NCBI GenBank assembly: GCA_035765535.1
Contig: DASTXE010000006.1
Span: 124,001 to 188,000 of the forward strand
Length of the DNA: 64,000 nt
Reading direction: 5' to 3'
From: Rickettsiales bacterium
GTDB taxonomy: Bacteria; Pseudomonadota; Alphaproteobacteria; Rickettsiales; JABCZZ01
Below the pieces are notes generated by a model. The model ran no database searches. It saw only the letters and a program-made list of their open reading frames with translations, and was not told where the DNA came from. The stretch's first letter is position 1; each line of letters opens with the position of its first letter. The position numbers were made by a program, and so were the translations under genes. Positions 1-64,000 of the stretch are shown here, one piece after another.

Positions 1-2
1 GT

Positions 3-2492
3 AAATACCACCCGCACGGCGACTCCGCGATTTACGACTCCCTGGTCCGTATGGCACAGCCCTTCTCCATGCGCTTGCCGCTGGTGGATGGCCAGGGTAA
101 CTTCGGCTCCATGGACGGCGACAACGCAGCGGCAATGCGTTACACGGAATCCCGTCTTGCCAAAGCCGCCCATGCCTTGCTGACCGATATCGATAAAGAC
201 ACAATCGATTTCCAGGATAACTATGACGGTTCGGAAAAAGAACCCACCGTTATTCCGGCGCAGTTCCCCAATATCCTCGTCAACGGCGCAGGCGGTATCG
301 CTGTGGGTATGGCAACGAATATTCCACCGCACAATTTGGGTGAAGTGGTCGATGCGTGCTGCCTCTATATCGACAATAACGATGTCACCATCGACGAAAT
401 GATGCAGGTCTGCCCCGGTCCGGACTTCCCCACCGGCGCTATCATCCTCGGCCGCACAGGCAGCCATAGCGCGATGCATACCGGCCGTGGCTCAGTCATT
501 ATGCGCGGCAAAGCCGAAATTGAAGATCTCAAGGGCGGCAAACAGGCCATCATTATCACCGAAATTCCGTATCAGGTGAACAAGGCGCGCATGGTTGAGC
601 GTATCGCCGAACTGGTGAAGGAAAAACGCATCGAAGGCATTTCCGATCTGCGCGACGAATCCGACAAGCAAGGCGTGCGCGTGGTCGTGGAAGTGAAAAA
701 AGAAGCGGTGGCCGAAGTCGTACTGAACCAGCTTTACAGCTACACCCCGCTGCAAACCTCGTTCGGCGTGAATATGCTGGCTATCGACCAGGGCCGCCCG
801 CGCCTCATGAACCTGAAACAGGTGATTGAAGCGTTTGTGAACTTCCGCGAAGAAGTCATCACGCGCCGCACTTTGTTCCTGCTCAACAAAGCCCGCGACC
901 GCGCCCATGTATTAATCGGCCTTGCAATTGCCGTTGCCAATATCGACGAAGTAATCCGGGTTATCCGCGCCGCAGCCGATCCGGTTATTGCAAAGAACGA
1001 ACTGATGGCCCGCAGCTGGGAAGCGCACGATGTCGGCGCGCTGCTGGCACTTGTGGACGATTCCGGCAACAGGATCGAAGACGGCAAGATCAGATTTACC
1101 GAAACGCAGGCAAAAGCCATTCTGGAACTGCGTCTGCAGCGCCTGACCGGTCTGGAACGCAGCAAAATCGACGAAGAACTGCAGCAGCTCGCCGGTGAAA
1201 TCAGCGAATGCCTGTCTATTCTCGGCTCGCGTGAAAAACTGTTGGGCATCCTGAAAGACGAATTACTGAAAGCGCGTGAAGAATTCGCCACCCCGCGCCG
1301 TACCGTATTTGAGGAATCCGATTCCGATATCGACATCGAATCGCTCATTCAGAAAGAAGATATGGTCGTTACCGTCACCCTCGGCGGTTATATCAAGCGC
1401 GTACCGCTTTCCGCCTACCGCGCACAGCGTCGCGGTGGCAAAGGCAAGCAGGCAATGGCCGTTCGCGATGAGGATATCACGACCGAAGTCTTCGCCACCA
1501 ACACCCACACCCCTGTATTGTTCTTCTCGAACTACGGTAAGGTGTACAAACTCAAAGTTTACCGCCTGCCACTGGGCACAGCACAGGCGCGCGGCAAAGC
1601 GCTGGTCAATATCTTCCCGCTGGCCGAAGGCGAAACAATTACGAACTTCATGCCGCTGCCGGAAGACGAAACCCAGTGGGATAACATGCATATCATGTTT
1701 GCCACCGCATCGGGCAACGTGCGCCGTAACGATCTTTCGGACTTCCATGACATTCGCGCCAATGGCAAAATCGCTATGAAGCTCGATGAAGGCGACAAGC
1801 TTATCGGTGTCATGACCTGCAAGGAAACCGACCAGATCCTACTGGCGGCAAGATCCGGTAAGTGTGTGCGCTTCCCGGTCGATGCCGTCCGCGTCTTCAA
1901 GAGCCGCACATCCGACGGTGTGCGCGGCATGAAACTGGCCGAGGGTGACGAGCTTATCTCCATGTCGGTGCTAGGAGGCATCGAATCCACGACCGAAGAG
2001 CGTGTGGCATATCTGAAAATGGCTGCCCAGCGCCGCCGCGCCGGGGATGAAGATACTGAAGTCAGCGCACCGGATGAAGAAGAAGCTGGCGTTCAGGCGA
2101 TCACATTGACGGAAGAACGCTACGCCGAACTCGCAGCCGCGGAGCAGTTCCTGCTGACGATCACGGAAAACGGCTACGGCAAACGCAGTTCCGCTTATGA
2201 ATACCGCGTCACGAACCGTGGCGGTTCCGGCATCGTCGGCATCGTGACCTCGGCACGTAATGGCGGTGTGATTGCAAGCTTCCCGATTGAGGATGACGAT
2301 CAGATCATGCTCATGACGAACAAGGCAAAGCTCATCCGCACGCCGGTGAAGGACATTCGCATTGCTGGCCGCAACACGCAGGGCGTTACGATTCTGAAGA
2401 CCGCCGAAGGTGAAAAAGTCGTCTCCGCCACTTCCGTCAAGGAAGACGAGTCGGCAGCCGGCGAGCAGGACGAAGAAGCTACGGAAGAATAA
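3..2492 (+). CDS. gyrA: DNA gyrase subunit A, 5'-truncated by window edge
   Basis: This is the breakage-reunion subunit of the type II topoisomerase that introduces negative supercoils. The frame is open from base 3, so the gene starts left of the window; the first residues match about E. coli residue 76. The quinolone-determining segment reads [12 protein letters not shown], with Ser at the position-83 equivalent (bases 24-26) and Asp at the position-87 equivalent (36-38), the usual susceptible residues. The catalytic tyrosine lies in AAAMRYTE. A GyrA box (QRRGGKG) opens the C-terminal beta-pinwheel domain, which separates it from ParC. An acidic stretch rich in Glu and Asp interrupts the pinwheel region and another ends the protein. 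An SDR gene follows after 10 bases, probably co-transcribed. Confidence 0.98.
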
Positions 2493-2502
2493 TCGTCTGT
2501 AG

Positions 2503-3267
2503 ATGCCAAGCAGCAGCACCAACATCCTCATCACGGGAGCAAGCAGCGGTCTGGGCGCAGCACTGGCAAAGGCCTATGCCATGCCAGGTGTTGTGCTGGG
2601 CCTGATGGGCCGCAACCAGGAACGGCTTAAGGAAGTCGCGGACTACTGCACCCGCAAAGGCGCCAAGGTCGAAGTCGGCCTCGCGGATGTGCGGGATGAT
2701 GAAATCATGTCCGACTGGATTGAGCATTTCGATGACAGACACCCTGTCGACCTGCTGATCGCCAATGCTGGCGTTTCCGCCGGAGCTGGCGGGCAAAAAG
2801 AGTCCCAGAAAAAACTGCGCGAGATATTTGCCGTCAATATAGACGGTGTGCTCAATAGCGTGCTGCCGATCATCCCGCGCATGCAGCAGCGCCGTCAGGG
2901 CCATATCGCCGTTATGAGCTCGCTCGCAGGTATTCGCGGACTGCCGAGCTGCCCCGCCTACAGCGCAAGCAAGAATGCGGTGCGCGCATTCGGTGAAGGA
3001 CTTCGCGGCGACCTGAAACAGGACGGCGTGCATGTCTCCGTCATTTGCCCCGGTTATATCAAAACACCGATGACGGACGTCAATGAATTCCCCATGCCAT
3101 TCATTATGAGCGCAGAACGTGCAGCCGATATCATCATGGGTGGTATACAAAAAAATAAAGCGAGGATTGCATTCCCGCTTGCACTTTACCTTCCCCTGTG
3201 GCTTATATCCTGCCTGCCGGTGGCGCTGACCGACCCGTTATTCGCGTTGCTGCCGAAAAAGAAATAG
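2503..3267 (+). CDS. SDR-family NAD(P)-dependent oxidoreductase
   Basis: A classical short-chain dehydrogenase/reductase of 254 residues. The Rossmann glycine motif TGASSGLG is at residues 11-18, NAG at 88-90, the catalytic Ser at 139/140, Tyr153 and Lys157 in YSASK, and PGYIKTPM follows. The C-terminal 30 residues are hydrophobic and end in three lysines, suggesting association with the inner membrane. The substrate cannot be read from the sequence; members of this subgroup are often annotated as acyl or sugar reductases. It begins 10 bases after the gyrA stop, without a clear strong ribosome binding site. Confidence 0.9.
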   Translation: MPSSSTNILITGASSGLGAALAKAYAMPGVVLGLMGRNQERLKEVADYCTRKGAKVEVGLADVRDDEIMSDWIEHFDDRHPVDLLIANAGVSAGAGGQKESQKKLREIFAVNIDGVLNSVLPIIPRMQQRRQGHIAVMSSLAGIRGLPSCPAYSASKNAVRAFGEGLRGDLKQDGVHVSVICPGYIKTPMTDVNEFPMPFIMSAERAADIIMGGIQKNKARIAFPLALYLPLWLISCLPVALTDPLFALLPKKK

Positions 3268-3296
3268 TAAATAATTTGCACATCGGCTACACGGAA

Positions 3297-3312
3297 GAGT
3301 TGTACGCAACTC
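3297..3312. other. Short perfect hairpin between SDR gene and dapD
   Basis: A 6-bp perfect inverted repeat (GAGTTG/CAACTC) with a TACG loop lies 30 bases after the SDR stop. No T-run follows, so it is at best a weak terminator or an mRNA processing site. Low confidence in any function. Confidence 0.35.
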
Positions 3313-3381
3313 CTCTGGGGGATAGTACTGTGCATACCTAAACGAGGCGGATGCCTTGAAAGAAAAAGGAAGACGAAGGCC

Positions 3382-4218
3382 ATGACGTTACAGACGACCA
3401 TCGAAGCCGCATGGGAAAACCGCGACGGCATCAATACCGCCACAAAAGGTGAAGTGCGCGACGCCGTTGAAACAATCATCGGGCAGCTCGATTCCGGCAC
3501 GTTGCGCGTCGCCGAAAAAACAGCCTCCGGCTGGCAGGTGAATCAGTGGGTAAAAAAGGCGATTCTGATTTCCTTCCGTCTGAACGACATGGAGCTCGTC
3601 CGCGGTCCAATCTATCATGACGGCAACAGCCCGTCCTACTGGTATGATAAGGTTCCCTCTAAATTCGCAGGCTGGGATAAAGACACTTATGCAAATGCAA
3701 AGTTCCGCTCCGTACCGGGCTGCTTTGTGCGCCGCGGCTCTTATATCGCCCCGAATGTCGTTTTGATGCCATCTTTCGTGAATCTCGGCGCTTATGTCGG
3801 CGAAGGCACGATGGTGGATACCTGGACGACGATCGGCAGCTGCGCTCAGATCGGCAGGCATTGCCATATTTCCGGCGGTGTCGGTATCGGCGGCGTGCTG
3901 GAACCCCTGCAGGCCGGCCCCGTCATTATCGAGGATAACTGCTTCATCGGCGCACGCAGCGAAATCGCCGAGGGCGTGGTCGTGGAAACAGGTTCCGTGA
4001 TTTCGATGGGTGTTTACATCGGCGCTTCGACCAAGATTGTCGATCGTGAAAACGGTGAAATCATCTATGGCCGCGTTCCGGCTTACTCGGTGGTGGTATC
4101 CGGCTCACTGCCAGGCAAAACGCCGAATTCCCCTTCCCTTTACTGCGCCGTCATCGTCAAACGCGTTGACGAAAAGACGCGCAGCAAGACCGGGATCAAC
4201 GAATTACTCCGTGATTAA
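3382..4218 (+). CDS. dapD: Tetrahydrodipicolinate N-succinyltransferase
   Basis: This enzyme transfers succinyl from succinyl-CoA to tetrahydrodipicolinate in the succinylase branch of meso-diaminopimelate/lysine synthesis, feeding both protein and peptidoglycan. The 278-residue length is normal. The N-terminal helical part is followed by hexapeptide repeats of a left-handed beta-helix (for example [18 protein letters not shown] and [20 protein letters not shown]), the hallmark of the trimeric family. The gene ends in an overlap of 15 bases with the convergent ankyrin gene, so both mRNAs share antisense 3' ends. A purine-rich AGGAAGACGAAGG stretch precedes the start and includes a plausible ribosome binding site. 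Confidence 0.97.
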
Positions 4219-5094
4219 GGCCTGAATTACCACTGAATCGCCCATATGCTCCGCAAGCTGAAGCGCCGTATATCCGTTACGGTCTTCAATAGCGCGGTTA
4301 GCATTGCGTTTGACCAGCAGGCGCACCGCATTGGGTGAGTCATTTTTCACGGCAGCAATCAACGGCGTGTCACCTTGCGCATTAATCATATCGATATCAC
4401 GCCCCTTCGTGTTGAGCAGGCTGCGTAAGCCATTGATATCGTCGTTGAGGATCGTGGTATAAACCATTGTATCGTAATCCTGTTCAGAATACGCCATTGG
4501 CAAATGACGATTCTGCTTATCATAGGATTTGTTATAGATCGTGCTCGGCAGGCGGTAAGATGTCACCGGCTCAACAGGAATCGCCTTCGCAACCATCACT
4601 TTTCCTTTGTGATGATGCTTTGCATGCTTCTTATGTTTGCCATGATGCTTGGATTTAACCGGAGTTTCCTTTGGAGCTTCGCTGGTATCGGCAGTTTGCT
4701 TCGGCGCCTCTTCAGCGGGAGCGGGCGGCATAGAAGGAGCGGCTAACTGCGGCATTTCGGAAGATGCGCTGCCGGGATGTTGCTCGCCGGGAAGATGCAG
4801 GGCTTCCGCACCCGTGGCCGGAAGCGGGGAAATAGGCGGTAATGATTGCTGTACCGGTGCCGCTGGAGGCAGCGACCGCTGCATGCCGCTATCAGACACC
4901 GGAGCAGGCGCAGGTGAAGGGGCCGGAACGAGCGCCGGTACCGATATGGGCGCTGGCGCAGCGCCGGGTGCAAGAACCGGAAGATCCTGTGCATCTACTG
5001 CTGGCGGCACGGCGGCATCCTGAGCCCAGAGAAGAGCCCCGCTGCTGACGTATAATACTGTAGCAAGTAATGCTGTTTTCTTCAAAATACGCAT
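4204..5094 (-). CDS. Exported proline-rich ankyrin-repeat protein
   Basis: A 296-residue secreted or periplasmic protein of unknown function. I chose the internal ATG ([10 protein letters not shown]) over one nine codons upstream because an AGGA ribosome binding site precedes it and it starts directly with a signal peptide (cleavage after ALLWA or WAQ). A long Pro/Ala-rich low-complexity linker follows, then a short His/Lys-rich block ([19 protein letters not shown]), then about 100 C-terminal residues with at least two recognisable ankyrin repeats ([25 protein letters not shown]). The basic His block could bind metal or anionic polymers; that is inference. It is convergent with dapD and divergent from gltX. 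Confidence 0.85.
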
Positions 5095-5147
5095 GACAAA
5101 AGTCCTATGTTGTGTTGACACATAGGTTGGAGATTACCCGATAATGC

Positions 5148-5162
5148 TTAAATAATTGTTAA
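5148..5162. promoter_or_regulatory. TTAA-N7-TTAA CtrA-type site
   Basis: A perfect TTAA, seven bases, TTAA arrangement lies in the divergent region between the exported ankyrin gene and gltX. It matches the full consensus of the alphaproteobacterial cell-cycle regulator CtrA. The spacer is AT-rich, so a chance match is possible. Confidence 0.4.
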
Positions 5163-5226
5163 TGAGGGATAAAATAACTTATTTATAGTTTTTCCCTTGT
5201 AATGCGGGCATTTTGGCCTAAAAACG

Positions 5227-5245
5227 ATGTTAGCACACCTAACAT
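5227..5245. promoter_or_regulatory. Operator-like inverted repeat just upstream of gltX
   Basis: Perfect 7-bp arms ATGTTAG/CTAACAT are separated by five bases and end 12 bases before the gltX ATG. No ribosome binding site is visible between the repeat and the start. It may be an operator or an mRNA hairpin limiting gltX translation. Confidence 0.45.
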
Positions 5246-5257
5246 TTATAGCTCCCA

Positions 5258-6574
5258 ATGACTGTTTTCGTCCGTTTCGCTCCTTCGCCCACCGGCTACC
5301 TGCATGCCGGTAACATCCGAACCGCTCTGGTAAATTACCTGTTTGCGCGCGCGGCAGGCGGGCGTTTCATGCTGCGTCTGGACGATACGGACACGGAGCG
5401 TTCAAAAGCGGAATATGAAGCTGCCATTGAAGAGGATTTGCGCTGGCTAGGCATGCAGTGGGACGATTTTAAGAAACAGTCCGACCGCTTTACATCTTAT
5501 GAACAGGCAAAACAGAAGCTTATAGCGTCTGGCAGGCTTTATCCATGCTATGAAACCGCGGCAGAACTGGACATGCAACGCAAGCTTCAGGCCGGACGCG
5601 GCCAGCCGCCGATCTATAACCGCGCGGCCCTGCAGCTAACACCGGAACAAAAAGCGAAATACGAAGCCGAAGGCCACAAGCCCCATTACCGTTTCCTGCT
5701 GGAAGATAAACCTATCGTGTGGAACGACCTTGTGCGCGGTGAAGTCCGCTTCCAGGGGGCGCATGTGAGCGATCCCGTGCTGATTCGCGAGGACGGCGTG
5801 CCGCTTTACACGCTGGCTTCCGTGGTGGATGACGGCGAAATGGGCATCACCCATATACTGCGCGGCGAAGACCATGTCAGCAACACTGCCGTACAGTTCC
5901 AGATATTTGAAGCACTGGGCTTCACTCCGCCGCAGTTCGGCCATCTGGCGCTGCTGAAAACCAAGGAAGGTGAGCTTTCCAAACGTGTGGGCGGCAACGA
6001 TATACGAGGCTTGCGCGAAGCCGGCATCGAACCGATGACTATTAATAGCCTGCTTGCCAAACTCGGCACGAGCGATCCTGTTGAACCCTTTACGGATATG
6101 AAAGAACTGATAGAATCTTTCGATATCAAAAAATTTGGTCGCGCTGCCGCAAATTATGACCCGCAGGAGCTGGAACGGCTGAACGAGAAGCTGCTGCATA
6201 AGCTTCCTTTCTCTAGTGTAAAAGAAAGGCTTAGCTTCGCTGATGAGCCATTCTGGCTTTCCATACGCGCTAATCTTAAGACACTCGCCGAAGCCAAAAG
6301 CTGGTGGGATATTATCCATGGCGAAGTCAATGCCCCTGTAGTCGATGCTTCGTATCTACAGGACGCGCTGGCGCTGCTGCCGCCTGAGCCATGGGATGAA
6401 ACCGCATGGGGCACATGGACAAAAGCCATCTCCGCCAAAACCGGCCGCAAAGGCAAGGAACTGTTCCTGCCGCTCAGGCTGGCGCTGACAGGAGTCGAAC
6501 ACGGACCGGAAATGAAGCAGTTGCTTCCACTCATCGGTTATAACAAGGTCGCACAAAGGCTAAATAAGATATGA
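5258..6574 (+). CDS. gltX: Glutamate-tRNA ligase
   Basis: A class I aminoacyl-tRNA synthetase that charges tRNA with glutamate. The N-terminal PSPTGYLHAGN (residues 9-19) is the HIGH-type signature and ELSKR is the KMSKS-type loop. At 438 residues it is shorter than most GltX, but includes the anticodon-binding region. Alphaproteobacteria often carry two GltX paralogues, one able to charge tRNA-Gln for the transamidation route; I cannot decide which one this is. Its stop codon overlaps the cysS start (ATGA), so the two synthetases are translationally coupled. Confidence 0.95.
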   Translation: MTVFVRFAPSPTGYLHAGNIRTALVNYLFARAAGGRFMLRLDDTDTERSKAEYEAAIEEDLRWLGMQWDDFKKQSDRFTSYEQAKQKLIASGRLYPCYETAAELDMQRKLQAGRGQPPIYNRAALQLTPEQKAKYEAEGHKPHYRFLLEDKPIVWNDLVRGEVRFQGAHVSDPVLIREDGVPLYTLASVVDDGEMGITHILRGEDHVSNTAVQFQIFEALGFTPPQFGHLALLKTKEGELSKRVGGNDIRGLREAGIEPMTINSLLAKLGTSDPVEPFTDMKELIESFDIKKFGRAAANYDPQELERLNEKLLHKLPFSSVKERLSFADEPFWLSIRANLKTLAEAKSWWDIIHGEVNAPVVDASYLQDALALLPPEPWDETAWGTWTKAISAKTGRKGKELFLPLRLALTGVEHGPEMKQLLPLIGYNKVAQRLNKI

Positions 6575-7893
6575 TACACCTGTACAATACCCTCACCCGC
6601 CAGAAGGAAGCTTTCACGCCGATGGATGTGCAGAATGTGCGCATGTATGTATGCGGCCCTACGGTGTATGACCGCGCGCATCTCGGCAATGCACGCTCCG
6701 TAGTGGTGTATGATGTATTGTACCGCCTGCTGAAACACACCTACCCGAAAGTCACCTACATCCGCAACATCACGGATGTGGACGACAAGATCAATACCGC
6801 AGCCAAAAACCAGAAAATCACCATTCAGGAACTGACACAGAAAGTCACGGGCTGGTTCCATGATGACATGGCCGCACTGAACGTATTGAATCCGGATAAA
6901 GAGCCAAAGGCCACCGAGCATATCAGACAGATGATCGCGATGATCGAGCAGCTGATCAAAAACAATATAGCCTATGTTTCGGAAGGCCATGTCTTGTTCA
7001 GCGTGTCGAGCTACGGCGCTGCTTACGGCGCACTCTCCGGCCGCGTGCAGGAAGAACTGGAATCCGGCGCGCGCATCAAGGTGGAATCCTACAAGCGCAA
7101 TCCGAACGATTTCGTACTGTGGAAACCTGCCGACGCGGAAGACGATGCATCGAGCGTCTTTGAAAGCCCATGGGGCAAAGGCAGACCGGGCTGGCATATC
7201 GAGTGCTCGGCCATGAGCACGGAATATCTGGGCCGCGATTTCGACATCCATGGCGGCGGTGCAGACCTCATGTTCCCGCACCATGAAAACGAGATCGCAC
7301 AGGCCTGCGGCGCTTACCCCGAATCGCACTTTGCCAAATACTGGGTGCATAACGGTTTCCTGACCGTCAACGGCGAAAAAATGAGCAAATCGCTAGGGAA
7401 TTTCATCACCGTGCGCGACCTGCTGGATAAAGGCATTAAGGGCGAAGTGATTCGTTATGCATTGCTTAAAACCAGATACCGCGAGCCGCTCGACTTCAAT
7501 GAAAAGCTCATGGAAGACGCAAAGAAAGAACTGGATGGCTTTTACCGCAAGCTCTCGGAAGGAGCTGCAACTAATAATATGAGCGCTGACTTCCTGGCGG
7601 CATTGCATGACGATATGAATTTCCCCAAGGCACTCAGCGCCTTGCACGCCTGCACACCGGAAGAGTTACGCACTGCAGGTAGTATTCTCGGCATTCTCCA
7701 GCAGAATCCAGAAGAATGGTTCAAAGGCGATACTTCCGACAGCGGTGACATTGACGCGCTTGTCGCCGCACGTATTGCCGCCAAAAAGGCAAAGAACTGG
7801 GCAGAAGCGGATAAAATACGTAATGACCTGAAAGCGCAGGGTATTATTCTGGAAGACCGTCCGGACGGCACCACCGACTGGCGCAGGGAATAG
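6571..7893 (+). CDS. cysS: Cysteine-tRNA ligase
   Basis: A class I synthetase that activates cysteine and charges tRNA-Cys. The motif MYVCGPTVYDRAHLGNAR contains the zinc-binding cysteine and the HIGH-like HLGN. Other zinc ligands are visible in WHIECSAMS and FPHHENEIAQ, and GEKMSKSLGNF is the KMSKS loop. The 440-residue length is slightly short but complete. It overlaps gltX by four bases. About 160 bases of AT-rich DNA without a gene separate it from the next reading frame. Confidence 0.97.
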   Translation: MIHLYNTLTRQKEAFTPMDVQNVRMYVCGPTVYDRAHLGNARSVVVYDVLYRLLKHTYPKVTYIRNITDVDDKINTAAKNQKITIQELTQKVTGWFHDDMAALNVLNPDKEPKATEHIRQMIAMIEQLIKNNIAYVSEGHVLFSVSSYGAAYGALSGRVQEELESGARIKVESYKRNPNDFVLWKPADAEDDASSVFESPWGKGRPGWHIECSAMSTEYLGRDFDIHGGGADLMFPHHENEIAQACGAYPESHFAKYWVHNGFLTVNGEKMSKSLGNFITVRDLLDKGIKGEVIRYALLKTRYREPLDFNEKLMEDAKKELDGFYRKLSEGAATNNMSADFLAALHDDMNFPKALSALHACTPEELRTAGSILGILQQNPEEWFKGDTSDSGDIDALVAARIAAKKAKNWAEADKIRNDLKAQGIILEDRPDGTTDWRRE

Positions 7894-8053
7894 TAAATTA
7901 TTTCAATCTCTTTGCGTAGGAAGCCCTGATTCTGCAACCTGCCTTCACTTTCCCTTCCCTTTTTATACACCTATTAAGGGAAAAGCGCTTAATATTCACA
8001 TAATTGTAACAATATTTTACGTGCACTTCGTGTAATATAAGAAATGTAGAAGA

Positions 8054-9016
8054 ATGCATTTCAGGCACACGATGGCAACTGCGCAGAACAACGCGGACAA
8101 TATTGCTGACCAGACGACAGCCCCCGACCGGCAGCAGGATAAACACGCTCCGAAACTGGCGCGTTCCTCCGGCAACATCAAACTGGATATGGCGCTATGG
8201 GGAGGCATTCAGGGAGTAGGCATATGGCTCTTTTCGCTCGTCGTCGCGGACTGGGCGCAAAGCGGCAAAGGCTTCCTGAATAAAGGATTTGAAGCGGGCC
8301 GCACCTGGCTTACGCCCCGCCTCGGTAAATTCGCAGAGAACAAAACATCCCAGAAAATATGGGGCAGCAGCAAGGAACAGTGGGCAAGCTCGATTGTCCT
8401 CACGCTGGCTTTATCGCTCGGAGGAACGATCCTGCTGCCGGTAACCAAATATTTTGAAGACCGGCGCACGCAGATTGCCGCATGGATCGACAAAAAACTC
8501 GGTCACGACGATATCGATCCCTCCCAGGTACGTCCGGAACCTAAACAGACATGGGGCAGCATGATCAAAGGCCGCCTGATGTCCCTCGGGCTTGGTTACG
8601 CTATTTTTGCGGCACTCGGCCCCCGCAGAGCGGGCAACGTACAAAGCGCAGTAGGCGATGTTGCAACCAACGCCATTCTTAAAGTCCGCCCGAACGCAAA
8701 CAGCCAGACCATTCGCAAATGGTCCGACCTTGCCGTCTTCGACCTGATCCTGACAACATTAACGGCTGGCACCGCCTATGTCGGCAGCCGTTTTAGCGCA
8801 AGCAAACATATGGAACAGAAATCGTCCGTAACGGAAGCGGTATCCCAATCTGCAGCCACCGGAGAAACCGTCATTATTCCCCCGCATGATGAAAGCGCAC
8901 ATATTCCGGTGGAACCCAAAACAAACAGATTACCGCAACCGCAGTCAAGCTGGCAGCAGGGGCAGGAAATACGTAAACAAGCCGCAACCTCCGCAACCGC
9001 GGCGGTGATACCGTAA
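8054..9016 (+). CDS. Conserved-looking membrane protein, first of a related pair
   Basis: I do not recognise this 320-residue protein. It has four probable membrane-associated segments (around the WGGIQGVGIWLFSLVV, IVLTLALSLGGTILL, MSLGLGYAIFAAL and DLILTTLTAGTAYV stretches), a soluble basic/acidic loop between the second and third, and a low-complexity polar C-terminus. The stretch from TILLPVTKYF to PEPKQT aligns by eye with the next protein (TIMTPLVKH to PEPRS), indicating an old duplication. The start could instead be the ATG six codons downstream (8072); neither has a strong ribosome binding site. The next gene follows after 16 bases, so an operon is likely. Confidence 0.75.
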   Translation: MHFRHTMATAQNNADNIADQTTAPDRQQDKHAPKLARSSGNIKLDMALWGGIQGVGIWLFSLVVADWAQSGKGFLNKGFEAGRTWLTPRLGKFAENKTSQKIWGSSKEQWASSIVLTLALSLGGTILLPVTKYFEDRRTQIAAWIDKKLGHDDIDPSQVRPEPKQTWGSMIKGRLMSLGLGYAIFAALGPRRAGNVQSAVGDVATNAILKVRPNANSQTIRKWSDLAVFDLILTTLTAGTAYVGSRFSASKHMEQKSSVTEAVSQSAATGETVIIPPHDESAHIPVEPKTNRLPQPQSSWQQGQEIRKQAATSATAAVIP

Positions 9017-9032
9017 GGATAAGCAACCGGAC

Positions 9033-10214
9033 ATGGATAAAATAGATCAAGATCACCCGGTCGTCCATGATGAAGCGTCGAAGTCCGCTGCCGCCCTGCC
9101 TATGCGCAAGGAAATCGAGGTCGATGCCCCTTCCGATATTCCGAAAAAAAGCATCGAGAATACCATCGGCGGCAGAATCACCAACTTCCTGAATTTTTAC
9201 GTCATCGGCTTCGGTCTCAACTCCAGCCTTTCGCTTGGTATCACTTACGGGATGAACCCGCGCCCGGGTGTAAAGAAATTCAAGGAGAATATCGTCCAGG
9301 CCATTGAAAAGACCTTCGGCGGCACCAACAAGACCAATCTGACCGACAGTATCCGATCAAGCGTGGAAATCAGTTTCATGATGATCGCCGGGATGATCGC
9401 GACCACCATCATGACGCCGCTGGTCAAACATCGCGAAGAGATTGCGTACAAGATCAATAAGATGCTGAAAAAGGATACGGACATTCTACCCGAATCCATG
9501 CACAAGGATCCTGAACCGCGCAGCATTGAGGAAAAGATTGAGCTGGAGATCCATAAGCGGGTCAAAAATCACAGCGCATGGGATTTATGGGGCGCCCGTT
9601 TTGCAACGCTGGGCGCTATATTCGCCGGTGACTATCTCGTCAACCGCAGCAGCCGTATTCTCGAAGCGAGGGACAAGCCGAGCGTGGATACGCTCTCATG
9701 GAAGCTGGGCACTAAGATTTACGACGTTATTCCCCAGAAATGGTCAGCAGGCTGGAATCACTGGTTCTCCAGCCACGGTGCCAGCCTGAATGATATTAAA
9801 ACCGGCATGGCGGATCATTTCGGGCGTCTGGAAAAACATGGTAACCCTGACGGAAGTTTTAACGAAGACCGCACCGTGGTAGCCGAGCAGACCCGCCTGG
9901 TGACCAAAGAACTTGGCTGGACACTGATCCTGTCCGGTTTTGTCGACAAGCTGACCAGCTCCTTCCGCGAAAGCCGTATCGCGCGCCAGGAGGAAAAAGT
10001 GCTGAAAGATATCATGAAGGATGGACTTGTACCGGAAGGGTATAAAGTCGTCATGGATAACAGCACGAGGGTAAGGCTGGAAAGAACAGGCCCGGAAGCA
10101 ACTGGAGCTCAGCCGAAAAAGCAATGGGCAGCATCTGAAAAGCCCGCTTCGCATATGGAAACGGTGGACAAGAATCGGACAACTGCTTCAGAGCAGCATA
10201 CGCTCGGCATATAA
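9033..10214 (+). CDS. Membrane protein, second of a related pair
   Basis: An unrecognised protein of 393 residues related to its upstream neighbour. It shares the same order: polar N-terminus, hydrophobic segment (NFYVIGFGLNSSLSLGI), second hydrophobic segment ending TTIMTPLVKHREEIA, a charged loop with a DPEPRS motif matching DPSQVRPEPK in the neighbour, a third segment (FATLGAIFAGDYLVNRSSR) and a fourth (LGWTLILSGFVDKLTSSF). The C-terminal 80 residues are charged and disordered-looking. It begins 16 bases after its partner. The function is unknown; a heteromeric inner-membrane complex is a reasonable guess. Confidence 0.75.
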   Translation: MDKIDQDHPVVHDEASKSAAALPMRKEIEVDAPSDIPKKSIENTIGGRITNFLNFYVIGFGLNSSLSLGITYGMNPRPGVKKFKENIVQAIEKTFGGTNKTNLTDSIRSSVEISFMMIAGMIATTIMTPLVKHREEIAYKINKMLKKDTDILPESMHKDPEPRSIEEKIELEIHKRVKNHSAWDLWGARFATLGAIFAGDYLVNRSSRILEARDKPSVDTLSWKLGTKIYDVIPQKWSAGWNHWFSSHGASLNDIKTGMADHFGRLEKHGNPDGSFNEDRTVVAEQTRLVTKELGWTLILSGFVDKLTSSFRESRIARQEEKVLKDIMKDGLVPEGYKVVMDNSTRVRLERTGPEATGAQPKKQWAASEKPASHMETVDKNRTTASEQHTLGI

Positions 10215-10217
10215 CGG

Positions 10218-11012
10218 CTATTCACCTATATCCAGAACGCACACCACCGGCGCATGATCGGAAGGTTTTTCCAACACGCGCACGGACATGACCACTTCGG
10301 ATGATTGCAACCTGTCGGCTGCCTGCGGAGACAGCAGAAGATGGTCGATACGCATGCCCTTGCCTGCATCGAACCCGTTGCCCCGATAATCCCACCAGCT
10401 GAAAGTCTGGCGGTCAGGATTGGCAACGCGGAAAGCATCGTAGAAACCTAAATGCATGATCGAGCGCAAAGCCTGCCGCTCCAGCGGATGGTAACAGACT
10501 GTCCCGTCCAGCGATTTCGGATCGTAGACATCGATAGGATCCGGCGCAACATTATAATCCCCGCCTATAACCAGTATTTCTTCCAACCTCAGCAATGATT
10601 TGGCATGCTCTCTCAGTCGCGCCAGGAAACGCTGCTTATACTGGAACTTGTCCGAATCGGGAGACTGGCCGTTAGGCACATAAACCGAAGCAACACGAAG
10701 CGCAAATCCCTTCCCGCTCGCCACCGCCTCTATGTAACGCGCTTCCAGGTCTGCTTCATCTCCCGGCAGCTTCATGATAACGTCATCAAGCGGCAGCTTG
10801 GAAAGAATGGCCACGCCGTTATAGCTCTTCTGCCCGTTCATCGCGATGTTATAACCGAGCTCCTCGATCTCCATGGCCGGAAATGTATCGTTCGTGGTTT
10901 TAAGTTCCTGCAGGAGCACGATATCAGGTGAATATTCACGCAGCCAGCCGGTCAGATGCGTGATGCGGCTGCGGACGGAGTTGACATTCCAGGTGGCGAT
11001 TTTGATGTTCAT
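10218..11012 (-). CDS. xthA: Exodeoxyribonuclease III
   Basis: An AP endonuclease/3'-phosphodiesterase of base-excision repair, in the endonuclease/exonuclease/phosphatase fold. Motifs in order are ATWNVNSVRSR near the N-terminus, LLQELK (metal-binding Glu), VYVPNGQ, GGDYNVAPDPIDVYD and the C-terminal SDHAPVV with catalytic Asp and His. I placed the start at MNIKIATWNV (264 residues), which matches the family; two further in-frame ATGs lie upstream but would add residues foreign to the family. It is convergent with the membrane-protein pair, with only three bases between stops. Confidence 0.95.
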   Translation of the reverse strand: MNIKIATWNVNSVRSRITHLTGWLREYSPDIVLLQELKTTNDTFPAMEIEELGYNIAMNGQKSYNGVAILSKLPLDDVIMKLPGDEADLEARYIEAVASGKGFALRVASVYVPNGQSPDSDKFQYKQRFLARLREHAKSLLRLEEILVIGGDYNVAPDPIDVYDPKSLDGTVCYHPLERQALRSIMHLGFYDAFRVANPDRQTFSWWDYRGNGFDAGKGMRIDHLLLSPQAADRLQSSEVVMSVRVLEKPSDHAPVVCVLDIGE

Positions 11013-11137
11013 GCCGCGCATCTTAGTGCATAATGAATACAAATCAACCGCCGCCGCTATCAAAATTGCTCATGTGAATTGCGGGAAAATCCGGCATCAA
11101 AAACCGGCCGGAGCGCTTGATTTTTCAATCAAATTGC

Positions 11138-11165
11138 TTGCCATTTCACATACAATGTGTATAGT
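11138..11165 (+). promoter_or_regulatory. Probable sigma-70-type promoter of rpsA
   Basis: TTGCCA (11138-11143), a 16-base spacer and TATAGT (11160-11165) resemble -35 and -10 boxes. The implied leader of roughly 110 bases suits a regulated ribosomal-protein mRNA. Confidence 0.5.
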
Positions 11166-11216
11166 GTGCGGCTCACTCAACTATCACAAGCGCCTGTGAT
11201 ATAGGATTATTTTAAC

Positions 11217-11234
11217 TTAAGCGGCGCTGCTTAA
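11217..11234 (+). promoter_or_regulatory. Near-perfect palindrome in the rpsA leader
   Basis: TTAAGCGGCGCTGCTTAA is an 18-base palindrome broken by one mismatched pair, about 50 bases before the rpsA start. GGCAATTGCC, a second perfect palindrome, follows between it and the start. In other bacteria S1 represses its own translation through structured leaders; whether this one does is inference. Confidence 0.4.
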
Positions 11235-11282
11235 CCAACCCTCGCGGCAGAGGCAATTGCCGTTTATTTAGGAAAAGAGATT

Positions 11283-13031
11283 ATGGCTCACAATGTAGCT
11301 GCCTACGCAGTAAACGACCAGACCACCGAATTCGCCACTGGTGAAAACTTCGCTGAACTGTTCGAATCATACGTTAAATCCGGCGAAAAGTCCGAAGGCA
11401 GCGTTATCAAAGGTATTATCGTCGCTATCGAAAACAACGACATCGTCGTAGTCGATGTCGGCCTGAAATCCGAAGGCCGCGTTTCCATTAAGGAATTCAC
11501 GCAGCATGGCAAAATTCCGGAACTCCGTGTCGGCGACGAAGTCGAAGTTTACCTGGAAAAACTCGAAAACAAGCATGGCGAAGCCGTTATCAGCCGCGAA
11601 AAAGCGCTGCGCGAAGAATCCTGGGCACGCCTCGAACGCGCCTGCGCTAACGCAGAACGCGTTGACGGCGTCATTTTCGGCCGCGTCAAAGGCGGCTTCA
11701 CAGTGGATATCGAAGGCGCTGTTGCCTTCCTGCCGGGCAGCCAGGTGGACATCCGTCCGATCCGCGACGTCACCCCGCTCATGGGCATCACCCAGCCGTT
11801 CATTATCCTCAAGATGGACCGCAAGCGTGGCAATATCGTGGTTTCCCGCCGTGCTATCCTCGAAGAATCCCGCGTCGAAGCACGCAACGAACTGCTCGGC
11901 AAGATCTCCGAAGGCCAGCAGCTGGAAGGCGTGGTCAAGAACATCACCGATTACGGTGCGTTCATCGACATGGGCGGCATCGACGGCCTGCTCCACGTTA
12001 CCGATATTTCCTGGAAGCGTATCAATCACCCGTCCGAAGTACTGCATGTCGGTCAGACCGTAAAAGTTATGGTCACCAAGTTCGACCAGGACAGCAAGCG
12101 TATTTCGCTGGGCATGAAGCAGCTCGAACAGAATCCGTGGGAAAACATCGCCGGCAAGTTCCATATCGGCCAGCGCTTCACGGGTACCGTAACCAACATC
12201 ACGGACTACGGTGCGTTCGTTGAACTGGAAAAAGGCATCGAAGGCCTCGTTCACGTGTCCGAAATGAGCTGGGTAAAGAAAAACACCCACCCGAGCAAGA
12301 TCATCTCCAGCAGCCAGCAGGTTGAAGTGGTGATCCTCGACATCGACAACGTGAAGCACCGCATCAGCCTCGGCATGAAGCAGTGCGTCGACAATCCATG
12401 GGCAACGTTCGCTGAAAAGCACAATGTTGGCGACACGATTGAAGGCACCGTACGTAACATCACCGATTTCGGCCTGTTTGTAGGTCTGGACGGTGATATC
12501 GACGGCCTTGTTCACCATTCCGACATCAGCTGGACCGAACCGGGTGAAACCGCTGTGAAGAACTACAAGAAGGGCGAAACGGTCCAGGCCAGGATCCTCG
12601 CTATCGACGTAGAAAAAGAGCGCATCAGCCTCGGTATCAAGCAGCTCTCCGGCAATGAGTCCGGCGGCGCAATCGACAGTCTGCAGAAAGGCAGTGTCGT
12701 TACCTGCGTGGTCACCGGCATCCAGGAAAGTGGCATCGATGTGAAGATCAACGATACCATCACCGCCTTCATCAAGAAGTCGGACCTGTCCCGTGACCGT
12801 CAGGAACAGCGCCCTGACCGCTTCGCAGTCGGCGACCGCGTTGATGCGAAAGTAACCAACGTGGACAAGAACGCGCACAAAGTCACCGTTTCCATCAAAG
12901 CACTGGAAGCAGATGAACAGAAGCGTGCGATCGAGGAATACGGCTCCACCGACTCCGGCGCCAGCCTCGGCGACATTCTTGGCGCGGCATTGAACGATGC
13001 CAACGACAAGAAGGCTAAAAAGTCTAAGTAA
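11283..13031 (+). CDS. rpsA: 30S ribosomal protein S1
   Basis: S1 binds mRNA on the 30S subunit and helps initiate translation of structured messages. The protein has 582 residues with six S1/OB-fold repeats; the best preserved are those with VVKNITDYGAFIDMG, TVTNITDYGAFVELE and TVRNITDFGLFVGLD, each followed by a GLVH or GLLH strand. The C-terminus ends in a lysine-rich tail. A GGAAAAGAG ribosome binding site precedes the ATG. The usual upstream partner cmk is absent from this position; a divergent xthA is there instead. A strong hairpin follows the stop. Confidence 0.97.
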   Translation: MAHNVAAYAVNDQTTEFATGENFAELFESYVKSGEKSEGSVIKGIIVAIENNDIVVVDVGLKSEGRVSIKEFTQHGKIPELRVGDEVEVYLEKLENKHGEAVISREKALREESWARLERACANAERVDGVIFGRVKGGFTVDIEGAVAFLPGSQVDIRPIRDVTPLMGITQPFIILKMDRKRGNIVVSRRAILEESRVEARNELLGKISEGQQLEGVVKNITDYGAFIDMGGIDGLLHVTDISWKRINHPSEVLHVGQTVKVMVTKFDQDSKRISLGMKQLEQNPWENIAGKFHIGQRFTGTVTNITDYGAFVELEKGIEGLVHVSEMSWVKKNTHPSKIISSSQQVEVVILDIDNVKHRISLGMKQCVDNPWATFAEKHNVGDTIEGTVRNITDFGLFVGLDGDIDGLVHHSDISWTEPGETAVKNYKKGETVQARILAIDVEKERISLGIKQLSGNESGGAIDSLQKGSVVTCVVTGIQESGIDVKINDTITAFIKKSDLSRDRQEQRPDRFAVGDRVDAKVTNVDKNAHKVTVSIKALEADEQKRAIEEYGSTDSGASLGDILGAALNDANDKKAKKSK

Positions 13032-13040
13032 CTGACGATG

Positions 13041-13078
13041 GATTGCCCGTTATCTGCTCACGCAGGTAACGGGCATCC
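13041..13078 (+). terminator. Strong hairpin after rpsA
   Basis: A 14-base arm (13044-13057) pairs with 13062-13075 around a TCAC loop with one G-U pair, and outer GGAT/ATCC bases extend it. There is no T-run, so it may act as an mRNA-stabilising or processing hairpin as well as a terminator. Confidence 0.6.
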
Positions 13079-13107
13079 GAAAACGATTCCCCAGAAGGCT
13101 GTAACTT

Positions 13108-14028
13108 ATGTCCCTGAATGCTGACACGCTTCTCGATCGTAACCGCCTGAAACAGCAGCTGAACAAATGGCGGATTATTACGATAGTGATAGCGCTGATT
13201 GCAGCACTGGGAGCCTTTGAAAAATTCTCGCGCTATTCTCCCATACGCACGGATTATATCGCCCGCATCACAGTCGACGGCATCATTACCGACGATCTGA
13301 AGATGGAAAAACTCATCGATAAAACCGCAAAAGATCCGCACGCAAAAGCCGTGCTCGTCTGGCTGGATACGCCCGGTGGCAGCGCCGTCGGCGGCCAGGA
13401 ACTGTATCTGGATCTGCGAAAAACCTCCAAGAAGAAACCGGTAGTTGCCGTCATGCGCACCATGGCAGCTTCTGCAGGTTATATGGCCTCGCTCGGCGCA
13501 GATCGCATTGTCGCACGTGAAGGCACCATTACCGGCTCCATCGGCGTGATCATGGAAGCGTTTGAAGCCACGGAATTGGCGGAAAAGCTAGGCATACACC
13601 CTATCGTGATCAAATCCGGCCCGAATAAAGCCGCACCTAATCCGCTGGAAAAATACACCGCTGCACAGAATGTGGTCATTGAAGGCGTAATCAAGGATTT
13701 CTTCAACTGGTTCGTCGGCATCGTTGCGGAACGCAGGCATATGCCGCTTGAAACCGCAGAAAAACTGGCAGACGGACGCATCTATACGGGTCGCCAGGCA
13801 CTGCAGGCAAACCTCATAGACGAACTCGGCGGTGAGGACGAAGCTGTCCAATGGCTTGCCAAAGAAAGAAAAATCGACCCGCATCTCGAGATCAGGGACG
13901 TAAAATTAGAGGAGGAAGATCCTTCGCTATTTCAGCAACTTACCCAACTTGCCAATGGAAAAATTGGCGCACACCTGTTACAAAGGCTTGACGGATTGAA
14001 CGCGATATGGCAACCTAATCCACTGTAA
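13108..14028 (+). CDS. sppA: Signal peptide peptidase SppA (S49 family, short form)
   Basis: An inner-membrane serine protease that degrades leftover signal peptides. The 306-residue length fits the single-domain S49 form rather than the doubled E. coli form. An N-terminal membrane anchor (IITIVIALIAALGAF) is followed by the S49 core; the nucleophile lies in MAASAGYMASL and the likely general-base lysine in KSGPNKAAP. It sits between rpsA and ihfB, an arrangement seen in other alphaproteobacteria, and is probably co-transcribed with ihfB 22 bases downstream. Confidence 0.93.
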   Translation: MSLNADTLLDRNRLKQQLNKWRIITIVIALIAALGAFEKFSRYSPIRTDYIARITVDGIITDDLKMEKLIDKTAKDPHAKAVLVWLDTPGGSAVGGQELYLDLRKTSKKKPVVAVMRTMAASAGYMASLGADRIVAREGTITGSIGVIMEAFEATELAEKLGIHPIVIKSGPNKAAPNPLEKYTAAQNVVIEGVIKDFFNWFVGIVAERRHMPLETAEKLADGRIYTGRQALQANLIDELGGEDEAVQWLAKERKIDPHLEIRDVKLEEEDPSLFQQLTQLANGKIGAHLLQRLDGLNAIWQPNPL

Positions 14029-14050
14029 TATATAATTAACAGTAAAAATT

Positions 14051-14341
14051 ATGACAAAATCAGACCTGATACTGCGCCTTTCCAAGAAATTTCCCGATCT
14101 TTATCTGCGTGATGTTGAAAAGATTGTGAATTCAATACTTAATGAAATGGTGGAAGCTCTGAAAAAGGGCGGTCGCGTAGAACTGCGCGGTTTCGGTGCG
14201 TTTTCGATCCGCAAACGCGAAGCACGTGTCGCACGCAATCCAAAGAACGGCCAGGAAGTCAGCATCGGCGAACGCCATGCTATCTATTTCCGCACCGGCA
14301 AGGAACTGCGTGAAAAGATAAACAAAGCGGACCAGGCATGA
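14051..14341 (+). CDS. ihfB: Integration host factor subunit beta
   Basis: A DNA-bending HU-family protein of 96 residues that pairs with IhfA in recombination, replication and transcription. The N-terminus (KSDLILRLSKKFPDLYLRDVE), the RVELRGFGAFSIRKREAR core and the ARNPKNGQ tip, with the intercalating proline, are typical of IhfB. The gene follows sppA closely and precedes lapA by 55 bases, a spacer that contains a weak ATGCCG/CGGCAT hairpin. Confidence 0.95.
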   Translation: MTKSDLILRLSKKFPDLYLRDVEKIVNSILNEMVEALKKGGRVELRGFGAFSIRKREARVARNPKNGQEVSIGERHAIYFRTGKELREKINKADQA

Positions 14342-14396
14342 ACCGTACGGTGAAACATGTCATGCCGGGAACCCACTTCTCTCGGCATAGTGCACT

Positions 14397-14708
14397 ATGT
14401 TGACCGTTATCAGGAAAACCCTGAAACTCTGCCTGTATGCCCTGATTGTGATTGTGGGCATTGTCTTCTGCGTCTCAAACCGTTCCCGGCTTGAGCTGAC
14501 TTTATTTCCTCTGCCTTACGGCCTTACACTCCCGGTATTCCTGTTTGCTATTCTGATATTTGTCGCAGGGCTGATAACCGGCAGATTCATTGGCGGTATG
14601 AGCCATTTCAAAACCCGCAAACTCCATAAAGCTGCGAACGAACGTGTAAGCGCGCTCGAAAATGAGATCACGGCCGTACGCTCGGAAAAGCTGCTGCGCA
14701 ACAGCTAG
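14397..14708 (+). CDS. lapA: LapA-domain (DUF1049) inner-membrane protein
   Basis: A 103-residue protein with two transmembrane helices (LCLYALIVIVGIVFCVSNR and LPVFLFAILIFVAGLITGRFIGG) and a short C-terminal coiled-coil-like segment. This is the LapA/DUF1049 layout. In E. coli LapA works with LapB in controlling LPS synthesis; here there is no lapB beside it, so the exact role is inferred. Location downstream of ihfB matches many alphaproteobacteria. Confidence 0.85.
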   Translation: MLTVIRKTLKLCLYALIVIVGIVFCVSNRSRLELTLFPLPYGLTLPVFLFAILIFVAGLITGRFIGGMSHFKTRKLHKAANERVSALENEITAVRSEKLLRNS

Positions 14709-14718
14709 CCTCTAACCA

Positions 14719-15915
14719 TTACTCATCAAATACACGCGTATTTTTCGGGCGGATGAAAATATAATCGTTCTTTTTAATCGCAAGACTATCGATCACATCC
14801 TTAGCAACTTCTGCTGTCAGCCCCTCGCCGCTTAAACGCTCCATCTCTATCTTCACCAGCGGCCCCGCAGGGTTAAGATGCGTCACGAGTACTTTGACAT
14901 ATTCATGCTCATCCGGCGTTTTAGTCACGTAGATCTCATGCGGACGCGAAAATAATTTCACGGGCTTACCCAGCTTTTTTACATCCGCAGCCGCTTTCTG
15001 CGGTGGTGAGAGTGCAGGTGGAGTGGAGACTACTCCCGGCAGTATCCGGTGCAGCAACCCTGTAATCTCAGGATAGCGGTTCATCCAGCTGCTGCGGCTC
15101 TTAATGTCCGGCATGGTGAATTGTTCTTTTTCCTTGGCTTCATACTCCAGAAGATGCGCTTTACCATCTTCGTCTTTCCAGCCTTTGAAAACATTATAAT
15201 TGCCAAGAAAGTCATACACGAAAGAATTCACCGGATGGTGATACACTTCGCCGGGAGTGCCCGCCTGCTCGATACGGCCATTGCCCATCACCACCACGCG
15301 GTCCGCCACTTCCATGGCCTCTTCCTGGTCATGCGTAACGAAAATGCTTGTCACATTGATATCGTCATGCAGACGCCGCATCCAGCGACGCAATTCTTTG
15401 CGCACCTTTGCATCCAGCGCACCGAACGGCTCATCCAGCAGCAGTAGTTTCGGCTCCACTGCCAGCGCGCGCGCAAGCGCCACACGCTGCCTCTGCCCGC
15501 CGGAAAGCTGCGACGGATAGCGGCTATGGAATTTATCCAGATGCACGAGATGCAGCAGCTTCATCACCTTGCGCTTGAGTTCAAAATCGCTGAGACGGAA
15601 CTGTTTGGGGCGCATGCGCAGGCCGAACGCCACATTCTCAAAAACCGTCATGTGCTTGAACAGCGCATAATGCTGAAATACGAATCCCACATTACGTTCC
15701 CCAGCCTTCTTGGAAAGCGCTTCATCCCCGTCCAGCAATACCGTACCTGAATCCGCGATATCCATTCCCGCGATAATGCGCAACAGCGTTGTTTTGCCCG
15801 AACCTGAAGGACCGAGCAGGGCAATCAGTTCACCGGTCTTCACCTCAAGATTGACGTTGTCGAGAACGACCTGGTCGCCAAAACGTTTGCAGATATTCTG
15901 AACCTGGATGCTCAT
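14719..15915 (-). CDS. cysA: Sulfate/thiosulfate ABC transporter ATP-binding protein
   Basis: The ATPase of a CysAWTP-type sulfate importer. Walker A is GPSGSGKTT, the signature [15 protein letters not shown], Walker [13 protein letters not shown] and the switch His lies in [16 protein letters not shown]. The C-terminal part is a TOBE-like regulatory region. At 398 residues it is longer than usual; the extra length is a stretch of about 50 residues with Pro-rich sequence before the TOBE part. Its start overlaps the cysW stop (TAATG). No cysT or periplasmic sulfate-binding gene is adjacent, so the complete importer must draw subunits from elsewhere or this pair has another substrate such as molybdate. 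Confidence 0.92.
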
Positions 15916-16748
15916 TATTTCATCGCCTTGATTTCATGCGGGAATTTATGCTCAATATAAGTTTTTATGACGAGTGTAAACAGCGCAAGCATTGTCAGGA
16001 TGGAAGCGACCGCAAATGCGCCGACAGTGTTGTATTCGTTATACAGTGTTTCGACCTGCAGCGGAATCGTATTGGTCAGGCCTTCAATATGGCCGGATAC
16101 GACCGACACCGCACCGAACTCTCCCATCGCACGCGCATTGCATAGCAGAACGCCGTAAAACAACCCCCATTTGATATTGGGAAGCGTCACATGCCAGAAA
16201 GTCTGCCAGCCATTGGCACCCAGCATGATCGCCGCTTCTTCTTCAGAAGTCCCCTGCTCTTCCATCAGCGGAATCAGCTCACGCGCCACAAACGGAAACG
16301 TCACGAAGATCGTCACGATCACGAGTCCCGGAAGCGCAAAGAGAATAGACAGATGCCAGCGCTCAAGCGCACCGGCGAAAAACCCTTTCGCTCCGAACAG
16401 CAACACATATACCAGCCCCGCAATAACCGGCGAGACGGAGAAAGGCAGGTCGATCAGCGTGAGCAGCAGACGCTTTCCAAAGAAATTAAACTTGGCGATG
16501 GCCCAGCTTGCAGCAAGCCCGAATACGATATTGCACGGCACGGAAATCGCAGCGACCAGAAGCGTTAATTTGATAGCGGCTTTAGCATAATCACCCCCAA
16601 GCTCGCTGAAATAAGCCTGTATTCCCGTTTTGAACGCCTCCATGAACACGACCGCCAGCGGCATGGCAACGAATACCCCCACAAACAGTACCGCTACTGC
16701 TATCAGTAAAACCCTTACCGCCAGAGGCTCTGTCACCACATTGTTCAT
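15915..16748 (-). CDS. cysW: Sulfate ABC transporter permease CysW
   Basis: An inner-membrane permease of 277 residues with about six hydrophobic helices. The EAA-type coupling loop ([23 protein letters not shown]) that contacts the ATPase is well conserved. It is the first gene of a two-gene transcript with cysA. The 230 bases upstream are very AT-rich and probably hold its promoter; I did not find a convincing regulator site there. The partner permease CysT normally precedes CysW but is missing here. Confidence 0.92.
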
Positions 16749-16981
16749 AATAAATATATTATTCAGTTAGTTGAATGAATAGATAAAATCCAATATTATA
16801 TTCATCAAATTGTCATATTTGCGTCAAAATAGTGTAATATTAAAATCCTATACTTAAGCCATATAATTATTTTCGACGAGTGAACGGATTAATGCAATTT
16901 TAGTAAATACCTATTATAATGCGGAGGAAGACCGCGGAAAGCAGGCTGGGTTCAGCTTGTCCCGGGTCAAGCGGAGTATAT

Positions 16982-17476
16982 ATGAAAAAAGATGAAATGA
17001 AAGAGCAGTATGACGAAATAGCTGCACTGTATGATCTGGCAGAGGAACTCGCCTCGACAGTGGAAAGCAAACTCGCCAAAAATCCGAAGGAACAGCTGGC
17101 GCTCGTCGAACCGTTCATCAGTGACATTGCGGATTCCACGGATGTGCTGACGGAAGAATATATCAGCATCATGGAAGAGCCTTCGCGCAAAAAACCCGCG
17201 CGCGCGCGCATTGAAAAAGCTTTGCGCAAGATGTTCACGGCACTCGATACTTTTCGCGCCCGCGCCCACGAAATGGGACAGGATTCTCTTAGCGCTCTTG
17301 CTACCCTTACCGATACGATCGCAACAAAAATCCAGAAGCAGACGGAAAAGATTATGCTCATTTTCATGCATCTGGTTGACATCTCGCTGGAGCGCATCAT
17401 GCGCAAACATGAGCTGGATGAATTCAGGCGTCGCAACGAGCAGATCGTTAACAGCATCCCCCAGCACAGCCACTAA
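16982..17476 (+). CDS. Small all-helical protein of unknown function
   Basis: Not recognised. I chose the start MKKDEMKEQYDE because GCGGAG sits five to six bases upstream; a longer frame begins 21 codons earlier with unlikely sequence. The resulting 164 residues are highly charged and predicted helical throughout (for example EQYDEIAALYDLAEELASTVESKL and ATLTDTIATKIQKQTEKIM), with no membrane segment or signal peptide. It could form a helical bundle or coiled coil. It stands between the divergent cysW and the ELM1-like gene. Confidence 0.75.
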   Translation: MKKDEMKEQYDEIAALYDLAEELASTVESKLAKNPKEQLALVEPFISDIADSTDVLTEEYISIMEEPSRKKPARARIEKALRKMFTALDTFRARAHEMGQDSLSALATLTDTIATKIQKQTEKIMLIFMHLVDISLERIMRKHELDEFRRRNEQIVNSIPQHSH

Positions 17477-17564
17477 GTCACTCGAAACTCCATACCTATT
17501 TTTTGCTGTATTGACGGCATAAATACGCTAGGGTCTTGCGAAGCAGGATTGAAAAGCGGACGGT

Positions 17565-18557
17565 ATGATGAATCTGACGAATAAGAGAATATGGGCGCTG
17601 CTGGACGAGCGGCAGGGAAACACGAGCCAGACGCTGGGCGTCGCGGAAGCGCTGGAAACCCCTTTCGAAGTCAAAAAGATCGAATTCAATGAGTGGATAC
17701 GAATTCCCAACATCTTGCTGAATCATAATACACTGGGCCTGACAAGCCAGAGCAGGGAACTCCTTTCCCCGCCCTGGCCGGATATTGTGTTGTCCACGGC
17801 CAGAAGACTCGGCATTGTTGCATCCTACATCAAATCGCAGAATCCTTCGACCTTCATCGCACAGATACAATGGCCGGGCTTCCCTTCCCGTCATTTCGAC
17901 CTGATCGCAGCACCGAAGCACGATAATGCAAAACCAGCCCCCAATCTCTTTGTCACGGTCGGCGCCCCTCACAGAGTAACACCGGATATTCTGGCGAGCG
18001 AAGCTGCCATATGGCAGACCAAAATGCCCATGCTGAATGCACCGAAAATCGCTGTGCTGGTCGGAGGCGATGCAGGCTCGCGGCGGTTTGAAGCCTCGCG
18101 AGCAAAAGAATTCGCACGTATGGCATCCGCGCTTGCGCAAAACTCCGGCGGTTCTCTGTATGTCACCACAAGCAGGCGCACAAGCGCGAGCGCAGCGCAG
18201 GCAATAAAAGAGTCGATCACCGTACCGCATTATCTCCACTTATGGGATGATGCGAACAACTCACAGGCAAACCCGTTCTATGGCATGCTCGGCATCGCAG
18301 ATGCGGTTGTTGTGACAGGCGACTCCATCTCCATGTGCTCGGAGGCCTGCGCGACCGGTAAACCGGTGTATATTTATGCCACCCCGGATTTCGTCTCTCC
18401 CAAACATCAGCAATTCATTGACGAACTCTACCGGCTTGGCCTGGCCAAACCGCTGGAAGCAAGCGGTAACATGCTGTTTACGCCGCCTTTCCGTCTGGAC
18501 GATGCCAAAAGCGTAGCCAGGGAAATCATTCAAAGGTATAATAATACTGCAATATGA
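17565..18557 (+). CDS. ELM1/GtrOC1-like (DUF1022) putative nucleoside-diphospho-sugar epimerase
   Basis: This 330-residue protein matches the family named after plant ELM1, which acts in mitochondrial fission; bacterial members have GT-B-like folds and an unknown role. Visible features are the N-terminal RIWALLDERQGNTSQTLGVAEAL, the central IAQIQWPGFPSRHFDLIAAPKHD, the glycine-rich VLVGGDAGSRRFE and the C-terminal DAVVVTGDSISMCSEACATGKPVYIY, which resembles the nucleotide-sugar site of GT-B enzymes. The start is one of two adjacent ATGs. Its stop overlaps a possible start of the following pilin-like gene. Confidence 0.85.
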   Translation: MMNLTNKRIWALLDERQGNTSQTLGVAEALETPFEVKKIEFNEWIRIPNILLNHNTLGLTSQSRELLSPPWPDIVLSTARRLGIVASYIKSQNPSTFIAQIQWPGFPSRHFDLIAAPKHDNAKPAPNLFVTVGAPHRVTPDILASEAAIWQTKMPMLNAPKIAVLVGGDAGSRRFEASRAKEFARMASALAQNSGGSLYVTTSRRTSASAAQAIKESITVPHYLHLWDDANNSQANPFYGMLGIADAVVVTGDSISMCSEACATGKPVYIYATPDFVSPKHQQFIDELYRLGLAKPLEASGNMLFTPPFRLDDAKSVAREIIQRYNNTAI

Positions 18558-18571
18558 GGAACGGTTCAGCC

Positions 18572-19534
18572 ATGCCTGTTTCATACCCTTCAAAGCCACG
18601 CGCAAATTCCGGTTTCACGTTAGTGGAAATGAGTATCGTCCTGGTCCTTATCGGCCTGCTGATCGGCGGTGTGCTTGCCGGGCGCACGCTGATCGATTCC
18701 GCAGCCGTGAGCAGTCAGATCAGCCAGATCAATAAATACCAGGCGGCAGTGCATATGTTTGAAACCAAATTCAACTATCTTCCGGGCGATATTCCTGATC
18801 CCGCCGCCACTAACAATGGTTTTCAATCCAGAGGCAGCTACAACGGCGAAGGCGATGGCAGCGGCCTGCTGGAAGGCAACTGCGCTAACACTGCGACAGG
18901 CAATGGCGGCTTGCAGGCCGGATGCGGCGAACTGGCGGTATTCTGGCAGGACTTGAGCACTGCCGGTCTGATTGATACCAATGTCAAAACAGGTACGAAT
19001 TATCCTAATATAATTACTCCCGCATCATGGCCGAATACTACGGCTAGCAGCACTCCTGCTATTCAGGATTGGATACCTAAGGCCAAAGTAGGGGGCGACG
19101 CTATGTACGTCTATGTATATAGCGGTCTTGGCCATAATTTTTATGGTGTATCTACCATCACTAAAATCGGCTGGTCGATCGATTCCACATTGAGCACTCC
19201 CGGAATCGCGGTGCAGCAGGCCTATAATATAGACACTAAAGCGGATGACGGGTTGCCGCAATCTGGCAATATCACCGCCTGTTATGTGAACTCGCAAACG
19301 ACCGACGGCAGCAGCGGCGCCTCCGTATATGCCGCAGGTTCGCTGGGGGAAGGCAAAAATAATGGTGTCACATGGTTGAACGGAACCGGCAGCGCCTGCA
19401 CTCCGAACACCGCAGCGACAGCTTATGCCGCCACGAACTGTTTCGACAATAATGGCTCAGCAGGAACGCAGCAATATTCGGTACAGTTTAACCCCGACAG
19501 ATTGAATTGTGCACTGTCGTTTCAGTTCCAGTAA
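18572..19534 (+). CDS. Pseudopilin-like protein with type IV prepilin N-terminus (first copy)
   Basis: The prepilin signal NSGFTLVEMSIVLVLIGLLIGG begins near residue 19: cleavage after Gly, N-methylated Phe, Glu at +5, then a hydrophobic helix. I chose MPVSYPSK as start, about ten bases after GAGGAA; an ATG six codons upstream overlaps the ELM1-like stop. The rest (about 280 residues) contains FNYLPGDIPDP and IDTKADDGLPQSGNI, both shared with the second copy at 20611-21426, and several cysteines. It is larger than a normal major pilin. It may be a minor pilin, a type II secretion pseudopilin or a surface adhesin; no assembly genes are nearby. Confidence 0.85.
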   Translation: MPVSYPSKPRANSGFTLVEMSIVLVLIGLLIGGVLAGRTLIDSAAVSSQISQINKYQAAVHMFETKFNYLPGDIPDPAATNNGFQSRGSYNGEGDGSGLLEGNCANTATGNGGLQAGCGELAVFWQDLSTAGLIDTNVKTGTNYPNIITPASWPNTTASSTPAIQDWIPKAKVGGDAMYVYVYSGLGHNFYGVSTITKIGWSIDSTLSTPGIAVQQAYNIDTKADDGLPQSGNITACYVNSQTTDGSSGASVYAAGSLGEGKNNGVTWLNGTGSACTPNTAATAYAATNCFDNNGSAGTQQYSVQFNPDRLNCALSFQFQ

Positions 19535-19538
19535 ACTA

Positions 19539-20543
19539 TTATTGAATCTCTTTCATCACCTGCGCCCTGATTTGCTCGCGCATGGCGGCAGGCAGCGGCA
19601 CTAGCCCCTTCTCCACCAGATACCCTTCATCACCGATAGCGGCCTCGCTAAGAAACTCCTGAATATATTCCTTTATACCGGCAACCAGTGGCAGCTTGAC
19701 GTAGAAATAAAGCGGACGTGAAACAGGATATTGAGCATTCTGGATAGACTCAAATGACGGACCTACACCGTCAATAATACTGCCATGTAGCTTCGCCTCG
19801 TTCTCTTCGAGGAAGCTGAATCCCATAATTCCAACTGCGTCCGGATCCCCCATAAGCTTTTCCGCAATCAGGTTGCCATTTTCTCCGGTCTCGATAAACC
19901 TGCCATCTTCACGCAGCCGCTTGCAGGAATGCTCACGTTTTTTAGGATCGGGGATAGCATCCGCAAACGCCTTTACCTGCGCACAGCCAGCTTTCATGAC
20001 CAGCTCAATAAACGTGTCATACGTACCGGAAACAGGCGAAGTGCCATAGACTTTGATTGGCTGGTCCGGCAGAGCAGGATCGATCTGGCTCCAGCGTGTA
20101 TAGTCATTGGGCACGAGTTTGCCATCGCGGGCAATATCGCGGGCAAGAGCAAGGAACATATCCTTGCGCGTCAGCTTGAACACCGGCGCTTTAATCGAGT
20201 TGGCGATGGTAATGCCGTCATAGCCGAACTTGATTTCTACAAATTTATTTACGCCGTTATGCTCGCAATTAGTGCGCTCGCTTGCAACAATCGCACGTGA
20301 GGCATTAGTGATATAAGGGTACGATTCCCCTACTCCGCCGCAGAATAGTTTAAATCCTGCCCCAGTCCCGGTCGCTTCCACGACAGGCGTCCTGAAATCC
20401 CCAGCTTTGCCGAAATGTTCGGCCACGCTCGCGGCAAACGGGTAGACGGTGGAAGAGCCGACCATGCGGATCTGCTCAGCCGCCAATGCCTGCGATTGCA
20501 GAAAAATAAGTGTGAAAAATAAAAACCTTATCCTCATAAACAT
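19539..20543 (-). CDS. PstS-like phosphate-binding periplasmic protein
   Basis: A substrate-binding protein of 334 residues with a signal peptide ending in QALAAE. The phosphate-loop sequences VGSSTVYPFAASVAEHF and EATGTGAGFKLFCGG near the N-terminus and YGTSPVSGTYDTFIEL in the middle are typical of PstS-family proteins. Several Cys residues suggest disulfides. No pstCAB genes are adjacent, so it may serve a transporter encoded elsewhere or act as a sensor. It sits on the opposite strand between two pseudopilin-like genes. Confidence 0.87.
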   Translation of the reverse strand: MFMRIRFLFFTLIFLQSQALAAEQIRMVGSSTVYPFAASVAEHFGKAGDFRTPVVEATGTGAGFKLFCGGVGESYPYITNASRAIVASERTNCEHNGVNKFVEIKFGYDGITIANSIKAPVFKLTRKDMFLALARDIARDGKLVPNDYTRWSQIDPALPDQPIKVYGTSPVSGTYDTFIELVMKAGCAQVKAFADAIPDPKKREHSCKRLREDGRFIETGENGNLIAEKLMGDPDAVGIMGFSFLEENEAKLHGSIIDGVGPSFESIQNAQYPVSRPLYFYVKLPLVAGIKEYIQEFLSEAAIGDEGYLVEKGLVPLPAAMREQIRAQVMKEIQ

Positions 20544-20610
20544 CTATTTCATTGCGGTGATTTTTATGGCAATCTATGCTACAATGGCACGAATAACAGG
20601 GACAGGTTAC

Positions 20611-21426
20611 ATGAAAAACAGGCATCTGCAAGGCTTTACCTTAGTGGAATTGTCGATTACGCTCGTCATTATAGGCGCGCTGATCGGCAGCGTGCTCTAC
20701 GGCCAGTCCTTGCTCGACGCCTCCAAACTCCAGACTGTCATGACGGATGTGGACAGTTACATCACTGCCGCCAGCAATTTCCGGCAGACTTACCAGGCCC
20801 TGCCGGGTGATTTTTCCGCGGCTACCACCGTATGGGGAACCGATTCTGTCGGTTGCCCTGCAGGCGGGGGTACTAGCGGCACATGTAATGGCAATGGCGA
20901 TGGCACAATCTACAACACCAACAGCGCCGGTCAGGCGCAGGAAACATTCCTGTTCTGGCAGCACCTACGCCTTGCGGGTATGTTCACCCAGAACTTAAGC
21001 AACCAGAGCGGCTCTGGCGGTGTGAATGATGCTGTGATCGGAAAGAACGTTCCGGCAGGCAGTATCAAGGGTACCGGCTTTTCCGTTACATGGTTCGGCT
21101 CCATTGCTTCCGGCAATGGAAGTTACTTTACCCCTACCAACCCGACTTATTACGGCAATATCATTAGTCTCGGCGGCATGCATCAAAGCATCAGTGGTAC
21201 GATTCAGTACACCATCACACAGGCTCCCATTCTTACCCCAACACAAGCTTCACAGATCGACACTAAGATGGATGACGGCCTTCCTGCCTACGGTAAAGTG
21301 CTTGCCTATAAGAAAAACTCATCTATCGCCCATGATTGTACGACCAGCGATACTGAAAGCGCGTCCACTTACAACGTAAGTTCCTCGATGCCGTATTGCA
21401 CCTTAATCTTCCTCACAGGCTTCTGA
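20611..21426 (+). CDS. Pseudopilin-like protein with type IV prepilin N-terminus (second copy)
   Basis: The start MKNRHLQGFTLVELSITLVII gives a textbook prepilin leader of eight residues, cleavage after Gly8, Phe as first mature residue and Glu at +5. The mature part shares YQALPGDFSAA and QIDTKMDDGLPAYGKV with the gene at 18572-19534, so the two are paralogues that have diverged outside these motifs. Total length is 271 residues. A longer frame upstream contains no plausible signal. It is followed within two bases by prmA, suggesting co-transcription. Confidence 0.87.
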   Translation: MKNRHLQGFTLVELSITLVIIGALIGSVLYGQSLLDASKLQTVMTDVDSYITAASNFRQTYQALPGDFSAATTVWGTDSVGCPAGGGTSGTCNGNGDGTIYNTNSAGQAQETFLFWQHLRLAGMFTQNLSNQSGSGGVNDAVIGKNVPAGSIKGTGFSVTWFGSIASGNGSYFTPTNPTYYGNIISLGGMHQSISGTIQYTITQAPILTPTQASQIDTKMDDGLPAYGKVLAYKKNSSIAHDCTTSDTESASTYNVSSSMPYCTLIFLTGF

Positions 21427-21427
21427 C

Positions 21428-22336
21428 ATGCTGAACCACCAGATCCGCTCCAACCCTTTCTATCAGCCCGCTGCGCAGTGGCAGATCCGGCTCTTCGTGC
21501 CGCGCGTTCAAGTGCTGGCAGCCGAAACCGTTTTCGAAGATATGGCGCTTGCGCTTTCCAGTTTTGAGGTGGAGGAAGATTCCAATGATTGGTACGTCGA
21601 TATTCTCACCGAAACGCAGCCGGATGACGCATTCATGGCGGAAAAGCTGGCGCCGCTGGCGGATGCTGGTAACAAGCTGCCGCATTACGAGATAAAGAAG
21701 TTAGAAGCAAAAGATTGGGTGAGCGAAGTGGAACAAAGCTTTCCGCCGCTGAACATCGGTCGGTTTTACGTGCATGGCTCGCATATTTCTGATCCCGCGC
21801 CTCACGGCAAGATTGCCCTGAAAGTGAATGCGGGCGCTGCATTCGGCAGCGGTGAACACGCGACCACCAGCGGCTGCCTGCTAGCACTGGGAATGCTTGC
21901 AAAACGCAGGAAGTTCAGGAACCCTCTGGATATGGGCTGCGGCTCCGGCATCCTTGCCATGGCGATGGTAAAGCTGTGGCACGTTCCCGTGACCGCGATC
22001 GACATCGATCCCGTATCGACCGCAACCACGCGCGAAAACGCCCACAACAACCGCATCAGCAAACTGATGCGCACCGCCGCCGGTGATGGTTACCACACCA
22101 AGCTCGCCAAGAAGCACGCTCGTTACGATCTCATCGTCGCCAATATCCTCGCGCGTCCTCTGGTCAGGATGGCCCCGCTGCTTAAAAAAGCGCTTCTCCC
22201 CGGCGGCATAGTTGTATTATCAGGCCTGCTCGCGAATCAGGAACGCATGGTGCTGGCCGCTCACAGGCTGCAGGGACTGCGGCTGATCGGGCGCGTGAAA
22301 CGCGGCCACTGGCACACGCTGATTCTGGCGAATTAA
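21428..22336 (+). CDS. prmA: Ribosomal protein L11 methyltransferase
   Basis: An S-adenosylmethionine-dependent enzyme that methylates ribosomal protein L11. The N-terminal domain recognises L11; the C-terminal Rossmann-like domain shows AFGSGEHATTSGCLLAL, the SAM-binding LDMGCGSGILAMA, the acidic IDIDPVS and the family-specific NILARPLVRMAP. The 302 residues match the expected size. It begins immediately after the second pseudopilin-like gene, which is an unusual neighbour. Confidence 0.95.
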   Translation: MLNHQIRSNPFYQPAAQWQIRLFVPRVQVLAAETVFEDMALALSSFEVEEDSNDWYVDILTETQPDDAFMAEKLAPLADAGNKLPHYEIKKLEAKDWVSEVEQSFPPLNIGRFYVHGSHISDPAPHGKIALKVNAGAAFGSGEHATTSGCLLALGMLAKRRKFRNPLDMGCGSGILAMAMVKLWHVPVTAIDIDPVSTATTRENAHNNRISKLMRTAAGDGYHTKLAKKHARYDLIVANILARPLVRMAPLLKKALLPGGIVVLSGLLANQERMVLAAHRLQGLRLIGRVKRGHWHTLILAN

Positions 22337-22446
22337 TCAAGACCCTCAACGCCCCAAGAAGTTAACCGACTACTCTATATCGCTTTTTTATTACTCCTTA
22401 CGGTAGGTTGAAAGACTTTACAAACAGTCTCTAAATCGGAGGAAGT

Positions 22447-22599
22447 ATGAATCTGTTATTGGTTGTTTTGATTGTTCTGCTGATTGCCGGTGGTGGCGGT
22501 GGCCTTTATTATGGCGGCCCTTATGTGGGCAGTGGATTCAGCGCGATAATGATCGTGATTATTGTGCTGGTGCTGATGCGCCGCGGCCCAAAACTATAG
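22447..22599 (+). CDS. DUF3309-like 50-residue membrane peptide
   Basis: A small gene with a good GGAGGAAG ribosome binding site right before the ATG. The peptide has a hydrophobic N-terminal helix (MNLLLVVLIVLLIAGGGGG), a Gly/Tyr-rich turn (LYYGGPYVGSG), a second hydrophobic helix and a basic end (MRRGPKL). This hairpin-like layout fits DUF3309, a family of tiny proteins common in Proteobacteria and of unknown role. Confidence 0.75.
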   Translation: MNLLLVVLIVLLIAGGGGGLYYGGPYVGSGFSAIMIVIIVLVLMRRGPKL

Positions 22600-22604
22600 C
22601 AACC

Positions 22605-23141
22605 TTACATGTGTAACAGGAGATTGTTCACATGCCCCAGTATCTGGGCTTTGTGATACTGTGCGGCGGTCGTGGCCGGATTCTTATCGAACGGGAATAA
22701 GGCAGCTGTCTGTGTAGTCGGAGCAGACGAAACGGGTGCGCTGCTAAGATCGGCATCCGCATTCGGTACCAGCGCTGTTTCCTTGGCACCTGTCAAAGAA
22801 GAAGATGAGTTGCCGGTAACGGCATTCACCGCCGCTTTTGCCACATCCACCCCGGTTACATTCTCTGCCACGGAAGGCGCAGCGCCAATAGCCGCGCTGA
22901 CAAGCGTGCCTCCGCCGAGCGCAAGCCCATAAATAGCGTCTCCCGCAATTTGTGATGTAGCAGAGATCGTGCCGCCTGTAAGCGTGCGGTATACACTGGA
23001 AACAACGGGAATATGCTGCAGCGGGTTCACAGCATCAAGAATATCACCGAAAGAAAGGCCGGAGGAAGAAGAGCCCGTCGGCGTAAGCGCCGTGGCTGTG
23101 GGTTGCGGACTGCCGATGCTAATAGCGTTTGTTATCGTCAT
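22605..23141 (-). CDS. Conserved unknown protein with NPLQHIPVV motif
   Basis: A 178-residue protein. The segment FGDILDAVNPLQHIPVVSSVYRTLTG followed by a Gly/Ala-rich hydrophobic stretch (IYGLALGGGTLVSAAIGAAP) recalls a motif I know from uncharacterised proteins of Rhodospirillales and relatives. The flanks are low-complexity Ser/Thr/Ala-rich and disordered. There is no signal peptide. The Gly-rich stretch may insert into or lie on a membrane. Function unknown. Confidence 0.75.
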   Translation of the reverse strand: MTITNAISIGSPQPTATALTPTGSSSSGLSFGDILDAVNPLQHIPVVSSVYRTLTGGTISATSQIAGDAIYGLALGGGTLVSAAIGAAPSVAENVTGVDVAKAAVNAVTGNSSSSLTGAKETALVPNADADLSSAPVSSAPTTQTAALFPFDKNPATTAAQYHKAQILGHVNNLLLHM

Positions 23142-23215
23142 AACTTAACGGCGCTCCCAAACCGGGTTTTCAGCACATATAATACCGCTTTACATACCGG
23201 CAAGTCAAGTTTTCT

Positions 23216-23965
23216 TCAGGCCGGAGCCGTTAGCTGACTGTTATGTAACATATTTACCAGCAATACCCGCGCGGCGGGCATAGTCACGTTACGCTGGCTG
23301 AACACACGCTCGCCAAGAAAATAGCCGCAGAGCTTGATGCCGTTGATAATATCGCGGATATGTACCTTGTCCGCCAGTGTCCCCCCGTTGCCCATGAAAC
23401 CGGGCAGAATCAGCATCCTGTCGTGATAAGGCTTACCCGCATCACGGCTGACGGCCCGTCCAGATTTAGGCGATACATACGCCAGATCATGCGTCTGCCC
23501 GGTCGCAGCACACTGGCCCAGATCGACACCGAAGCCGGAACAGGCAAGCAGCGCAAATTCCAGCCGCACATATTCCGCCAGATAATCCCCATCATGCCAC
23601 AGTGCTTCGATGAGCGTTTCAAATGCGACATAAATAGCAGCCTGCCGTTCGCGTTCCACCAAGATCTTTTCCACCAGCGCCGCCGCTGAACTGAGTACGG
23701 CAAGTTTGCGTGCCTCGCCGATCACCGTCGCAGCCACAGGATGAAGCAACTCGCAGTCGAGCATGCCCAGTTGGTCCGTCAGCCGCGCCTGCCAGTGCGC
23801 CGAAACGATATTGCCTGTCTGATAAATGCCGCGTTTACGTTTGCCGAACGCGCCCCGGTCCACCCCGGCATAAAGCCCATGCTCAGGCGTCAGCACGCGC
23901 ACGACAGCCGAATTTTCCCCCAGCTTGCGCGATGATAATACGATTGCCCGGTCTGACCATTGCAT
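23216..23965 (-). CDS. recO: DNA repair protein RecO
   Basis: RecO helps RecR load RecA on gapped DNA. The OB-fold N-terminus shows MQWSDRAIVLSSRKLGENSAVVRVLTPEHGLYAG and KRKRGIYQTGNIV, followed by a helical domain. The 249-residue size is normal. It is the last gene of the minus-strand era-recO pair; about 40 bases separate it from era. This era-recO order is widespread in Proteobacteria. Confidence 0.93.
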   Translation of the reverse strand: MQWSDRAIVLSSRKLGENSAVVRVLTPEHGLYAGVDRGAFGKRKRGIYQTGNIVSAHWQARLTDQLGMLDCELLHPVAATVIGEARKLAVLSSAAALVEKILVERERQAAIYVAFETLIEALWHDGDYLAEYVRLEFALLACSGFGVDLGQCAATGQTHDLAYVSPKSGRAVSRDAGKPYHDRMLILPGFMGNGGTLADKVHIRDIINGIKLCGYFLGERVFSQRNVTMPAARVLLVNMLHNSQLTAPA

Positions 23966-24005
23966 AGGCCGATTCTACACTTAGCCGCGCAATCGGGCAA
24001 GATAC

Positions 24006-24905
24006 CTATTTCTTATATTCAAGCCCGGCGGCGGCAAAACTCAGCGGATCATCTTTCCATTTTTCATGCAGTTTGATGAATAGGAACAGATGGACATCCG
24101 CATCCAGCGCCTGCCCGATCTTGCGGCGTGAAGCCGCGCCGATATTCTTGAGCATCGCGCCTGCTTTGCCGAGAACTATCTTCTTATGGCTTTCGCGCTC
24201 TACCACGACCACCTGATTGATCTTCAGCGTCCGCTTGCCTTTAACGGTTTTTTCTTCCCACTTCTCCGTCTCCACCATCAGCCCGTAAGGCAGCTCGGCA
24301 TGGAGCTTCAGGAAACATTGTTCGCGCGTGATTTCCGCCGCAAGCATACGCTCCGGCATATCCGTCACTTCATCTTCAGGGTAGAGCCATTCCCCTTCCG
24401 GCATGGTGGAAGCAAGGTATTTCAAAATATCCTTCACCCCGTCGCCACGTTGTGCCGTAACCATGAAGCTGCGCTCGAAATCGTAAAGTTCATAAAGCGT
24501 CTGCGCCAGTTCCGGCAGGCGCTGCTTTTCCACTTTGTCGATCTTGTTCAGCACCAGTATCGCCCGTTTCGTGCGCGTACCCAGTGAAGCGGCAATCCGC
24601 TTCGTATCATCATCCAGCCCGCGATGTGCATCCACCACGAGAATTACAGCATCCCCCTCCTCCGCTCCGGTCCAGGCAGCATCCACCATTGCCTTCTCGA
24701 ACTTAGGCTTCGCTTCGAATATCCCCGGCGTATCGACAAAGACAATCTGGCTCTCGCCTTCATTGGCAATGCCACGCACGCGTCCGCGTGTGGTCTGGGG
24801 TTTGGGAGTAATAATGGAAATCCGGCAGCGCGTCAGAGCATTCAGCAAAGTGGATTTGCCAGCATTGGGCGCACCGATCAAGGCAACATAACCGCATTTT
24901 GCCAT
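24006..24905 (-). CDS. era: GTPase Era
   Basis: An essential GTPase that binds 16S rRNA and assists 30S assembly. G1 is GAPNAGKSTL, the switch region includes TPKPQTTRGRVRGI, G3 is DTPGIF and G4 is NKIDK. The C-terminal KH domain includes VERESHKKIVLGKAGAMLKNIG. It ends with LEYKK. The gene begins two bases after gmk ends, so the two are in one transcript. Confidence 0.96.
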   Translation of the reverse strand: MAKCGYVALIGAPNAGKSTLLNALTRCRISIITPKPQTTRGRVRGIANEGESQIVFVDTPGIFEAKPKFEKAMVDAAWTGAEEGDAVILVVDAHRGLDDDTKRIAASLGTRTKRAILVLNKIDKVEKQRLPELAQTLYELYDFERSFMVTAQRGDGVKDILKYLASTMPEGEWLYPEDEVTDMPERMLAAEITREQCFLKLHAELPYGLMVETEKWEEKTVKGKRTLKINQVVVVERESHKKIVLGKAGAMLKNIGAASRRKIGQALDADVHLFLFIKLHEKWKDDPLSFAAAGLEYKK

Positions 24906-24907
24906 GA

Positions 24908-25540
24908 TTATTTCACCAGGCTTTCAATGAACTTGGCAACACCAACCTGCCGCTGGCGACGCAGCCTTTCGCTGCGCAGGATCGAGACGACATCCTCGAT
25001 CGTCTTTTCCAGATCGTCATTCACGAGCACATAATCATATTCCTGCCAGTGGCTGATTTCAGCAGCCGCCTTCGCCATGCGACGCGCAACCACCTCCTCG
25101 CTGTCCTGTGCACGTGTGCGCAAACGGCGCTCCAATTCTTCGATCGAAGGCGGAAGGATAAATACACTGACGAGATCAGCGCGGCTTTTCTGGGCCAGCT
25201 GACGCGTACCCTGCCAGTCAATATCGAACAAGATGTCCTTGCCGGAAGCAAGGCTGTCATACACATGTTGGGCCGGCGTACCGTAATGATGGTCAAACAC
25301 CGTCGCATGCTCCAGCAATTCATCCCGGATAATCATCTGCGCATAACGATCCTGCGTAATGAAATAATAATCACGCCCGTCAATCTCATTGCTGCGGCGT
25401 TGGCGCGTCGTGACGGAAATGGAAAGAGCGATCTCCTTATCCACTTCCAGCATACGCCGGGAAATGGTGGTCTTGCCAGCACCGGAGGGCGAAGAAAGCA
25501 CGAACATCAGGCCGCGGCGCATTTCAGGCTGTTTTTCCAT
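24908..25540 (-). CDS. gmk: Guanylate kinase
   Basis: Phosphorylates GMP to GDP. The P-loop SSPSGAGKTTISRRML is close to the N-terminus, followed by VTTRQRRSNEIDGRDYYFI (GMP-binding) and FDIDWQGTRQL. The 210-residue length is typical. It lies between ribF and era on the minus strand. Confidence 0.96.
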   Translation of the reverse strand: MEKQPEMRRGLMFVLSSPSGAGKTTISRRMLEVDKEIALSISVTTRQRRSNEIDGRDYYFITQDRYAQMIIRDELLEHATVFDHHYGTPAQHVYDSLASGKDILFDIDWQGTRQLAQKSRADLVSVFILPPSIEELERRLRTRAQDSEEVVARRMAKAAAEISHWQEYDYVLVNDDLEKTIEDVVSILRSERLRRQRQVGVAKFIESLVK

Positions 25541-25555
25541 AGGCTTTGTAATACC

Positions 25556-26488
25556 TTATATTTTACATGACTCTAGCATGATTCTCGCCTGCCCGCAATC
25601 GTCAGTAATCTGTTTCTTGAGTGCTTCGATCCCATCGAATTTACGCTCATTGCGTATCTGGCCGATGAAATATGTCTCCATATGCTCGCCGTAGATTTCT
25701 TCTTCCCAGTCAAACAGATGCACTTCCAGCTGCAACCGATTTTCGCCGAAAGTAGGACGAACGCCGAGATTGGCTACCCCATCCACCAGCCGCCCGCCAA
25801 TGCGTGCCCGAATAGCATAAACGCCATTTTCCGGTGTAAAAATACGCCCGGGACGTATATTCGCCGTCGGAAAACCGAGTTGGCGCCCGCGTTTATCGCC
25901 GTCGCGCACAATGCCTGTGATGCTGTAAGGCCGCCCAAGCAATGAAGAAGCCTCTTCCACCCTGCCCTCCGCAAGCAAGGCGCGGATACGGGTGGAGGAA
26001 CAGCGGTCGCTGCCCACGGAAACCTGCGGACAGACCGTATAGCCGAATCCTTCCTCAGCCGCCATTTTCTTCAAATAATCGATATTTCCTTCACGGTTAT
26101 GGCCGAAAATAAAGTCATCTCCCGTCACCACATGCGACAGTTGCAATTGCCCAAGCAGGATATTACGGACGAATTGCTCTGCCGTGGTCTGGGCAAATTC
26201 ACGCGTAAAGCGGATCACGCGCATGGCATCCACGCCGCATTCCTTCAGCAAATGGGCTTTTTCGACAAAGGGAATGATTCTGAGCGTCGGCAATTCAGGC
26301 CGGAACACGCGGCGCGGATGCGGCTCGAATGTCAGTACTATCGCCACTTTTCCGGATTCACGCGCCAGCGCCACCGCCCGGCCGATTACTTCCCGGTGCC
26401 CCAGATGGATACCGTCGAAATTACCGATAGCTGCAACCGCCCCCAGATATTGCTGAGGAATTTTGGATGTATCACGCAGGATTAACAA
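25556..26488 (-). CDS. ribF: Bifunctional riboflavin kinase / FAD synthetase
   Basis: Converts riboflavin to FMN and then to FAD. The N-terminal nucleotidyltransferase domain shows AIGNFDGIHLGHREVI and VVTGDDFIFGHNREGN; the C-terminal kinase domain shows GDKRGRQLGFPTANIRPG and GVANLGVRPTFGE. The 310 residues agree with the family. It lies just upstream of gmk, and the maoC-like gene ends six bases before its start, so the minus-strand run maoC-ribF-gmk-era-recO could be one long transcript. Confidence 0.95.
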   Translation of the reverse strand: MLILRDTSKIPQQYLGAVAAIGNFDGIHLGHREVIGRAVALARESGKVAIVLTFEPHPRRVFRPELPTLRIIPFVEKAHLLKECGVDAMRVIRFTREFAQTTAEQFVRNILLGQLQLSHVVTGDDFIFGHNREGNIDYLKKMAAEEGFGYTVCPQVSVGSDRCSSTRIRALLAEGRVEEASSLLGRPYSITGIVRDGDKRGRQLGFPTANIRPGRIFTPENGVYAIRARIGGRLVDGVANLGVRPTFGENRLQLEVHLFDWEEEIYGEHMETYFIGQIRNERKFDGIEALKKQITDDCGQARIMLESCKI

Positions 26489-26494
26489 AGAAGC

Positions 26495-26944
26495 CTACCT
26501 CGCGGGAACTTTAATCACCGCTTCACCTTCCACCACAACTTTGTCTTTCACAAAGCATTGGGTGGTCAGCACAACACGGTTTTTCTCAGGAATAAGTTCC
26601 TTGACAGTCGCCACGGCGTAAACCGTATCGTTGACATAGACAGGCGCTATGAATTTCAATGTCTGCCCAAGATAGATACAGCCCGGCCCAGGCAGTTTCG
26701 TGCCGATGACCGTGGAGATCAGGCTCGCCGTCAGCATGCCGTGGACGATGCACCCTCCAAACGGCGTGGTGCGCGCATATTCCTCGTTCAGATGCATGGG
26801 ATTGGTGTCGCCCGAGACACCGGAAAAATTGCGCAGGTCCGTCTCCGTGATTGTACGGCTGAAAGTGGCGGACATGCCCACCTTAAGCTGTTCAAACGCA
26901 TAGCCATTAAGTTCAGGGTATGGCATAAACCTCTTCCCATTCAT
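26495..26944 (-). CDS. MaoC-like (R)-specific enoyl-CoA hydratase
   Basis: A hot-dog-fold hydratase of 149 residues. The signature FSGVSGDTNPMHLNEEYARTTPFGGCIVHGMLTASLIS contains the Asp/His active site of R-specific enoyl-CoA hydratases (PhaJ type). The substrate may be short enoyl-CoA for polyhydroxyalkanoate or lipid metabolism; this is not visible here. I chose the start MNGKRFMPYPE (26944); a second ATG six codons later is also possible, and a much longer upstream frame would run antisense into ppiD. Confidence 0.85.
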   Translation of the reverse strand: MNGKRFMPYPELNGYAFEQLKVGMSATFSRTITETDLRNFSGVSGDTNPMHLNEEYARTTPFGGCIVHGMLTASLISTVIGTKLPGPGCIYLGQTLKFIAPVYVNDTVYAVATVKELIPEKNRVVLTTQCFVKDKVVVEGEAVIKVPAR

Positions 26945-26958
26945 GATTTTTTCATAAT

Positions 26959-26989
26959 ACGTTGCATAATTTCGTAATTTATGCAACGT
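26959..26989. promoter_or_regulatory. 11-bp perfect inverted repeat between maoC-like gene and ppiD
   Basis: ACGTTGCATAA (26959-26969) and its exact reverse complement (26979-26989) flank a nine-base spacer. It is in the 78-base divergent region, 15 bases from the maoC-like start and 33 bases from the ppiD start. The form suits a dimeric regulator's operator. Confidence 0.5.
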
Positions 26990-27022
26990 TCTTGCCGAAT
27001 TAATTAACGGGTTAGAATACAA

Positions 27023-28915
27023 ATGCTTGATAAGTTCCGCACCTCCGCTCATACCTTCTTCGGTAAACTGCTGCTCATCCTGCTGGTGCTGAGCTTCGGG
27101 ATATGGGGTATCGGCGACGTTTTCCGCGGAGGACTGGGCACTCAATCTGTGGCCGTGGTGGGTGACACACCGATTTCGATACAGGACTACAGCCACGTGC
27201 TGCATCGCCGTCTGCAAGCCCTTCAGGCACAGCTCGGCAAATCCTATAACGAAGAATTGGTAAAAAAGCTGGGCGTTCCGTCCATGGTGCGTGAAGAGAT
27301 GATCAACAATATTCTGATGCGCAACGAAGCAAAAGCGCAGGGTATTGAAGTAGGCGATCAGCAGATCCTGAAAATCATCGCCTCCAATCCGGCCTTCCAG
27401 GATAAAAACGGCAAGTTCGACAAGGGCACTTATCTCGCCGTATTACGGCAGCATGAGATGACGGACTCAATGTATGTGGGGGAGCTGCGCAAGCAGATGG
27501 CTGTCTCACTGTTGGCTGACACTATCACTTCCGGTATCGACGCGCCGGAGGAATTCGTGCGTGCCGTATACATCAATCACGAGGAAAAACGCAGCGCCGA
27601 TCTGTGGCTCATTGCGCCGTCCGCCCTTAAGAACGCTGCCGCTCCCACGGAACAGGACATCAAAACCTATTACGACGCGCATAGCCAGCAATTCCTGACA
27701 CCGGAGTATCGCAGCGTAAGCTATGTCGATCTCAAGATCGCCGATATTCAGCCTAAGATCGAAGTCAGCGACGAAGCCATAAAACAGGCTTACGACGATC
27801 ATGCTCAGGATTTCCAGCGCCCGCAGCAACGTCAGGTGGAGCAGATGGTCTTCAAAACGGAAACGGATGCAGACAAGGCATATGAGCAACTTGCGCATAG
27901 CAAATCTTTTGCCGAGGTGGAAAAGAGCGCACCCGTTACCAATAAGGGCAAGACTTCCATGGGCCTGATTTCCAAAGACGGTCTAGAAGATGAAGAAGCG
28001 CAGGCAATCTTTTCGCTCAAAGAAGGTGAAGTGACTAAGCCCATCAAATCCGCTTTCGGCTGGCATATCTTCCACGTCTCCAAAATCGTTCAGCCTGGCG
28101 CGGTGCCGCTGGCCGATGTACGCGACAAGCTGATTCAGGAAATCCGTGCAGAAAAGGCAGGAGATACCGTATCGCATATGGCGGAAAAGCTGGAAGACGC
28201 GATGGCAGGCGGCATGACGCTTGAAGATGCTGCAAAAAGCATCGGGTTGAATGTTGAAAAGGTAGAACAGATCAGCCGTGAAGGAAAAACGGAAGAGAAT
28301 AAGCCAGCCTCTATTCCGGCCTACGATAACTTCCTGGAGACGGCGTTCACCGTCGTCGAGAAGGATCATTCTCAGGCAATGCAGGGTTCTGATGGTTCGT
28401 ATTTCGTGCTGCGTGTCGACAATGTCACGCCCGCCAGCGCCCGCCCGCTCGCGCAGGTGAAGGATCAGATCGTTTCCGTTCTGAAAGCGCAGAACACGCA
28501 GACTTTGCTGAAACAGGCAGCGGAAGATGCGGCGGAGAAACTTCGCTCAGGGAAGAAGCCGAATATCGCGCTTTTTTCCACTCCTTCCGGCAGCATCAAA
28601 CGCAGCAGCCTGACGACGGCGGATGGCAATACGAAACTCTCGCCCGCCCTCGTGAAGGAACTGTTCACCCTTGCACCGCATGGTTATACCCATGCCTATC
28701 CGGCTGAGAACGGCGCCTATATGATCGCCTCGCTCTCTTCCGTCATCCCCGCCCCCGCCAATCCGGATGCAAAAACATTGGAACCGGTGCGCAAGGAAGT
28801 AAAAGAAACACTGGTGAATGATGCATTGGTAAACTACCTGACCTATCTGCGTCTGAAATACCCTGTCTCGGTTAACAACCGGGCTACAGGAGCCGCAGAT
28901 GAAAGCGCACAGTGA
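27023..28915 (+). CDS. ppiD: PpiD/SurA-type peptidyl-prolyl isomerase, membrane anchored
   Basis: A 630-residue periplasmic folding factor. An N-terminal membrane anchor (LLLILLVLSFGIWGIGDVFRG) is followed by a SurA_N-like chaperone region, a parvulin domain around residues 255-355 (ending EGEVTKPIKSAFGWHIFHVSKI) and a long C-terminal helical region. It probably helps newly exported proteins fold. Its stop overlaps the trpE start (GTGATG), an arrangement conserved in many alphaproteobacteria. Confidence 0.93.
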   Translation: MLDKFRTSAHTFFGKLLLILLVLSFGIWGIGDVFRGGLGTQSVAVVGDTPISIQDYSHVLHRRLQALQAQLGKSYNEELVKKLGVPSMVREEMINNILMRNEAKAQGIEVGDQQILKIIASNPAFQDKNGKFDKGTYLAVLRQHEMTDSMYVGELRKQMAVSLLADTITSGIDAPEEFVRAVYINHEEKRSADLWLIAPSALKNAAAPTEQDIKTYYDAHSQQFLTPEYRSVSYVDLKIADIQPKIEVSDEAIKQAYDDHAQDFQRPQQRQVEQMVFKTETDADKAYEQLAHSKSFAEVEKSAPVTNKGKTSMGLISKDGLEDEEAQAIFSLKEGEVTKPIKSAFGWHIFHVSKIVQPGAVPLADVRDKLIQEIRAEKAGDTVSHMAEKLEDAMAGGMTLEDAAKSIGLNVEKVEQISREGKTEENKPASIPAYDNFLETAFTVVEKDHSQAMQGSDGSYFVLRVDNVTPASARPLAQVKDQIVSVLKAQNTQTLLKQAAEDAAEKLRSGKKPNIALFSTPSGSIKRSSLTTADGNTKLSPALVKELFTLAPHGYTHAYPAENGAYMIASLSSVIPAPANPDAKTLEPVRKEVKETLVNDALVNYLTYLRLKYPVSVNNRATGAADESAQ

Positions 28916-30417
28916 TGCATTACACGCTTCTGCCTGACAAGGGTGAATTCACCCAGCGCTTCGACCGGAAGATTCCGCAGCTCGTGAGCGCCACTATTAT
29001 TGCGGATCTCGAAACGCCCGTTTCCACATTGCTGAAACTCCAGCGCGCAGGCGAACCCTGCTTCCTGCTGGAATCCGTGCAGGGCGGCGAGAATCTGGGC
29101 CGCTATTCCATCATCGGCCTCAAGCCTGACCTGCTTTGGAGATGCCGTGGTAACAAGGCGGAAATCAACCGCCGCGGAACGCTGAATGAAGCGGACTTTG
29201 AAGCGGTAGAGGAAAACAGCCTTGCCGCATTGAAATCCCTGCTGCGCAGCTCAAGGCTCGACATTCCCGAACATCTGCCGCCTATGGCCGCTGGGTTCAT
29301 CGGTTATATGGGCTATGACATGGTAAAGCTGATGGAAAAACTACCGGATAAAAATCCGGACGCTATCGGCCTGCCGGATGCCTATCTCATGCGCCCGCGC
29401 ATCATGATTATCTTCGACTCCGTCAAAGGTGAGCTTCATGTAGTGACTCCCATATGGAAAGAACATGGATTCGCCAGCGCAGAGGTGGCCTATGAAGCCG
29501 CGTCTAAAATTATAGGCGAAACCGTGCAGCAATTGCGCCAGCCCCTTACTCTGCCCGAACATCGCGTGCAGATGGAGCCGCTTCCTTTTGCTTCCAACAC
29601 CACGCGCGAAGAATATCACGGCATGGTAGAACGCGCGAAAGAATATATCCGTGCGGGCGATATCTTCCAGGTAGTGCCCTCACAGCGTTTTCATGCCCCG
29701 TTCCGCCTGCCACATTTTTCGCTCTACCGCTCCCTGCGCCATTTGAATCCTTCGCCGTTCCTGTTCTTCCTGAACTTCGGTACATTCTCTCTCGTAGGCT
29801 CCAGCCCGGAAATCCTTGTGCGCCTGCGCGACGGAGCCGTCACCATTCGCCCGATTGCTGGCACGCGCAAACGCGGTGCTAATAAAGAAGAAGATAAAGC
29901 GCTTGCCGAAGATTTGCTTTCGGATCCCAAGGAAATCGCAGAGCATCTGATGCTGCTGGACCTCGGACGCAACGATGTCGGCCGCATTGCAAAGACCGGC
30001 ACGGTCAAGGTAACCGAGCGTATGGTCATCGAGCATTATTCACATGTCATGCATATCGTCTCCAATGTAGAAGGCATGGTAGACGACAAACGGTTTGATA
30101 TGATCGACGCGCTGGTCGCAGGCTTCCCGGCAGGCACCGTCAGCGGCGCACCGAAAATCCGCGCGATGGAAATCATCGACGAGCTGGAAAAGGAACGCCG
30201 CAGTTTCTATGGCGGCTGCGTAGGGTATTTCTCGGCAAACGGTTCCATGGATACCTGTATCACACTGCGCACTGCCTTGATCAAGGACGGAACGATCTAC
30301 GCGCAGGCAGGCGGCGGGGTTGTGGCGGATAGCGATCCGGAAGCCGAATACCAGGAATCGTGCAACAAAGCGCGCGCCGTCATGAGCGCCGCGCAGGACG
30401 CATGGAGGTTCGCATGA
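28915..30417 (+). CDS. trpE: Anthranilate synthase component I
   Basis: Converts chorismate to anthranilate with ammonia or with glutamine through TrpG; first step of tryptophan synthesis. The 500-residue protein has the N-terminal feedback-site region ([36 protein letters not shown]) and the chorismate-binding C-terminal domain with [35 protein letters not shown] and YGGCVGYFS. An in-frame GTG three bases upstream is a possible alternative start. It overlaps both neighbours by one to four bases, so translation of ppiD, trpE and trpG is coupled. No leader-peptide attenuator is seen. Confidence 0.97.
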
Positions 30418-30983
30418 TATTGCTGCTGGATAACTACGATAGCTTCACTTACAACCTGCTGCATTATCTGGGCGAGCTGGGCAAAGAGGTCGTCGTCAGG
30501 CGTAACGATGCCGTGACCGCAGCCGAAGTGCTGGCAATGAAACCTGAAGGCATTGTCATCTCTCCCGGCCCCGGCACGCCGGATGAATCCGGTATCTGCC
30601 TTGAGCTGGTGAAAGAAGCCGCAGGCAAGGTGCCGCTGCTAGGCGTCTGCCTCGGCCACCAGACAATCGGACAGGTGTTCGGCGGTAAGGTCATACGCGC
30701 ACCGGAACCGATGCACGGCAAGATCAGTCCCGTCTATCATACTGGCAAAAGCGTGTTCAAGGACCTGCCGAGCCCCTTCAACGCAACACGCTATCACTCG
30801 CTGATCGTGGAGAAATCGTCGCTGCCGGATTGCCTTGAGATCACTGCCGAAACGCAGGATGGTATCATAATGGGTCTGCAGCATAAGCAATATGCCATCC
30901 ACGGCGTACAGTTCCACCCGGAAAGCATCGCTTCCGAGCACGGCCACGCACTGCTGAAGAATTTCGTCGCACTGACCAACTGA
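30414..30983 (+). CDS. trpG: Anthranilate synthase component II (glutamine amidotransferase)
   Basis: A class I amidotransferase of 189 residues that feeds ammonia to TrpE. The nucleophile Cys is in [15 protein letters not shown], the His-Glu pair in [14 protein letters not shown], and the N-terminus [15 protein letters not shown] is typical. The start is the ATG in the ATGA overlap with trpE; an upstream start would lie deep inside trpE. The genes trpD and trpC that often follow are absent; a minus-strand sensor kinase comes next. Confidence 0.96.
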
Positions 30984-31020
30984 TCTATCAAGGAACTTTC
31001 GCAAGCGACGACTAGCGACT

Positions 31021-31050
31021 AAGCGGGAGTGAGAGCCTCACGCGGTGCTT
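31021..31050. other. Imperfect hairpin after trpG
   Basis: GTGAG/CTCAC with a three-base loop (31029-31041), extended by AAGC/GCTT beyond an internal loop, lies between the convergent trpG and histidine-kinase genes. There is no T-run in the useful position, so a terminator role is uncertain. Confidence 0.35.
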
Positions 31051-31065
31051 AAGCGCAAAAAAATA

Positions 31066-32847
31066 TCAAGCTGCATTCCTGAGCAGATAACTATGCTCGC
31101 CATCCTTCATATAACGGATGGAAGGCAGGTTCTCGAGGATCGGTTTAAGCTTCTGTATGGAAGCAGGCTTCATCACATACCCAACCGCACCAAGACCCTT
31201 GGCGCGCGCTTCATCCTTATCGTAAATCGAGACCGTGCACATAACGACAGGAATATTTTTAAGCGCGGCATCCTTATGCATATATTCCAGCAACTCAAAC
31301 CCGTCCATGCCCGGGATGTTGATATCCAGCAACATGAGATCCACGGCTAACCCGTCCTTGAAACGCTGGCGGATAACCGTCAATGCTTCGCTCGCGTTTG
31401 ACGCCGCAATCAGATTGCATTCCATTCCCGCATCTTCCATCAGGATACGGGTCAGTTCCCGGTCAGACTCACGGTCATCCACCAGCAGTACGGTCGCAAG
31501 CGCCGAAGGTCTGGACGGTGAGGAAGAAGAGGAAGGTGTCGTCGTAGCGGATGTACCTGTATAAGTAACGCCAGGCTGGGAATCCAAACTATGTGCCGCA
31601 GGCGTTTCGCCCTTCAGCGTAAAAAAGAAGGCCATGCCGCCTTTTCCGGAAGATTCTCCCCAGATTCGCCCGCCATGCAATTCGATAATTTTGCGGCAGA
31701 TGGCCAGCCCAAGCCCAGTGCAATCTTTTGTCTCACCCAGACGCTTGAACGGCTGGAATGCCTTTTCCATCAATTCCGGAGGGATGCCTGCCCCATCGTC
31801 CCGCACACAGAACAGCCAGTCATGCTGGCGCTGCTCGGCGCTGATATGAATACAGACCGGCTGGTTATTATGGCGTATGGCATTGGAGATCAGATTCTGG
31901 ATCAGTTGCATCATCTGCGAACTGTTAGCATGTACCACCGGCAACGCATCTGCGGTAATAAGAGCACGGCGCTCCTGGATGAGTTTACCCAGATTTTGCC
32001 GCGCCGCTTCCACCACATCCGTCATGCCGCAGGCTTCTTTGGTCATCCTGGACGGATCATCAAGCTGCGTATAGAGAAAGACCGTTTCCACCAGCCTTCC
32101 CATACGCTCGGACGCCGATTTCACATGCTGGAAATAATCCTGCACCTTGCCAGGCGGCAAAGCCTGCTGGCGTATCAGCTCGATAAAAGCCGTAATGGTG
32201 TGAATGGGCTCGCGCAGATCATGCGCCATCGCACGCGTAAATAATTCCAGCGCATCACGCTGCTCATGAATGCGCGCCTGCTGTTTCTGAAGGATCCGGA
32301 TTTTCTGCTGCAGCTCGGAATAAAGCTGGGCGTTTTCCAGCGCCACCGAGGTGATATCCGCAAGCGTCTGTAATATGTCCACCTCTTCTTTCGTCGGCAT
32401 GCGCTGCTGCGCCCAGTAATTACCGATAGCGCCGATAGGAGCATCCTGACAGATGGGAACCATTGCCATGCTTTTGACGAAAGTGGGCTGGTAAGCATCC
32501 AGCGGGATGCGTGGGTCTTTGTAAATATCTTCAATGACAGCTGCTTTCGCATGCGTCATCACCCAGCCGCTGATACAGGCGCACATCGGAAAACGCTGGC
32601 CCTTCCATAACGGCGCCACGGCATTTTCTTCCAGATAATAACATTGATCGCCGTCACGCAGCACAAATGTCGCGCCGTCCGCACCCGTTAATGAGCGCGC
32701 AGCTTCACGCACGATGGCAGCCACAGTATCCAGATCGCGAGCACGCGAAAGATCGCGCACCACACCGACCAGATGTTCCATCGCCTGCGCATAAACGGTG
32801 GATTTGCCTTCAGTAGCTCCTGCACCGGAATCAGACGGTTTCGCCAT
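31066..32847 (-). CDS. Soluble GAF-containing hybrid histidine kinase
   Basis: A 593-residue signalling protein. Domains: GAF sensor at about 25-172, coiled coil to about 200, HisKA with the phosphorylated His209 in AMAHDLREP, HATPase with N box around Asn322 (LIQNLISNAIRHN), DDGAGIP (350-356) and GLGLAICRKIIELHGG, a Ser/Thr/Pro-rich linker, and a C-terminal receiver domain with the acidic pair Asp457/458, phosphoacceptor Asp508 (LMLLDINIPGMDG) and Lys560. There is no membrane segment, so it senses an internal signal. No separate response regulator is adjacent. The GAF part has a CACISGWV stretch resembling GAFs of sensor kinases, but the ligand is unknown. Confidence 0.93.
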   Translation of the reverse strand: MAKPSDSGAGATEGKSTVYAQAMEHLVGVVRDLSRARDLDTVAAIVREAARSLTGADGATFVLRDGDQCYYLEENAVAPLWKGQRFPMCACISGWVMTHAKAAVIEDIYKDPRIPLDAYQPTFVKSMAMVPICQDAPIGAIGNYWAQQRMPTKEEVDILQTLADITSVALENAQLYSELQQKIRILQKQQARIHEQRDALELFTRAMAHDLREPIHTITAFIELIRQQALPPGKVQDYFQHVKSASERMGRLVETVFLYTQLDDPSRMTKEACGMTDVVEAARQNLGKLIQERRALITADALPVVHANSSQMMQLIQNLISNAIRHNNQPVCIHISAEQRQHDWLFCVRDDGAGIPPELMEKAFQPFKRLGETKDCTGLGLAICRKIIELHGGRIWGESSGKGGMAFFFTLKGETPAAHSLDSQPGVTYTGTSATTTPSSSSSPSRPSALATVLLVDDRESDRELTRILMEDAGMECNLIAASNASEALTVIRQRFKDGLAVDLMLLDINIPGMDGFELLEYMHKDAALKNIPVVMCTVSIYDKDEARAKGLGAVGYVMKPASIQKLKPILENLPSIRYMKDGEHSYLLRNAA

Positions 32848-32925
32848 ACCGCCTACCTCTTCTTACAGCTTATGGTTTGATACCTTATATTATACTCGCC
32901 TCCGCAGAATATGGCCAGTCAATAT

Positions 32926-32968
32926 AACCATTAAAGGAACAATTCCCAAAGTTGGACAATTAATGGTT
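32926..32968. promoter_or_regulatory. 9-bp inverted repeat upstream of the histidine kinase
   Basis: AACCATTAA (32926-32934) and TTAATGGTT (32960-32968) are exact reverse complements separated by 25 bases. It is about 80 bases upstream of the kinase start. A TATAAT on the minus strand (32889-32894) between repeat and gene could be the -10 box. Confidence 0.4.
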
Positions 32969-33032
32969 GTGTTTTGTCCCACAGTGATTTGATCGGCGCA
33001 ACCATCGCAATAACTGTTTAAAAATAAATCAG

Positions 33033-34400
33033 TTATTCGGCGTAAGGGTTCTTGCTTGTCTTGAGCACCAGCCGTACCGGCACGCCGGGCATGTTAAAGA
33101 CATGCCGTAGACTGTGTACAAGATAACGCTGATAGCTGTCCGGTAGTTTGTCCGCTTTGCTGACAAATACGGCAAAGGTGGGCGGGCGGGTTTTGATCTG
33201 CGTCATGTAACGAATCTTGATACGCCTTCCATTTACGATCGGCGGCGAATGGCGCACCATCGCTTCTTCCAGCCAGGTATTCAGCTTGCGGGTGGGAATA
33301 CGCTTATTCCAAGTCTCGTAAGCATTGAATACCGCTTCCATGAGCTTGTCGATATGCGTGCCGCGCTCAGCAGAGATGGGCTGCACGAATACACCGCTCA
33401 CCTGCGGCATTACATCTTCCAGACGCTCGTGCAGGTCGGCCAGATATTTCTGCTTGTCCTTAACCTTATCCCATTTATTTACGGCTACGACAATTGCACG
33501 GCCCTCTTTTTCAATATGATCGGCAATCGTCAGATCCTGCTTTTCCAGCGCGAACTCCGCATCGAGCATCAGGATAACGACATTGGCATACTGGATGCTG
33601 CGCCTGCTGTCTTCGACTGCAAGCTTCTCCATCTTGGCATGGACGTTGCCGCGCTTGCGCATCCCGGCTGTATCCACGAGCTTCAGTTCCCTGCCGCCAT
33701 ATTCAAGATCCACCGCAATAGAGTCACGCGTAATACCAGCTTCCGGCCCGGTCAATACGCGCTCATAACCGAGCAGCTTATTAAAAAGGGTCGACTTCCC
33801 TGCATTCGGGCGTCCGACAATCGCAATATTGATAACGGAAGGAATGGAAGACGCTTCATTCTCCTCGATTTCCTCTTCCGCTTCTTCTTTCGGCTGTACC
33901 TTCAATTTCTTTTCGTAAGGCGCAAGCGCATTATAAAGATCGGCCATACCCTCGCCATGTTCGGCGGAAATCGGAACCGGTTCGCCCATTCCAAGCGAGT
34001 AAGCCTCGGCAAATCCTTCCTTGGCCTTACCGCTTTCGCATTTATTGACCACCAGTATCACGGGCTTGCCGCTCTTGCGGATAAGTTTGGCAAAAAAACG
34101 GTCATCCGGCGTCACGCCGATACGCCCATCCACCACAAGCAGGGCCACATCCACCTGCTCAAGCGCTGCCTGGGACTGCTCCGTCATGCGAGCCGCCAGC
34201 GAGCCTTTCGGGGCCTGTTCCAGCCCGGCTGTATCGAAAATATCGAATTCCATCGGTCCGATGCGGCCTTTGCCCTCACGCCTGTCACGCGTAACACCTG
34301 GCATATCGTCGACGAGCGCAAAGCGCGTTCCCGTCAGGCGATTGAATAACGTAGATTTTCCGACATTAGGCCGGCCCAGTATGGCAATAGTAAAAGACAT
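33033..34400 (-). CDS. der: Double-GTPase ribosome assembly factor Der (EngA)
   Basis: Der acts in 50S maturation. Two GTPase domains are visible: the first with GRPNVGKSTLFNRLTG, DTAG and NKCE, the second with GRPNAGKSTLFNKLLG, DTAGMRKRG and NKWDK, then a KH-like C-terminal domain. An acidic linker (EEAEEEIEENEA) joins the two. The 455-residue size is normal. It is the downstream end of the minus-strand guaA-TPR-bamB-der cluster, although a palindromic element separates it from bamB. Confidence 0.97.
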   Translation of the reverse strand: MSFTIAILGRPNVGKSTLFNRLTGTRFALVDDMPGVTRDRREGKGRIGPMEFDIFDTAGLEQAPKGSLAARMTEQSQAALEQVDVALLVVDGRIGVTPDDRFFAKLIRKSGKPVILVVNKCESGKAKEGFAEAYSLGMGEPVPISAEHGEGMADLYNALAPYEKKLKVQPKEEAEEEIEENEASSIPSVINIAIVGRPNAGKSTLFNKLLGYERVLTGPEAGITRDSIAVDLEYGGRELKLVDTAGMRKRGNVHAKMEKLAVEDSRRSIQYANVVILMLDAEFALEKQDLTIADHIEKEGRAIVVAVNKWDKVKDKQKYLADLHERLEDVMPQVSGVFVQPISAERGTHIDKLMEAVFNAYETWNKRIPTRKLNTWLEEAMVRHSPPIVNGRRIKIRYMTQIKTRPPTFAVFVSKADKLPDSYQRYLVHSLRHVFNMPGVPVRLVLKTSKNPYAE

Positions 34401-34495
34401 GGCAACAAAGTGTTAAGTTCAGTAATTGCCGTGGAATCTACACGAACAGCCCGAAACAAACAACAGAAGTTCTAAAGTCGCTAGGCCGCCAGTGA

Positions 34496-34573
34496 AAATA
34501 GTAGTTTTTAGGGAACCGCAGCGGAGCGTACGTTAAAGTACGTGAGCAGCGGAAGCCCTAAAAACTACTATTT
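34496..34573. repeat. Palindromic intergenic element with perfect 18-bp arms
   Basis: AAATAGTAGTTTTTAGGG (34496-34513) is matched exactly by its reverse complement at 34556-34573. The 42-base interior is itself an imperfect hairpin (CGTAC/GTACG arms, CCGC/GCGG outer bases). It lies between bamB and der, 22 bases past the bamB stop. The interior resembles short palindromic repeats scattered in many alphaproteobacterial genomes. As RNA it would form a long hairpin able to end bamB transcription. Confidence 0.75.
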
Positions 34574-34594
34574 GCAACTAGGCATAGTAGACTT

Positions 34595-35917
34595 TTACCA
34601 CATTACATGCAGTTTAGCGTTCTTGGTCACATAATATAAGCGTCCGCCTGCCACCACCGGCTCGGAAGTGATGCCGCTGGCAATATCGATCGTTTCAAGC
34701 GTGGAACCGTCTTTAGGGGAAAGTGCGAGCATTTCTCCATGTGTATCCGCCACCAGCAGACGCCCGCCGACCATCACCGGTCCCTGCCAGAAATATGGAT
34801 CGGTATGGCTGTCTTCATTGCCGTAACGCTGCAGCTGCTTTACCCATTTTACACGCCCATCGGCGCGGTAAAGACAGGCGATTTCCTGATTGTTGGAAAT
34901 CATATAAATGAAATCCCCGGCCACCCAGAGCGTATTGAGCGAGGAAATATCCTGCTGCCAGCCTACCCTGCCGTTCTGCAGATCGAATGCGGCGGCAAAC
35001 CCGTCGCTTCCCGCTGCATAGACAATACCATCCTTAATAACAGGATCGCCGCCGATACCTGAAAAGATCGAGGTGGCGGAAGTACGGTGCGGACGGAGCA
35101 GCGAGTCGTTCCACAAATCCTGTCCACTCTGCGTATCCAGCGCATGGATTTCACCGGAAGAATACGGCACGACCACCATCGTATCTGAAACTGCAGGCGA
35201 GATGGAAGCAAGGAATCCCGCATTTTCATTCATGCCGCGCTGGTTCCATATCTGCTTGCCAGTAGCCGCATCCAGCGCAAACATCTGATTGTCGACCGAC
35301 AATACATACACCTTGCCTTGCGCCACTTTCGGCGCGGCACGCAACGGAATATCAATCGCCTGCTGCCATACCACCTTACCGTCCGCTGCATTCAGGGCAA
35401 ACACTTTACCACGTCCCGTGGTGACAAAGAGATGACCGCTGTCGTAAGCCAGACCGCCGCCCAGAACATCCGGCTCGTCTTTCTCCACCGCGCTTTCGCT
35501 CTTCCATTTCACATCACTGATATCGGCAGCATCATGCGCTGTGATATAGCCTTTGGAATCCATTGCATAGACAACGCCGTTGCCTACAACCGGTGCGGTA
35601 TAAAGCGGCTGTTCCCACGTATTGCCATCGCCAATACTCTTACGGTCATGATGGTCGAATCCCTCAATCGCAAGGTTCCCCGTCATTCCCTGCTGCCCGC
35701 CAGCAGCCTGGCTCCAGTCTTTGTTCCGCTCAGCATCCGGCACATTCACCGTTACATTATTTAAAGAATCATCCGCTTTGATCTGGGAGTAATCCGCCAG
35801 CACAGCAATGCGCTTCCCCTGTAGTTTCGGTGTGTCATCCGAACTGCTGCACGCGGCAAGTACGCCAAGCAGCAACGCTACAGAAAGCTTTCGCAAGCGG
35901 AGTTCTCCGTACATCAT
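34595..35917 (-). CDS. bamB: Outer-membrane assembly lipoprotein BamB (PQQ-type beta-propeller)
   Basis: A 440-residue lipoprotein of the BAM complex that helps insert beta-barrel proteins. The lipobox is LLGVLAACSS, so the mature protein starts at Cys. After it comes an eight-bladed propeller with repeated GKVFALNAADGKVVWQ, NQMFALDAATGKQIWNQ and GEIHALDTQSGQDLWN units. The start overlaps the stop of the TPR gene upstream. An order of TPR gene, bamB, der is common in Proteobacteria and supports the call. Confidence 0.93.
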   Translation of the reverse strand: MMYGELRLRKLSVALLLGVLAACSSSDDTPKLQGKRIAVLADYSQIKADDSLNNVTVNVPDAERNKDWSQAAGGQQGMTGNLAIEGFDHHDRKSIGDGNTWEQPLYTAPVVGNGVVYAMDSKGYITAHDAADISDVKWKSESAVEKDEPDVLGGGLAYDSGHLFVTTGRGKVFALNAADGKVVWQQAIDIPLRAAPKVAQGKVYVLSVDNQMFALDAATGKQIWNQRGMNENAGFLASISPAVSDTMVVVPYSSGEIHALDTQSGQDLWNDSLLRPHRTSATSIFSGIGGDPVIKDGIVYAAGSDGFAAAFDLQNGRVGWQQDISSLNTLWVAGDFIYMISNNQEIACLYRADGRVKWVKQLQRYGNEDSHTDPYFWQGPVMVGGRLLVADTHGEMLALSPKDGSTLETIDIASGITSEPVVAGGRLYYVTKNAKLHVMW

Positions 35918-36558
35918 TTTTCTCCCCGTATCATATCAAGCAGGTTTCCGGCCATTGCACGCTGTGAGGACGGTACGCCCGGATCATCTGCCAGTTTCTG
36001 CAGCGCATCCTGCGCTTCCTTATGTTTGCCTGCACGTTGCAGCTGCAGCGCGCTCAACTCACCCGCCTCCGCAAAAAACGGACGATTCCAGGCATCCGGC
36101 AGTTTTTGCGCAGACACCTGCAGATGATGATTGGATGCAATCACATCTGCCTGAATAGCGGCCCTGTCCCGAATGGCCGTATCTGCACCGGAATCCTGGG
36201 CGATCGCCTGATAAACTTTTACGGCTTTGTCGAACTGGCCCGCATGCACGAGCGCATCCGCCTGCAGCATACGCGCAACAGCGGAGATACGTCCGTCTTT
36301 GCCTGCAGCTTCCAGCGCTTTTTCGGCCTCAGCGTATTGTCCGGTGTCGATCATACCCTTTGCATCGAGCACAATGCTGGTCTGCTTTTCATTCAGCGCA
36401 TGCACATGGCTTTTCCAGTAGACGGAAACCGCCGTCCCGACCACGATCGCTACGCACGCGCCCAGAAGCAGCTTGCCATAGCGGCGCATGAAACGTTCCA
36501 TTTTATCAGCACGCAACGCTTCATCAATTTCCTGAAAAAAGCTGACATCTTCTGCCAT
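35914..36558 (-). CDS. YfgM-like membrane-anchored TPR protein
   Basis: A 214-residue protein with a cytoplasmic N-terminal helix (FFQEIDEALRADKMERFMRRYG), one transmembrane segment (KLLLGACVAIVVGTAVSVYW) and periplasmic tetratricopeptide-like repeats. The layout fits YfgM, which in E. coli binds PpiD and the SecYEG translocon. It lies directly upstream of bamB with overlapping codons, three bases after guaA. A PpiD homologue is encoded at 27023-28915 in this window. Confidence 0.88.
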   Translation of the reverse strand: MAEDVSFFQEIDEALRADKMERFMRRYGKLLLGACVAIVVGTAVSVYWKSHVHALNEKQTSIVLDAKGMIDTGQYAEAEKALEAAGKDGRISAVARMLQADALVHAGQFDKAVKVYQAIAQDSGADTAIRDRAAIQADVIASNHHLQVSAQKLPDAWNRPFFAEAGELSALQLQRAGKHKEAQDALQKLADDPGVPSSQRAMAGNLLDMIRGEK

Positions 36559-36561
36559 GTC

Positions 36562-38109
36562 TTACTCCCACTCGATAGTGCCGGGCGGCTTGCTCGTAAT
36601 ATCATATACGATGCGATTGATGCCGCGCACTTCATTGATGATACGCGTAGAGACCTGCGCGAGGAACGCATGGTCGAACGCAAAGAAATCCGCCGTCATA
36701 CCATCTGTCGAGGTGACAGCGCGCAACGCACAGACATATTCATAGGTACGGGCATCGCCCATGACCCCTACGGTTTTGACTGGCAGCAGCACAGCGAAGG
36801 CCTGCCACACTTTGTCATAGAGTCCAGCCTTACGGATTTCTTCGATGTAAATCGCATCCGCACGGCGCAGCAGGCGCAGTTTTTCTTCCGTGATATCGCC
36901 CGGTATGCGAATCGCAAGACCCGGCCCCGGGAACGGATGACGGCCGATCATGTCCGCAGGCATGCCAAGTTCCAGACCTAACTTACGCACTTCGTCCTTA
37001 AACAATTCGCGCACGGGTTCCACCAGCCCCATATTCATACGCTCCGGCAGACCGCCCACATTATGGTGCGATTTGATCGTAACCGAAGGCCCGCCCGTAA
37101 ACGATATCGATTCGATCACATCCGGATAAAGCGTGCCCTGCGCAAGGAAATCAGCTCCGCCAACAGCTTTCGCCTCATTCTCGAATACTTCAACAAATGT
37201 TTCGCCGATAATTTTGCGCTTCTGCTCCGGATCGCGCACACCGGTCAGACGCTCCAGGAACAGCAGGCTCGCATCTACATAGGTCAGCGGAATATGGAAA
37301 TGGCTGGCGAAAAGTTCTTTCACCTGTGTGCCTTCATTCTCGCGCAGCAGGCCCGTATCCACGAAGATACAGGTCAGCTGGTCGCCAATGGCTTTGTGCA
37401 GCAGCGCCGCGACCACCGAGGAATCTACGCCGCCGCTCACGCCGCAGATCACACGCTTCTTGCCGACCTTACGGCGAATAGCGTCAATAGCCTGCTGGGT
37501 AAAGGATTCCATGCTCCAGTCACCTTTGCAGCCGACAATATTATGCGTAAAGTTACGCAACAGCTTCGCACCGTCCGGTGTGTGCGCTACTTCCGGATGG
37601 AATTGCACACCGTAATAATGGCGGCTTTCATCTGCAATCGCTGCAAAAGGCGCGGATGGCGTTGAGGCAATCACCTGAAACCCGTCCGGAATCGCCGTGA
37701 TATTATCACCATGGCTCATCCACACAGGGTAGTTCTGGCCTTCTTCCCATACCCCGCGAAAAAGCTTGCTGTTAGCCTTCACGCCGACTTCCGCGCGACC
37801 GAATTCACGGTCATCGGATTTTTCTACTTTACCGCCAAGCTGCTGGCAGATCAACTGCTCACCGTAGCAGACGCCCAGCACCGGAACGCCAAGTCGAAAT
37901 ACGATTTCCGGAGCTTTCGGTGAAAAATCCGCATGTACGGAGGAAGGCCCACCGGAAAGAATAATGCCTCTTGGCATGAAATTCTGAATCTTCTGCGGCT
38001 CCACCGTGCAGGGAAAAATCTCTGCGTAGACGCCGCTTTCGCGCACGCGGCGCGCAATTAACTGGGTAAACTGGGAACCAAAATCAAGAATAAGGATACG
38101 ATCGCTCAT
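36562..38109 (-). CDS. guaA: GMP synthase (glutamine-hydrolysing)
   Basis: Converts XMP to GMP with glutamine and ATP. The N-terminal amidotransferase has [16 protein letters not shown], Cys in [15 protein letters not shown] and His-Glu in FHPEVAHT. The ATP-pyrophosphatase domain has [16 protein letters not shown], and the C-terminal dimerisation domain ends KPPGTIEWE. The 515-residue size is usual. Confidence 0.98.
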
Positions 38110-38191
38110 GGGCCAAAAACAACTCTAAATACTGATAATTCAGCCGTCATTTTGCATAAGTCCCGGCGCATGTCAAAAGGAACCTTCAAAA

Positions 38192-40906
38192 TCAGGCTGC
38201 AAGCGCCTTGAGCTTATAAATCAATTCCATGGCCTCCCGGGGTGTGAGATTATCCGGATTAACGCCTGCCAGCGCCTTATCCACCTCCGAAGGCTTATGA
38301 ACAGGCTCCACAACCGGTGGCAGGGACTTAAACAACGGCAAATCGTCCGAAAGCTTATTGGCCACCTTTACGCCCTGCGTCTCTTCCAGCGTATGCAGCA
38401 CATCCGTCGCCCGCTTGAGCACCGGCTCCGGCAATCCCGCAAGCCGCGCCACATGAATGCCGTAGGAACGGTCCGCCGCCCCCTTGGCCACTTCATGCAG
38501 GAAGACCACATTTCCCTTCCATTCCTTGACCTTCATCGTCCAGCAGGAAAGTGCGGACAGGCTCGCAGCCAACGCCGTCATTTCGTGGTAATGCGTTGCA
38601 AACAGGCTCCGGCAGCGTATCTGGTCGTGCAGATGCTCCACCACAGCCCAGGCAATCGAAAGCCCGTCAAATGTCGCCGTACCGCGCCCGATTTCGTCCA
38701 GGATCACCAGCGAGCGCTGTGTTGCCTGATTGAGGATCGTAGCCGTCTCCACCATTTCCACCATGAAAGTGGAACGCCCGCGAGCAAGATCATCCGCTGC
38801 GCCGACACGGCTGAATAATTTATCGACCACGCCGATATGCGCACTCTCCGCCGGAACAAAGGAGCCGATCTGGGCCATAATCGCAATCAGCGCATTCTGC
38901 CTCAGAAACGTACTCTTACCGGCCATGTTAGGCCCGGTCAGCAACCACAGTCGCTGGACTTCACTCAAGTCACAATCGTTGCCGATGAACTGCCCCTGCC
39001 CTGACTTTGCAAGCCCCACCTCCACCACCGGATGTCTGCCGCCACGAATATCGAACGTTGTGCTATTATCAAGCACCGGACAGACATAACGCTGTTCTAC
39101 CGCAAGCTCCGCCAGCCCCGCTGCCACGTCCAGCGCCGAAAGCGCACGCGCGAGCGAAGCGATAGCAACCGATTGCGCTTTTATCTCGGCCACCAGCGAC
39201 TCAAATATCTCCAGCTCCAGTTTGATTGCCCGGTCCGCTGCTTCACTGATCTTGCGCTCCAATTCTCCAAGCTCCGTCGTAGTATAACGCAACGCATTGG
39301 CAAGCGACTGGCGATGAATGAACTGTTCTGTAATCTTTTTCTGATGAATGGCAGTCACTTCCGCATAATAACCAAGCACATTATTATAACGTATCTTCAG
39401 CGTATTGACGCCTGTCTCCTGCTGGTAGCGCCCTTCAAGCGCCGCAATCAGCCGCTTGCTTTCATCGCGCAGCATGCGGAATTCATCCAGCGGCGGACTG
39501 TAGCCTTCACGCACAAAATTCCCATCACGCGCTAGCAGCGGCACCTCCGCTTTAAGCGCTGCCTGCAGCCGCGCCGCAAGCACTTCATGCCCACCAAACG
39601 CGTCCAGATGCCGCATGATTTCTGCTGGAAGATTTTCCAGTGAAATCAATTGCCTGCGTATATGTTCCGCCGTCTCAAGCCCGTTCTTAAGCGCAATCAG
39701 ATCACGCGGGCTGCCGCGTTCCAGGCAGATGCGTGAAAGCGCACGCTCCATATCCGGGCACTGGCGCAGGAGCGCGCGCAGATCAGCGCGTAAGCTATTT
39801 GATTCTACAAAATATTTCACCTGTTTAAGGCGTGCATAAATCGCCTGCGGCACAGTCAGCGGTGCAGACAGATAGGACATCAACAGACGCGCCCCCCCAC
39901 CCGTCACCGTCCGGTCGATCACCGAAAGCAGGCTGCCGCTGCGGCTGCCGGAAAGCGTCATCACCAGTTCAAGATTACGGCGTGTCGCAGGGTCAATAGC
40001 CATCACGGCATTCTGCAATTGCTTGCGCGGTATCTCCAGCCGCGGCATCGCTGAAATCTGCGTAAGGCTGATATATTCCACCAATGCGCCGCAAGCAGCC
40101 ATATCCGCACGCGATAAATCGCCGACTGCATCAAGCGCCGCTATCTTATAATAGTCCTTAAGCCCCCTCTCTCCCTTCTGCGAATCGAACAGCACGGAAG
40201 GCTGCACGCTCGCGACACCTTTCCATTCCTGCCAGAACTCGTGGCTTGCCAGCTCAGCGGCCAGTGCTTCGGAAAGAATGATTTCGCGCGGGTTGATGCG
40301 GGCGATTTCAGATGGCAACAAGCCAAACGCGGGATTACTGACGTAAAATTCGCCCGTGGAAATCTCGAGCCAGGCAAGACTATATTCCCCTGCCACCTTG
40401 GCAATACAGCACAGGTAATTGGACTGACGCGCATCCAGCAGCGTATCTTCCGTAATCGTCCCCGGCGTAACAATCCTCACCACCTCGCGGCGCATCACGG
40501 ATTTGGAGCCGCGCTTCTTGGCTTCCGCGGCATCTTCCATCTGCTCGCAGATCGCAACCTTGCATCCGCTGGCAATCAATGTCTCCAGATAGCCGTCCGC
40601 ACTATGGGCCGGAACACCGCACATCTGAATATCTTCCCCGTTATGCTTGCCGCGCTTGGTTAGCGCAATCCCAAGAATTGCCGAGGCTTTAACGGCATCT
40701 TCAAAGAACAGCTCATAGAAATCGCCCATACGGTAGAACAGCACGCATTCCGGGTGGACGGCTTTACACGCAAGATACTGCTGCATGGCCGGGGTGACGG
40801 GCGGGTTTACAGCTACAATGTTGTGCTGCACCGCAGCATTCTCAATCTTTTTACTTGAATTTGCTTCTTCAGTATGGAAATAAGGTGATCCGCTTTGTAA
40901 TTTCAT
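38192..40906 (-). CDS. mutS: DNA mismatch repair protein MutS
   Basis: Recognises mismatches and starts methyl- or nick-directed repair. The mismatch-binding Phe-X-Glu motif is in MGDFYELFFEDA. The C-terminal ATPase has TGPNMAGKSTFLRQNALIAIMAQIGSFVPA and VILDEIGRGTATFDGLSIAWAVVEHLH. The protein has about 904 residues. Start uncertain: an in-frame GTG ten codons upstream (40936) is possible, and the family-like sequence begins about 40 codons inside. It diverges from maeB. Confidence 0.96.
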   Translation of the reverse strand: MKLQSGSPYFHTEEANSSKKIENAAVQHNIVAVNPPVTPAMQQYLACKAVHPECVLFYRMGDFYELFFEDAVKASAILGIALTKRGKHNGEDIQMCGVPAHSADGYLETLIASGCKVAICEQMEDAAEAKKRGSKSVMRREVVRIVTPGTITEDTLLDARQSNYLCCIAKVAGEYSLAWLEISTGEFYVSNPAFGLLPSEIARINPREIILSEALAAELASHEFWQEWKGVASVQPSVLFDSQKGERGLKDYYKIAALDAVGDLSRADMAACGALVEYISLTQISAMPRLEIPRKQLQNAVMAIDPATRRNLELVMTLSGSRSGSLLSVIDRTVTGGGARLLMSYLSAPLTVPQAIYARLKQVKYFVESNSLRADLRALLRQCPDMERALSRICLERGSPRDLIALKNGLETAEHIRRQLISLENLPAEIMRHLDAFGGHEVLAARLQAALKAEVPLLARDGNFVREGYSPPLDEFRMLRDESKRLIAALEGRYQQETGVNTLKIRYNNVLGYYAEVTAIHQKKITEQFIHRQSLANALRYTTTELGELERKISEAADRAIKLELEIFESLVAEIKAQSVAIASLARALSALDVAAGLAELAVEQRYVCPVLDNSTTFDIRGGRHPVVEVGLAKSGQGQFIGNDCDLSEVQRLWLLTGPNMAGKSTFLRQNALIAIMAQIGSFVPAESAHIGVVDKLFSRVGAADDLARGRSTFMVEMVETATILNQATQRSLVILDEIGRGTATFDGLSIAWAVVEHLHDQIRCRSLFATHYHEMTALAASLSALSCWTMKVKEWKGNVVFLHEVAKGAADRSYGIHVARLAGLPEPVLKRATDVLHTLEETQGVKVANKLSDDLPLFKSLPPVVEPVHKPSEVDKALAGVNPDNLTPREAMELIYKLKALAA

Positions 40907-40973
40907 AAAAAACAGTAGCTCAGATTTAACACTCACGAGAGATTAAAACTCTTATACGCTCCCAGGAACTAAT

Positions 40974-43292
40974 ATGGCAAAAGAAAAAGATCCTATCACC
41001 GATAAGGAAGCACTAGATTTCCATTTCAACGGCAAGCCCGGCAAAGTGGAAATCGCCCCGACGAAACCGCTCATGACGCAGCGCGATCTGTCGCTGGCCT
41101 ATTCCCCCGGTGTCGCCGTTCCGTGTCTGGAGATCGAAAAGGATCCGGCAAAGGCCTATGACTATACTGCCAAGGGCAACTTTGTCGCTGTTATTTCCAA
41201 CGGCACTGCCGTACTGGGTCTGGGCAATCTCGGCGCGCTGGCTTCCAAGCCGGTTATGGAAGGCAAGGCCGTTCTCTTCAAACGCTTTGCCGATATCGAC
41301 GCGATCGACATTGAAGTCGACACCGCCGATGTGGATGAATTCGTCAACTGCGTAAAATACCTGGGCCCGACCTGGGGCGGTATCAATCTTGAAGATATTG
41401 CTGCACCGGAATGCTTCATCATCGAACAGCGCCTGCGCGAACTGATGAACATCCCCGTCTTCCATGACGACCAGCACGGCACCGCCATCATCTGCGCCGC
41501 CGGCCTCATCAACGCTTCGCATATCACCGGCAAGAAAATCTCGGACATGGTTGTCGTCGTCAACGGCGCTGGCTCTGCCGGTATCGCCTGTTTAGAGCTG
41601 ATCAAAAAGCTCGGCATTAAGGACGAAAATGCATTCCTATGCGACAAGACAGGCATCATCTATCAGGGCCGCAATGATAAAACTATGAACCAGTGGAAAT
41701 CCGCTCACGCGGTTAAAACGTCCAAGCGCTCTCTGCTGGATGCCATGACCGGTGCGGATGTCTTCCTCGGTCTTTCCGTCAAAGGTGCCGTCACCAAGGA
41801 AATGGTGAAGGCGATGGCGAAAAACCCGATCATCTTTACGATGGCGAACCCCGATCCGGAAATCCGCCCTGAAGAAGTGATGGAAGTTCGTAAGGACGCG
41901 ATTATCGCAACCGGCCGTTCGGATTACCCGAACCAGGTCAATAACGTTATGGGCTTCCCGTACATCTTCCGCGGCGCGCTCGACGTTCATGCTTCCGAAA
42001 TTAACGATGAGATGAAGATTGCCGCTGCCGAAGCGCTGGCGGAACTCGCTCGCGAAGAAGTGCCGGAAGAAGTTTCTGCCGCCTACTCCGGCCGTAAAAT
42101 GGAATTCGGTCCGGAATATATCATTCCGACGCCGTTCGACCCGCGCCTGATCACCACGATCCCGATGGCCGTTGCCAAAGCCGCAATGAAAACCGGCGTT
42201 GCACGTAAGCCTATCGAGAACGAACATGCATACCGCATGGAACTGGCTGCTCGTCGCGACCCGACCGCAGGCCGAATGAACATGATCTTCGGCAAGCTCA
42301 AGAACAATCCGCAGCGCGTTATCTTTGCCGAAGGCGAAGACGAACGTGTGATTCGTGCCGCCGTACAGTGGCGCGATAACGGTTACGGCACACCGGTACT
42401 GGTAGGCCGTACCGAGAAGATCAAGGCGAACATGAAACGCATGGGCGTCAAAAACGGTCAGGATCTCGAAATCGTCAATGCCTCGCTGGTGGATAATCTT
42501 GAACCCTATATTAATTATGCATACAAGCAGCTGCAGCGCCGGGGCTTCCTGCGTCGTGACTGCGCACGCGTTATTAAGAACGATCGCAACATCTTTTCCG
42601 CAACCATGCTCGCACTCGGCAAGGGTGATGCGCTGGTGACCGGTGTCACCCGAAATTACAACGTATGTATGCAGGACGTGCGCCGCATTATTCCGGATAA
42701 GAAGCACCAGTCCATCTTCGGCATGACCATCATGATCGCTAAAGGCAGGACTGTATTCATCTCCGACACCACTGTACATGAACTGCCAAGTGCGGAAGAA
42801 CTGGCCCACATAGCAGTCAAAACCGCTGAGAAAGCCCGCCAGATGGGGCATGACCCACGCGTGGCGTTCCTCTCCTTCTCAACCTTCGGCAACCCGATGC
42901 GCGAAAAGGCACAGCGCGTGCGTGACGCTATCAACGTCATGGACAGCATGGAAGTCGATTTTGAATATGACGGCGAAATGTCGGCCGACGTCGCACTGAA
43001 CAAGGACCTGATGGCGCTGTATCCGTTCTGCCGTCTGTCCGGTCCGGCCAACGTGCTGGTGATGCCGGCGCTACATTCTGCGCATATCTCTTCCAAGATG
43101 CTTCAGGAACTGGGCGACGGCGTAACCATCGGCCCGATCATCATCGGACTGGAAAAGCCTGTGCAGATCGCTCAGATGAACTCTACGGTTTCCGATATCA
43201 TCAATCTTGCGGCTATCGCAGCGATTGACGCGATCGAAGCCAAGGCTGGCACGGCTCCCGCCCAAAAAAGCAAGGCGGCCAAAAAGAAGTAA
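40974..43292 (+). CDS. maeB: NADP-dependent malic enzyme with phosphotransacetylase-like domain
   Basis: Oxidatively decarboxylates malate to pyruvate, giving NADPH. The N-terminal malic domain contains YSPGVAVPCLEI and VFHDDQHGTAIICAAGLINA; the NAD(P)-binding domain follows (VVNGAGSAGIACLELIKKLG). From about residue 430 a phosphotransacetylase-like domain begins (IFAEGEDERVIRAAVQWRDNG), which in known MaeB proteins is regulatory and not catalytic. The 772-residue length fits. A strong hairpin follows. Confidence 0.97.
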   Translation: MAKEKDPITDKEALDFHFNGKPGKVEIAPTKPLMTQRDLSLAYSPGVAVPCLEIEKDPAKAYDYTAKGNFVAVISNGTAVLGLGNLGALASKPVMEGKAVLFKRFADIDAIDIEVDTADVDEFVNCVKYLGPTWGGINLEDIAAPECFIIEQRLRELMNIPVFHDDQHGTAIICAAGLINASHITGKKISDMVVVVNGAGSAGIACLELIKKLGIKDENAFLCDKTGIIYQGRNDKTMNQWKSAHAVKTSKRSLLDAMTGADVFLGLSVKGAVTKEMVKAMAKNPIIFTMANPDPEIRPEEVMEVRKDAIIATGRSDYPNQVNNVMGFPYIFRGALDVHASEINDEMKIAAAEALAELAREEVPEEVSAAYSGRKMEFGPEYIIPTPFDPRLITTIPMAVAKAAMKTGVARKPIENEHAYRMELAARRDPTAGRMNMIFGKLKNNPQRVIFAEGEDERVIRAAVQWRDNGYGTPVLVGRTEKIKANMKRMGVKNGQDLEIVNASLVDNLEPYINYAYKQLQRRGFLRRDCARVIKNDRNIFSATMLALGKGDALVTGVTRNYNVCMQDVRRIIPDKKHQSIFGMTIMIAKGRTVFISDTTVHELPSAEELAHIAVKTAEKARQMGHDPRVAFLSFSTFGNPMREKAQRVRDAINVMDSMEVDFEYDGEMSADVALNKDLMALYPFCRLSGPANVLVMPALHSAHISSKMLQELGDGVTIGPIIIGLEKPVQIAQMNSTVSDIINLAAIAAIDAIEAKAGTAPAQKSKAAKKK

Positions 43293-43300
43293 AAGCCTAT

Positions 43301-43335
43301 CCCCCTGTTTCCCTTGCATTGCAGGGGGAACAGGG
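43301..43335 (+). terminator. Terminator-like hairpin after maeB
   Basis: CCCTGTTTCCC (43303-43313) pairs with the G-rich GGGGGAACAGGG (43324-43335), with one unpaired base, about ten bases past the maeB stop. A short run of mixed T and A follows. Confidence 0.6.
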
Positions 43336-43426
43336 TTAGAAATAACCGAATAGTTTCATAACGTTACACGGCATAGGCAAAATTTTACTAAAAATTTTCC
43401 GGCGTAATAAAACGTTAACATTTATG

Positions 43427-43435
43427 TGCTATGAT
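43427..43435 (+). promoter_or_regulatory. Extended -10 promoter of the CHAP/lysozyme gene
   Basis: TGC followed by TATGAT forms an extended -10 box. It overlaps the upstream in-frame ATG at 43431, so transcripts would start about ten bases later, which favours the start at 43494. Confidence 0.4.
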
Positions 43436-43493
43436 GGTTTTACTTGAGGAACCGCATTGGGTTCTGCAAAGCGATAAAAAGAAGGTAAAAGAT

Positions 43494-46400
43494 ATGCCGG
43501 GTCGCTACGCTGGTTCGCTCCATTCCAGCCTTATATCCACTCTGTGGTGGCTTATAGCCTGCCTGCTCTTTCTTACCCCGCATAAAGCCTATTCCGCCTA
43601 TGCAAAAGCGACCAGCTTTCCGACTGCACAGGCACTCGGCCTCAAAACCGTATGCGGCGACGGCAGTAACGAATGGGTTACATTGACCTGCGACGGCTTT
43701 CCCGCATTTAATCCTAATAACTGCGCTGGCCATAGCGTCTACTCTAATGACGGTCATAACACCAATGACGATCCGCCAAGTCCTCCCAATGAATTCCGCT
43801 CCTACCACTACATTCCGGGTAACCCGAACGCTTCCGGCGGTTATATCTGCCGCGAACTTGCGATACGTTACTTTAAATTTCGCTGGGGAATCAATATTGC
43901 GGGCGATAATGACCAGCTCGGCGTTCCTTGTGAGACACATCCGGGCTCCAAGGTAATACCGAAAGGCGGCTCTCCTGTACCGGGAGACGTTGCTGTCTAT
44001 TCTGGCTGCGATGATCCTTTCGGAGGTTGCTCAGGACATATTGCAGTCGTTGATCACTACAATCCCACAACCCAAATGGTGACGCTTGTTAACCAGAATT
44101 TCGGCAGCAAGAACGGCTATACTGATTTCAAAGTAACTCAGGCCACCTGTTATATCCATGCCCTGGCCAATCAAAATACGGCTAACACAGATGACAACAC
44201 ATGCGAACCCGGTGCGGGAGCTGCGGCAGACTGCACCAGCAGCCAGACAGAGGGTGCCGGCGCAGGCAATAAGCTCTGCAAAAACAAGAAAGGTGAAGCG
44301 ATTTATTGCACAACCTGTGATGCTCAGATACCTTATGAACCTAACGTATTCTCATTCGATGGATATCCGGCATTCAACTCTAACCACTGCTTAAGCTACG
44401 GAGACACCTGGTCCACAGACGGTTTCAATACTTATCCGAATAAAGCCTCCATTCCGACCACCGATCCTAACTACAGTAAAGCCTATGCAACGGATATCGG
44501 TGGCGGCGGTTATCAATGTATGGAATTCGGCAACCGCTACTTCCATTTCAAGTACGGCATAGATCTGCGCGGCAATCCGGCAGATTATTGCGACAGCGGT
44601 CCCAACAGCAAAGATCCGGCGGACGGTTCCTGGGTCCACACCAATAAACCGGCACCAGGCGACCTGATGATGTTTAACGGAAGAATGGGCTGCGGGATTA
44701 ACGACGCAGGGATCGGTCACGTTGCCGTCGTCAACTCGGTCGACCCGGATGGCACTGTGCACACAGCCAACCAGAACTGGTCGCGCCCAAGCATGGATGA
44801 TAAATCCGCTTACAAAGCATGGCCTTCAAGCTGCGCATGTACGTTCCTCCACGCCACCAAAAACGCTTCTGTAAGTATGGCTTCCACCTGCTCGCTCAAA
44901 TTCAGGCAGGAAGCTTACTCACTGGCCGTATTCAATACCGGCATTACCGGCACGATCGACCGTAACGGCGATTTGATGGTATTCAGCAGAAACGTGTTTG
45001 GATGGGTATGGAGTGCCATACATGATCTGCCCCCACTGCTCTCACCACCATTTTTCAATCATTGGACACCGTTCAATCCGGTTATGCCGCCGGCCGTCGT
45101 CAATGCGGTAAGCGACCCCGTGGCCATGCTGCATCCCGGTGACAAACGTATTGAATTCTTCTATGTCGGCATTGACCCTTGGTGCGAACTGGCCAGTATC
45201 GCCGTTACCGCCTCTACGGCCGGGCTGGTAACCGGTCCTTCCTGCTCGCTCAATATCTGGCACGACTGGCAGACCCATGCCGCCTGGGAAGCTTGCCTCT
45301 TCGGTGCATGCGCGCATATCCCCGGCTGGTGGTCTCTCGTACCTCATCATTTGCAGGACAATAAAACGCATCCGCGCAGCAATGTATCCGTGATCAATTT
45401 CCACGGCACCACCATGGTATTCTATCTGTCTTCGACCGATGACGGCAATATCTGGGAGTTGGAAGACCACGGGGGAAGCTGGACCGATCCTGTTAATCTA
45501 AAAGTAGGTAAGAATGGTATAGCCAACTTGACCGTAATTGCAGTGGGCAACACAATTCATATTTTCTACCCAGGCCCGCTGATGACGGGTAACACGCCGG
45601 ATAAGAGTGACGTTCTATATGTATGGCACACTTACAGCAGCAGCGGAAGCAGCGGATGGTCGAAGCCTTATAATCTGGGCGATGTCGTCACCAGTAATAT
45701 TGCCGCTGCCGTCAATCCCGACGGCAGGCTTGAGATTTTCTATCGCGGGGCCGCAGAAGAACTGAGGCATATGTGGCAGCTGAGTCCGGGCCCGAAAGGT
45801 ACATGGAATCAGCCCGTCCCGCCCGCCGCTGCTAAGGACTTCTCTCAGGTACTGCTGTATGATCCGTCTCTGGGCCCGATCATGACCAGTGATCCGGCAG
45901 TAGCGACTTATGTCCCCAACAAGGACAATACCGGGAATGATCAGCTCGGCACCCCCAATACCGACCGCGGAACCATTAACACTTTCAACGGCTCCGACGC
46001 TGGCAAACCCATGCAGGTATTCTACCGTGGAAGCGACGGGTATGTGTGGACGATGTGGCGAGTATCCGACACTCCCACGCATAATGGCATCTGGTCACCC
46101 ACCATGGAAATCAGCCACGAAATGGTGACCGCGAGCCCGATCACCGTCATTCCGAATAACGACAGCACCCCGCACGTCTTCTTCTACGGTCCGTTGTCGA
46201 TCGCGCTTGACAGATTCGGAGAAAATCTTGGCATTCCGGGTGCAGGGGCACTCATGCAAATCGGTACAATCATCGCTGACCCCATTCTGAAATGGTGCGA
46301 CCTCGCATGGAACGTACATCAGGTTGCACCCGGCAGTAACGAGCCCAGGCCAAATTATCCGGGCAACTGGAGTAAGCTGGATATGATCTTCGGCCTGATC

Positions 46401-47024
46401 AACCGCAATCCAAACCAGGCGACAGTCGGCTCCTCGGGCGCTCCCGGTACTATTCAGTGTTCAGGCCAGCCCCCCGCACAGACCGCCCCCATGTGCAAAA
46501 CAAAGTTTGTAATGGACAGCGCAGGTATGACCATGCTTGCAGCAGAAGAATCACACCCCTGTCATCCTGACAGCTGCCCGAGTGTGGATGGACATATCAC
46601 GTTCGGTTACGGTCTCGATCTCTATGAAAACCCGAGCCAGAACTGGTGCGAACTTAACGGCACAAAAGTGCAGGTATGCCCGAACAACTTCTCTCAGGCG
46701 GATCTGCTGACATGTGCAAACCAGACCTTTGCTAGAGAGTTACAGGGCTTCTCCGATTGCGTGAACAAAGCTGTTGCGAATTACTGCATATCGCAGGCGC
46801 AGTTCGATGCCCTGACGAGTCTGGCCTATAATACAGGCTGCGGTGGTTTGCATTCTTTCATGAGCATGAACGCCGGTAATTTTGCGAGCAGCAACTGGAA
46901 TGCCATCGGCGCATCCATGCCCGGTTTCAGAAATAATGGCGGCGAATTGAGAAGCCGCCGCCAGAAAGAATGCAATATGTTCATCACCGGCAATCCCGAA
47001 GGGAAAAGCCCCTATTGCAATTGA
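43494..47024 (+). CDS. Giant exported protein: two CHAP domains, beta-propeller, GH24 lysozyme domain
   Basis: A secreted protein of 1,176 residues, probably a peptidoglycan hydrolase. I chose MPGRYAG as start: AAGGT lies seven bases upstream and a signal peptide follows directly (hydrophobic LISTLWWLIACLLFL, cleavage near AYSAYA). CHAP domain 1 has Cys119 (GGYICRELAIRYFKF) and His182 (SGHIAVVDHY); CHAP domain 2 has Cys342 (GGYQCMEFGNRYFHF) and His409 (IGHVAVVNSV). Residues about 480-915 hold repeated V/I-F-Y...W units (IFYRGAAEELRHMWQL, VFYRGSDGYVWTMWRV) typical of PLL/tectonin-like lectin propellers. The C-terminus resembles GH24 lysozyme: Glu in MLAAEES, ITFGYGLDLY, ALTSLAYNTGCG and LRSRRQKECNMF. 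Many cysteines suggest disulfides outside the cytoplasm. It stands alone between two terminators. Confidence 0.88.
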   Translation: MPGRYAGSLHSSLISTLWWLIACLLFLTPHKAYSAYAKATSFPTAQALGLKTVCGDGSNEWVTLTCDGFPAFNPNNCAGHSVYSNDGHNTNDDPPSPPNEFRSYHYIPGNPNASGGYICRELAIRYFKFRWGINIAGDNDQLGVPCETHPGSKVIPKGGSPVPGDVAVYSGCDDPFGGCSGHIAVVDHYNPTTQMVTLVNQNFGSKNGYTDFKVTQATCYIHALANQNTANTDDNTCEPGAGAAADCTSSQTEGAGAGNKLCKNKKGEAIYCTTCDAQIPYEPNVFSFDGYPAFNSNHCLSYGDTWSTDGFNTYPNKASIPTTDPNYSKAYATDIGGGGYQCMEFGNRYFHFKYGIDLRGNPADYCDSGPNSKDPADGSWVHTNKPAPGDLMMFNGRMGCGINDAGIGHVAVVNSVDPDGTVHTANQNWSRPSMDDKSAYKAWPSSCACTFLHATKNASVSMASTCSLKFRQEAYSLAVFNTGITGTIDRNGDLMVFSRNVFGWVWSAIHDLPPLLSPPFFNHWTPFNPVMPPAVVNAVSDPVAMLHPGDKRIEFFYVGIDPWCELASIAVTASTAGLVTGPSCSLNIWHDWQTHAAWEACLFGACAHIPGWWSLVPHHLQDNKTHPRSNVSVINFHGTTMVFYLSSTDDGNIWELEDHGGSWTDPVNLKVGKNGIANLTVIAVGNTIHIFYPGPLMTGNTPDKSDVLYVWHTYSSSGSSGWSKPYNLGDVVTSNIAAAVNPDGRLEIFYRGAAEELRHMWQLSPGPKGTWNQPVPPAAAKDFSQVLLYDPSLGPIMTSDPAVATYVPNKDNTGNDQLGTPNTDRGTINTFNGSDAGKPMQVFYRGSDGYVWTMWRVSDTPTHNGIWSPTMEISHEMVTASPITVIPNNDSTPHVFFYGPLSIALDRFGENLGIPGAGALMQIGTIIADPILKWCDLAWNVHQVAPGSNEPRPNYPGNWSKLDMIFGLINRNPNQATVGSSGAPGTIQCSGQPPAQTAPMCKTKFVMDSAGMTMLAAEESHPCHPDSCPSVDGHITFGYGLDLYENPSQNWCELNGTKVQVCPNNFSQADLLTCANQTFARELQGFSDCVNKAVANYCISQAQFDALTSLAYNTGCGGLHSFMSMNAGNFASSNWNAIGASMPGFRNNGGELRSRRQKECNMFITGNPEGKSPYCN

Positions 47025-47032
47025 GAAAAATA

Positions 47033-47057
47033 GACCGTCCTGCATGGCAGGGCGGTC
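47033..47057 (+). terminator. Terminator hairpin after the CHAP/lysozyme gene
   Basis: An 11-bp stem (GACCGTCCTGC with GCAGGGCGGTC, one G-U pair) and ATG loop begins eight bases after the stop. A T- and C-rich tail follows. This is a good intrinsic terminator. Confidence 0.75.
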
Positions 47058-47063
47058 TGTCAT

Positions 47064-47392
47064 CTCTCCTCAAAAATTCATTGGATCAGCATAGAAACGG
47101 TCTCTCGAAGGCACTCATTTCCGTAGTGAAGCCACTGTGCTCAGGATAAAAGCCTCGCAGCTTTATTGTAGTGGATACCAGAGCTTCATCTTTCTGAATT
47201 ACTCCCAGAATATCGAAAAACCCTATTTGAACTGTAAAGGAAAAACTGGGGAATCCAGGGTAAATGAGGAACGAACATTACTGGATCATAAACGAACGTT
47301 TTAAACCCGTCTTATTCATACTCGTTGGGTATCATGAGACACCTCCCATGATACTCAACGGCTAAACCAATATCTGCTAGCCTCAGCTGCGC
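47064..47392. other. Gene-free stretch with a conserved-looking hairpin
   Basis: About 330 bases without a supported gene between two convergent genes. The only clear structure is an inverted repeat at 47323-47338 and 47345-47360 (CGTTGGGTATCATG against CATGATACTCAACG, one mismatch, six-base loop), which may end the minus-strand transcript or be a repeat element. A 33-codon frame (47264-47365) crosses it and is not convincing. Confidence 0.5.
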
Positions 47393-47818
47393 TTACTGAG
47401 TCTTATATTCTTTCATAGTGCCGTTGCAGCCCTGGCTGATATCAACGCCCCTGCGCCACTGTTCAAGCTCCATGATACGCGCATAGATAATTTTTTTTCT
47501 CAGGTCGCACTCGCATGTTTTCTCCATGGAACCATAGGCATGACGGTACTCGGGAGGAAAAACGGCATTGATCTCGGAATCACGGAAAGCGACCCATGCT
47601 TTTTGCGCCGTTTCAAGATATTTCAGGAATCGCGGATCGTAGCTGTATTCCTTGACAACCGCTTGGTAGGTCAGATCGAGCGTTGCCTGCGCTTCGTCGG
47701 CATCATGGCAATGCTTCACATTCAGCTGATTCTGGCTTTTAGGCTCTTCTGCTTCCTGTGCACTGGCGAATGCCGGTAACACAAGCAAAGCAGTTGCTAA
47801 CAATGCGGCTTTCATCAT
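47393..47818 (-). CDS. Exported LprI-like (DUF1311) protein
   Basis: A 141-residue protein with a signal peptide (MMKAALLATALLVLPAFASA). The mature part contains ATLDLTYQAVVKEY, LETAQKAWVAFRDSEINAVFPPEYR, MEKTCECDLRKKIIYARIMELEQW and several Cys residues, the pattern of the LprI/DUF1311 family. One founding member, mycobacterial LprI, inhibits lysozyme; most members are untested. It is convergent with the large CHAP/GH24 protein, separated by 370 bases, which makes a protective role against that enzyme worth testing. It follows astD on the same strand after 64 bases. Confidence 0.82.
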   Translation of the reverse strand: MMKAALLATALLVLPAFASAQEAEEPKSQNQLNVKHCHDADEAQATLDLTYQAVVKEYSYDPRFLKYLETAQKAWVAFRDSEINAVFPPEYRHAYGSMEKTCECDLRKKIIYARIMELEQWRRGVDISQGCNGTMKEYKTQ

Positions 47819-47882
47819 AAAACCCCCAAAATAAAATTTCCGTGTATTATACAGCCAAGCGTTGCAAGTTTCTAACAGAATT

Positions 47883-49358
47883 TTATGACAATTGAATGCC
47901 GGGTGCTGGCTGCGGCGGTATCACCGATTTTGTCGCCTCGTTGGACGCAACTGGGTAAGCACAGTAATCCGCTGCATAGTATGCAGTAGGACGGTTGTTA
48001 CCGCTTAAGCCCCTGCCGCCAAACGGCAGATTGGCGCTGGAACCTGCCGACGGACGGTTCCAATTAACGATACCTGCCCTGATATGCTTCAGGAAATAAT
48101 CATAATGCTCGCGCTTATCGCTGAAAATAGCGGAAGATAAACCGTATGCGGTATTATTCGCTACTTCGACCGCTGCCTTCAGGTCAGGCACGCGGATTAC
48201 CTGCAACAGTGGACCGAACCATTCCGTGTCCGGCCGGTCTTTTACATCAGTGACATCAATGAGCCCTGGGGAAACGAACGGCAACGTCTCATGCAGGCGC
48301 TTCATTTGCACAAGCGGCTTGCCGCCCAGGCGGATAAGCTGCTCCTGTGCATCCAGCAGGCGCTTGGCTTCCGTATCGGAAATCAACGGCCCCATGAACG
48401 GTTCCGGCTTGGCATCATAGGCGCCGACACGAATGGTCTGCGTCATTTTCACGAGCGCATAGATGAACTTATCGTTCTCAGCGCCCAGCGGCACGATAAG
48501 CCTGCGCGCACAGGTGCAACGCTGACCAGTCGTGATATAGGCGGACTGAATCGTCCAATAGGCTGCCGCCTGCTTGTCTTCCACTTCATGCACAACAAGC
48601 GGATTATTGCCGCCAAGCTCGAGCGCCAGAATCTTATGCGGCGCATCGGCAAACTGCTGGTTCAGGATTTTGCCCGTTGCAGTGCTGCCGGTGAAAAACA
48701 GCCCGTCCAGCCCCGGATTGGAGGAAAGAGCCTTGCCCGTATCACGTTCGCCCTGCACAAGGTTGACGACACCTGCAGGAAGTCCCGCCTGTTCCCAGCA
48801 TTCCATCATTTTTTCCGCTACGAGCGGCGCCAGTTCACTGGGCTTGAATACGACCGTATTGCCGGCAATGAGCGCCGGAACAATATGCCCGTTGGGCAAA
48901 TGCGCGGGATAGTTATAAGGCCCAAAAACCGCCACTACGCCATAAGGTTTATGGCGTAGTGCCGTCTTGAATCCGCTGGCATCCGAGAACCGTTCGCCTG
49001 TACGTTCGTTGTAAGCCTGCAGCGCCACGTCCAGCTTGCTTGCCATGGAAGCAATTTCAGCCGTCGCATCCCACAGCATCTTACCGGTTTCCTGAGCCAG
49101 CACATCGCTCAGTTCCTGCTTGCGCTTCATCACGATTTCCTGAAACTTCCGGGCTACTTTCACGCGCTCATCCACGCTGATGAAACCCCATTCGTGAAAC
49201 GCGTTACGGGCCGCATCCACCGCAGCATCCACTTCGCCCTTATTTGCGGAGTTACCTTCCCAGATCACCTTGCCGGTTGCCGGGTTGAACGACTGGAACG
49301 ATTTGCCGCTGCCAGCTTTCCACTGGCCATTGATATATAATTTTCCACTATATGACAT
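47883..49358 (-). CDS. astD: N-succinylglutamate 5-semialdehyde dehydrogenase
   Basis: Fourth enzyme of the arginine succinyltransferase pathway; oxidises succinylglutamate semialdehyde with NAD. An aldehyde dehydrogenase of 491 residues: VFGPYNYPAHLPNGHIVPAL, GSTATGK, catalytic Glu in ALELGGNNPLVV and catalytic Cys in TTGQRCTCARR. I chose the ATG at MSYSGKLYING; an ATG four codons upstream leaves no space after the AGGAG. The gene overlaps the end of astA by 11 bases, so they are coupled. Genes astB, astC and astE are not in the window. Confidence 0.93.
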   Translation of the reverse strand: MSYSGKLYINGQWKAGSGKSFQSFNPATGKVIWEGNSANKGEVDAAVDAARNAFHEWGFISVDERVKVARKFQEIVMKRKQELSDVLAQETGKMLWDATAEIASMASKLDVALQAYNERTGERFSDASGFKTALRHKPYGVVAVFGPYNYPAHLPNGHIVPALIAGNTVVFKPSELAPLVAEKMMECWEQAGLPAGVVNLVQGERDTGKALSSNPGLDGLFFTGSTATGKILNQQFADAPHKILALELGGNNPLVVHEVEDKQAAAYWTIQSAYITTGQRCTCARRLIVPLGAENDKFIYALVKMTQTIRVGAYDAKPEPFMGPLISDTEAKRLLDAQEQLIRLGGKPLVQMKRLHETLPFVSPGLIDVTDVKDRPDTEWFGPLLQVIRVPDLKAAVEVANNTAYGLSSAIFSDKREHYDYFLKHIRAGIVNWNRPSAGSSANLPFGGRGLSGNNRPTAYYAADYCAYPVASNEATKSVIPPQPAPGIQLS

Positions 49359-50358
49359 AACGTACTTCATCTCCTATCTTCACTTGTATTGCTTCCGCGA
49401 CTTCCGGTGTGATCGCCACCCCGTCGCGTGTCTGCTCTATATGTCCGCGCGTAATCATAAAATCTTTGAGCCGTGCATTGCTGATAATATATGGCTCGGA
49501 AGCCACAGCGCGGATCTCCGCTACGGGCGCTTTCGCGCTATTGCGCACAGTCCTGATATCATGTGCATTTCCCTGCATGGTCGGTCCGGCATCGAACAGA
49601 TCCACATATCCTTCGTACCGGAAGCCTTCCAGCTTCAGAAGTTCCATCGCAGGCCGTGAAGCCTCAAACGGAACGCCGATTACTTCCTGTGCCGCCTGCG
49701 GCAGAAGATTGACGTAAATCGGATATTTCGGCATCAGGTCGGCGATAAACTGTCCGCCCTGCGTCGCATAAATATAATCAGCCTCGCTGAAGCCCATCTT
49801 AAAGAAATGCCGGGCGAGGTTATCGTAAAACGGCGAATTACCGTCCTTGTCCTGAACGCCGCGAATTTCCGAAATCACAACCTCAGAAAACAGCTGCGGA
49901 AACTCAGCGATCATCACATAACGGCAGCGCGAAAGAAACTTGCCAAGCCCGTCACGGCGATAATCCGGATGCAGGAATAAAGAACCGACCTCGGATGCGC
50001 CCGTATAGTCATTGACCATGTGCAGCACCTGCTGCATGGAGTAAATACCTATACCGGAAGAGGCCTGCGAAATCGTGGAAAGCTTATAGGAATAAAAAGG
50101 CCTGCGCAATCCCACATGCGCTACGATTCCTGTTGTCCCCGCAAGCCTGCCCGTTTCCAGGTCTTCCAGCACAAACAGAAAGCTTTCCTCTTTCGGATGG
50201 ACCGGATTTCCGGCAAAACTGCGTGCTGATTTTTCAATCTTCTCACGCAGCACCTCATTATCCTGAGGCAGCGATGACATGCCGATACCGGCAATCGTGG
50301 CAAGCGCTAAAATCTCCGCCTGGTCTTCGATTCGTGCAGCTCTGACTCTTAACTTCAT
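49348..50358 (-). CDS. astA: Arginine N-succinyltransferase
   Basis: Transfers succinyl from succinyl-CoA to arginine, the first step of the AST catabolic pathway. The 336-residue protein shows the AstA family sequence SLPQDNEVLREKIEKS, YKLSTISQASSGIGIYSMQQVLHMVNDYTGASEVGSLFLHPDYRRDG (GNAT-like core) and GNSPFYDNLARHFFKMGFSEADY. It is the first gene of the astA-astD pair. About 230 AT-rich bases precede it, presumably with the promoter; I saw no certain boxes. Confidence 0.94.
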   Translation of the reverse strand: MKLRVRAARIEDQAEILALATIAGIGMSSLPQDNEVLREKIEKSARSFAGNPVHPKEESFLFVLEDLETGRLAGTTGIVAHVGLRRPFYSYKLSTISQASSGIGIYSMQQVLHMVNDYTGASEVGSLFLHPDYRRDGLGKFLSRCRYVMIAEFPQLFSEVVISEIRGVQDKDGNSPFYDNLARHFFKMGFSEADYIYATQGGQFIADLMPKYPIYVNLLPQAAQEVIGVPFEASRPAMELLKLEGFRYEGYVDLFDAGPTMQGNAHDIRTVRNSAKAPVAEIRAVASEPYIISNARLKDFMITRGHIEQTRDGVAITPEVAEAIQVKIGDEVRYVI

Positions 50359-50586
50359 ACGCCCTGTTTATAAAAATGACTGCCCATTATACGTCCCCAC
50401 CCCTGCCGCGCAATAAATAATTTATATTTTCTAGCCTATTGACCCTGAAATCGTGCATTGCTGCCCCGCAGCATTTCTAATATAAAAGTAGAATTCTTTT
50501 AGCAAAACTGCGTAGTGCACGTCGTCATGCTGAGCGTGTGAAAAAAGTTAGAAAATATGCATTCACGACTGCAAAAGCCACAAGGC

Positions 50587-52215
50587 TCATTTACTGAGAA
50601 GCATTTCCGCCGTGTTCCGCTCGGATGAGGAAAGCGTTGCATTCTTATCCAGATAATTAAAGCTGGTTTCGCCTTCGCTGTCCTTTGTGCTGGGATCAGC
50701 GCCATAGGCGATCAGCTCTCTTATAATATCCGGCGTGCTGTACCATGCGGCATACATAAGCGCCGTGCGTCCTCCGGCCTCAAGGGCGATAGAGCTGCTT
50801 TCGCATTCCTCCGTATCGAAGGTGGAAAGCGAGACATCCGGTTTATGCGTCATCAGTGCCGTTATGGCCTTCTTGTTACCGTATTCAATCGCATACATTA
50901 GCGCCGTTTTGCCGAAATGGTTCTGCGCATTGATATTCGCGCCGCGTTCAAGCAGCAGCCTGATTACATCCGGTCGCAAAGCCGCCTGCATAAGCGGCGT
51001 ATCCACCTTCCCTCTTCCGCCTCCGTCCACTGGAGCACCGTCATCGAGCAGCTTGCGTATATTGTCGAGGGGATAGTCATTCACCACCGCAAGCCGCAGA
51101 AAGCGCCCCAGCTGGTTTTTATAACGGGCACGTGCTGCATCGTCGCCTTTCAGATAAATATCCAGATCATTCAGATCCGCTACACGTACCACCCCAGAGG
51201 CATTACCGCCTCCGCCCAGATAATCATTGGCCAGATACACCATATAATATTGTGCGACTTTGCGTGCCTTGGCCGGATTCCATTTGAACTTCTGGATATA
51301 ATAAGCCACCAGCCCCTCTTCTGCCGGAACCCGTAAGCGCTTGAGTGTCTGGTACTGCGCTTTTTCCCATAGCCCCTGCTGCGACCAGCGCTGGATTTGC
51401 GTCGCAATTGGGTTGGAGGGCTGGTTTTCATCGAACATATCGACCTGCTTCAGCATGACAGGATCGACATCGCCATCATTCAGAAGCAGCAACTCATCTA
51501 TCTTGGCGGAGCGGTAATGCGACGAATTTACATTTTCAGCGCAGGTGCTTCCACCGCGCATATACTCAAGCTGTGAGATATATTGTGATAAGCCCACAAT
51601 AGTATCGGCCTTGCGCGACTGATCGCAGACCGGCGCAAACTGCTCCATGTTGCGACAACTTCCGAAGATACGCGCTGCCTGTTTTGGATCGATTGTGAAA
51701 TACCGGCAGGAAAACTCGCGTAGCGCCTGCGGGCTCTCAACCTCGCCGATGCGTGAGATATCCGCGCAGGTTTTATCTCCGAGATAGGCCGCCATCTCGT
51801 AAACCTTTTCATCCGTAAGCGGCAGAGAAATATCCGGCCGGTTCAGCACCACCAGCCGCTCACGATACGCTGTCCTCAAGCAATCCAGCTCGCTCCTGCG
51901 CACATCGGCTTTTTCTTTTTGCAAGGTAACGCAGCGCTCATTAAGATTCTTTCGCCAATGTTCCTGCCGAACTTGCAGGGCATGTTCTTCTGCCGGATCA
52001 TCCTGCGATTGGTTACGCGCGTTTGCCAGGGCTTCCGCCATTTCCCGGTCCAGGGACATCAGCTCGTCACTGCTGCAAATCAGGGAAGCCAGCTCACCAG
52101 CCTGATGGCGGTTGCAATGGAAGTACGGAAGGGTATTTCCTTTTTCTGCCGCACGCGCAACACTATAGCTCGCTGCAGCAACCACACACCAGCCAATGAC
52201 GGCTAACCTTCTCAT
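50587..52215 (-). CDS. Exported fusion of LprI-like domain and ankyrin repeats
   Basis: A 542-residue protein. The start MRRLAVIGWCVV begins a signal peptide ending ARAAEK; a GTG- or ATG-started longer frame upstream adds unlikely sequence. Residues about 30-150 form an LprI/DUF1311-like domain (SLICSSDELMSLDREMAEALANARN, HWRKNLNERC, ELDCLRTAYRERL). A middle region of about 230 residues with paired Cys is unrecognised. The C-terminus has at least three ankyrin repeats (VDTPLMQAALRPDVIRLLLERGANIN, GKTALMYAIEYGNKKAITAL, GRTALMYAAWYSTPDIIRELIAYGADPS). Likely periplasmic. Partners unknown. Confidence 0.83.
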   Translation of the reverse strand: MRRLAVIGWCVVAAASYSVARAAEKGNTLPYFHCNRHQAGELASLICSSDELMSLDREMAEALANARNQSQDDPAEEHALQVRQEHWRKNLNERCVTLQKEKADVRRSELDCLRTAYRERLVVLNRPDISLPLTDEKVYEMAAYLGDKTCADISRIGEVESPQALREFSCRYFTIDPKQAARIFGSCRNMEQFAPVCDQSRKADTIVGLSQYISQLEYMRGGSTCAENVNSSHYRSAKIDELLLLNDGDVDPVMLKQVDMFDENQPSNPIATQIQRWSQQGLWEKAQYQTLKRLRVPAEEGLVAYYIQKFKWNPAKARKVAQYYMVYLANDYLGGGGNASGVVRVADLNDLDIYLKGDDAARARYKNQLGRFLRLAVVNDYPLDNIRKLLDDGAPVDGGGRGKVDTPLMQAALRPDVIRLLLERGANINAQNHFGKTALMYAIEYGNKKAITALMTHKPDVSLSTFDTEECESSSIALEAGGRTALMYAAWYSTPDIIRELIAYGADPSTKDSEGETSFNYLDKNATLSSSERNTAEMLLSK

Positions 52216-52373
52216 ATTCTTATTCCCAAACGCTGTGCCAGTATAGGTAGCACCCACAACTGAAACACACCTTAACAATATTTCATCCATACTTCCACAG
52301 GATAAACGGGAAAAACAGTATTAAAACTATAGAGGCTTTGGATTTGCACAAACTATATGCTATAGCGTTGGCG

Positions 52374-53096
52374 ATGAAACAAAACTTTTCCACCATTATC
52401 CTGACATTATTCCCCGAGATGTTTCCCGGACCGCTCGGTCATTCGCTGGCCGGAAGGGCGCTCCAAAATGGCTTATGGAACATAAACCCAATCCAGATAC
52501 GGGACTTTGCCACGGACAAGCATCGCACCGTGGACGACACGCCTTATGGCGGAGGTGCAGGTATGGTCATGCGGCCGGACGTCATGGATAAAGCCCTCGA
52601 ACATGCCAAATCGCAGTTGCCTGGTGCTCTCCCGATATATTTTACCCCGCGCGGCAAACGCTTCGATCAGAAGATCGCGCATGAATTATGCCAGAAAGAT
52701 CTGATACTTATCTGCGGAAGGTTTGAGGGCGTGGATGAAAGATTTCTGCAAAAACATGAGCCACTGGAGCTAAGCATCGGAGATTTCATACTTTCCGGCG
52801 GAGAAATCGCTGCCCTCACCCTGCTGGATGCCTGTATACGCCTGTTACCTGGCGTCATGGGTGCGGAAGATTCCTTAAACGAAGAAAGTTTCGCTGTAGA
52901 CGGCGATTTCACTGGACTCCTTGAATATCCTCATTATACTAGACCGCCTATCTGGGAAGAGAAATCCGTACCGGATGTGTTGTTGTCGGGAAATCACGCG
53001 CAGATACGCAAATGGCGTCTTGCGCATTCAGAAAACTTGACAAAAACGTCGAGACCTGATTTATGGGCGCTTCGCCGTGAGACACCTAAGGCATAA
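52374..53096 (+). CDS. trmD: tRNA (guanine-N1)-methyltransferase
   Basis: Methylates G37 of tRNAs, preventing frameshifts. The trefoil-knot SAM site shows [42 protein letters not shown]; the C-terminus has [27 protein letters not shown] chose [19 protein letters not shown] (240 residues), matching the family; a TTG twelve codons upstream is also open. It is followed by rplS as usual, but rpsP and rimM, which normally precede it, are missing; a minus-strand ankyrin gene is upstream. Confidence 0.95.
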
Positions 53097-53118
53097 AGAT
53101 AACAGGGAATTGAATTGT

Positions 53119-53514
53119 ATGAACAGCTTACAGAAACTTGAACAGGAATACACCGCGAAGCTCGCGGAAGGCAAAACCTTCCCGGAATTCGGCGCAGGAG
53201 ACACCGTTTGCGTCAACGTGAAAATCGTTGAAGGCGACAACGAACGTATTCAGGCTTTTGAAGGCGTATGCATCGCCCGCAAGAACGCTGGCCTCAACTC
53301 CTCCTTCACCGTACGCAAAATCAGCCATGGCGAAGGCGTGGAACGTATTTTCCCGCTTTACTCCCCGCGTATCGACAGCATCGCTCTCGTACGCCGTGGC
53401 GACGTTCGCCGCGCTAAGCTGTACTACCTGCGCGGTCTGACCGGCAAGGCAGCTCGAATTAAAGAAAAGAAGCGCGAAGTAGCCACCACTACAACCACTA
53501 CCGCTGCGCAGTAA
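53119..53514 (+). CDS. rplS: 50S ribosomal protein L19
   Basis: A 131-residue ribosomal protein at the 30S-50S interface. Core motifs are [71 protein letters not shown]. The start is [11 protein letters not shown], with AGGGAATTGAATTGT upstream; the frame extends further but overlaps trmD. The C-terminal tail of repeated threonines is a small local peculiarity. Confidence 0.96.
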
Positions 53515-53519
53515 TTTTT

Positions 53520-53559
53520 CAGGGGAACTAGATTAAGGTTAACCGGTCTAGTATCCCTG
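53520..53559 (+). terminator. Long hairpin between rplS and leuC
   Basis: CAGGGGAACTAGA (53520-53532) pairs with 53547-53559 except for two mismatched bases, around a loop containing the palindrome GGTTAACC. There is no T-run. It may end or process the rplS message, or regulate leuC, whose ATG is 30 bases downstream. Confidence 0.5.
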
Positions 53560-53588
53560 GACCTGTAAACCTTCATCTGGATTTCCCC

Positions 53589-54992
53589 ATGAAAACGCTT
53601 TACGATAAAATATTCGATTCCCACGTCGTCAACCGTTCCGAAGACGGAACCTGCATCCTCTATATCGATCGTCACCTGATCCATGAAGTCACGAGCCCGC
53701 AGGCGTTTGAAGGCCTGCGCGTAGCCGGACGCAAAGTCCGCCGCCCGGATGCGACTTTTGCCGTAGCCGATCACAACGTCCCCACCACACCGGACCGCAA
53801 GGAAGGCATCAAAGACCCGACCGCGCGCCTCCAGGTGCAGACGCTTGAAGATAACTGCCGCGAAAATGGCATCACCTACTTCAAGATGGACGACAAGCGC
53901 CAGGGCATCGTGCATATCGTCGGCCCCGAAGAAGGCCTGACACAGCCGGGCATGACCATCGTCTGCGGCGACTCCCACACCGCGACCCACGGTGCGTTCG
54001 GCGCGCTCGCTTTCGGTATCGGCACGAGCGAAGTGGAACACGTGCTCGCGACCCAGACCCTCATCCAGAAACATGCAAAGAACATGCTCGTGCGCGTGGA
54101 CGGTAAACTGCCCGCAGGCGTCACCGCGAAAGACATTGTGCTCGCCATCATTGGTAAGATCGGCACCGCAGGCGGCACGGGCTACGTGATCGAATATGCC
54201 GGCGAAGCGATCAAAGGCCTCTCCATGGAAGGCCGCATGACGATCTGCAACATGTCGATCGAAGCAGGCGCGCGCGCCGGTCTCATCGCGCCGGACGAAA
54301 CCACCTTCGCTTACATCAAAGGCCGTCCTTACGCTCCGCAGGGCGCAGACTGGGATAAGGCCGTTGAATACTGGAAAACCCTGACTTCCGACGCAGGCGC
54401 GAAATACGACACGGTCGTGGAACTGAATGCCGCAGAAATCGAACCGCAGGTTACCTGGGGCACAAGCCCTCAGGACGTGCTGCCGATCAGCGGCTCCGTG
54501 CCTGATCCGAAGGCGGAAAAAGACGAATCCCGCCGCAAGACCATCGAACGCGCGCTGGAATATATGGGCCTGACGGCAGGCACGAAACTGACCGAAGTAC
54601 CAATCGACAAAGTCTTTATCGGCTCCTGCACGAACGGCCGTATCGAAGATTTCCGTGAAGCGGCAAAAATCGCCAAAGGCAAGAAGGTTGCAAGCAATGT
54701 GAAGCTCGCCATGATCGTGCCCGGCTCCGGCCTCGTGAAAGAACAGGCCGAGAAAGAAGGCCTGGACAAGATCTTCATCGAAGCAGGCTTTGAGTGGCGC
54801 GAACCGGGCTGTTCTATGTGCCTGGCCATGAACGCCGACAAACTCGCCCCGGGTGAGCGTTGCGCCTCCACCTCGAACCGCAATTTCGAAGGCCGTCAGG
54901 GCCGCGGCGGACGCACGCACCTCATGAGCCCCGCAATGGCTGCCGCCGCTGCAATCACGGGTAAACTGGCTGACGTAAGAAAGGTAAGCTAA
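53589..54992 (+). CDS. leuC: 3-isopropylmalate dehydratase, large subunit
   Basis: Isomerises 2-isopropylmalate to 3-isopropylmalate in leucine synthesis, with LeuD. An aconitase-type protein of 467 residues. The iron-sulfur cysteines lie in [31 protein letters not shown] and [10 protein letters not shown]. The stop overlaps the leuD start (TAATG). Confidence 0.98.
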
Positions 54993-55600
54993 TGCAGAAA
55001 TTCACCACACTGAACGCGATTGCCGCTCCGCTGCCGATTGAAAATGTCGATACCGACATGATCATCCCGAAGCAGTTCCTGACCACCATTAAGCGCACGG
55101 GCCTGAAAGAAGGTTTGTTTTATGAAATGCGTTATGATGTGAACGGCAAACGTAACGATGATTTCGTATTGCACCGCGAACCGTATACGCAGGCGCAGAT
55201 CGTCGTCGCACGTGACAATTTCGGCTGCGGCTCCTCACGTGAACATGCTCCGTGGGCTTTGCTCGATTTCGGCATTCGTTGCGTGATCGCTCCGTCTTTC
55301 GCCGACATATTCTACAACAACTGCTTCAAGAACGGCGTGCTGCCGGTCGTGCTGCCGAAAGACGATGTAGAAAAACTGCTCCAGACCGCAGAATCCGGCC
55401 AGAAGATCACGGTCGACCTGCAGGCGCAGAAAGTCCTCGCAGGCAACCACAGCTTCGCTTTCGAAGTCGATGCGTTCCGCAAACATTGCATGCTGAACGG
55501 CCTGGACGATATCGGCCTGACGATGGAAAAGCTGAGCGACATCGGGGCGTTTGAAGCAAAGCAGAAAACCGCAACTCCTTGGCTGTATAAGGCGGCTTAA
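54992..55600 (+). CDS. leuD: 3-isopropylmalate dehydratase, small subunit
   Basis: The swivel-domain partner of LeuC. The 202-residue protein shows [13 protein letters not shown] and [37 protein letters not shown]. It is coupled to leuC by overlapping codons and followed within two bases by a YciI-like gene. Confidence 0.97.
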
Positions 55601-55602
55601 CC

Positions 55603-55920
55603 ATGAAGCAATTCGTAGTCATTGCGCATGACGGCAAGGACGAGAAAGCGCTTGAACGCCGTATGGCGGCACGGCAGACGCATATTGACGGGCTGAATAA
55701 GCTGCGTGCGGAAGGCAATGTCATCTGCGGCATTGCGCTCACGGACGAAAACGAGAAGATGATCGGTTCGATGGTCGCCACGAGTTTCGCCACCCGCGCC
55801 GATTTTGATAAATGGCTTGCCACCGAACCCTACGTTGTGGGCAACGTATGGCAGGACATCCAGGTTTTCCCGGGCAATCTTGGCCCATCATTTGCAGATT
55901 TACTTAAGAAGAAGGCATAA
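55603..55920 (+). CDS. YciI-like protein in the leucine operon
   Basis: A 105-residue YCII-related protein (ferredoxin-like dimeric fold). It shows [81 protein letters not shown]. Conserved His10 and Asp are the putative active site of the family, whose reactions are mostly unknown. It is sandwiched between leuD (two bases) and leuB (five bases), so it is surely in the leucine transcript. Confidence 0.9.
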
Positions 55921-55925
55921 AATCT

Positions 55926-57053
55926 ATGAGCGCTAAACATATTCTTTTGCTTCCCGGTGACGGTATCGGACAGGAAGTCGTTCGCGAAGCGGAAAAAGTG
56001 ATCGCATGGCTCAACCAGAACCGCGGCACGCAGTTCACGACGAGCCAGGCGCTCATCGGCGGCACGGCGTATGACAAAACCGGCACTCCCCTGCCCCAGG
56101 AAACGCTGGACGCAGCGCATAAGGCAGACGCGATCCTGCTCGGCGCGGTCGGCGGCACACAGTGGGAATCGCTCGATTACTCTGTGCGCCCGGAACGCGG
56201 CCTTCTCGGCATCCGTAAGGAACTGGGCCTGTTTGCCAATATCCGCCCCGCCATCTGCTTCGATGCATTGGCTGACGCTTCCACGCTGAAAAAAGAAGTG
56301 GTCGCGGGCCTCGATATCGTGATTGTGCGCGAACTGACGGGCGACGTCTATTTCGGCACCCCGCGTGGCGTGGAAACGCTGCCGGACGGCACGCGCAAAG
56401 GCATCAACACGATGGTCTATACGAGCCCGGAAGTGCACCGCATTGCGCGTGTAGCGTTTGAACTGGCCGCAAAGCGCAACAAGAAAGTCTGCTCGGTCGA
56501 CAAGGCCAACGTGCTTGAGTGCACAGAAATGTGGCGCGAGGAAGTCTTAAAAATCCGCGATGCGGAATATAAGGATATCGCGCTTTCCAATATGTATGTG
56601 GACAACGCCGCCATGCAGCTCGTGCGTAACCCGAAGCAGTTTGACGTCATGGTCACCGGCAACATTTTCGGCGATATTCTTTCCGACTGCGCAGCGATGC
56701 TCACCGGTTCGCTCGGCATGCTGCCTTCCGCGTCTCTCGGCGCGAAAGACGCAAACGGCAAGATGCCCGCGCTCTATGAACCCGTGCATGGCAGCGCACC
56801 GGATATCGCAGGCAAAAACATTGCCAATCCGATCGCAACGATCCTGAGCTTCGCCATGATGCTGCGCTATTCGTTCGACCTCGGCAAGGAAGCTGACCTG
56901 CTGGAAAAATCCATCACCGAAGTGCTGGCCCAGGGCCTGCGCACCGGCGACATCATGCAGGAAGGCGCGACGAAAGTGTCGACTACCGAGATGGGTGATG
57001 CCATCGTCAAGACACTTGCGTCACTCGCCAAAACGGCCGAAAAAGCAGCATAA
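55926..57053 (+). CDS. leuB: 3-isopropylmalate dehydrogenase
   Basis: Oxidatively decarboxylates 3-isopropylmalate with NAD. The 375-residue protein shows [66 protein letters not shown] with the catalytic region, KANVLE, and [27 protein letters not shown]. It is followed by asd after 21 bases. Confidence 0.98.
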
Positions 57054-57074
57054 CTAATTTAAAATAGGATATTT

Positions 57075-58091
57075 ATGTCATACAAAGTCGCAGTCGTCGG
57101 TGCTACGGGTAACGTAGGCCGCGAAATTCTGGAAATCCTCTCAAACCGCAAATTCCCGGTCAGCGAAGTCGTTGCGCTTGCTTCCAAGAACTCCGAAGGC
57201 AAGGAAGTCAGCTTCGGCGATACCAAAATCCTGAAAGCGAAAGTGCTCGATGAATATGATTTTACGGGAACCGATATTGCTCTGTTCTCGCCGGGCGCAA
57301 GTGTATCCAAAATCCACGCACCGCGCGCCGCCTCACAAGGTTGCGTCGTGATTGACAACACTTCCTTCTTCCGCATGGATAAGGAAATCCCGCTCGTCGT
57401 GCCGGAAGTGAATCCCGAGGCACTGAAGAACTTCCGCCACCGCAACATCATCGCCAACCCCAACTGTTCCACGATGCAGATGGTTGTGGCGCTGAAACCG
57501 CTGCATGACGCCGCAAAGATCAAGCGCATCGTCGTTTCGACCTACCAGTCCGTCTCCGGCGCTGGCAAGGAAGCGATGGACGAACTTTATGACCAGACCA
57601 AAGGCCTGTTCATGAATGAGCACAAGGATCCGAAAAAATTCTCCAAGCGCATTGCATTCAACGTGATCCCGCATATCGACGTATTCATGGAAGACGGCAG
57701 CACGAAGGAAGAATGGAAGATGGTAGAGGAGACGAAAAAGATCCTCGATCCGAACATCAAGATCAGCGCGACTTGCGTGCGCGTGCCCGTGTTCGTCGGC
57801 CATGCTGAATCCATCAACATCGAATTCGAGCGTCCGCTCTCAGCGAACGAAGCTCGCGAGATTCTGGAAGAAGCCGAAGGCGTGGCAGTGATTGACCGCC
57901 GTGAAAACGGCGGCTACCAGACCCCGGCGGAAGCTACGGGTGAAGATGCCGTATACGTTTCGCGCATCCGCGAAGACCATACCGTTCCCCACGGACTGAA
58001 CCTGTGGTGCGTTTCGGATAACCTGCGCAAAGGCGCTGCGCTGAACGCCGTACAGATCGCCGAAGAACTGGTGAAGAATTACGGACTTTAA
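57075..58091 (+). CDS. asd: Aspartate-semialdehyde dehydrogenase
   Basis: Reduces aspartyl phosphate to the semialdehyde for lysine, threonine, methionine and diaminopimelate. VVGATGNVGREILEIL is the NADP-binding site; catalytic Cys lies in NPNCSTMQMV, and the active His is near FVGHAESINIEFERP. The 338-residue length is typical. It closes the leuC-leuD-yciI-leuB-asd run seen in alphaproteobacteria and supplies the DAP pathway together with dapD. Confidence 0.97.
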   Translation: MSYKVAVVGATGNVGREILEILSNRKFPVSEVVALASKNSEGKEVSFGDTKILKAKVLDEYDFTGTDIALFSPGASVSKIHAPRAASQGCVVIDNTSFFRMDKEIPLVVPEVNPEALKNFRHRNIIANPNCSTMQMVVALKPLHDAAKIKRIVVSTYQSVSGAGKEAMDELYDQTKGLFMNEHKDPKKFSKRIAFNVIPHIDVFMEDGSTKEEWKMVEETKKILDPNIKISATCVRVPVFVGHAESINIEFERPLSANEAREILEEAEGVAVIDRRENGGYQTPAEATGEDAVYVSRIREDHTVPHGLNLWCVSDNLRKGAALNAVQIAEELVKNYGL

Positions 58092-58099
58092 GATAAACA

Positions 58100-58170
58100 C
58101 TTGTCATGCCAGCGAAAGCTGGCATCCAGCATAACCAAATCTGGATTCCTGCTTCCGCAGGAATGACAAG
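58100..58170. repeat. Double-hairpin palindromic repeat between asd and queH
   Basis: Two inverted 30-base halves (58100-58129 and 58141-58170). Each half is itself a 7-bp hairpin: TGCCAGC-GAAA-GCTGGCA and TTCCTGC-TTCC-GCAGGAA. Outer CTTGTCA and TGACAAG and inner ATCCAG and CTGGAT also pair. Similar TCAT-to-ATGA elements are dispersed in many proteobacterial genomes. Read in one frame it gives the artefactual AGIQ...PASAGMT peptide. Confidence 0.8.
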
Positions 58171-58195
58171 AACTGACAAGAGAGCAAAAGCAGCT

Positions 58196-58855
58196 ATGCA
58201 GGAAATCATCAAACACATCGATCTGACTCCGCCAGATGGGGAAAAGCGTGTGCTGATGCATAGCTGCTGCGCGCCTTGCGCGGGTGAATTGATGGAGCAG
58301 ATGCTGGCCAACGGCATCGACCTGACGATTTTCTTTTATAATCCGAATATCCATCCCAAAAAAGAATACGAAATCCGCAAGGAAGAGAATATCCGCTTCG
58401 CCGAGAAAATGGGTATTCCGTTCGTTGATGCGGATTATGACGTACAGAACTGGTTTGCCCGCGCCAAAGGCATGGAACGCGAACCGGAACGCGGCGTACG
58501 CTGCACGATGTGCTTCGATATGCGTTTCGAGCGCACAGCATTATATGCACATGAAAACAACTTTAAGATTATTACCAGTTCACTCGGCATTTCACGCTGG
58601 AAGAACATGGACCAGATCAATGATTGCGGCCTGCGCGCTGCTGAACATTATCCTGGCGTGACTTACTGGACGTATAACTGGCGCAAATCCGGCGGCTCCG
58701 CTCGTATGTATGAAATCGCCAAGCGCGAAGAATTCTACGCCCAGCAATATTGCGGCTGCATTTACTCCCTGCGCGATTCCAATGAATGGCGTGAATCGCA
58801 AGGCCGTGAAAAGATTGAGATCGGTGAAACCTGGTATGCCGAAAAGCTGCAGTAG
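58196..58855 (+). CDS. queH: Epoxyqueuosine reductase QueH
   Basis: The alternative enzyme to QueG for the last step of queuosine tRNA modification, reducing epoxyqueuosine. The 219-residue protein has [12 protein letters not shown] near the N-terminus, [31 protein letters not shown] and [15 protein letters not shown], which include the iron-sulfur and metal-site cysteines. I chose MQEIIKHID; the frame continues 30 codons upstream, but only through the palindromic repeat. Confidence 0.94.
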
Positions 58856-58869
58856 CTACAATTTTACTG

Positions 58870-59439
58870 CTACTTTCTCTTACCTTTGCGCACATCTGCT
58901 GCGATTTTGTCGGAAAGCTCGCCAAGTAATTCACTCAGGCTCTGGGCAGCAGCCTTGCCTGTGCTCCCCTGTCCTCCCGTCAGCATCACAGAATGCGGTA
59001 CGCCATTCTTTTCACCTGTCCTGCTGACCAGAGAAACCGCCTGAACGATAGCGCGGCCATCCGCACCCACACCAAACTGACGGACATCGAGATCGATCGC
59101 TCCATCCGCTTCCGTCACCATCTGACCGGATTCGGTCACCACTACACTGCCGGGAAGTCTCTCTTCAATATCCTGCGCCAGCACGCGCTCCAGCATCCGG
59201 TCCAGCGGCTCCGACCACTGCGCACCGTTATCATACTTAATCCGATACGTGCTATCCATGCGCACCATCTGCGGACGGTCGAGTGTTATATCAATGGCGG
59301 GCCTGCGCAGCTTAAGCGTCAGGTGCTGGCCGGGGAGTGGTTTGCCGGGTACGGATGATAATGTGTAATAGTCAGGCTCGCGTGACTTGCAGGCCGTCCC
59401 CAACAATAAAACACACAACGCCAACGCTCTAATTCGCAT
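58870..59439 (-). CDS. pqiC: PqiC-like ABC transport auxiliary lipoprotein
   Basis: A 189-residue outer-membrane lipoprotein of the PqiABC lipid-transport bridge. The lipobox is LCVLLLGTACKS. The sequence YYTLSSVPGKPLPGQHLTLKLRRPAI and later RMLERVLAQDIEERLPG match the PqiC/DUF330 domain. It follows pqiB with three bases between. Confidence 0.9.
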   Translation of the reverse strand: MRIRALALCVLLLGTACKSREPDYYTLSSVPGKPLPGQHLTLKLRRPAIDITLDRPQMVRMDSTYRIKYDNGAQWSEPLDRMLERVLAQDIEERLPGSVVVTESGQMVTEADGAIDLDVRQFGVGADGRAIVQAVSLVSRTGEKNGVPHSVMLTGGQGSTGKAAAQSLSELLGELSDKIAADVRKGKRK

Positions 59440-59442
59440 GGC

Positions 59443-60936
59443 TTATTTCTCCTTCGTATCGCGCCCGCGTATCAGCGCTTCGGGATGCTGGTTCAGGAAA
59501 TCGGTCATTAGGCGAACGGAACGCGCCGCATCGCCGACCTGATCCATCGCGCGTTTAACATCACGCTGGAAGTCCGATTTCTCGTCAATGCTCTGCATGG
59601 AGCCGTTCGCTCTTTCAATCAACGCATTCAAATTATGGCCTATCTGGGCAAACGGAATGTGATTGAGCTTATCCAGCACGCCGCCTACGCCGCCGGAAGC
59701 ACTCGAAGGCATAACGATTGCATCGCCTTCCATCGCCACCTCTGTCGGCTTTGCATCCGGCAACTTTTCAATGGCCAGCCCTGTTTTTCCGGGAATCAGC
59801 CCTGCATCCACCTCAACGCGGAAGCCTTTATTCACCATGCGCCGCGTAATCTCCAGAGCATTATGGGCATCGTCATCCGAAAGCTGGAAAGCACGCTCCG
59901 GCTGAATATCGAACGCCACACGCACCTTAGCTTCTGGAATCCGCGGATCGAACAACAGCTTCACATCCCTTACTTCGCCGATCTGGATACCGTACAAATT
60001 CACAGGCGAACCGGGTTGCAGATTCGTGACCGGACTCTCAAAATACGTCACATAAGAGATATGTTTGTGAAGATCACCGACCTCTGCCGTTCCCTGATCG
60101 TCATAAAGTTTGAAGTGCGTTTCTTTATCCGCCTGCTGTGCGGTCGCATATTCTTTCTTGGTCGCAAATGTCACACCGCCCATGAGCAAGGATTGTATGG
60201 ATTGAAACCGCACCTGAAGCCCTGCAGGTCCCAGATTGGCATTCACGCCGGAGCTGTTCCAGAAACGCGTTTCCGAATGCACGAATTTATCATAAGGCGC
60301 ATGGACGAAGATAGAAACCTCAATAGGGCCGTACCCGTCGCCAATATCGTAATGCAGCACTTCGCCGACATTGATATCGCGGTAATAAACCGGCGATCCG
60401 ACCGTGATGGAGCTGAGCTTATCCGCCTGAAGCTTATAGATCGTTCCCGGTTCATCCGCACGCACTCCTGGCGGCTCTTCAAGGCCGGTGAAGCGATCCT
60501 GCGACTTGCCGCCACCGCCATTGGGATCGCACTGGATATATGCACCCGACACAAGCGTCTCAAATCCCGACAGGCTGCCGTAAGCAAGCCTCGGCCTCAC
60601 CACCCAGAACCGTGTATGGTCGGTCAGCAGATCATGTGCGTCCCGCGTCATTTTTGCCTTCACAACCACATGCTTATGATCCTGGTCGAGGCTGATTTCA
60701 GAGACCGTACCAAGCGAAACGGCTTTATATTTGATCTGCGTCTGTCCCGCAATGATTCCGTCCGCTGTATTAAAAGAGATAGTAACTTCCTCGCCGCGCT
60801 CGGACAATGTATGCCAGCCGAGATAAATCGCGATAAAGCCTGCCACCATGGGCACTGTCCAGACAGGCGAAAGCCTGCGGCGCTTGCGTGTCATGGCTGT
60901 GGCGACAGGTTGTTGTATGGGACGGGAATCGTTCAT
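59443..60936 (-). CDS. pqiB: PqiB intermembrane lipid transport protein (three MCE domains)
   Basis: A periplasm-spanning MCE protein of 497 residues. After the N-terminal anchor (VWTVPMVAGFIAIYLGWHTL) come three MlaD/MCE domains: VTISFNTADGIIAGQTQIKYKAVSLG, LSSITVGSPVYYRDINVGEV and VTNLQPGSPVNLYGIQIGEVRDV. A C-terminal helical region could form the tunnel needle. The ATG overlaps the pqiA stop. Confidence 0.94.
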   Translation of the reverse strand: MNDSRPIQQPVATAMTRKRRRLSPVWTVPMVAGFIAIYLGWHTLSERGEEVTISFNTADGIIAGQTQIKYKAVSLGTVSEISLDQDHKHVVVKAKMTRDAHDLLTDHTRFWVVRPRLAYGSLSGFETLVSGAYIQCDPNGGGGKSQDRFTGLEEPPGVRADEPGTIYKLQADKLSSITVGSPVYYRDINVGEVLHYDIGDGYGPIEVSIFVHAPYDKFVHSETRFWNSSGVNANLGPAGLQVRFQSIQSLLMGGVTFATKKEYATAQQADKETHFKLYDDQGTAEVGDLHKHISYVTYFESPVTNLQPGSPVNLYGIQIGEVRDVKLLFDPRIPEAKVRVAFDIQPERAFQLSDDDAHNALEITRRMVNKGFRVEVDAGLIPGKTGLAIEKLPDAKPTEVAMEGDAIVMPSSASGGVGGVLDKLNHIPFAQIGHNLNALIERANGSMQSIDEKSDFQRDVKRAMDQVGDAARSVRLMTDFLNQHPEALIRGRDTKEK

Positions 60937-62219
60937 GCCGTTACCATAGAGGAGCGATTGTCCTCTTCCAACTGATTTTTTCCGGCAGCATCCCACATCA
61001 GCCTGATATCGAAGCTCTCTACCGCCAGCATTGTGAGCACCACCACCGCCGCAAAACACAGCGCACCGATGCCGGAAGTCACTTGCGCAAGCCTGCCGAA
61101 CTGCACAAGCGCCACCATGATGGAAAGCATGAACACATCCACCATCGACCAGCGGCCGATGAAGCGTATGACGCGGTAGAGCCGCATGCGCGTCACCAGA
61201 TGCCCGCGTATGCCAAGTTTGGTCGTCACCAGGATATAAAGCAACGCGAGCAGCTTGAACAACGGTATCGCAATACTCGCTATGAACACCAGCACCGCCA
61301 GTGGCAAGAATCCGGCATGATCCAGCTCCAGCATGCCGCCCGTGATCGTGTAAGACCAGGTCCGCCCGAGCTTGGTGATATCCATCATCGGGAATGCATT
61401 GGCGGGAATATAAAGCACAAAAGCTCCCAACATATAAGCCCAGCTATGCTGCATGCTGTGCCGCTTGCGTCGGAAAACACGCGCATCGCAACGCGGGCAG
61501 CGCTGGCCGGGAGCGATATCGCTGGCATAAAAACATTCATGGCAACCCAGCAACGGCTTGAGCGCATTGCCAATCATATCGCTCGCCGCCTGCCCTCCAC
61601 GCCGGAGCTTCTGCCATATTTCTTCATGATCGAGCGAGACATCCGCCATCGCCGTCAGGATGATCGCACCGCATAAGGCATACACAGCCGTATCTACCTG
61701 CACAAATGCCATTGCATGCAGACGCGTATACGCTACCAATACGCCCAGCAGGTAAACCTCCAGCATTGCCCAGGGCGAGATATGCCGCAGAAGGCGGAAA
61801 AGCCGTATAAGGTAAAATGGGCATGTCTCCAGCCGGATGCCGACCAGCACCATATTCATCAATATAAGCCGCACCACCGGCATGATCAGTGTCGTGGCAA
61901 GCACTACTCCCGCCAGCGGCAGCAGCCGTTGCTGGTCGAGCACCTCTGCCCCTGTCCAGAGGGTGGTATCCTGAAAGCGTCCGTAAAGCATGATATGAAT
62001 GAACGGAGCCGCAAGTAGAACGATGCAAAAGATCAACCCTGCGCCATAACAGGCCAGAATATAGTCCAGCGAATGGCTGCGCCAGCGCCTGAGCACCCGG
62101 TAACAGCGCGGGCAGATCACCGCCATACCGCACGAGGCTTCCGGCGCAACGCTCAGCAATCCACAGTCAGGACATGACCGCACCTCGTTAGTGGGACAAT
62201 ATTTATGCTGATTTCCCAT
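60933..62219 (-). CDS. pqiA: PqiA inner-membrane protein
   Basis: The inner-membrane partner of PqiB, 428 residues, with two zinc ribbons (CPDCGLLSVAPEASC-CPRCYRVL and CHECFYASDIAPGQ-CPRCDAR) and two blocks of four transmembrane helices each. The start is MGNQHKYCPTNE, preceded by a GGAA-type ribosome binding site; the frame runs further upstream. It is the first gene of a pqiA-pqiB-pqiC operon involved in envelope lipid transport and paraquat stress in E. coli. Confidence 0.93.
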   Translation of the reverse strand: MGNQHKYCPTNEVRSCPDCGLLSVAPEASCGMAVICPRCYRVLRRWRSHSLDYILACYGAGLIFCIVLLAAPFIHIMLYGRFQDTTLWTGAEVLDQQRLLPLAGVVLATTLIMPVVRLILMNMVLVGIRLETCPFYLIRLFRLLRHISPWAMLEVYLLGVLVAYTRLHAMAFVQVDTAVYALCGAIILTAMADVSLDHEEIWQKLRRGGQAASDMIGNALKPLLGCHECFYASDIAPGQRCPRCDARVFRRKRHSMQHSWAYMLGAFVLYIPANAFPMMDITKLGRTWSYTITGGMLELDHAGFLPLAVLVFIASIAIPLFKLLALLYILVTTKLGIRGHLVTRMRLYRVIRFIGRWSMVDVFMLSIMVALVQFGRLAQVTSGIGALCFAAVVVLTMLAVESFDIRLMWDAAGKNQLEEDNRSSMVTA

Positions 62220-62362
62220 AAGGTTCCAGTTAAATTCCGGGTAAACTCCCGTATTCGGCGAACCGCCATTATACCAACTGGGAGCCTTTGGCGCAATCGG
62301 CAGCCTTCTTCCTGTCACAAAACCTTAACGTATTTGCTTTAATACACTTTACTATTTTCGGC

Positions 62363-62368
62363 TATAAT
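62363..62368 (+). promoter_or_regulatory. TATAAT box upstream of the GC-rich gene
   Basis: A consensus -10 box in an AT-rich stretch. A convincing -35 at normal distance is not present. Confidence 0.35.
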
Positions 62369-62382
62369 AGACTGGTCCTATT

Positions 62383-62409
62383 GTTCAAACCTCAGGAGGT
62401 TTATCGAAC
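62383..62409 (+). promoter_or_regulatory. Hairpin containing an AGGAGG sequence
   Basis: AAACCT-CAGG-AGGTTT forms a 6-bp stem, extended by GTTC and GAAC with a three-base bulge. The stem buries a perfect ribosome binding sequence, but no start codon lies at the right distance. It may be an RNA switch remnant or a border of transferred DNA. Confidence 0.4.
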
Positions 62410-62467
62410 GATTTCAGAGTATCCCTTTACTCTCTATCCACCGCACCTTCACAGGGAGGATTTTCAG

Positions 62468-63190
62468 GTGCGTACTAGAAGAAACAGACCACCGTGGCAG
62501 TGGGCGATCCTGGGAGCGGTGACATTCCTGCTTCCCATGCTTCTCGCCATCCGCCTCGGCGCGTTCTCGTGGCTCCAGACGAGTCACACGTCGTCCGACG
62601 CCACCCCTAGGGTGAGCGCCACCGTCGCGGTAACTCCGTCCCCGGCCACAGCCTCGGCATCCGCCTCGGCTTCGGCGTCGGCATCGACCTCAGAGTCGGC
62701 CAGCGCTTCGTCCACATCAGGTACACCGACTCCGTCGGAACCCGCAGGCCCCAAGTCCTGCGACAACGACAAGTTCGATATCAACAACCTGCCACGCGAC
62801 GGGAACGTGACGAAGCAGTTCGACATGTACGGGTGCAAGGTCATCGCCCCACCGATCCCATGGCAACACGCGGCATGGCTGAACGGAACGGACATCGTGG
62901 TGCAGATCACGACGCACGATCCGACCAGCAACGCCTATTTGCCGCCGGGCCACGTGTTCGTCGAGATCGAGAACATCGCCGGTGCTTCCCGAGCGAAGGG
63001 TGTCAATGACTCAGATCCGGCACCTACCGACACATTCGTCCTCAGCATCTACGGGGACAAGGCTACGTGCCGGTTCACACTCGAAGGCGGCCAGAGCATG
63101 ACCGCAGTACCACTGGGGTCAGGATGGGACGTCTCCTTCGACGGACTGTCACCGAACAACAGGGCCGCAACCCTGATGTTCAACTGCTGA
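62468..63190 (+). CDS. GC-rich, foreign-looking membrane-anchored Ser/Ala-rich protein
   Basis: Unrecognised 240-residue protein. I chose the GTG at 62468, seven bases after AGGGAGGA; an upstream ATG in the same frame lacks a ribosome binding site. N-terminal basic residues (RTRRNRPP) and a membrane helix (WAILGAVTFLLPMLLAIRLG) are followed by a low-complexity Ser/Ala/Thr/Pro spacer and a globular domain of about 145 residues with four Cys. Codons favour G or C at the third position far more than the neighbours do (ACG, GTC, CTC, TCC, CGG), like actinobacterial genes. It is flanked by its own promoter-like and terminator-like elements, so recent transfer (or an assembly join) is likely. Confidence 0.8.
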   Translation: MRTRRNRPPWQWAILGAVTFLLPMLLAIRLGAFSWLQTSHTSSDATPRVSATVAVTPSPATASASASASASASTSESASASSTSGTPTPSEPAGPKSCDNDKFDINNLPRDGNVTKQFDMYGCKVIAPPIPWQHAAWLNGTDIVVQITTHDPTSNAYLPPGHVFVEIENIAGASRAKGVNDSDPAPTDTFVLSIYGDKATCRFTLEGGQSMTAVPLGSGWDVSFDGLSPNNRAATLMFNC

Positions 63191-63195
63191 ACCAC

Positions 63196-63241
63196 GCCTG
63201 CGGGGGATACAACGGTGCGCACACGCACCGCCCCCGCAGGC
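63196..63241. terminator. GC-rich two-part terminator hairpin
   Basis: GCCTGCGGGGG (63196-63206) pairs perfectly with 63231-63241, and inside it CGGTGCG-CACA-CGCACCG (63213-63230) forms a second stem. There is no T-run, as is usual in GC-rich bacteria. It ends six bases before the convergent DUF4337 stop. Confidence 0.75.
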
Positions 63242-63246
63242 ACGGC

Positions 63247-63861
63247 TCATCCCGCCAGATAGACCGAAGCAAATACGTAAGCTGTTATCACACAGGCACC
63301 TACTCCCGTCGCAACGCCCGCATAAAACACACTGCGCCGCTTCACAAGTGCCGCCACCGAAGCAAGCGCAATGCCGATCTGCGCCAACATACCTGCATAG
63401 CCGAGCAGGTCTTTCTGCTTGAGCTTCTTGAGCCCCATATCCAGATGCGCCTGCCGTTCCTGTGTCTTAGCGGTAGCTTCCTCTTTGTTGCCCGGCTGCC
63501 TCCCACGAAGATCCTTGTCCATCTTCGTAAGATCTTCCCGGTCACCAGGGCTGATTCCGCTGGAAGGAATCAGCTGCATTTCGACAATACGCGCCTTAAT
63601 GCTGTTAGCCTGATACTCCGCCCATGCATCCGAGGCCTGGGTCTGCGATAAGATCGCCTGGTTGCTTTCGTAAATCGCTTCGTTCGTAAGCATCGTGGAA
63701 CGGACCGTTAAAAAACCCGTGAGCGCCGCCAGCACCCCGGTGAGCACTGCCACCTGCCCTGCCCATTCCGGGCCGTTTTGCTCTGCCGCCGGAGCACCGC
63801 TTGCGGCCTGTGCCGCAACGTCTCCCAGTGTTTTCACTGTGGAAATGATTTTTTCTTTCAT
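63247..63861 (-). CDS. DUF4337-family membrane protein
   Basis: A 204-residue protein of the DUF4337 type. It has a membrane segment near residue 40 (AVLTGVLAALTGFLTVRST), the motif IYESNQAILSQTQASDAWAEYQANSIKAR, a charged helical middle, and two C-terminal membrane segments (MLAQIGIALASVAALV and FYAGVATGVGACVITAYVF). The function of the family is unknown. GAGG lies ten bases before the ATG, inside the last codons of the preceding gene. Confidence 0.85.
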   Translation of the reverse strand: MKEKIISTVKTLGDVAAQAASGAPAAEQNGPEWAGQVAVLTGVLAALTGFLTVRSTMLTNEAIYESNQAILSQTQASDAWAEYQANSIKARIVEMQLIPSSGISPGDREDLTKMDKDLRGRQPGNKEEATAKTQERQAHLDMGLKKLKQKDLLGYAGMLAQIGIALASVAALVKRRSVFYAGVATGVGACVITAYVFASVYLAG

Positions 63862-63867
63862 GGCTCT

Positions 63868-63999
63868 TTACCTCAAAATACCCTGCAGCGCACCGCCAGG
63901 ATTTTCTTTGAATTGTTTAATCGTATCTTTCACAGCAGCCGGATTGCCAACATTCGCCTTGATGGCCGCGCTCACATCAGGCCGGTAATGTGGCGCGTC
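63868..63999 (-). CDS. C-terminal end of an unidentified gene, cut by window edge
   Basis: An open frame reaches the window edge on the minus strand and ends with the 43 residues from DAPHYRPDV to GGALQGILR. It stops six bases before the DUF4337 start, so the two are probably one operon. Too short to identify. Confidence 0.6.
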   Translation of the reverse strand, partial: DAPHYRPDVSAAIKANVGNPAAVKDTIKQFKENPGGALQGILR

Positions 64000-64000
64000 C

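Follow-up and report, generated by a model that had tools for sequence, protein, structure and literature searches.

The 64,000-nucleotide window analysed here raises the question of what a single exported polypeptide of Rickettsiales does with two CHAP domains, a lectin-like propeller, and a GH24 lysozyme domain. CHAP domains cleave peptide or amide bonds, while GH24 domains cleave glycan strands. The reading that we favour, with a probability of roughly 0.6, is that this protein is a secreted, glycan-targeted peptidoglycan hydrolase that cuts both peptides and glycan. The gene is found as a single copy in a genome of 2.6 Mb, and its features are the following:

43494..47024, + strand: whole gene, with two CHAP domains, propeller, and GH24 domain (open reading frame call and ribosome-binding site)
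43494..43601, + strand: Sec-type signal peptide (hydrophobic core WWLIACLLFLT followed by AYSAYAKA, identified by eye)
43749..44165, + strand: CHAP1, with C140, H203, and N221/N223 (second Pfam stretch; 37% identity to CHAP2; phage CHAP profile)
44337..44864, + strand: CHAP2, with Q362, C363, H430, and N447/N449 (Pfam match at 358-449; LytN and lysin CHAP structures; phage CHAP profile)
44892..46205, + strand: PLL-type lectin propeller, seven blades read (matches to PLL structures and G002 lectin profiles)
46206..46496, + strand: linker with no assigned fold (no Pfam match; sequence only)
46497..47000, + strand: GH24 lysozyme domain, with E1040, C1049, and T1057 (Pfam, alignment of 39 relatives, AlphaFold model, and fold search)

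The open reading frame can be extended to 43431..47024 (+ strand, 1197 codons). However, ATG 43494, which yields a protein of 1176 residues, is the better start, because a GAAGG ribosome-binding site lies approximately 12 nt 5' of it, whereas ATG 43431 has no such signal. Residue numbers are counted throughout from ATG 43431, not from ATG 43494. The signal peptide claimed by the first-pass annotation is borne out by the hydrophobic stretch that follows ATG 43494 (WWLIACLLFLTPHKAYSA, by eye), and the protein would be exported by the Sec pathway.

Two CHAP-like units, each with Cys and His, had also been described in this protein, and both hold. Pfam recognizes CHAP (PF05257) with 51.2 bits (cut-off, 26 bits) in two stretches, the best of them at 358-449, and a phage CHAP profile built without the window sequence recovers CHAP2 (E 3.5e-12) as well as CHAP1 (E 6e-6). 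The catalytic Cys and His are kept in both copies (C140/H203 and C363/H430), which share 37% identity and are probably the products of a duplication. The Cys, the His, and the Gln-Asn of the CHAPs are conserved with respect to phage lysins. The third catalytic residue is Asn in both copies (N221 and N447) in place of Glu or Asp, so that the motif reads NQN where phage lysins hold EQN or DQN. A Glu or Asp in this position is common, yet not found in every papain-like enzyme, and since papain itself has Asn, this residue alone is not expected to be disabling. The Gln preceding the CHAP Cys helps to form the oxyanion hole (PMC8586454); CHAP1 has Ile in its place, while CHAP2 keeps it (Q362). CHAP1 is the more diverged copy and may be weak, and CHAP2 is more likely to be the active one; it would use a Cys-His-Asn site to cut peptide or amide bonds, with CHAP1 possibly helping. 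The model of the pair was poor (pLDDT 44) and unusable for a fold search. Compared with LytN and the staphylococcal phage lysins, the window CHAPs have the Cys, His, and Gln-Asn motif in common, but they differ in their tandem arrangement, the Asn replacing Glu/Asp, their Gram-negative source, and their many cysteines.

The C-terminal domain, the only GH24 domain of the source genome, matches Pfam Phage_lysozyme with 44.9 bits at 1050-1180 (cut-off, 22.3 bits). Its AlphaFold model (pLDDT 77, pTM 0.76) fits solved GH24 endolysins and muramidases with a VIA-align Z of about 15 (14-15.6), the segment of the active-site loop being of low confidence; the T4-lysozyme-like domain proposed earlier is thus confirmed by profile, by structure prediction, and by fold search. 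Among 39 relatives from phage contigs, the positions of E1040 and T1057 are invariably Glu and Thr (39 of 39 in each case), while that of C1049 holds Cys in 28 of them and Asp in the other 11. The spacing Glu-8X-Cys is exact, and that between Cys and Thr is 7 due to a two-residue insertion; insertions at this place also occur in some relatives. In the same alignment, D1047 occupies the position of an otherwise invariant Tyr. C1044, four residues past E1040 and near the active site, is not matched by a Cys in any of the 39 relatives, so that a disulfide cage is conceivable. A disulfide between C1110 and C1137 is likely, since relatives have Cys at both positions (4) or at neither (35). The domain would cut the glycan strand with its E1040-C1049-T1057 triad.

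P1 Lyz and other GH24 endolysins and muramidases share with this domain the fold, the Glu-8X-Cys, the Thr, and the same Cys variant of the triad. In contrast to them, the window GH24 belongs to a long secreted lectin protein, has a Cys-Thr spacing of 7 instead of 5, lacks the Tyr, and is devoid of a SAR anchor, the only hydrophobic export signal lying approximately 1000 residues before it and looking cleavable. Many GH24 proteins, both from this order and from viral contigs, likewise have Cys in place of the triad Asp (YxCPAG; L008, L034, L035, L038, and others).

Loss of the catalytic Cys, His, or Glu would speak against a hydrolase; the Cys and His of the CHAP domains and E1040 of GH24 are all retained. 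The earlier proposal of an enzyme cutting peptidoglycan in two ways stands in that most of the needed residues are kept, and requires correction for the divergence of CHAP1, the Asn of the CHAP sites, and the Cys replacing Asp in GH24. With both bond types cut by one bound molecule, the sacculus would be opened efficiently. The best likeness of CHAP2 and GH24 is to phage lysins, consistent with the protein having been acquired whole from a phage, as a lysis or tail protein. Nevertheless, the protein holds a signal peptide and a lectin propeller, the GC and third-position GC of the gene are close to those of the neighbouring genes, pointing to native composition, and the open frames that contain the 80 viral GH24 matches do not exceed 389 aa, all of which makes such an origin highly improbable.

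Between the enzymatic domains, residues 488-925 give matches to Photorhabdus lectins of the seven-bladed PLL/PHL type. The at least five propeller-like repeats noticed at first fit a propeller in which seven putative W-motif blades can be read (at ~505, 562, 650, 698, 755, 850, and 900), and PLL/PHL is now named as the relative. A single blade, 755-792, matches PLL strongly on its own (single-blade i-E ~1e-8 and 3e-9), and the others are read via the lectins of G002, a congeneric genome (53% complete). The whole-chain E of 2e-35 against the PDB overstates the match, because it arises mainly from this one query blade being counted against many target blades. With the G002 lectin profile, the window propeller is matched in 271 columns (E 1.2e-12), and a PLL lectin lengthwise in 328 columns (E 2.5e-22); the PLL kinship of the remaining blades is supported through these same-genus lectins. 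While the blade motif and the apparent blade number seem to be shared with the Photorhabdus lectins, the window propeller differs in its long inter-blade insertions, the strong divergence of most blades, and its fusion to hydrolases. In PLL lectins, fucose and O-methylated sugars are bound in sites between the blades (PMC6943638), and by analogy with these relatives, the window propeller would attach to the sugars of a target envelope by way of several weak sites. A typical seven-repeat PLL lectin is also encoded by an 8 Mb alphaproteobacterium (G378, L013:1351-2457), far from Photorhabdus.

G002 encodes four secreted PLL-type lectins, three of which end in a GH24-like piece. In these pieces, the match to Phage_lysozyme is confined to profile positions 17 or 18 to 72 (E 7e-5, 5e-4, and 0.13; profile comparison, E 1e-7), and reading of the sequences reveals that each of the three has Ile in place of the Glu, and that the Thr position holds Val, Leu, and Thr. 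The signal peptide and the propeller are common to the G002 lectins and the window protein but, unlike the latter, the former hold no CHAP domain, miss the second half of GH24, and have lost the catalytic Glu. Because the propeller-GH24 fusion occurs in three of four G002 lectins, it is a trait of the genus, of which the window protein represents a CHAP-bearing version with an intact GH24 triad, the CHAP domains having been either gained here or lost in the others. With their GH24 remnants, the lectins of this sister species make up a natural series that leads from enzyme to non-enzyme. The remnants, together with the missing oxyanion Gln of CHAP1 and the missing Tyr of GH24, would also suit a protein that acts chiefly as a lectin or adhesin, with the propeller as its working part and enzymatic domains that are losing, or have lost, their activity; however, the window protein has an intact GH24 triad and keeps Cys and His in both of its CHAPs, and we consider this explanation unlikely.

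Regarding the surroundings of the G002 lectin genes, the fourth (L043:7497-9005, with no GH24 remnant) lies downstream of a porin-like gene, while Cys-rich, Ser/Gly-rich exported proteins are encoded directly before three of the lectin genes (L042:7554-8873, L041:7172-8584, and L041:10381-11420), the two longer of these proteins having no Pfam match.

With the protein as query, searches of genomes from the same order (344), phylum (398), and class (385), sets with little overlap that total ~1,100, did not reveal the same domain order. No full-length relatives appeared in the genome or viral contig collections, where limited pattern scans reach close relatives only. Phages and plasmids (tblastn) gave at most short GH24 or CHAP matches, never the full order, and viral contigs probed with the CHAP pair, the G002 lectins, and a PLL lectin gave no match. 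A literature search for propeller, CHAP, and lysozyme domains together retrieved no paper. All the parts are known, activity is likely, and the order CHAP-CHAP-propeller-GH24 is apparently new, in agreement with the initial statement that no characterised protein is known to have it. As this combination is absent from all other genomes searched, the protein appears to be a cell-wall-degrading enzyme of a new kind. The expectation of something undescribed therefore holds for the domain order but not for a wholly isolated invention, as the lectins of the sister species end in a GH24 remnant. Matches in G048 and G245 were examined and are not relatives of the whole protein.

This protein joins two kinds of wall-cutting enzymes with a lectin whose family has been described chiefly in Photorhabdus. 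Provided that it is active, it would reveal how uncultured alphaproteobacteria with small genomes attack or harvest the walls of other cells, and would provide a natural example of a lectin-aimed lysin. Its role may be that of an antibacterial toxin, a predation factor, or an enzyme for the own wall, all three of which had been suggested at first.

Concerning where such an enzyme acts, two further genes downstream have to be considered:

47393..47818, - strand: exported LprI-domain protein of 141 aa, convergent and downstream (PF07007, 36.4 bits)
50587..52290, - strand: ankyrin-repeat protein with an N-terminal LprI domain (Pfam)

Past the hydrolase gene, the order is the first LprI protein, astD, astA, and the ankyrin-LprI protein, and the only two LprI domains of the genome lie within 5.3 kb. 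Among 301 same-order genomes, only G002 encodes a relative of the first LprI protein. These findings hint at a link of LprI to the hydrolase gene, but no more than that: the G002 gene is located between cysS and a holA-like gene and not beside a lectin, both genomes belong to one genus, and lysozyme is not inhibited by ScwA, an LprI-domain protein that acts as a regulator of wall enzymes in Salmonella (PMC7933661).

In the source genome, no type II secretin scored above its cut-off, so that export past the periplasm is putative. This, the Sec signal as the sole export signal, and the adjoining LprI genes, given the role of ScwA, fit an enzyme that stays in the periplasm and remodels the peptidoglycan of its producer, with the propeller on its own glycans and LprI proteins regulating it. 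On the other hand, the gene is absent from nearly all relatives, which is odd for basic wall growth, PLL relatives bind foreign sugars, and three catalytic domains per chain look excessive for remodelling; a role on the own wall is thus possible, albeit on the improbable side. As a secreted hydrolase, the protein would most likely act outside its producer, on the walls of other cells or on wall debris. More speculatively, the LprI proteins encoded nearby, or a disulfide that engages the catalytic Cys, might keep self-harm in the periplasm in check. In a fuller proposal, the protein stands for a new class of lysins, secreted for antibacterial or scavenging use and aimed by their lectin, which cut peptides and glycan and are kept inactive during export by a C1044-C1049 disulfide (as in P1 Lyz), by LprI proteins dedicated to guarding them, or by both; this is for now quite doubtful.

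Upstream of the gene, mutS and maeB are syntenic in G002, where the DNA after maeB differs. A recent insertion of foreign DNA was considered and discarded given the native composition, despite this difference. The named relatives of astA belong to uncultured environmental MAGs, labelled as Alphaproteobacteria, Rickettsiales, or Pseudomonadota.

What the first reader, a model, noticed from the sequence alone, without database searches (positions are those of the whole stretch)
62363..63241. Self-contained foreign gene cassette with actinobacterial-like composition
The gene at 62468-63190 has strong G/C third positions, a GTG start and a Ser/Ala/Thr spacer, unlike all neighbours. It has its own -10-like box and a GC-rich double-stem terminator without a T-run. 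It sits between an alphaproteobacterial pqiA promoter region and a DUF4337 gene. The four-Cys globular domain (about 145 residues) is unknown to me and may be a new surface protein domain.
Basis: partly seen in the sequence, partly recalled or inferred. Interest (0 to 1): 0.6.

Follow-up and report, generated by a model that had tools for sequence, protein, structure and literature searches.

The report
Foreign orphan gene behind shared promoter
A gene of unknown family with foreign-looking DNA sits in a bacterial genome behind a promoter design that the same genome also places in front of other unrelated orphan genes, so it looks like one member of a scattered, jointly controlled set and not an assembly error.

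Summary
The gene at 62468-63190 plus its hairpin is the most actinobacterial-like segment of the window (41-45 nats; next best 10-13), with third-position GC 0.76. No homologue was found in family libraries, PDB, phages, plasmids, viral contigs, a genome-contig peptide scan, 384 other Alphaproteobacteria or, beyond chance, about 1,200 (overlapping) Actinomycetota genomes.

It is not a lone cassette. A composition scan of 49% of this genome, plus one pattern search of all of it, gives six loci (nine genes) of one design: host-like promoter, AT-richer leader, GC-rich orphan ORF, stable hairpin. Five of the nine genes share GTCAYAAAAMC-N38-TANNNT, which has seven exact copies genome-wide. Small orphan genes behind the same motif and structured leaders occur in a congeneric genome. 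An assembly chimera is therefore unlikely.

Best reading: a horizontally acquired, membrane-anchored exported protein expressed within a regulon resembling OmpR/PhoB-controlled effector repertoires. Function is unknown; the donor is inferred from composition only.

The parts
62314..62335 (+). OmpR/PhoB-type direct-repeat box (GTCACAAAACC then TTAACGTATTT, period 11)
   Evidence: First half-site matches GTCAYAAAAMC; 8 such sites in 1.27 Mb of this genome, 4 of them in promoters of GC-rich units
62363..62368 (+). -10 element TATAAT, starting 49 nt after the first base of the box
   Evidence: Same spacing in units E, B1, B2 and G; plain promoter scan 10 of 12
62369..62467 (+). 99-nt 5' leader, GC 0.45, with hairpins and an AAACCTCAGGAGGTTT palindrome
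   Evidence: Composition and fold; its own z is only -1.1
62454..62459 (+). Shine-Dalgarno sequence GGGAGG
   Evidence: Read directly from the sequence
62468..63190 (+). Foreign orphan ORF, 240 aa, GTG start
   Evidence: composition
62495..62563 (+). N-terminal hydrophobic helix (residues 10-32) after a basic N-terminus: signal anchor, inferred N-in/C-out
   Evidence: Helix at residues 10-32 in the model, block pLDDT about 79; topology inferred
62576..62752 (+). Low-complexity Ser/Ala/Thr/Pro linker (about residues 37-95)
   Evidence: Translation
62753..63187 (+). C-terminal four-Cys, predicted beta-rich domain (residues 96-240)
   Evidence: Eight strands in a low-confidence model (mean pLDDT 44.8); no homologue
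63196..63241 (+). GC-rich hairpin terminator without T-run, between the convergent stop codons of this gene and DUF4337
   Evidence: outer arms 63188-63206 / 63231-63249

Best explanation
The gene is a horizontally acquired orphan. Its reading frame and terminator come from a GC-rich, actinobacterial-type source, but it is expressed from a promoter and leader of host-like composition. A box of the kind bound by OmpR/PhoB-family response regulators lies 49 nt upstream of the -10, as in other units of the same genome. Transcription gives a short mRNA with a leader, translated from GTG behind GGGAGG, and stops in the hairpin shared with the convergent DUF4337 gene. The protein is held in the inner membrane by its N-terminal helix and exposes a disulfide-capable beta domain outside the cytoplasm through a flexible linker. 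It belongs to a dispersed, jointly regulated repertoire of fast-turnover orphan proteins, most likely acting on other cells or on the envelope, comparable to response-regulator-controlled effector sets. Shown here: foreign composition, orphan status, shared promoter motif and spacing, several units. Inferred: regulator identity, topology, donor, function.
For: Top foreign-like segment of the window. Of 1.27 Mb scanned, six segments exceed 20 nats, the next is 14.4; five of the six have the unit design, one is unclear. Motif GTCAYAAAAMC-N38-TANNNT: 4 exact hits in that half, all in units; 38 is the only spacing from 20 to 59 with more than one hit. Motif and spacing were derived from these leaders, so the independent test is the unseen half: 3 new exact hits, 1 of 3 a further GC-rich unit (83 aa, GC3 0.76), 2 of 3 in front of genes of native composition. 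Hairpins at or below -39 kcal/mol follow 6 of 8 unit genes against 3 of 281 gene ends on contig C6, one of those three being the far side of a unit terminator. Leaders of 13 chosen units are more structured than 45 control upstream regions (mean z -2.67 against -0.56, p 9e-6). Codon likelihood over nine unit genes: best actinobacterium -1543, best alphaproteobacterium -1616, own -1891. None of 15 unit genes (nine G000, six G002) and none of 12 other motif-linked genes reaches a Pfam cut-off.
Against: The two other exact motif hits drive native-composition genes, so the motif is not specific to foreign genes. Units A and D have only degenerate boxes at other spacings; A2 and B3 have none of their own. 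The target leader by itself is not unusually structured (z -1.1). Enrichment of the motif over its reversed control holds in G000 (13 against 5) and G002 (17 against 5) but not in G001 (6 against 6) or G003 (5 against 4). No regulator, secretion system or expression was tested. No homologue in the sampled Actinomycetota, so the donor is unproven. Two of nine unit genes, B3 and E, are hardly distinguishable from the host by codon use.
Confidence: 0.55

Rival explanations
1. Isolated horizontal transfer of one actinobacterial gene with its own terminator, unrelated to the other GC-rich segments; the promoter resemblance is coincidental or an old pqiA promoter reused.
For: Composition. The box lies in the pqiA upstream region. 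No donor gene found, as often for accessory genes.
Against: The same box with the same 49-nt spacing stands before other GC-rich orphan units, with one further unit found in the unseen half.
Confidence: 0.2
2. Native, fast-evolving lineage genes under one regulon whose GC-rich codon use is due to unusual selection, not transfer.
For: The promoters are host-like; small motif-linked genes in the congener are orphans without strong GC bias (GC3 0.37-0.63 in the five measured).
Against: GC3 up to 0.98 in a genome of GC3 about 0.61, with actinobacterial codon tables fitting best; foreign composition starts near the start codon and ends at the hairpin.
Confidence: 0.12
3. Genes of an undescribed phage, satellite or other mobile element that carries its own promoters (moron-like units).
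For: Single genes with own promoter and terminator, orphan status, dispersed sites; one unit's box starts 28 nt after a tRNA-Leu gene.
Against: No match of the target, A1, A2, B2 or D in phage records or viral contigs, nor of the target, A1, A2 or B1 in plasmids; stricter promoter pattern absent from viral contigs; no shared flanking repeats seen.
Confidence: 0.1
4. Assembly chimera with DNA of a co-occurring actinobacterium.
For: The genome may be a metagenome assembly (inferred; its origin is not told); reads could not be checked.
Against: A complete gene with start, stop, Shine-Dalgarno and terminator; the same promoter design at other loci and in a second genome; contig of 806 kb.
Confidence: 0.03

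Closest known systems
Response-regulator-controlled effector repertoires of Legionella (PmrA/CpxR)
   Same: Many poorly conserved genes of atypical G+C under response-regulator boxes (PMC2701608, passages read: PmrA and CpxR regulate numerous effectors; effectors have atypical G+C)
   Different: There the atypical G+C is low and attributed to protozoa, and effectors cluster; here it is high and actinobacterial-like, units are dispersed, with structured leaders and T-less hairpins. No secretion system or translocation tested here
Phage morons / single-gene accessory units (recalled)
   Same: One gene with its own promoter and terminator
   Different: Here in a bacterial chromosome, promoter of host-like composition, no phage homologue
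Pho box / PhoB promoters (recalled)
   Same: Direct repeats of GTCAYA-like half-sites with period 11
   Different: The -10 starts 49 nt after the first base of the first half-site instead of about 26 as I recall for E. coli phoA; no pst or pho gene examined
DUF4352 (PF11611) anchored beta-domain proteins of Actinomycetes
   Same: General shape, by eye
   Different: No sequence support: profile comparison no better than shuffles

Membership tests
Legionella-like response-regulator effector regulon | OmpR-family direct-repeat box upstream | tested here: met
   Period-11 repeat and fixed spacing in the target and four other GC-rich unit genes; regulator itself unidentified
Legionella-like response-regulator effector regulon | Atypical base composition and lack of housekeeping homologues | tested here: met
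Legionella-like response-regulator effector regulon | Secretion signal and translocation into another cell | not testable with these tools
   Needs a translocation assay; a secretion system was not searched for
Phage moron | Located in or derived from a phage genome | tested here: not met
   No phage or viral match; residence in a prophage was not tested beyond the neighbouring genes
Integron gene cassette | attC site and integron integrase | not tested
   The 3' hairpin showed no attC-like boxes by eye; no model run
DUF4352 | Significant profile match | tested here: not met
   hhalign probability 0.5%, several of 60 shuffles score higher; absent from the Pfam list
Actinomycetota gene family | Homologues in Actinomycetota | tested here: not met
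   At E 0.01: 2 of 394, 3 of 396 and 6 of 396 genomes (overlapping samples), about the chance number; 10 of the 11 distinct matched loci read and judged unrelated

The most novel reading that the evidence does not exclude
The promoter plus structured leader is a standard expression slot that this genus duplicates and reuses to capture foreign ORF-plus-terminator pieces from distant bacteria, a chromosomal gene-capture system without a known recombinase. A bolder version: the ORFs keep donor codon use and unusually stable mRNA ends because they are expressed in another organism's cytoplasm.
Probability: 0.12. Interest if true: 0.85.

Novelty: new variant of a known kind. Interest (0 to 1): 0.55.

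Why it matters
Accessory repertoires under one regulator are usually explained one gene at a time. Here unrelated orphan ORFs of GC-rich, actinobacterial-type composition repeatedly stand behind one promoter design with a fixed operator-to-promoter distance, a leader and a strong 3' hairpin. If it holds, it gives a sequence rule that finds candidate effectors or surface proteins in an uncharacterised alphaproteobacterial lineage, and it makes a concrete question testable: how do foreign genes come under an existing regulon?

Tried and rejected
Homology: Pfam, NCBIfam, PHROGs, PADLOC, PDB, plasmids, phages, viral contigs, genome contigs, own order, own class, Actinomycetota: nothing beyond weak linker matches or chance. 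Weak actinobacterial hits were read (10 of the 11 distinct loci, the near-duplicate L143 not separately): non-coding or unrelated frames, a methyltransferase-like protein and a repeat protein, none with helix-linker-four-Cys architecture. A blastn of the unit against plasmids matched only the repetitive linker. DUF4352 rejected (17 of the 23 matched loci used). Both structure models are poor (mean pLDDT 49 and 45); the PDB fold search of the first gave nothing meaningful and none was run on the second. No empty site: in G002 and G003 pqiA and DUF4337 lie on different contigs. Flanking repeats: the 12-bp inverted repeat ACGTATTTGCTT around the target is at the limit of chance and not shared by other units. 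Rfam: only sub-threshold microRNA-like matches on the minus strand of the terminator in the target region, and an SRP RNA elsewhere in L265. Segment C3:37104-38075 (31 nats, 418-aa multi-helix ORF without a Pfam match over cut-off or any NCBIfam hit) was left out of the units because its hairpin is weaker and no box was found by eye. Dropped before counts: Propionibacteriaceae locus L181 was used but not; the six G002 leaders were picked from 17 G002 hits for having a small ORF and a good -10. Paper searches showed no description of such units in their listings; only these six searches support that statement.

Full report
What was given.

The observation. The ORF 62468-63190 encodes 240 residues: a basic N-terminus, a hydrophobic helix (model helix 10-32), a Ser/Ala/Thr/Pro linker, and about 145 residues with four Cys. 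GC at third positions is 0.76; of 74 ORFs of at least 100 codons in 88 kb (one of them the longer reading of this same ORF) the maximum is 0.71. In the two-fold codon families 65 of 73 codons end in G or C against 38 expected (z 6.7); one native gene comes near, a 582-aa ORF at 11283-13031 that I recognise by eye as ribosomal protein S1 (z 5.6). Total codon likelihood under the host table is low but matched by 9 of 72 native genes. A Markov segmentation trained on host DNA against 29 actinobacterial loci picks 62487-63256 (orders 2 and 4) or 62543-63256 (order 3) as the best segment of the window with 41-45 nats; the runner-up has 10-13. The hairpin 63196-63241 folds at -41.9 kcal/mol, z -5.7. 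The window is part of an 806,586-base contig of a genome of 2,596,210 bases in 6 contigs, 100% complete, 0% contaminated.

Homologues. None. Family libraries give only weak matches to the helix and low-complexity part. tblastn against plasmids and phages at E 1 gives none. Peptide-pattern scans of genome contigs and viral contigs give none. Of 55 genomes of the order 7 have a match at E 1, the best apart from the gene itself at 0.018. Of 385 genomes of the class only the own genome matches at E 0.01. In Actinomycetota 2 of 394, 3 of 396 and 6 of 396 genomes match at E 0.01 (the samples overlap), about what chance gives; the best E is 6.8e-4 in 396 genomes, and the matched proteins read do not share the architecture. 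In 24 further actinobacterial genomes 1 matches at E 0.1. The protein is an orphan in everything searched.

Not alone. To get a background I scanned a larger part of the genome: contig C6 whole and parts of C1-C5, 1,266,586 bases. Six segments exceed 20 nats and the next has 14.4: C6:240957-242968 (160), C4:17464-19164 (88), C6:697242-697919 (52), the target (46), C3:37104-38075 (31) and C1:7761-8007 (24). All but the C3 segment have one design: an AT-richer upstream region with a -10, a leader of 99-240 nt, one or more GC-rich ORFs with Shine-Dalgarno-like sequence, and a very stable hairpin, mostly without T-run. The genes are: A1 (303 aa, GC3 0.98, a von Willebrand-like DASGSM motif recognised by eye) and A2 (287 aa, sub-threshold PP2C match), B1 (195 aa), B2 (238 aa), B3 (123 aa), D (206 aa), E (65 aa). 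None reaches a Pfam cut-off. Hairpin energies at or below -39 kcal/mol follow 6 of these 8 genes, the target included, against 3 of 281 gene ends on C6, one of which lies on the far side of the A2 terminator.

Shared promoter. The leaders of T, B1, B2 and E carry GTCAYAAAAMC followed at exactly 49 nt from its first base by TANNNT. The 11-base word occurs 8 times in the scanned half and 4 of the 8 are these. The word with its spacing occurs 4 times, all in units; no other spacing from 20 to 59 gives more than one hit. B1 and B2 are related promoters (86% over 58 bases) and count as one event. Because the rule was read off these leaders, the test is the unseen half: the whole-genome search finds 7 exact copies, 3 of them new. 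One of the three, C4:252374, precedes a further GC-rich orphan (83 aa, GC3 0.76, 3' fold -25 kcal/mol), called unit G. The two others precede genes of native composition with short leaders. So 5 of 7 copies stand before GC-rich unit genes. Units A and D have only degenerate boxes at other spacings.

Congener. In G002 (same genus, 53% complete) the pattern with up to one mismatch occurs 17 times against 5 for the reversed control; G000 13 against 5; G001 6 against 6; G003 5 against 4. In G002 six hits precede small orphan ORFs of 35-125 residues behind leaders of 70-155 nt, with 3' folds of -24 to -37 kcal/mol. One of them, 72 aa with a GTG start, has a sub-threshold match to the Skp1 dimerisation domain (18 bits, cut-off 22.3), not confirmed in PDB sequences. 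Ten motif-linked proteins from G000-G003 have no Pfam match at E 0.01. The G002 ORFs are not notably GC-rich, so the design is more general than the GC-rich composition.

Leader. Leaders of 13 chosen units (seven G000, six G002) have mean folding z -2.67 against -0.56 for 45 control upstream regions (p 9e-6). The target is the weakest at -1.1. Leader GC in G000 is 0.45-0.57; actinobacterial upstream regions average 0.67 with 0 of 32 at or below 0.50, host ones 0.43. Foreign composition therefore begins near the start codon.

Donor. Over nine unit genes the summed codon log-likelihood is -1543 for the best actinobacterial table, -1616 for the best of six alphaproteobacterial ones and -1891 for the host; Arcanobacterium (GC 0.56) does worse than the host, so much of the signal is GC content. 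For B3 and E the difference is small. The donor class remains an inference.

Mechanism. Period-11 direct repeats are typical of OmpR/PhoB-family response regulators (recalled). I take this family as the likely controller; the regulator was not identified. The nearest precedent is Legionella, whose PmrA and CpxR response regulators control many effectors of atypical G+C (PMC2701608, passages read). By analogy the target is probably an accessory protein acting at the envelope or on other cells; this step is inference. How different foreign ORFs came to stand behind one promoter design is open. Homologous recombination between repeated promoters is one possibility: unit B1 is flanked by copies of the 18-mer GTCACAAAACCGTCACAA.

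Limits. No reads, no transcripts, no empty site, half a genome scanned for composition, unit selection partly by hand, host taxon unnamed. Six paper searches showed no description of such units in the listings.

Noticed in passing
G000:C6:240931-242848 (L194:8931-10848); window-relative +116931: Two further GC-rich orphan genes in tandem, one with a VWA-like DASGSM motif and GC3 0.98, one with a sub-threshold PP2C match, beside a protein kinase gene (C6:238890-240521, minus strand) of low GC3 0.42. It looks like a kinase/VWA/phosphatase triad of mixed origin.
   Followed up: partly
G000:C4:17232-19665 (L233): Three GC-rich membrane-protein genes in a row; the first two have related promoters and leaders, so the first unit is flanked by direct repeats of the promoter box.
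   Followed up: partly
G000:C1:7428-8005 (L230): A 65-aa Gly/Ser-rich GC-rich unit whose box starts 28 nt after a tRNA-Leu(gag) gene.
   Followed up: partly
G000:C3:37104-38418 (L245): 418-aa multi-helix ORF of GC3 0.77 without a Pfam match over cut-off or any NCBIfam match; foreign-like segment of 31 nats, not clearly of the unit design.
   Followed up: no
L281:1593-2765 (G000) and L282:446-1471 (G002): Two long proteins in congeneric genomes behind GTCACAAAAATTTAACCTTTATG with a -10 at the closer, PhoB-like distance; no Pfam match; apparently related proteins by eye.
   Followed up: no
L283:1877-2095 (G002:C21): 72-aa orphan behind the shared promoter with a sub-threshold Skp1 dimerisation-domain match, a possible eukaryote-like motif.
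   Followed up: partly
window 62328-62339 and 63267-63278: Perfect 12-bp inverted repeat ACGTATTTGCTT bracketing the unit, its right arm inside DUF4337; at the limit of chance and not shared by other units.
   Followed up: yes
window 58106-58190: The longest ORF of the gene at 58106-58855 (looks like QueH, by eye) begins within a repeat-like stretch (AKAGIQ...IPASAGMT), so its listed start may be wrong.
   Followed up: no
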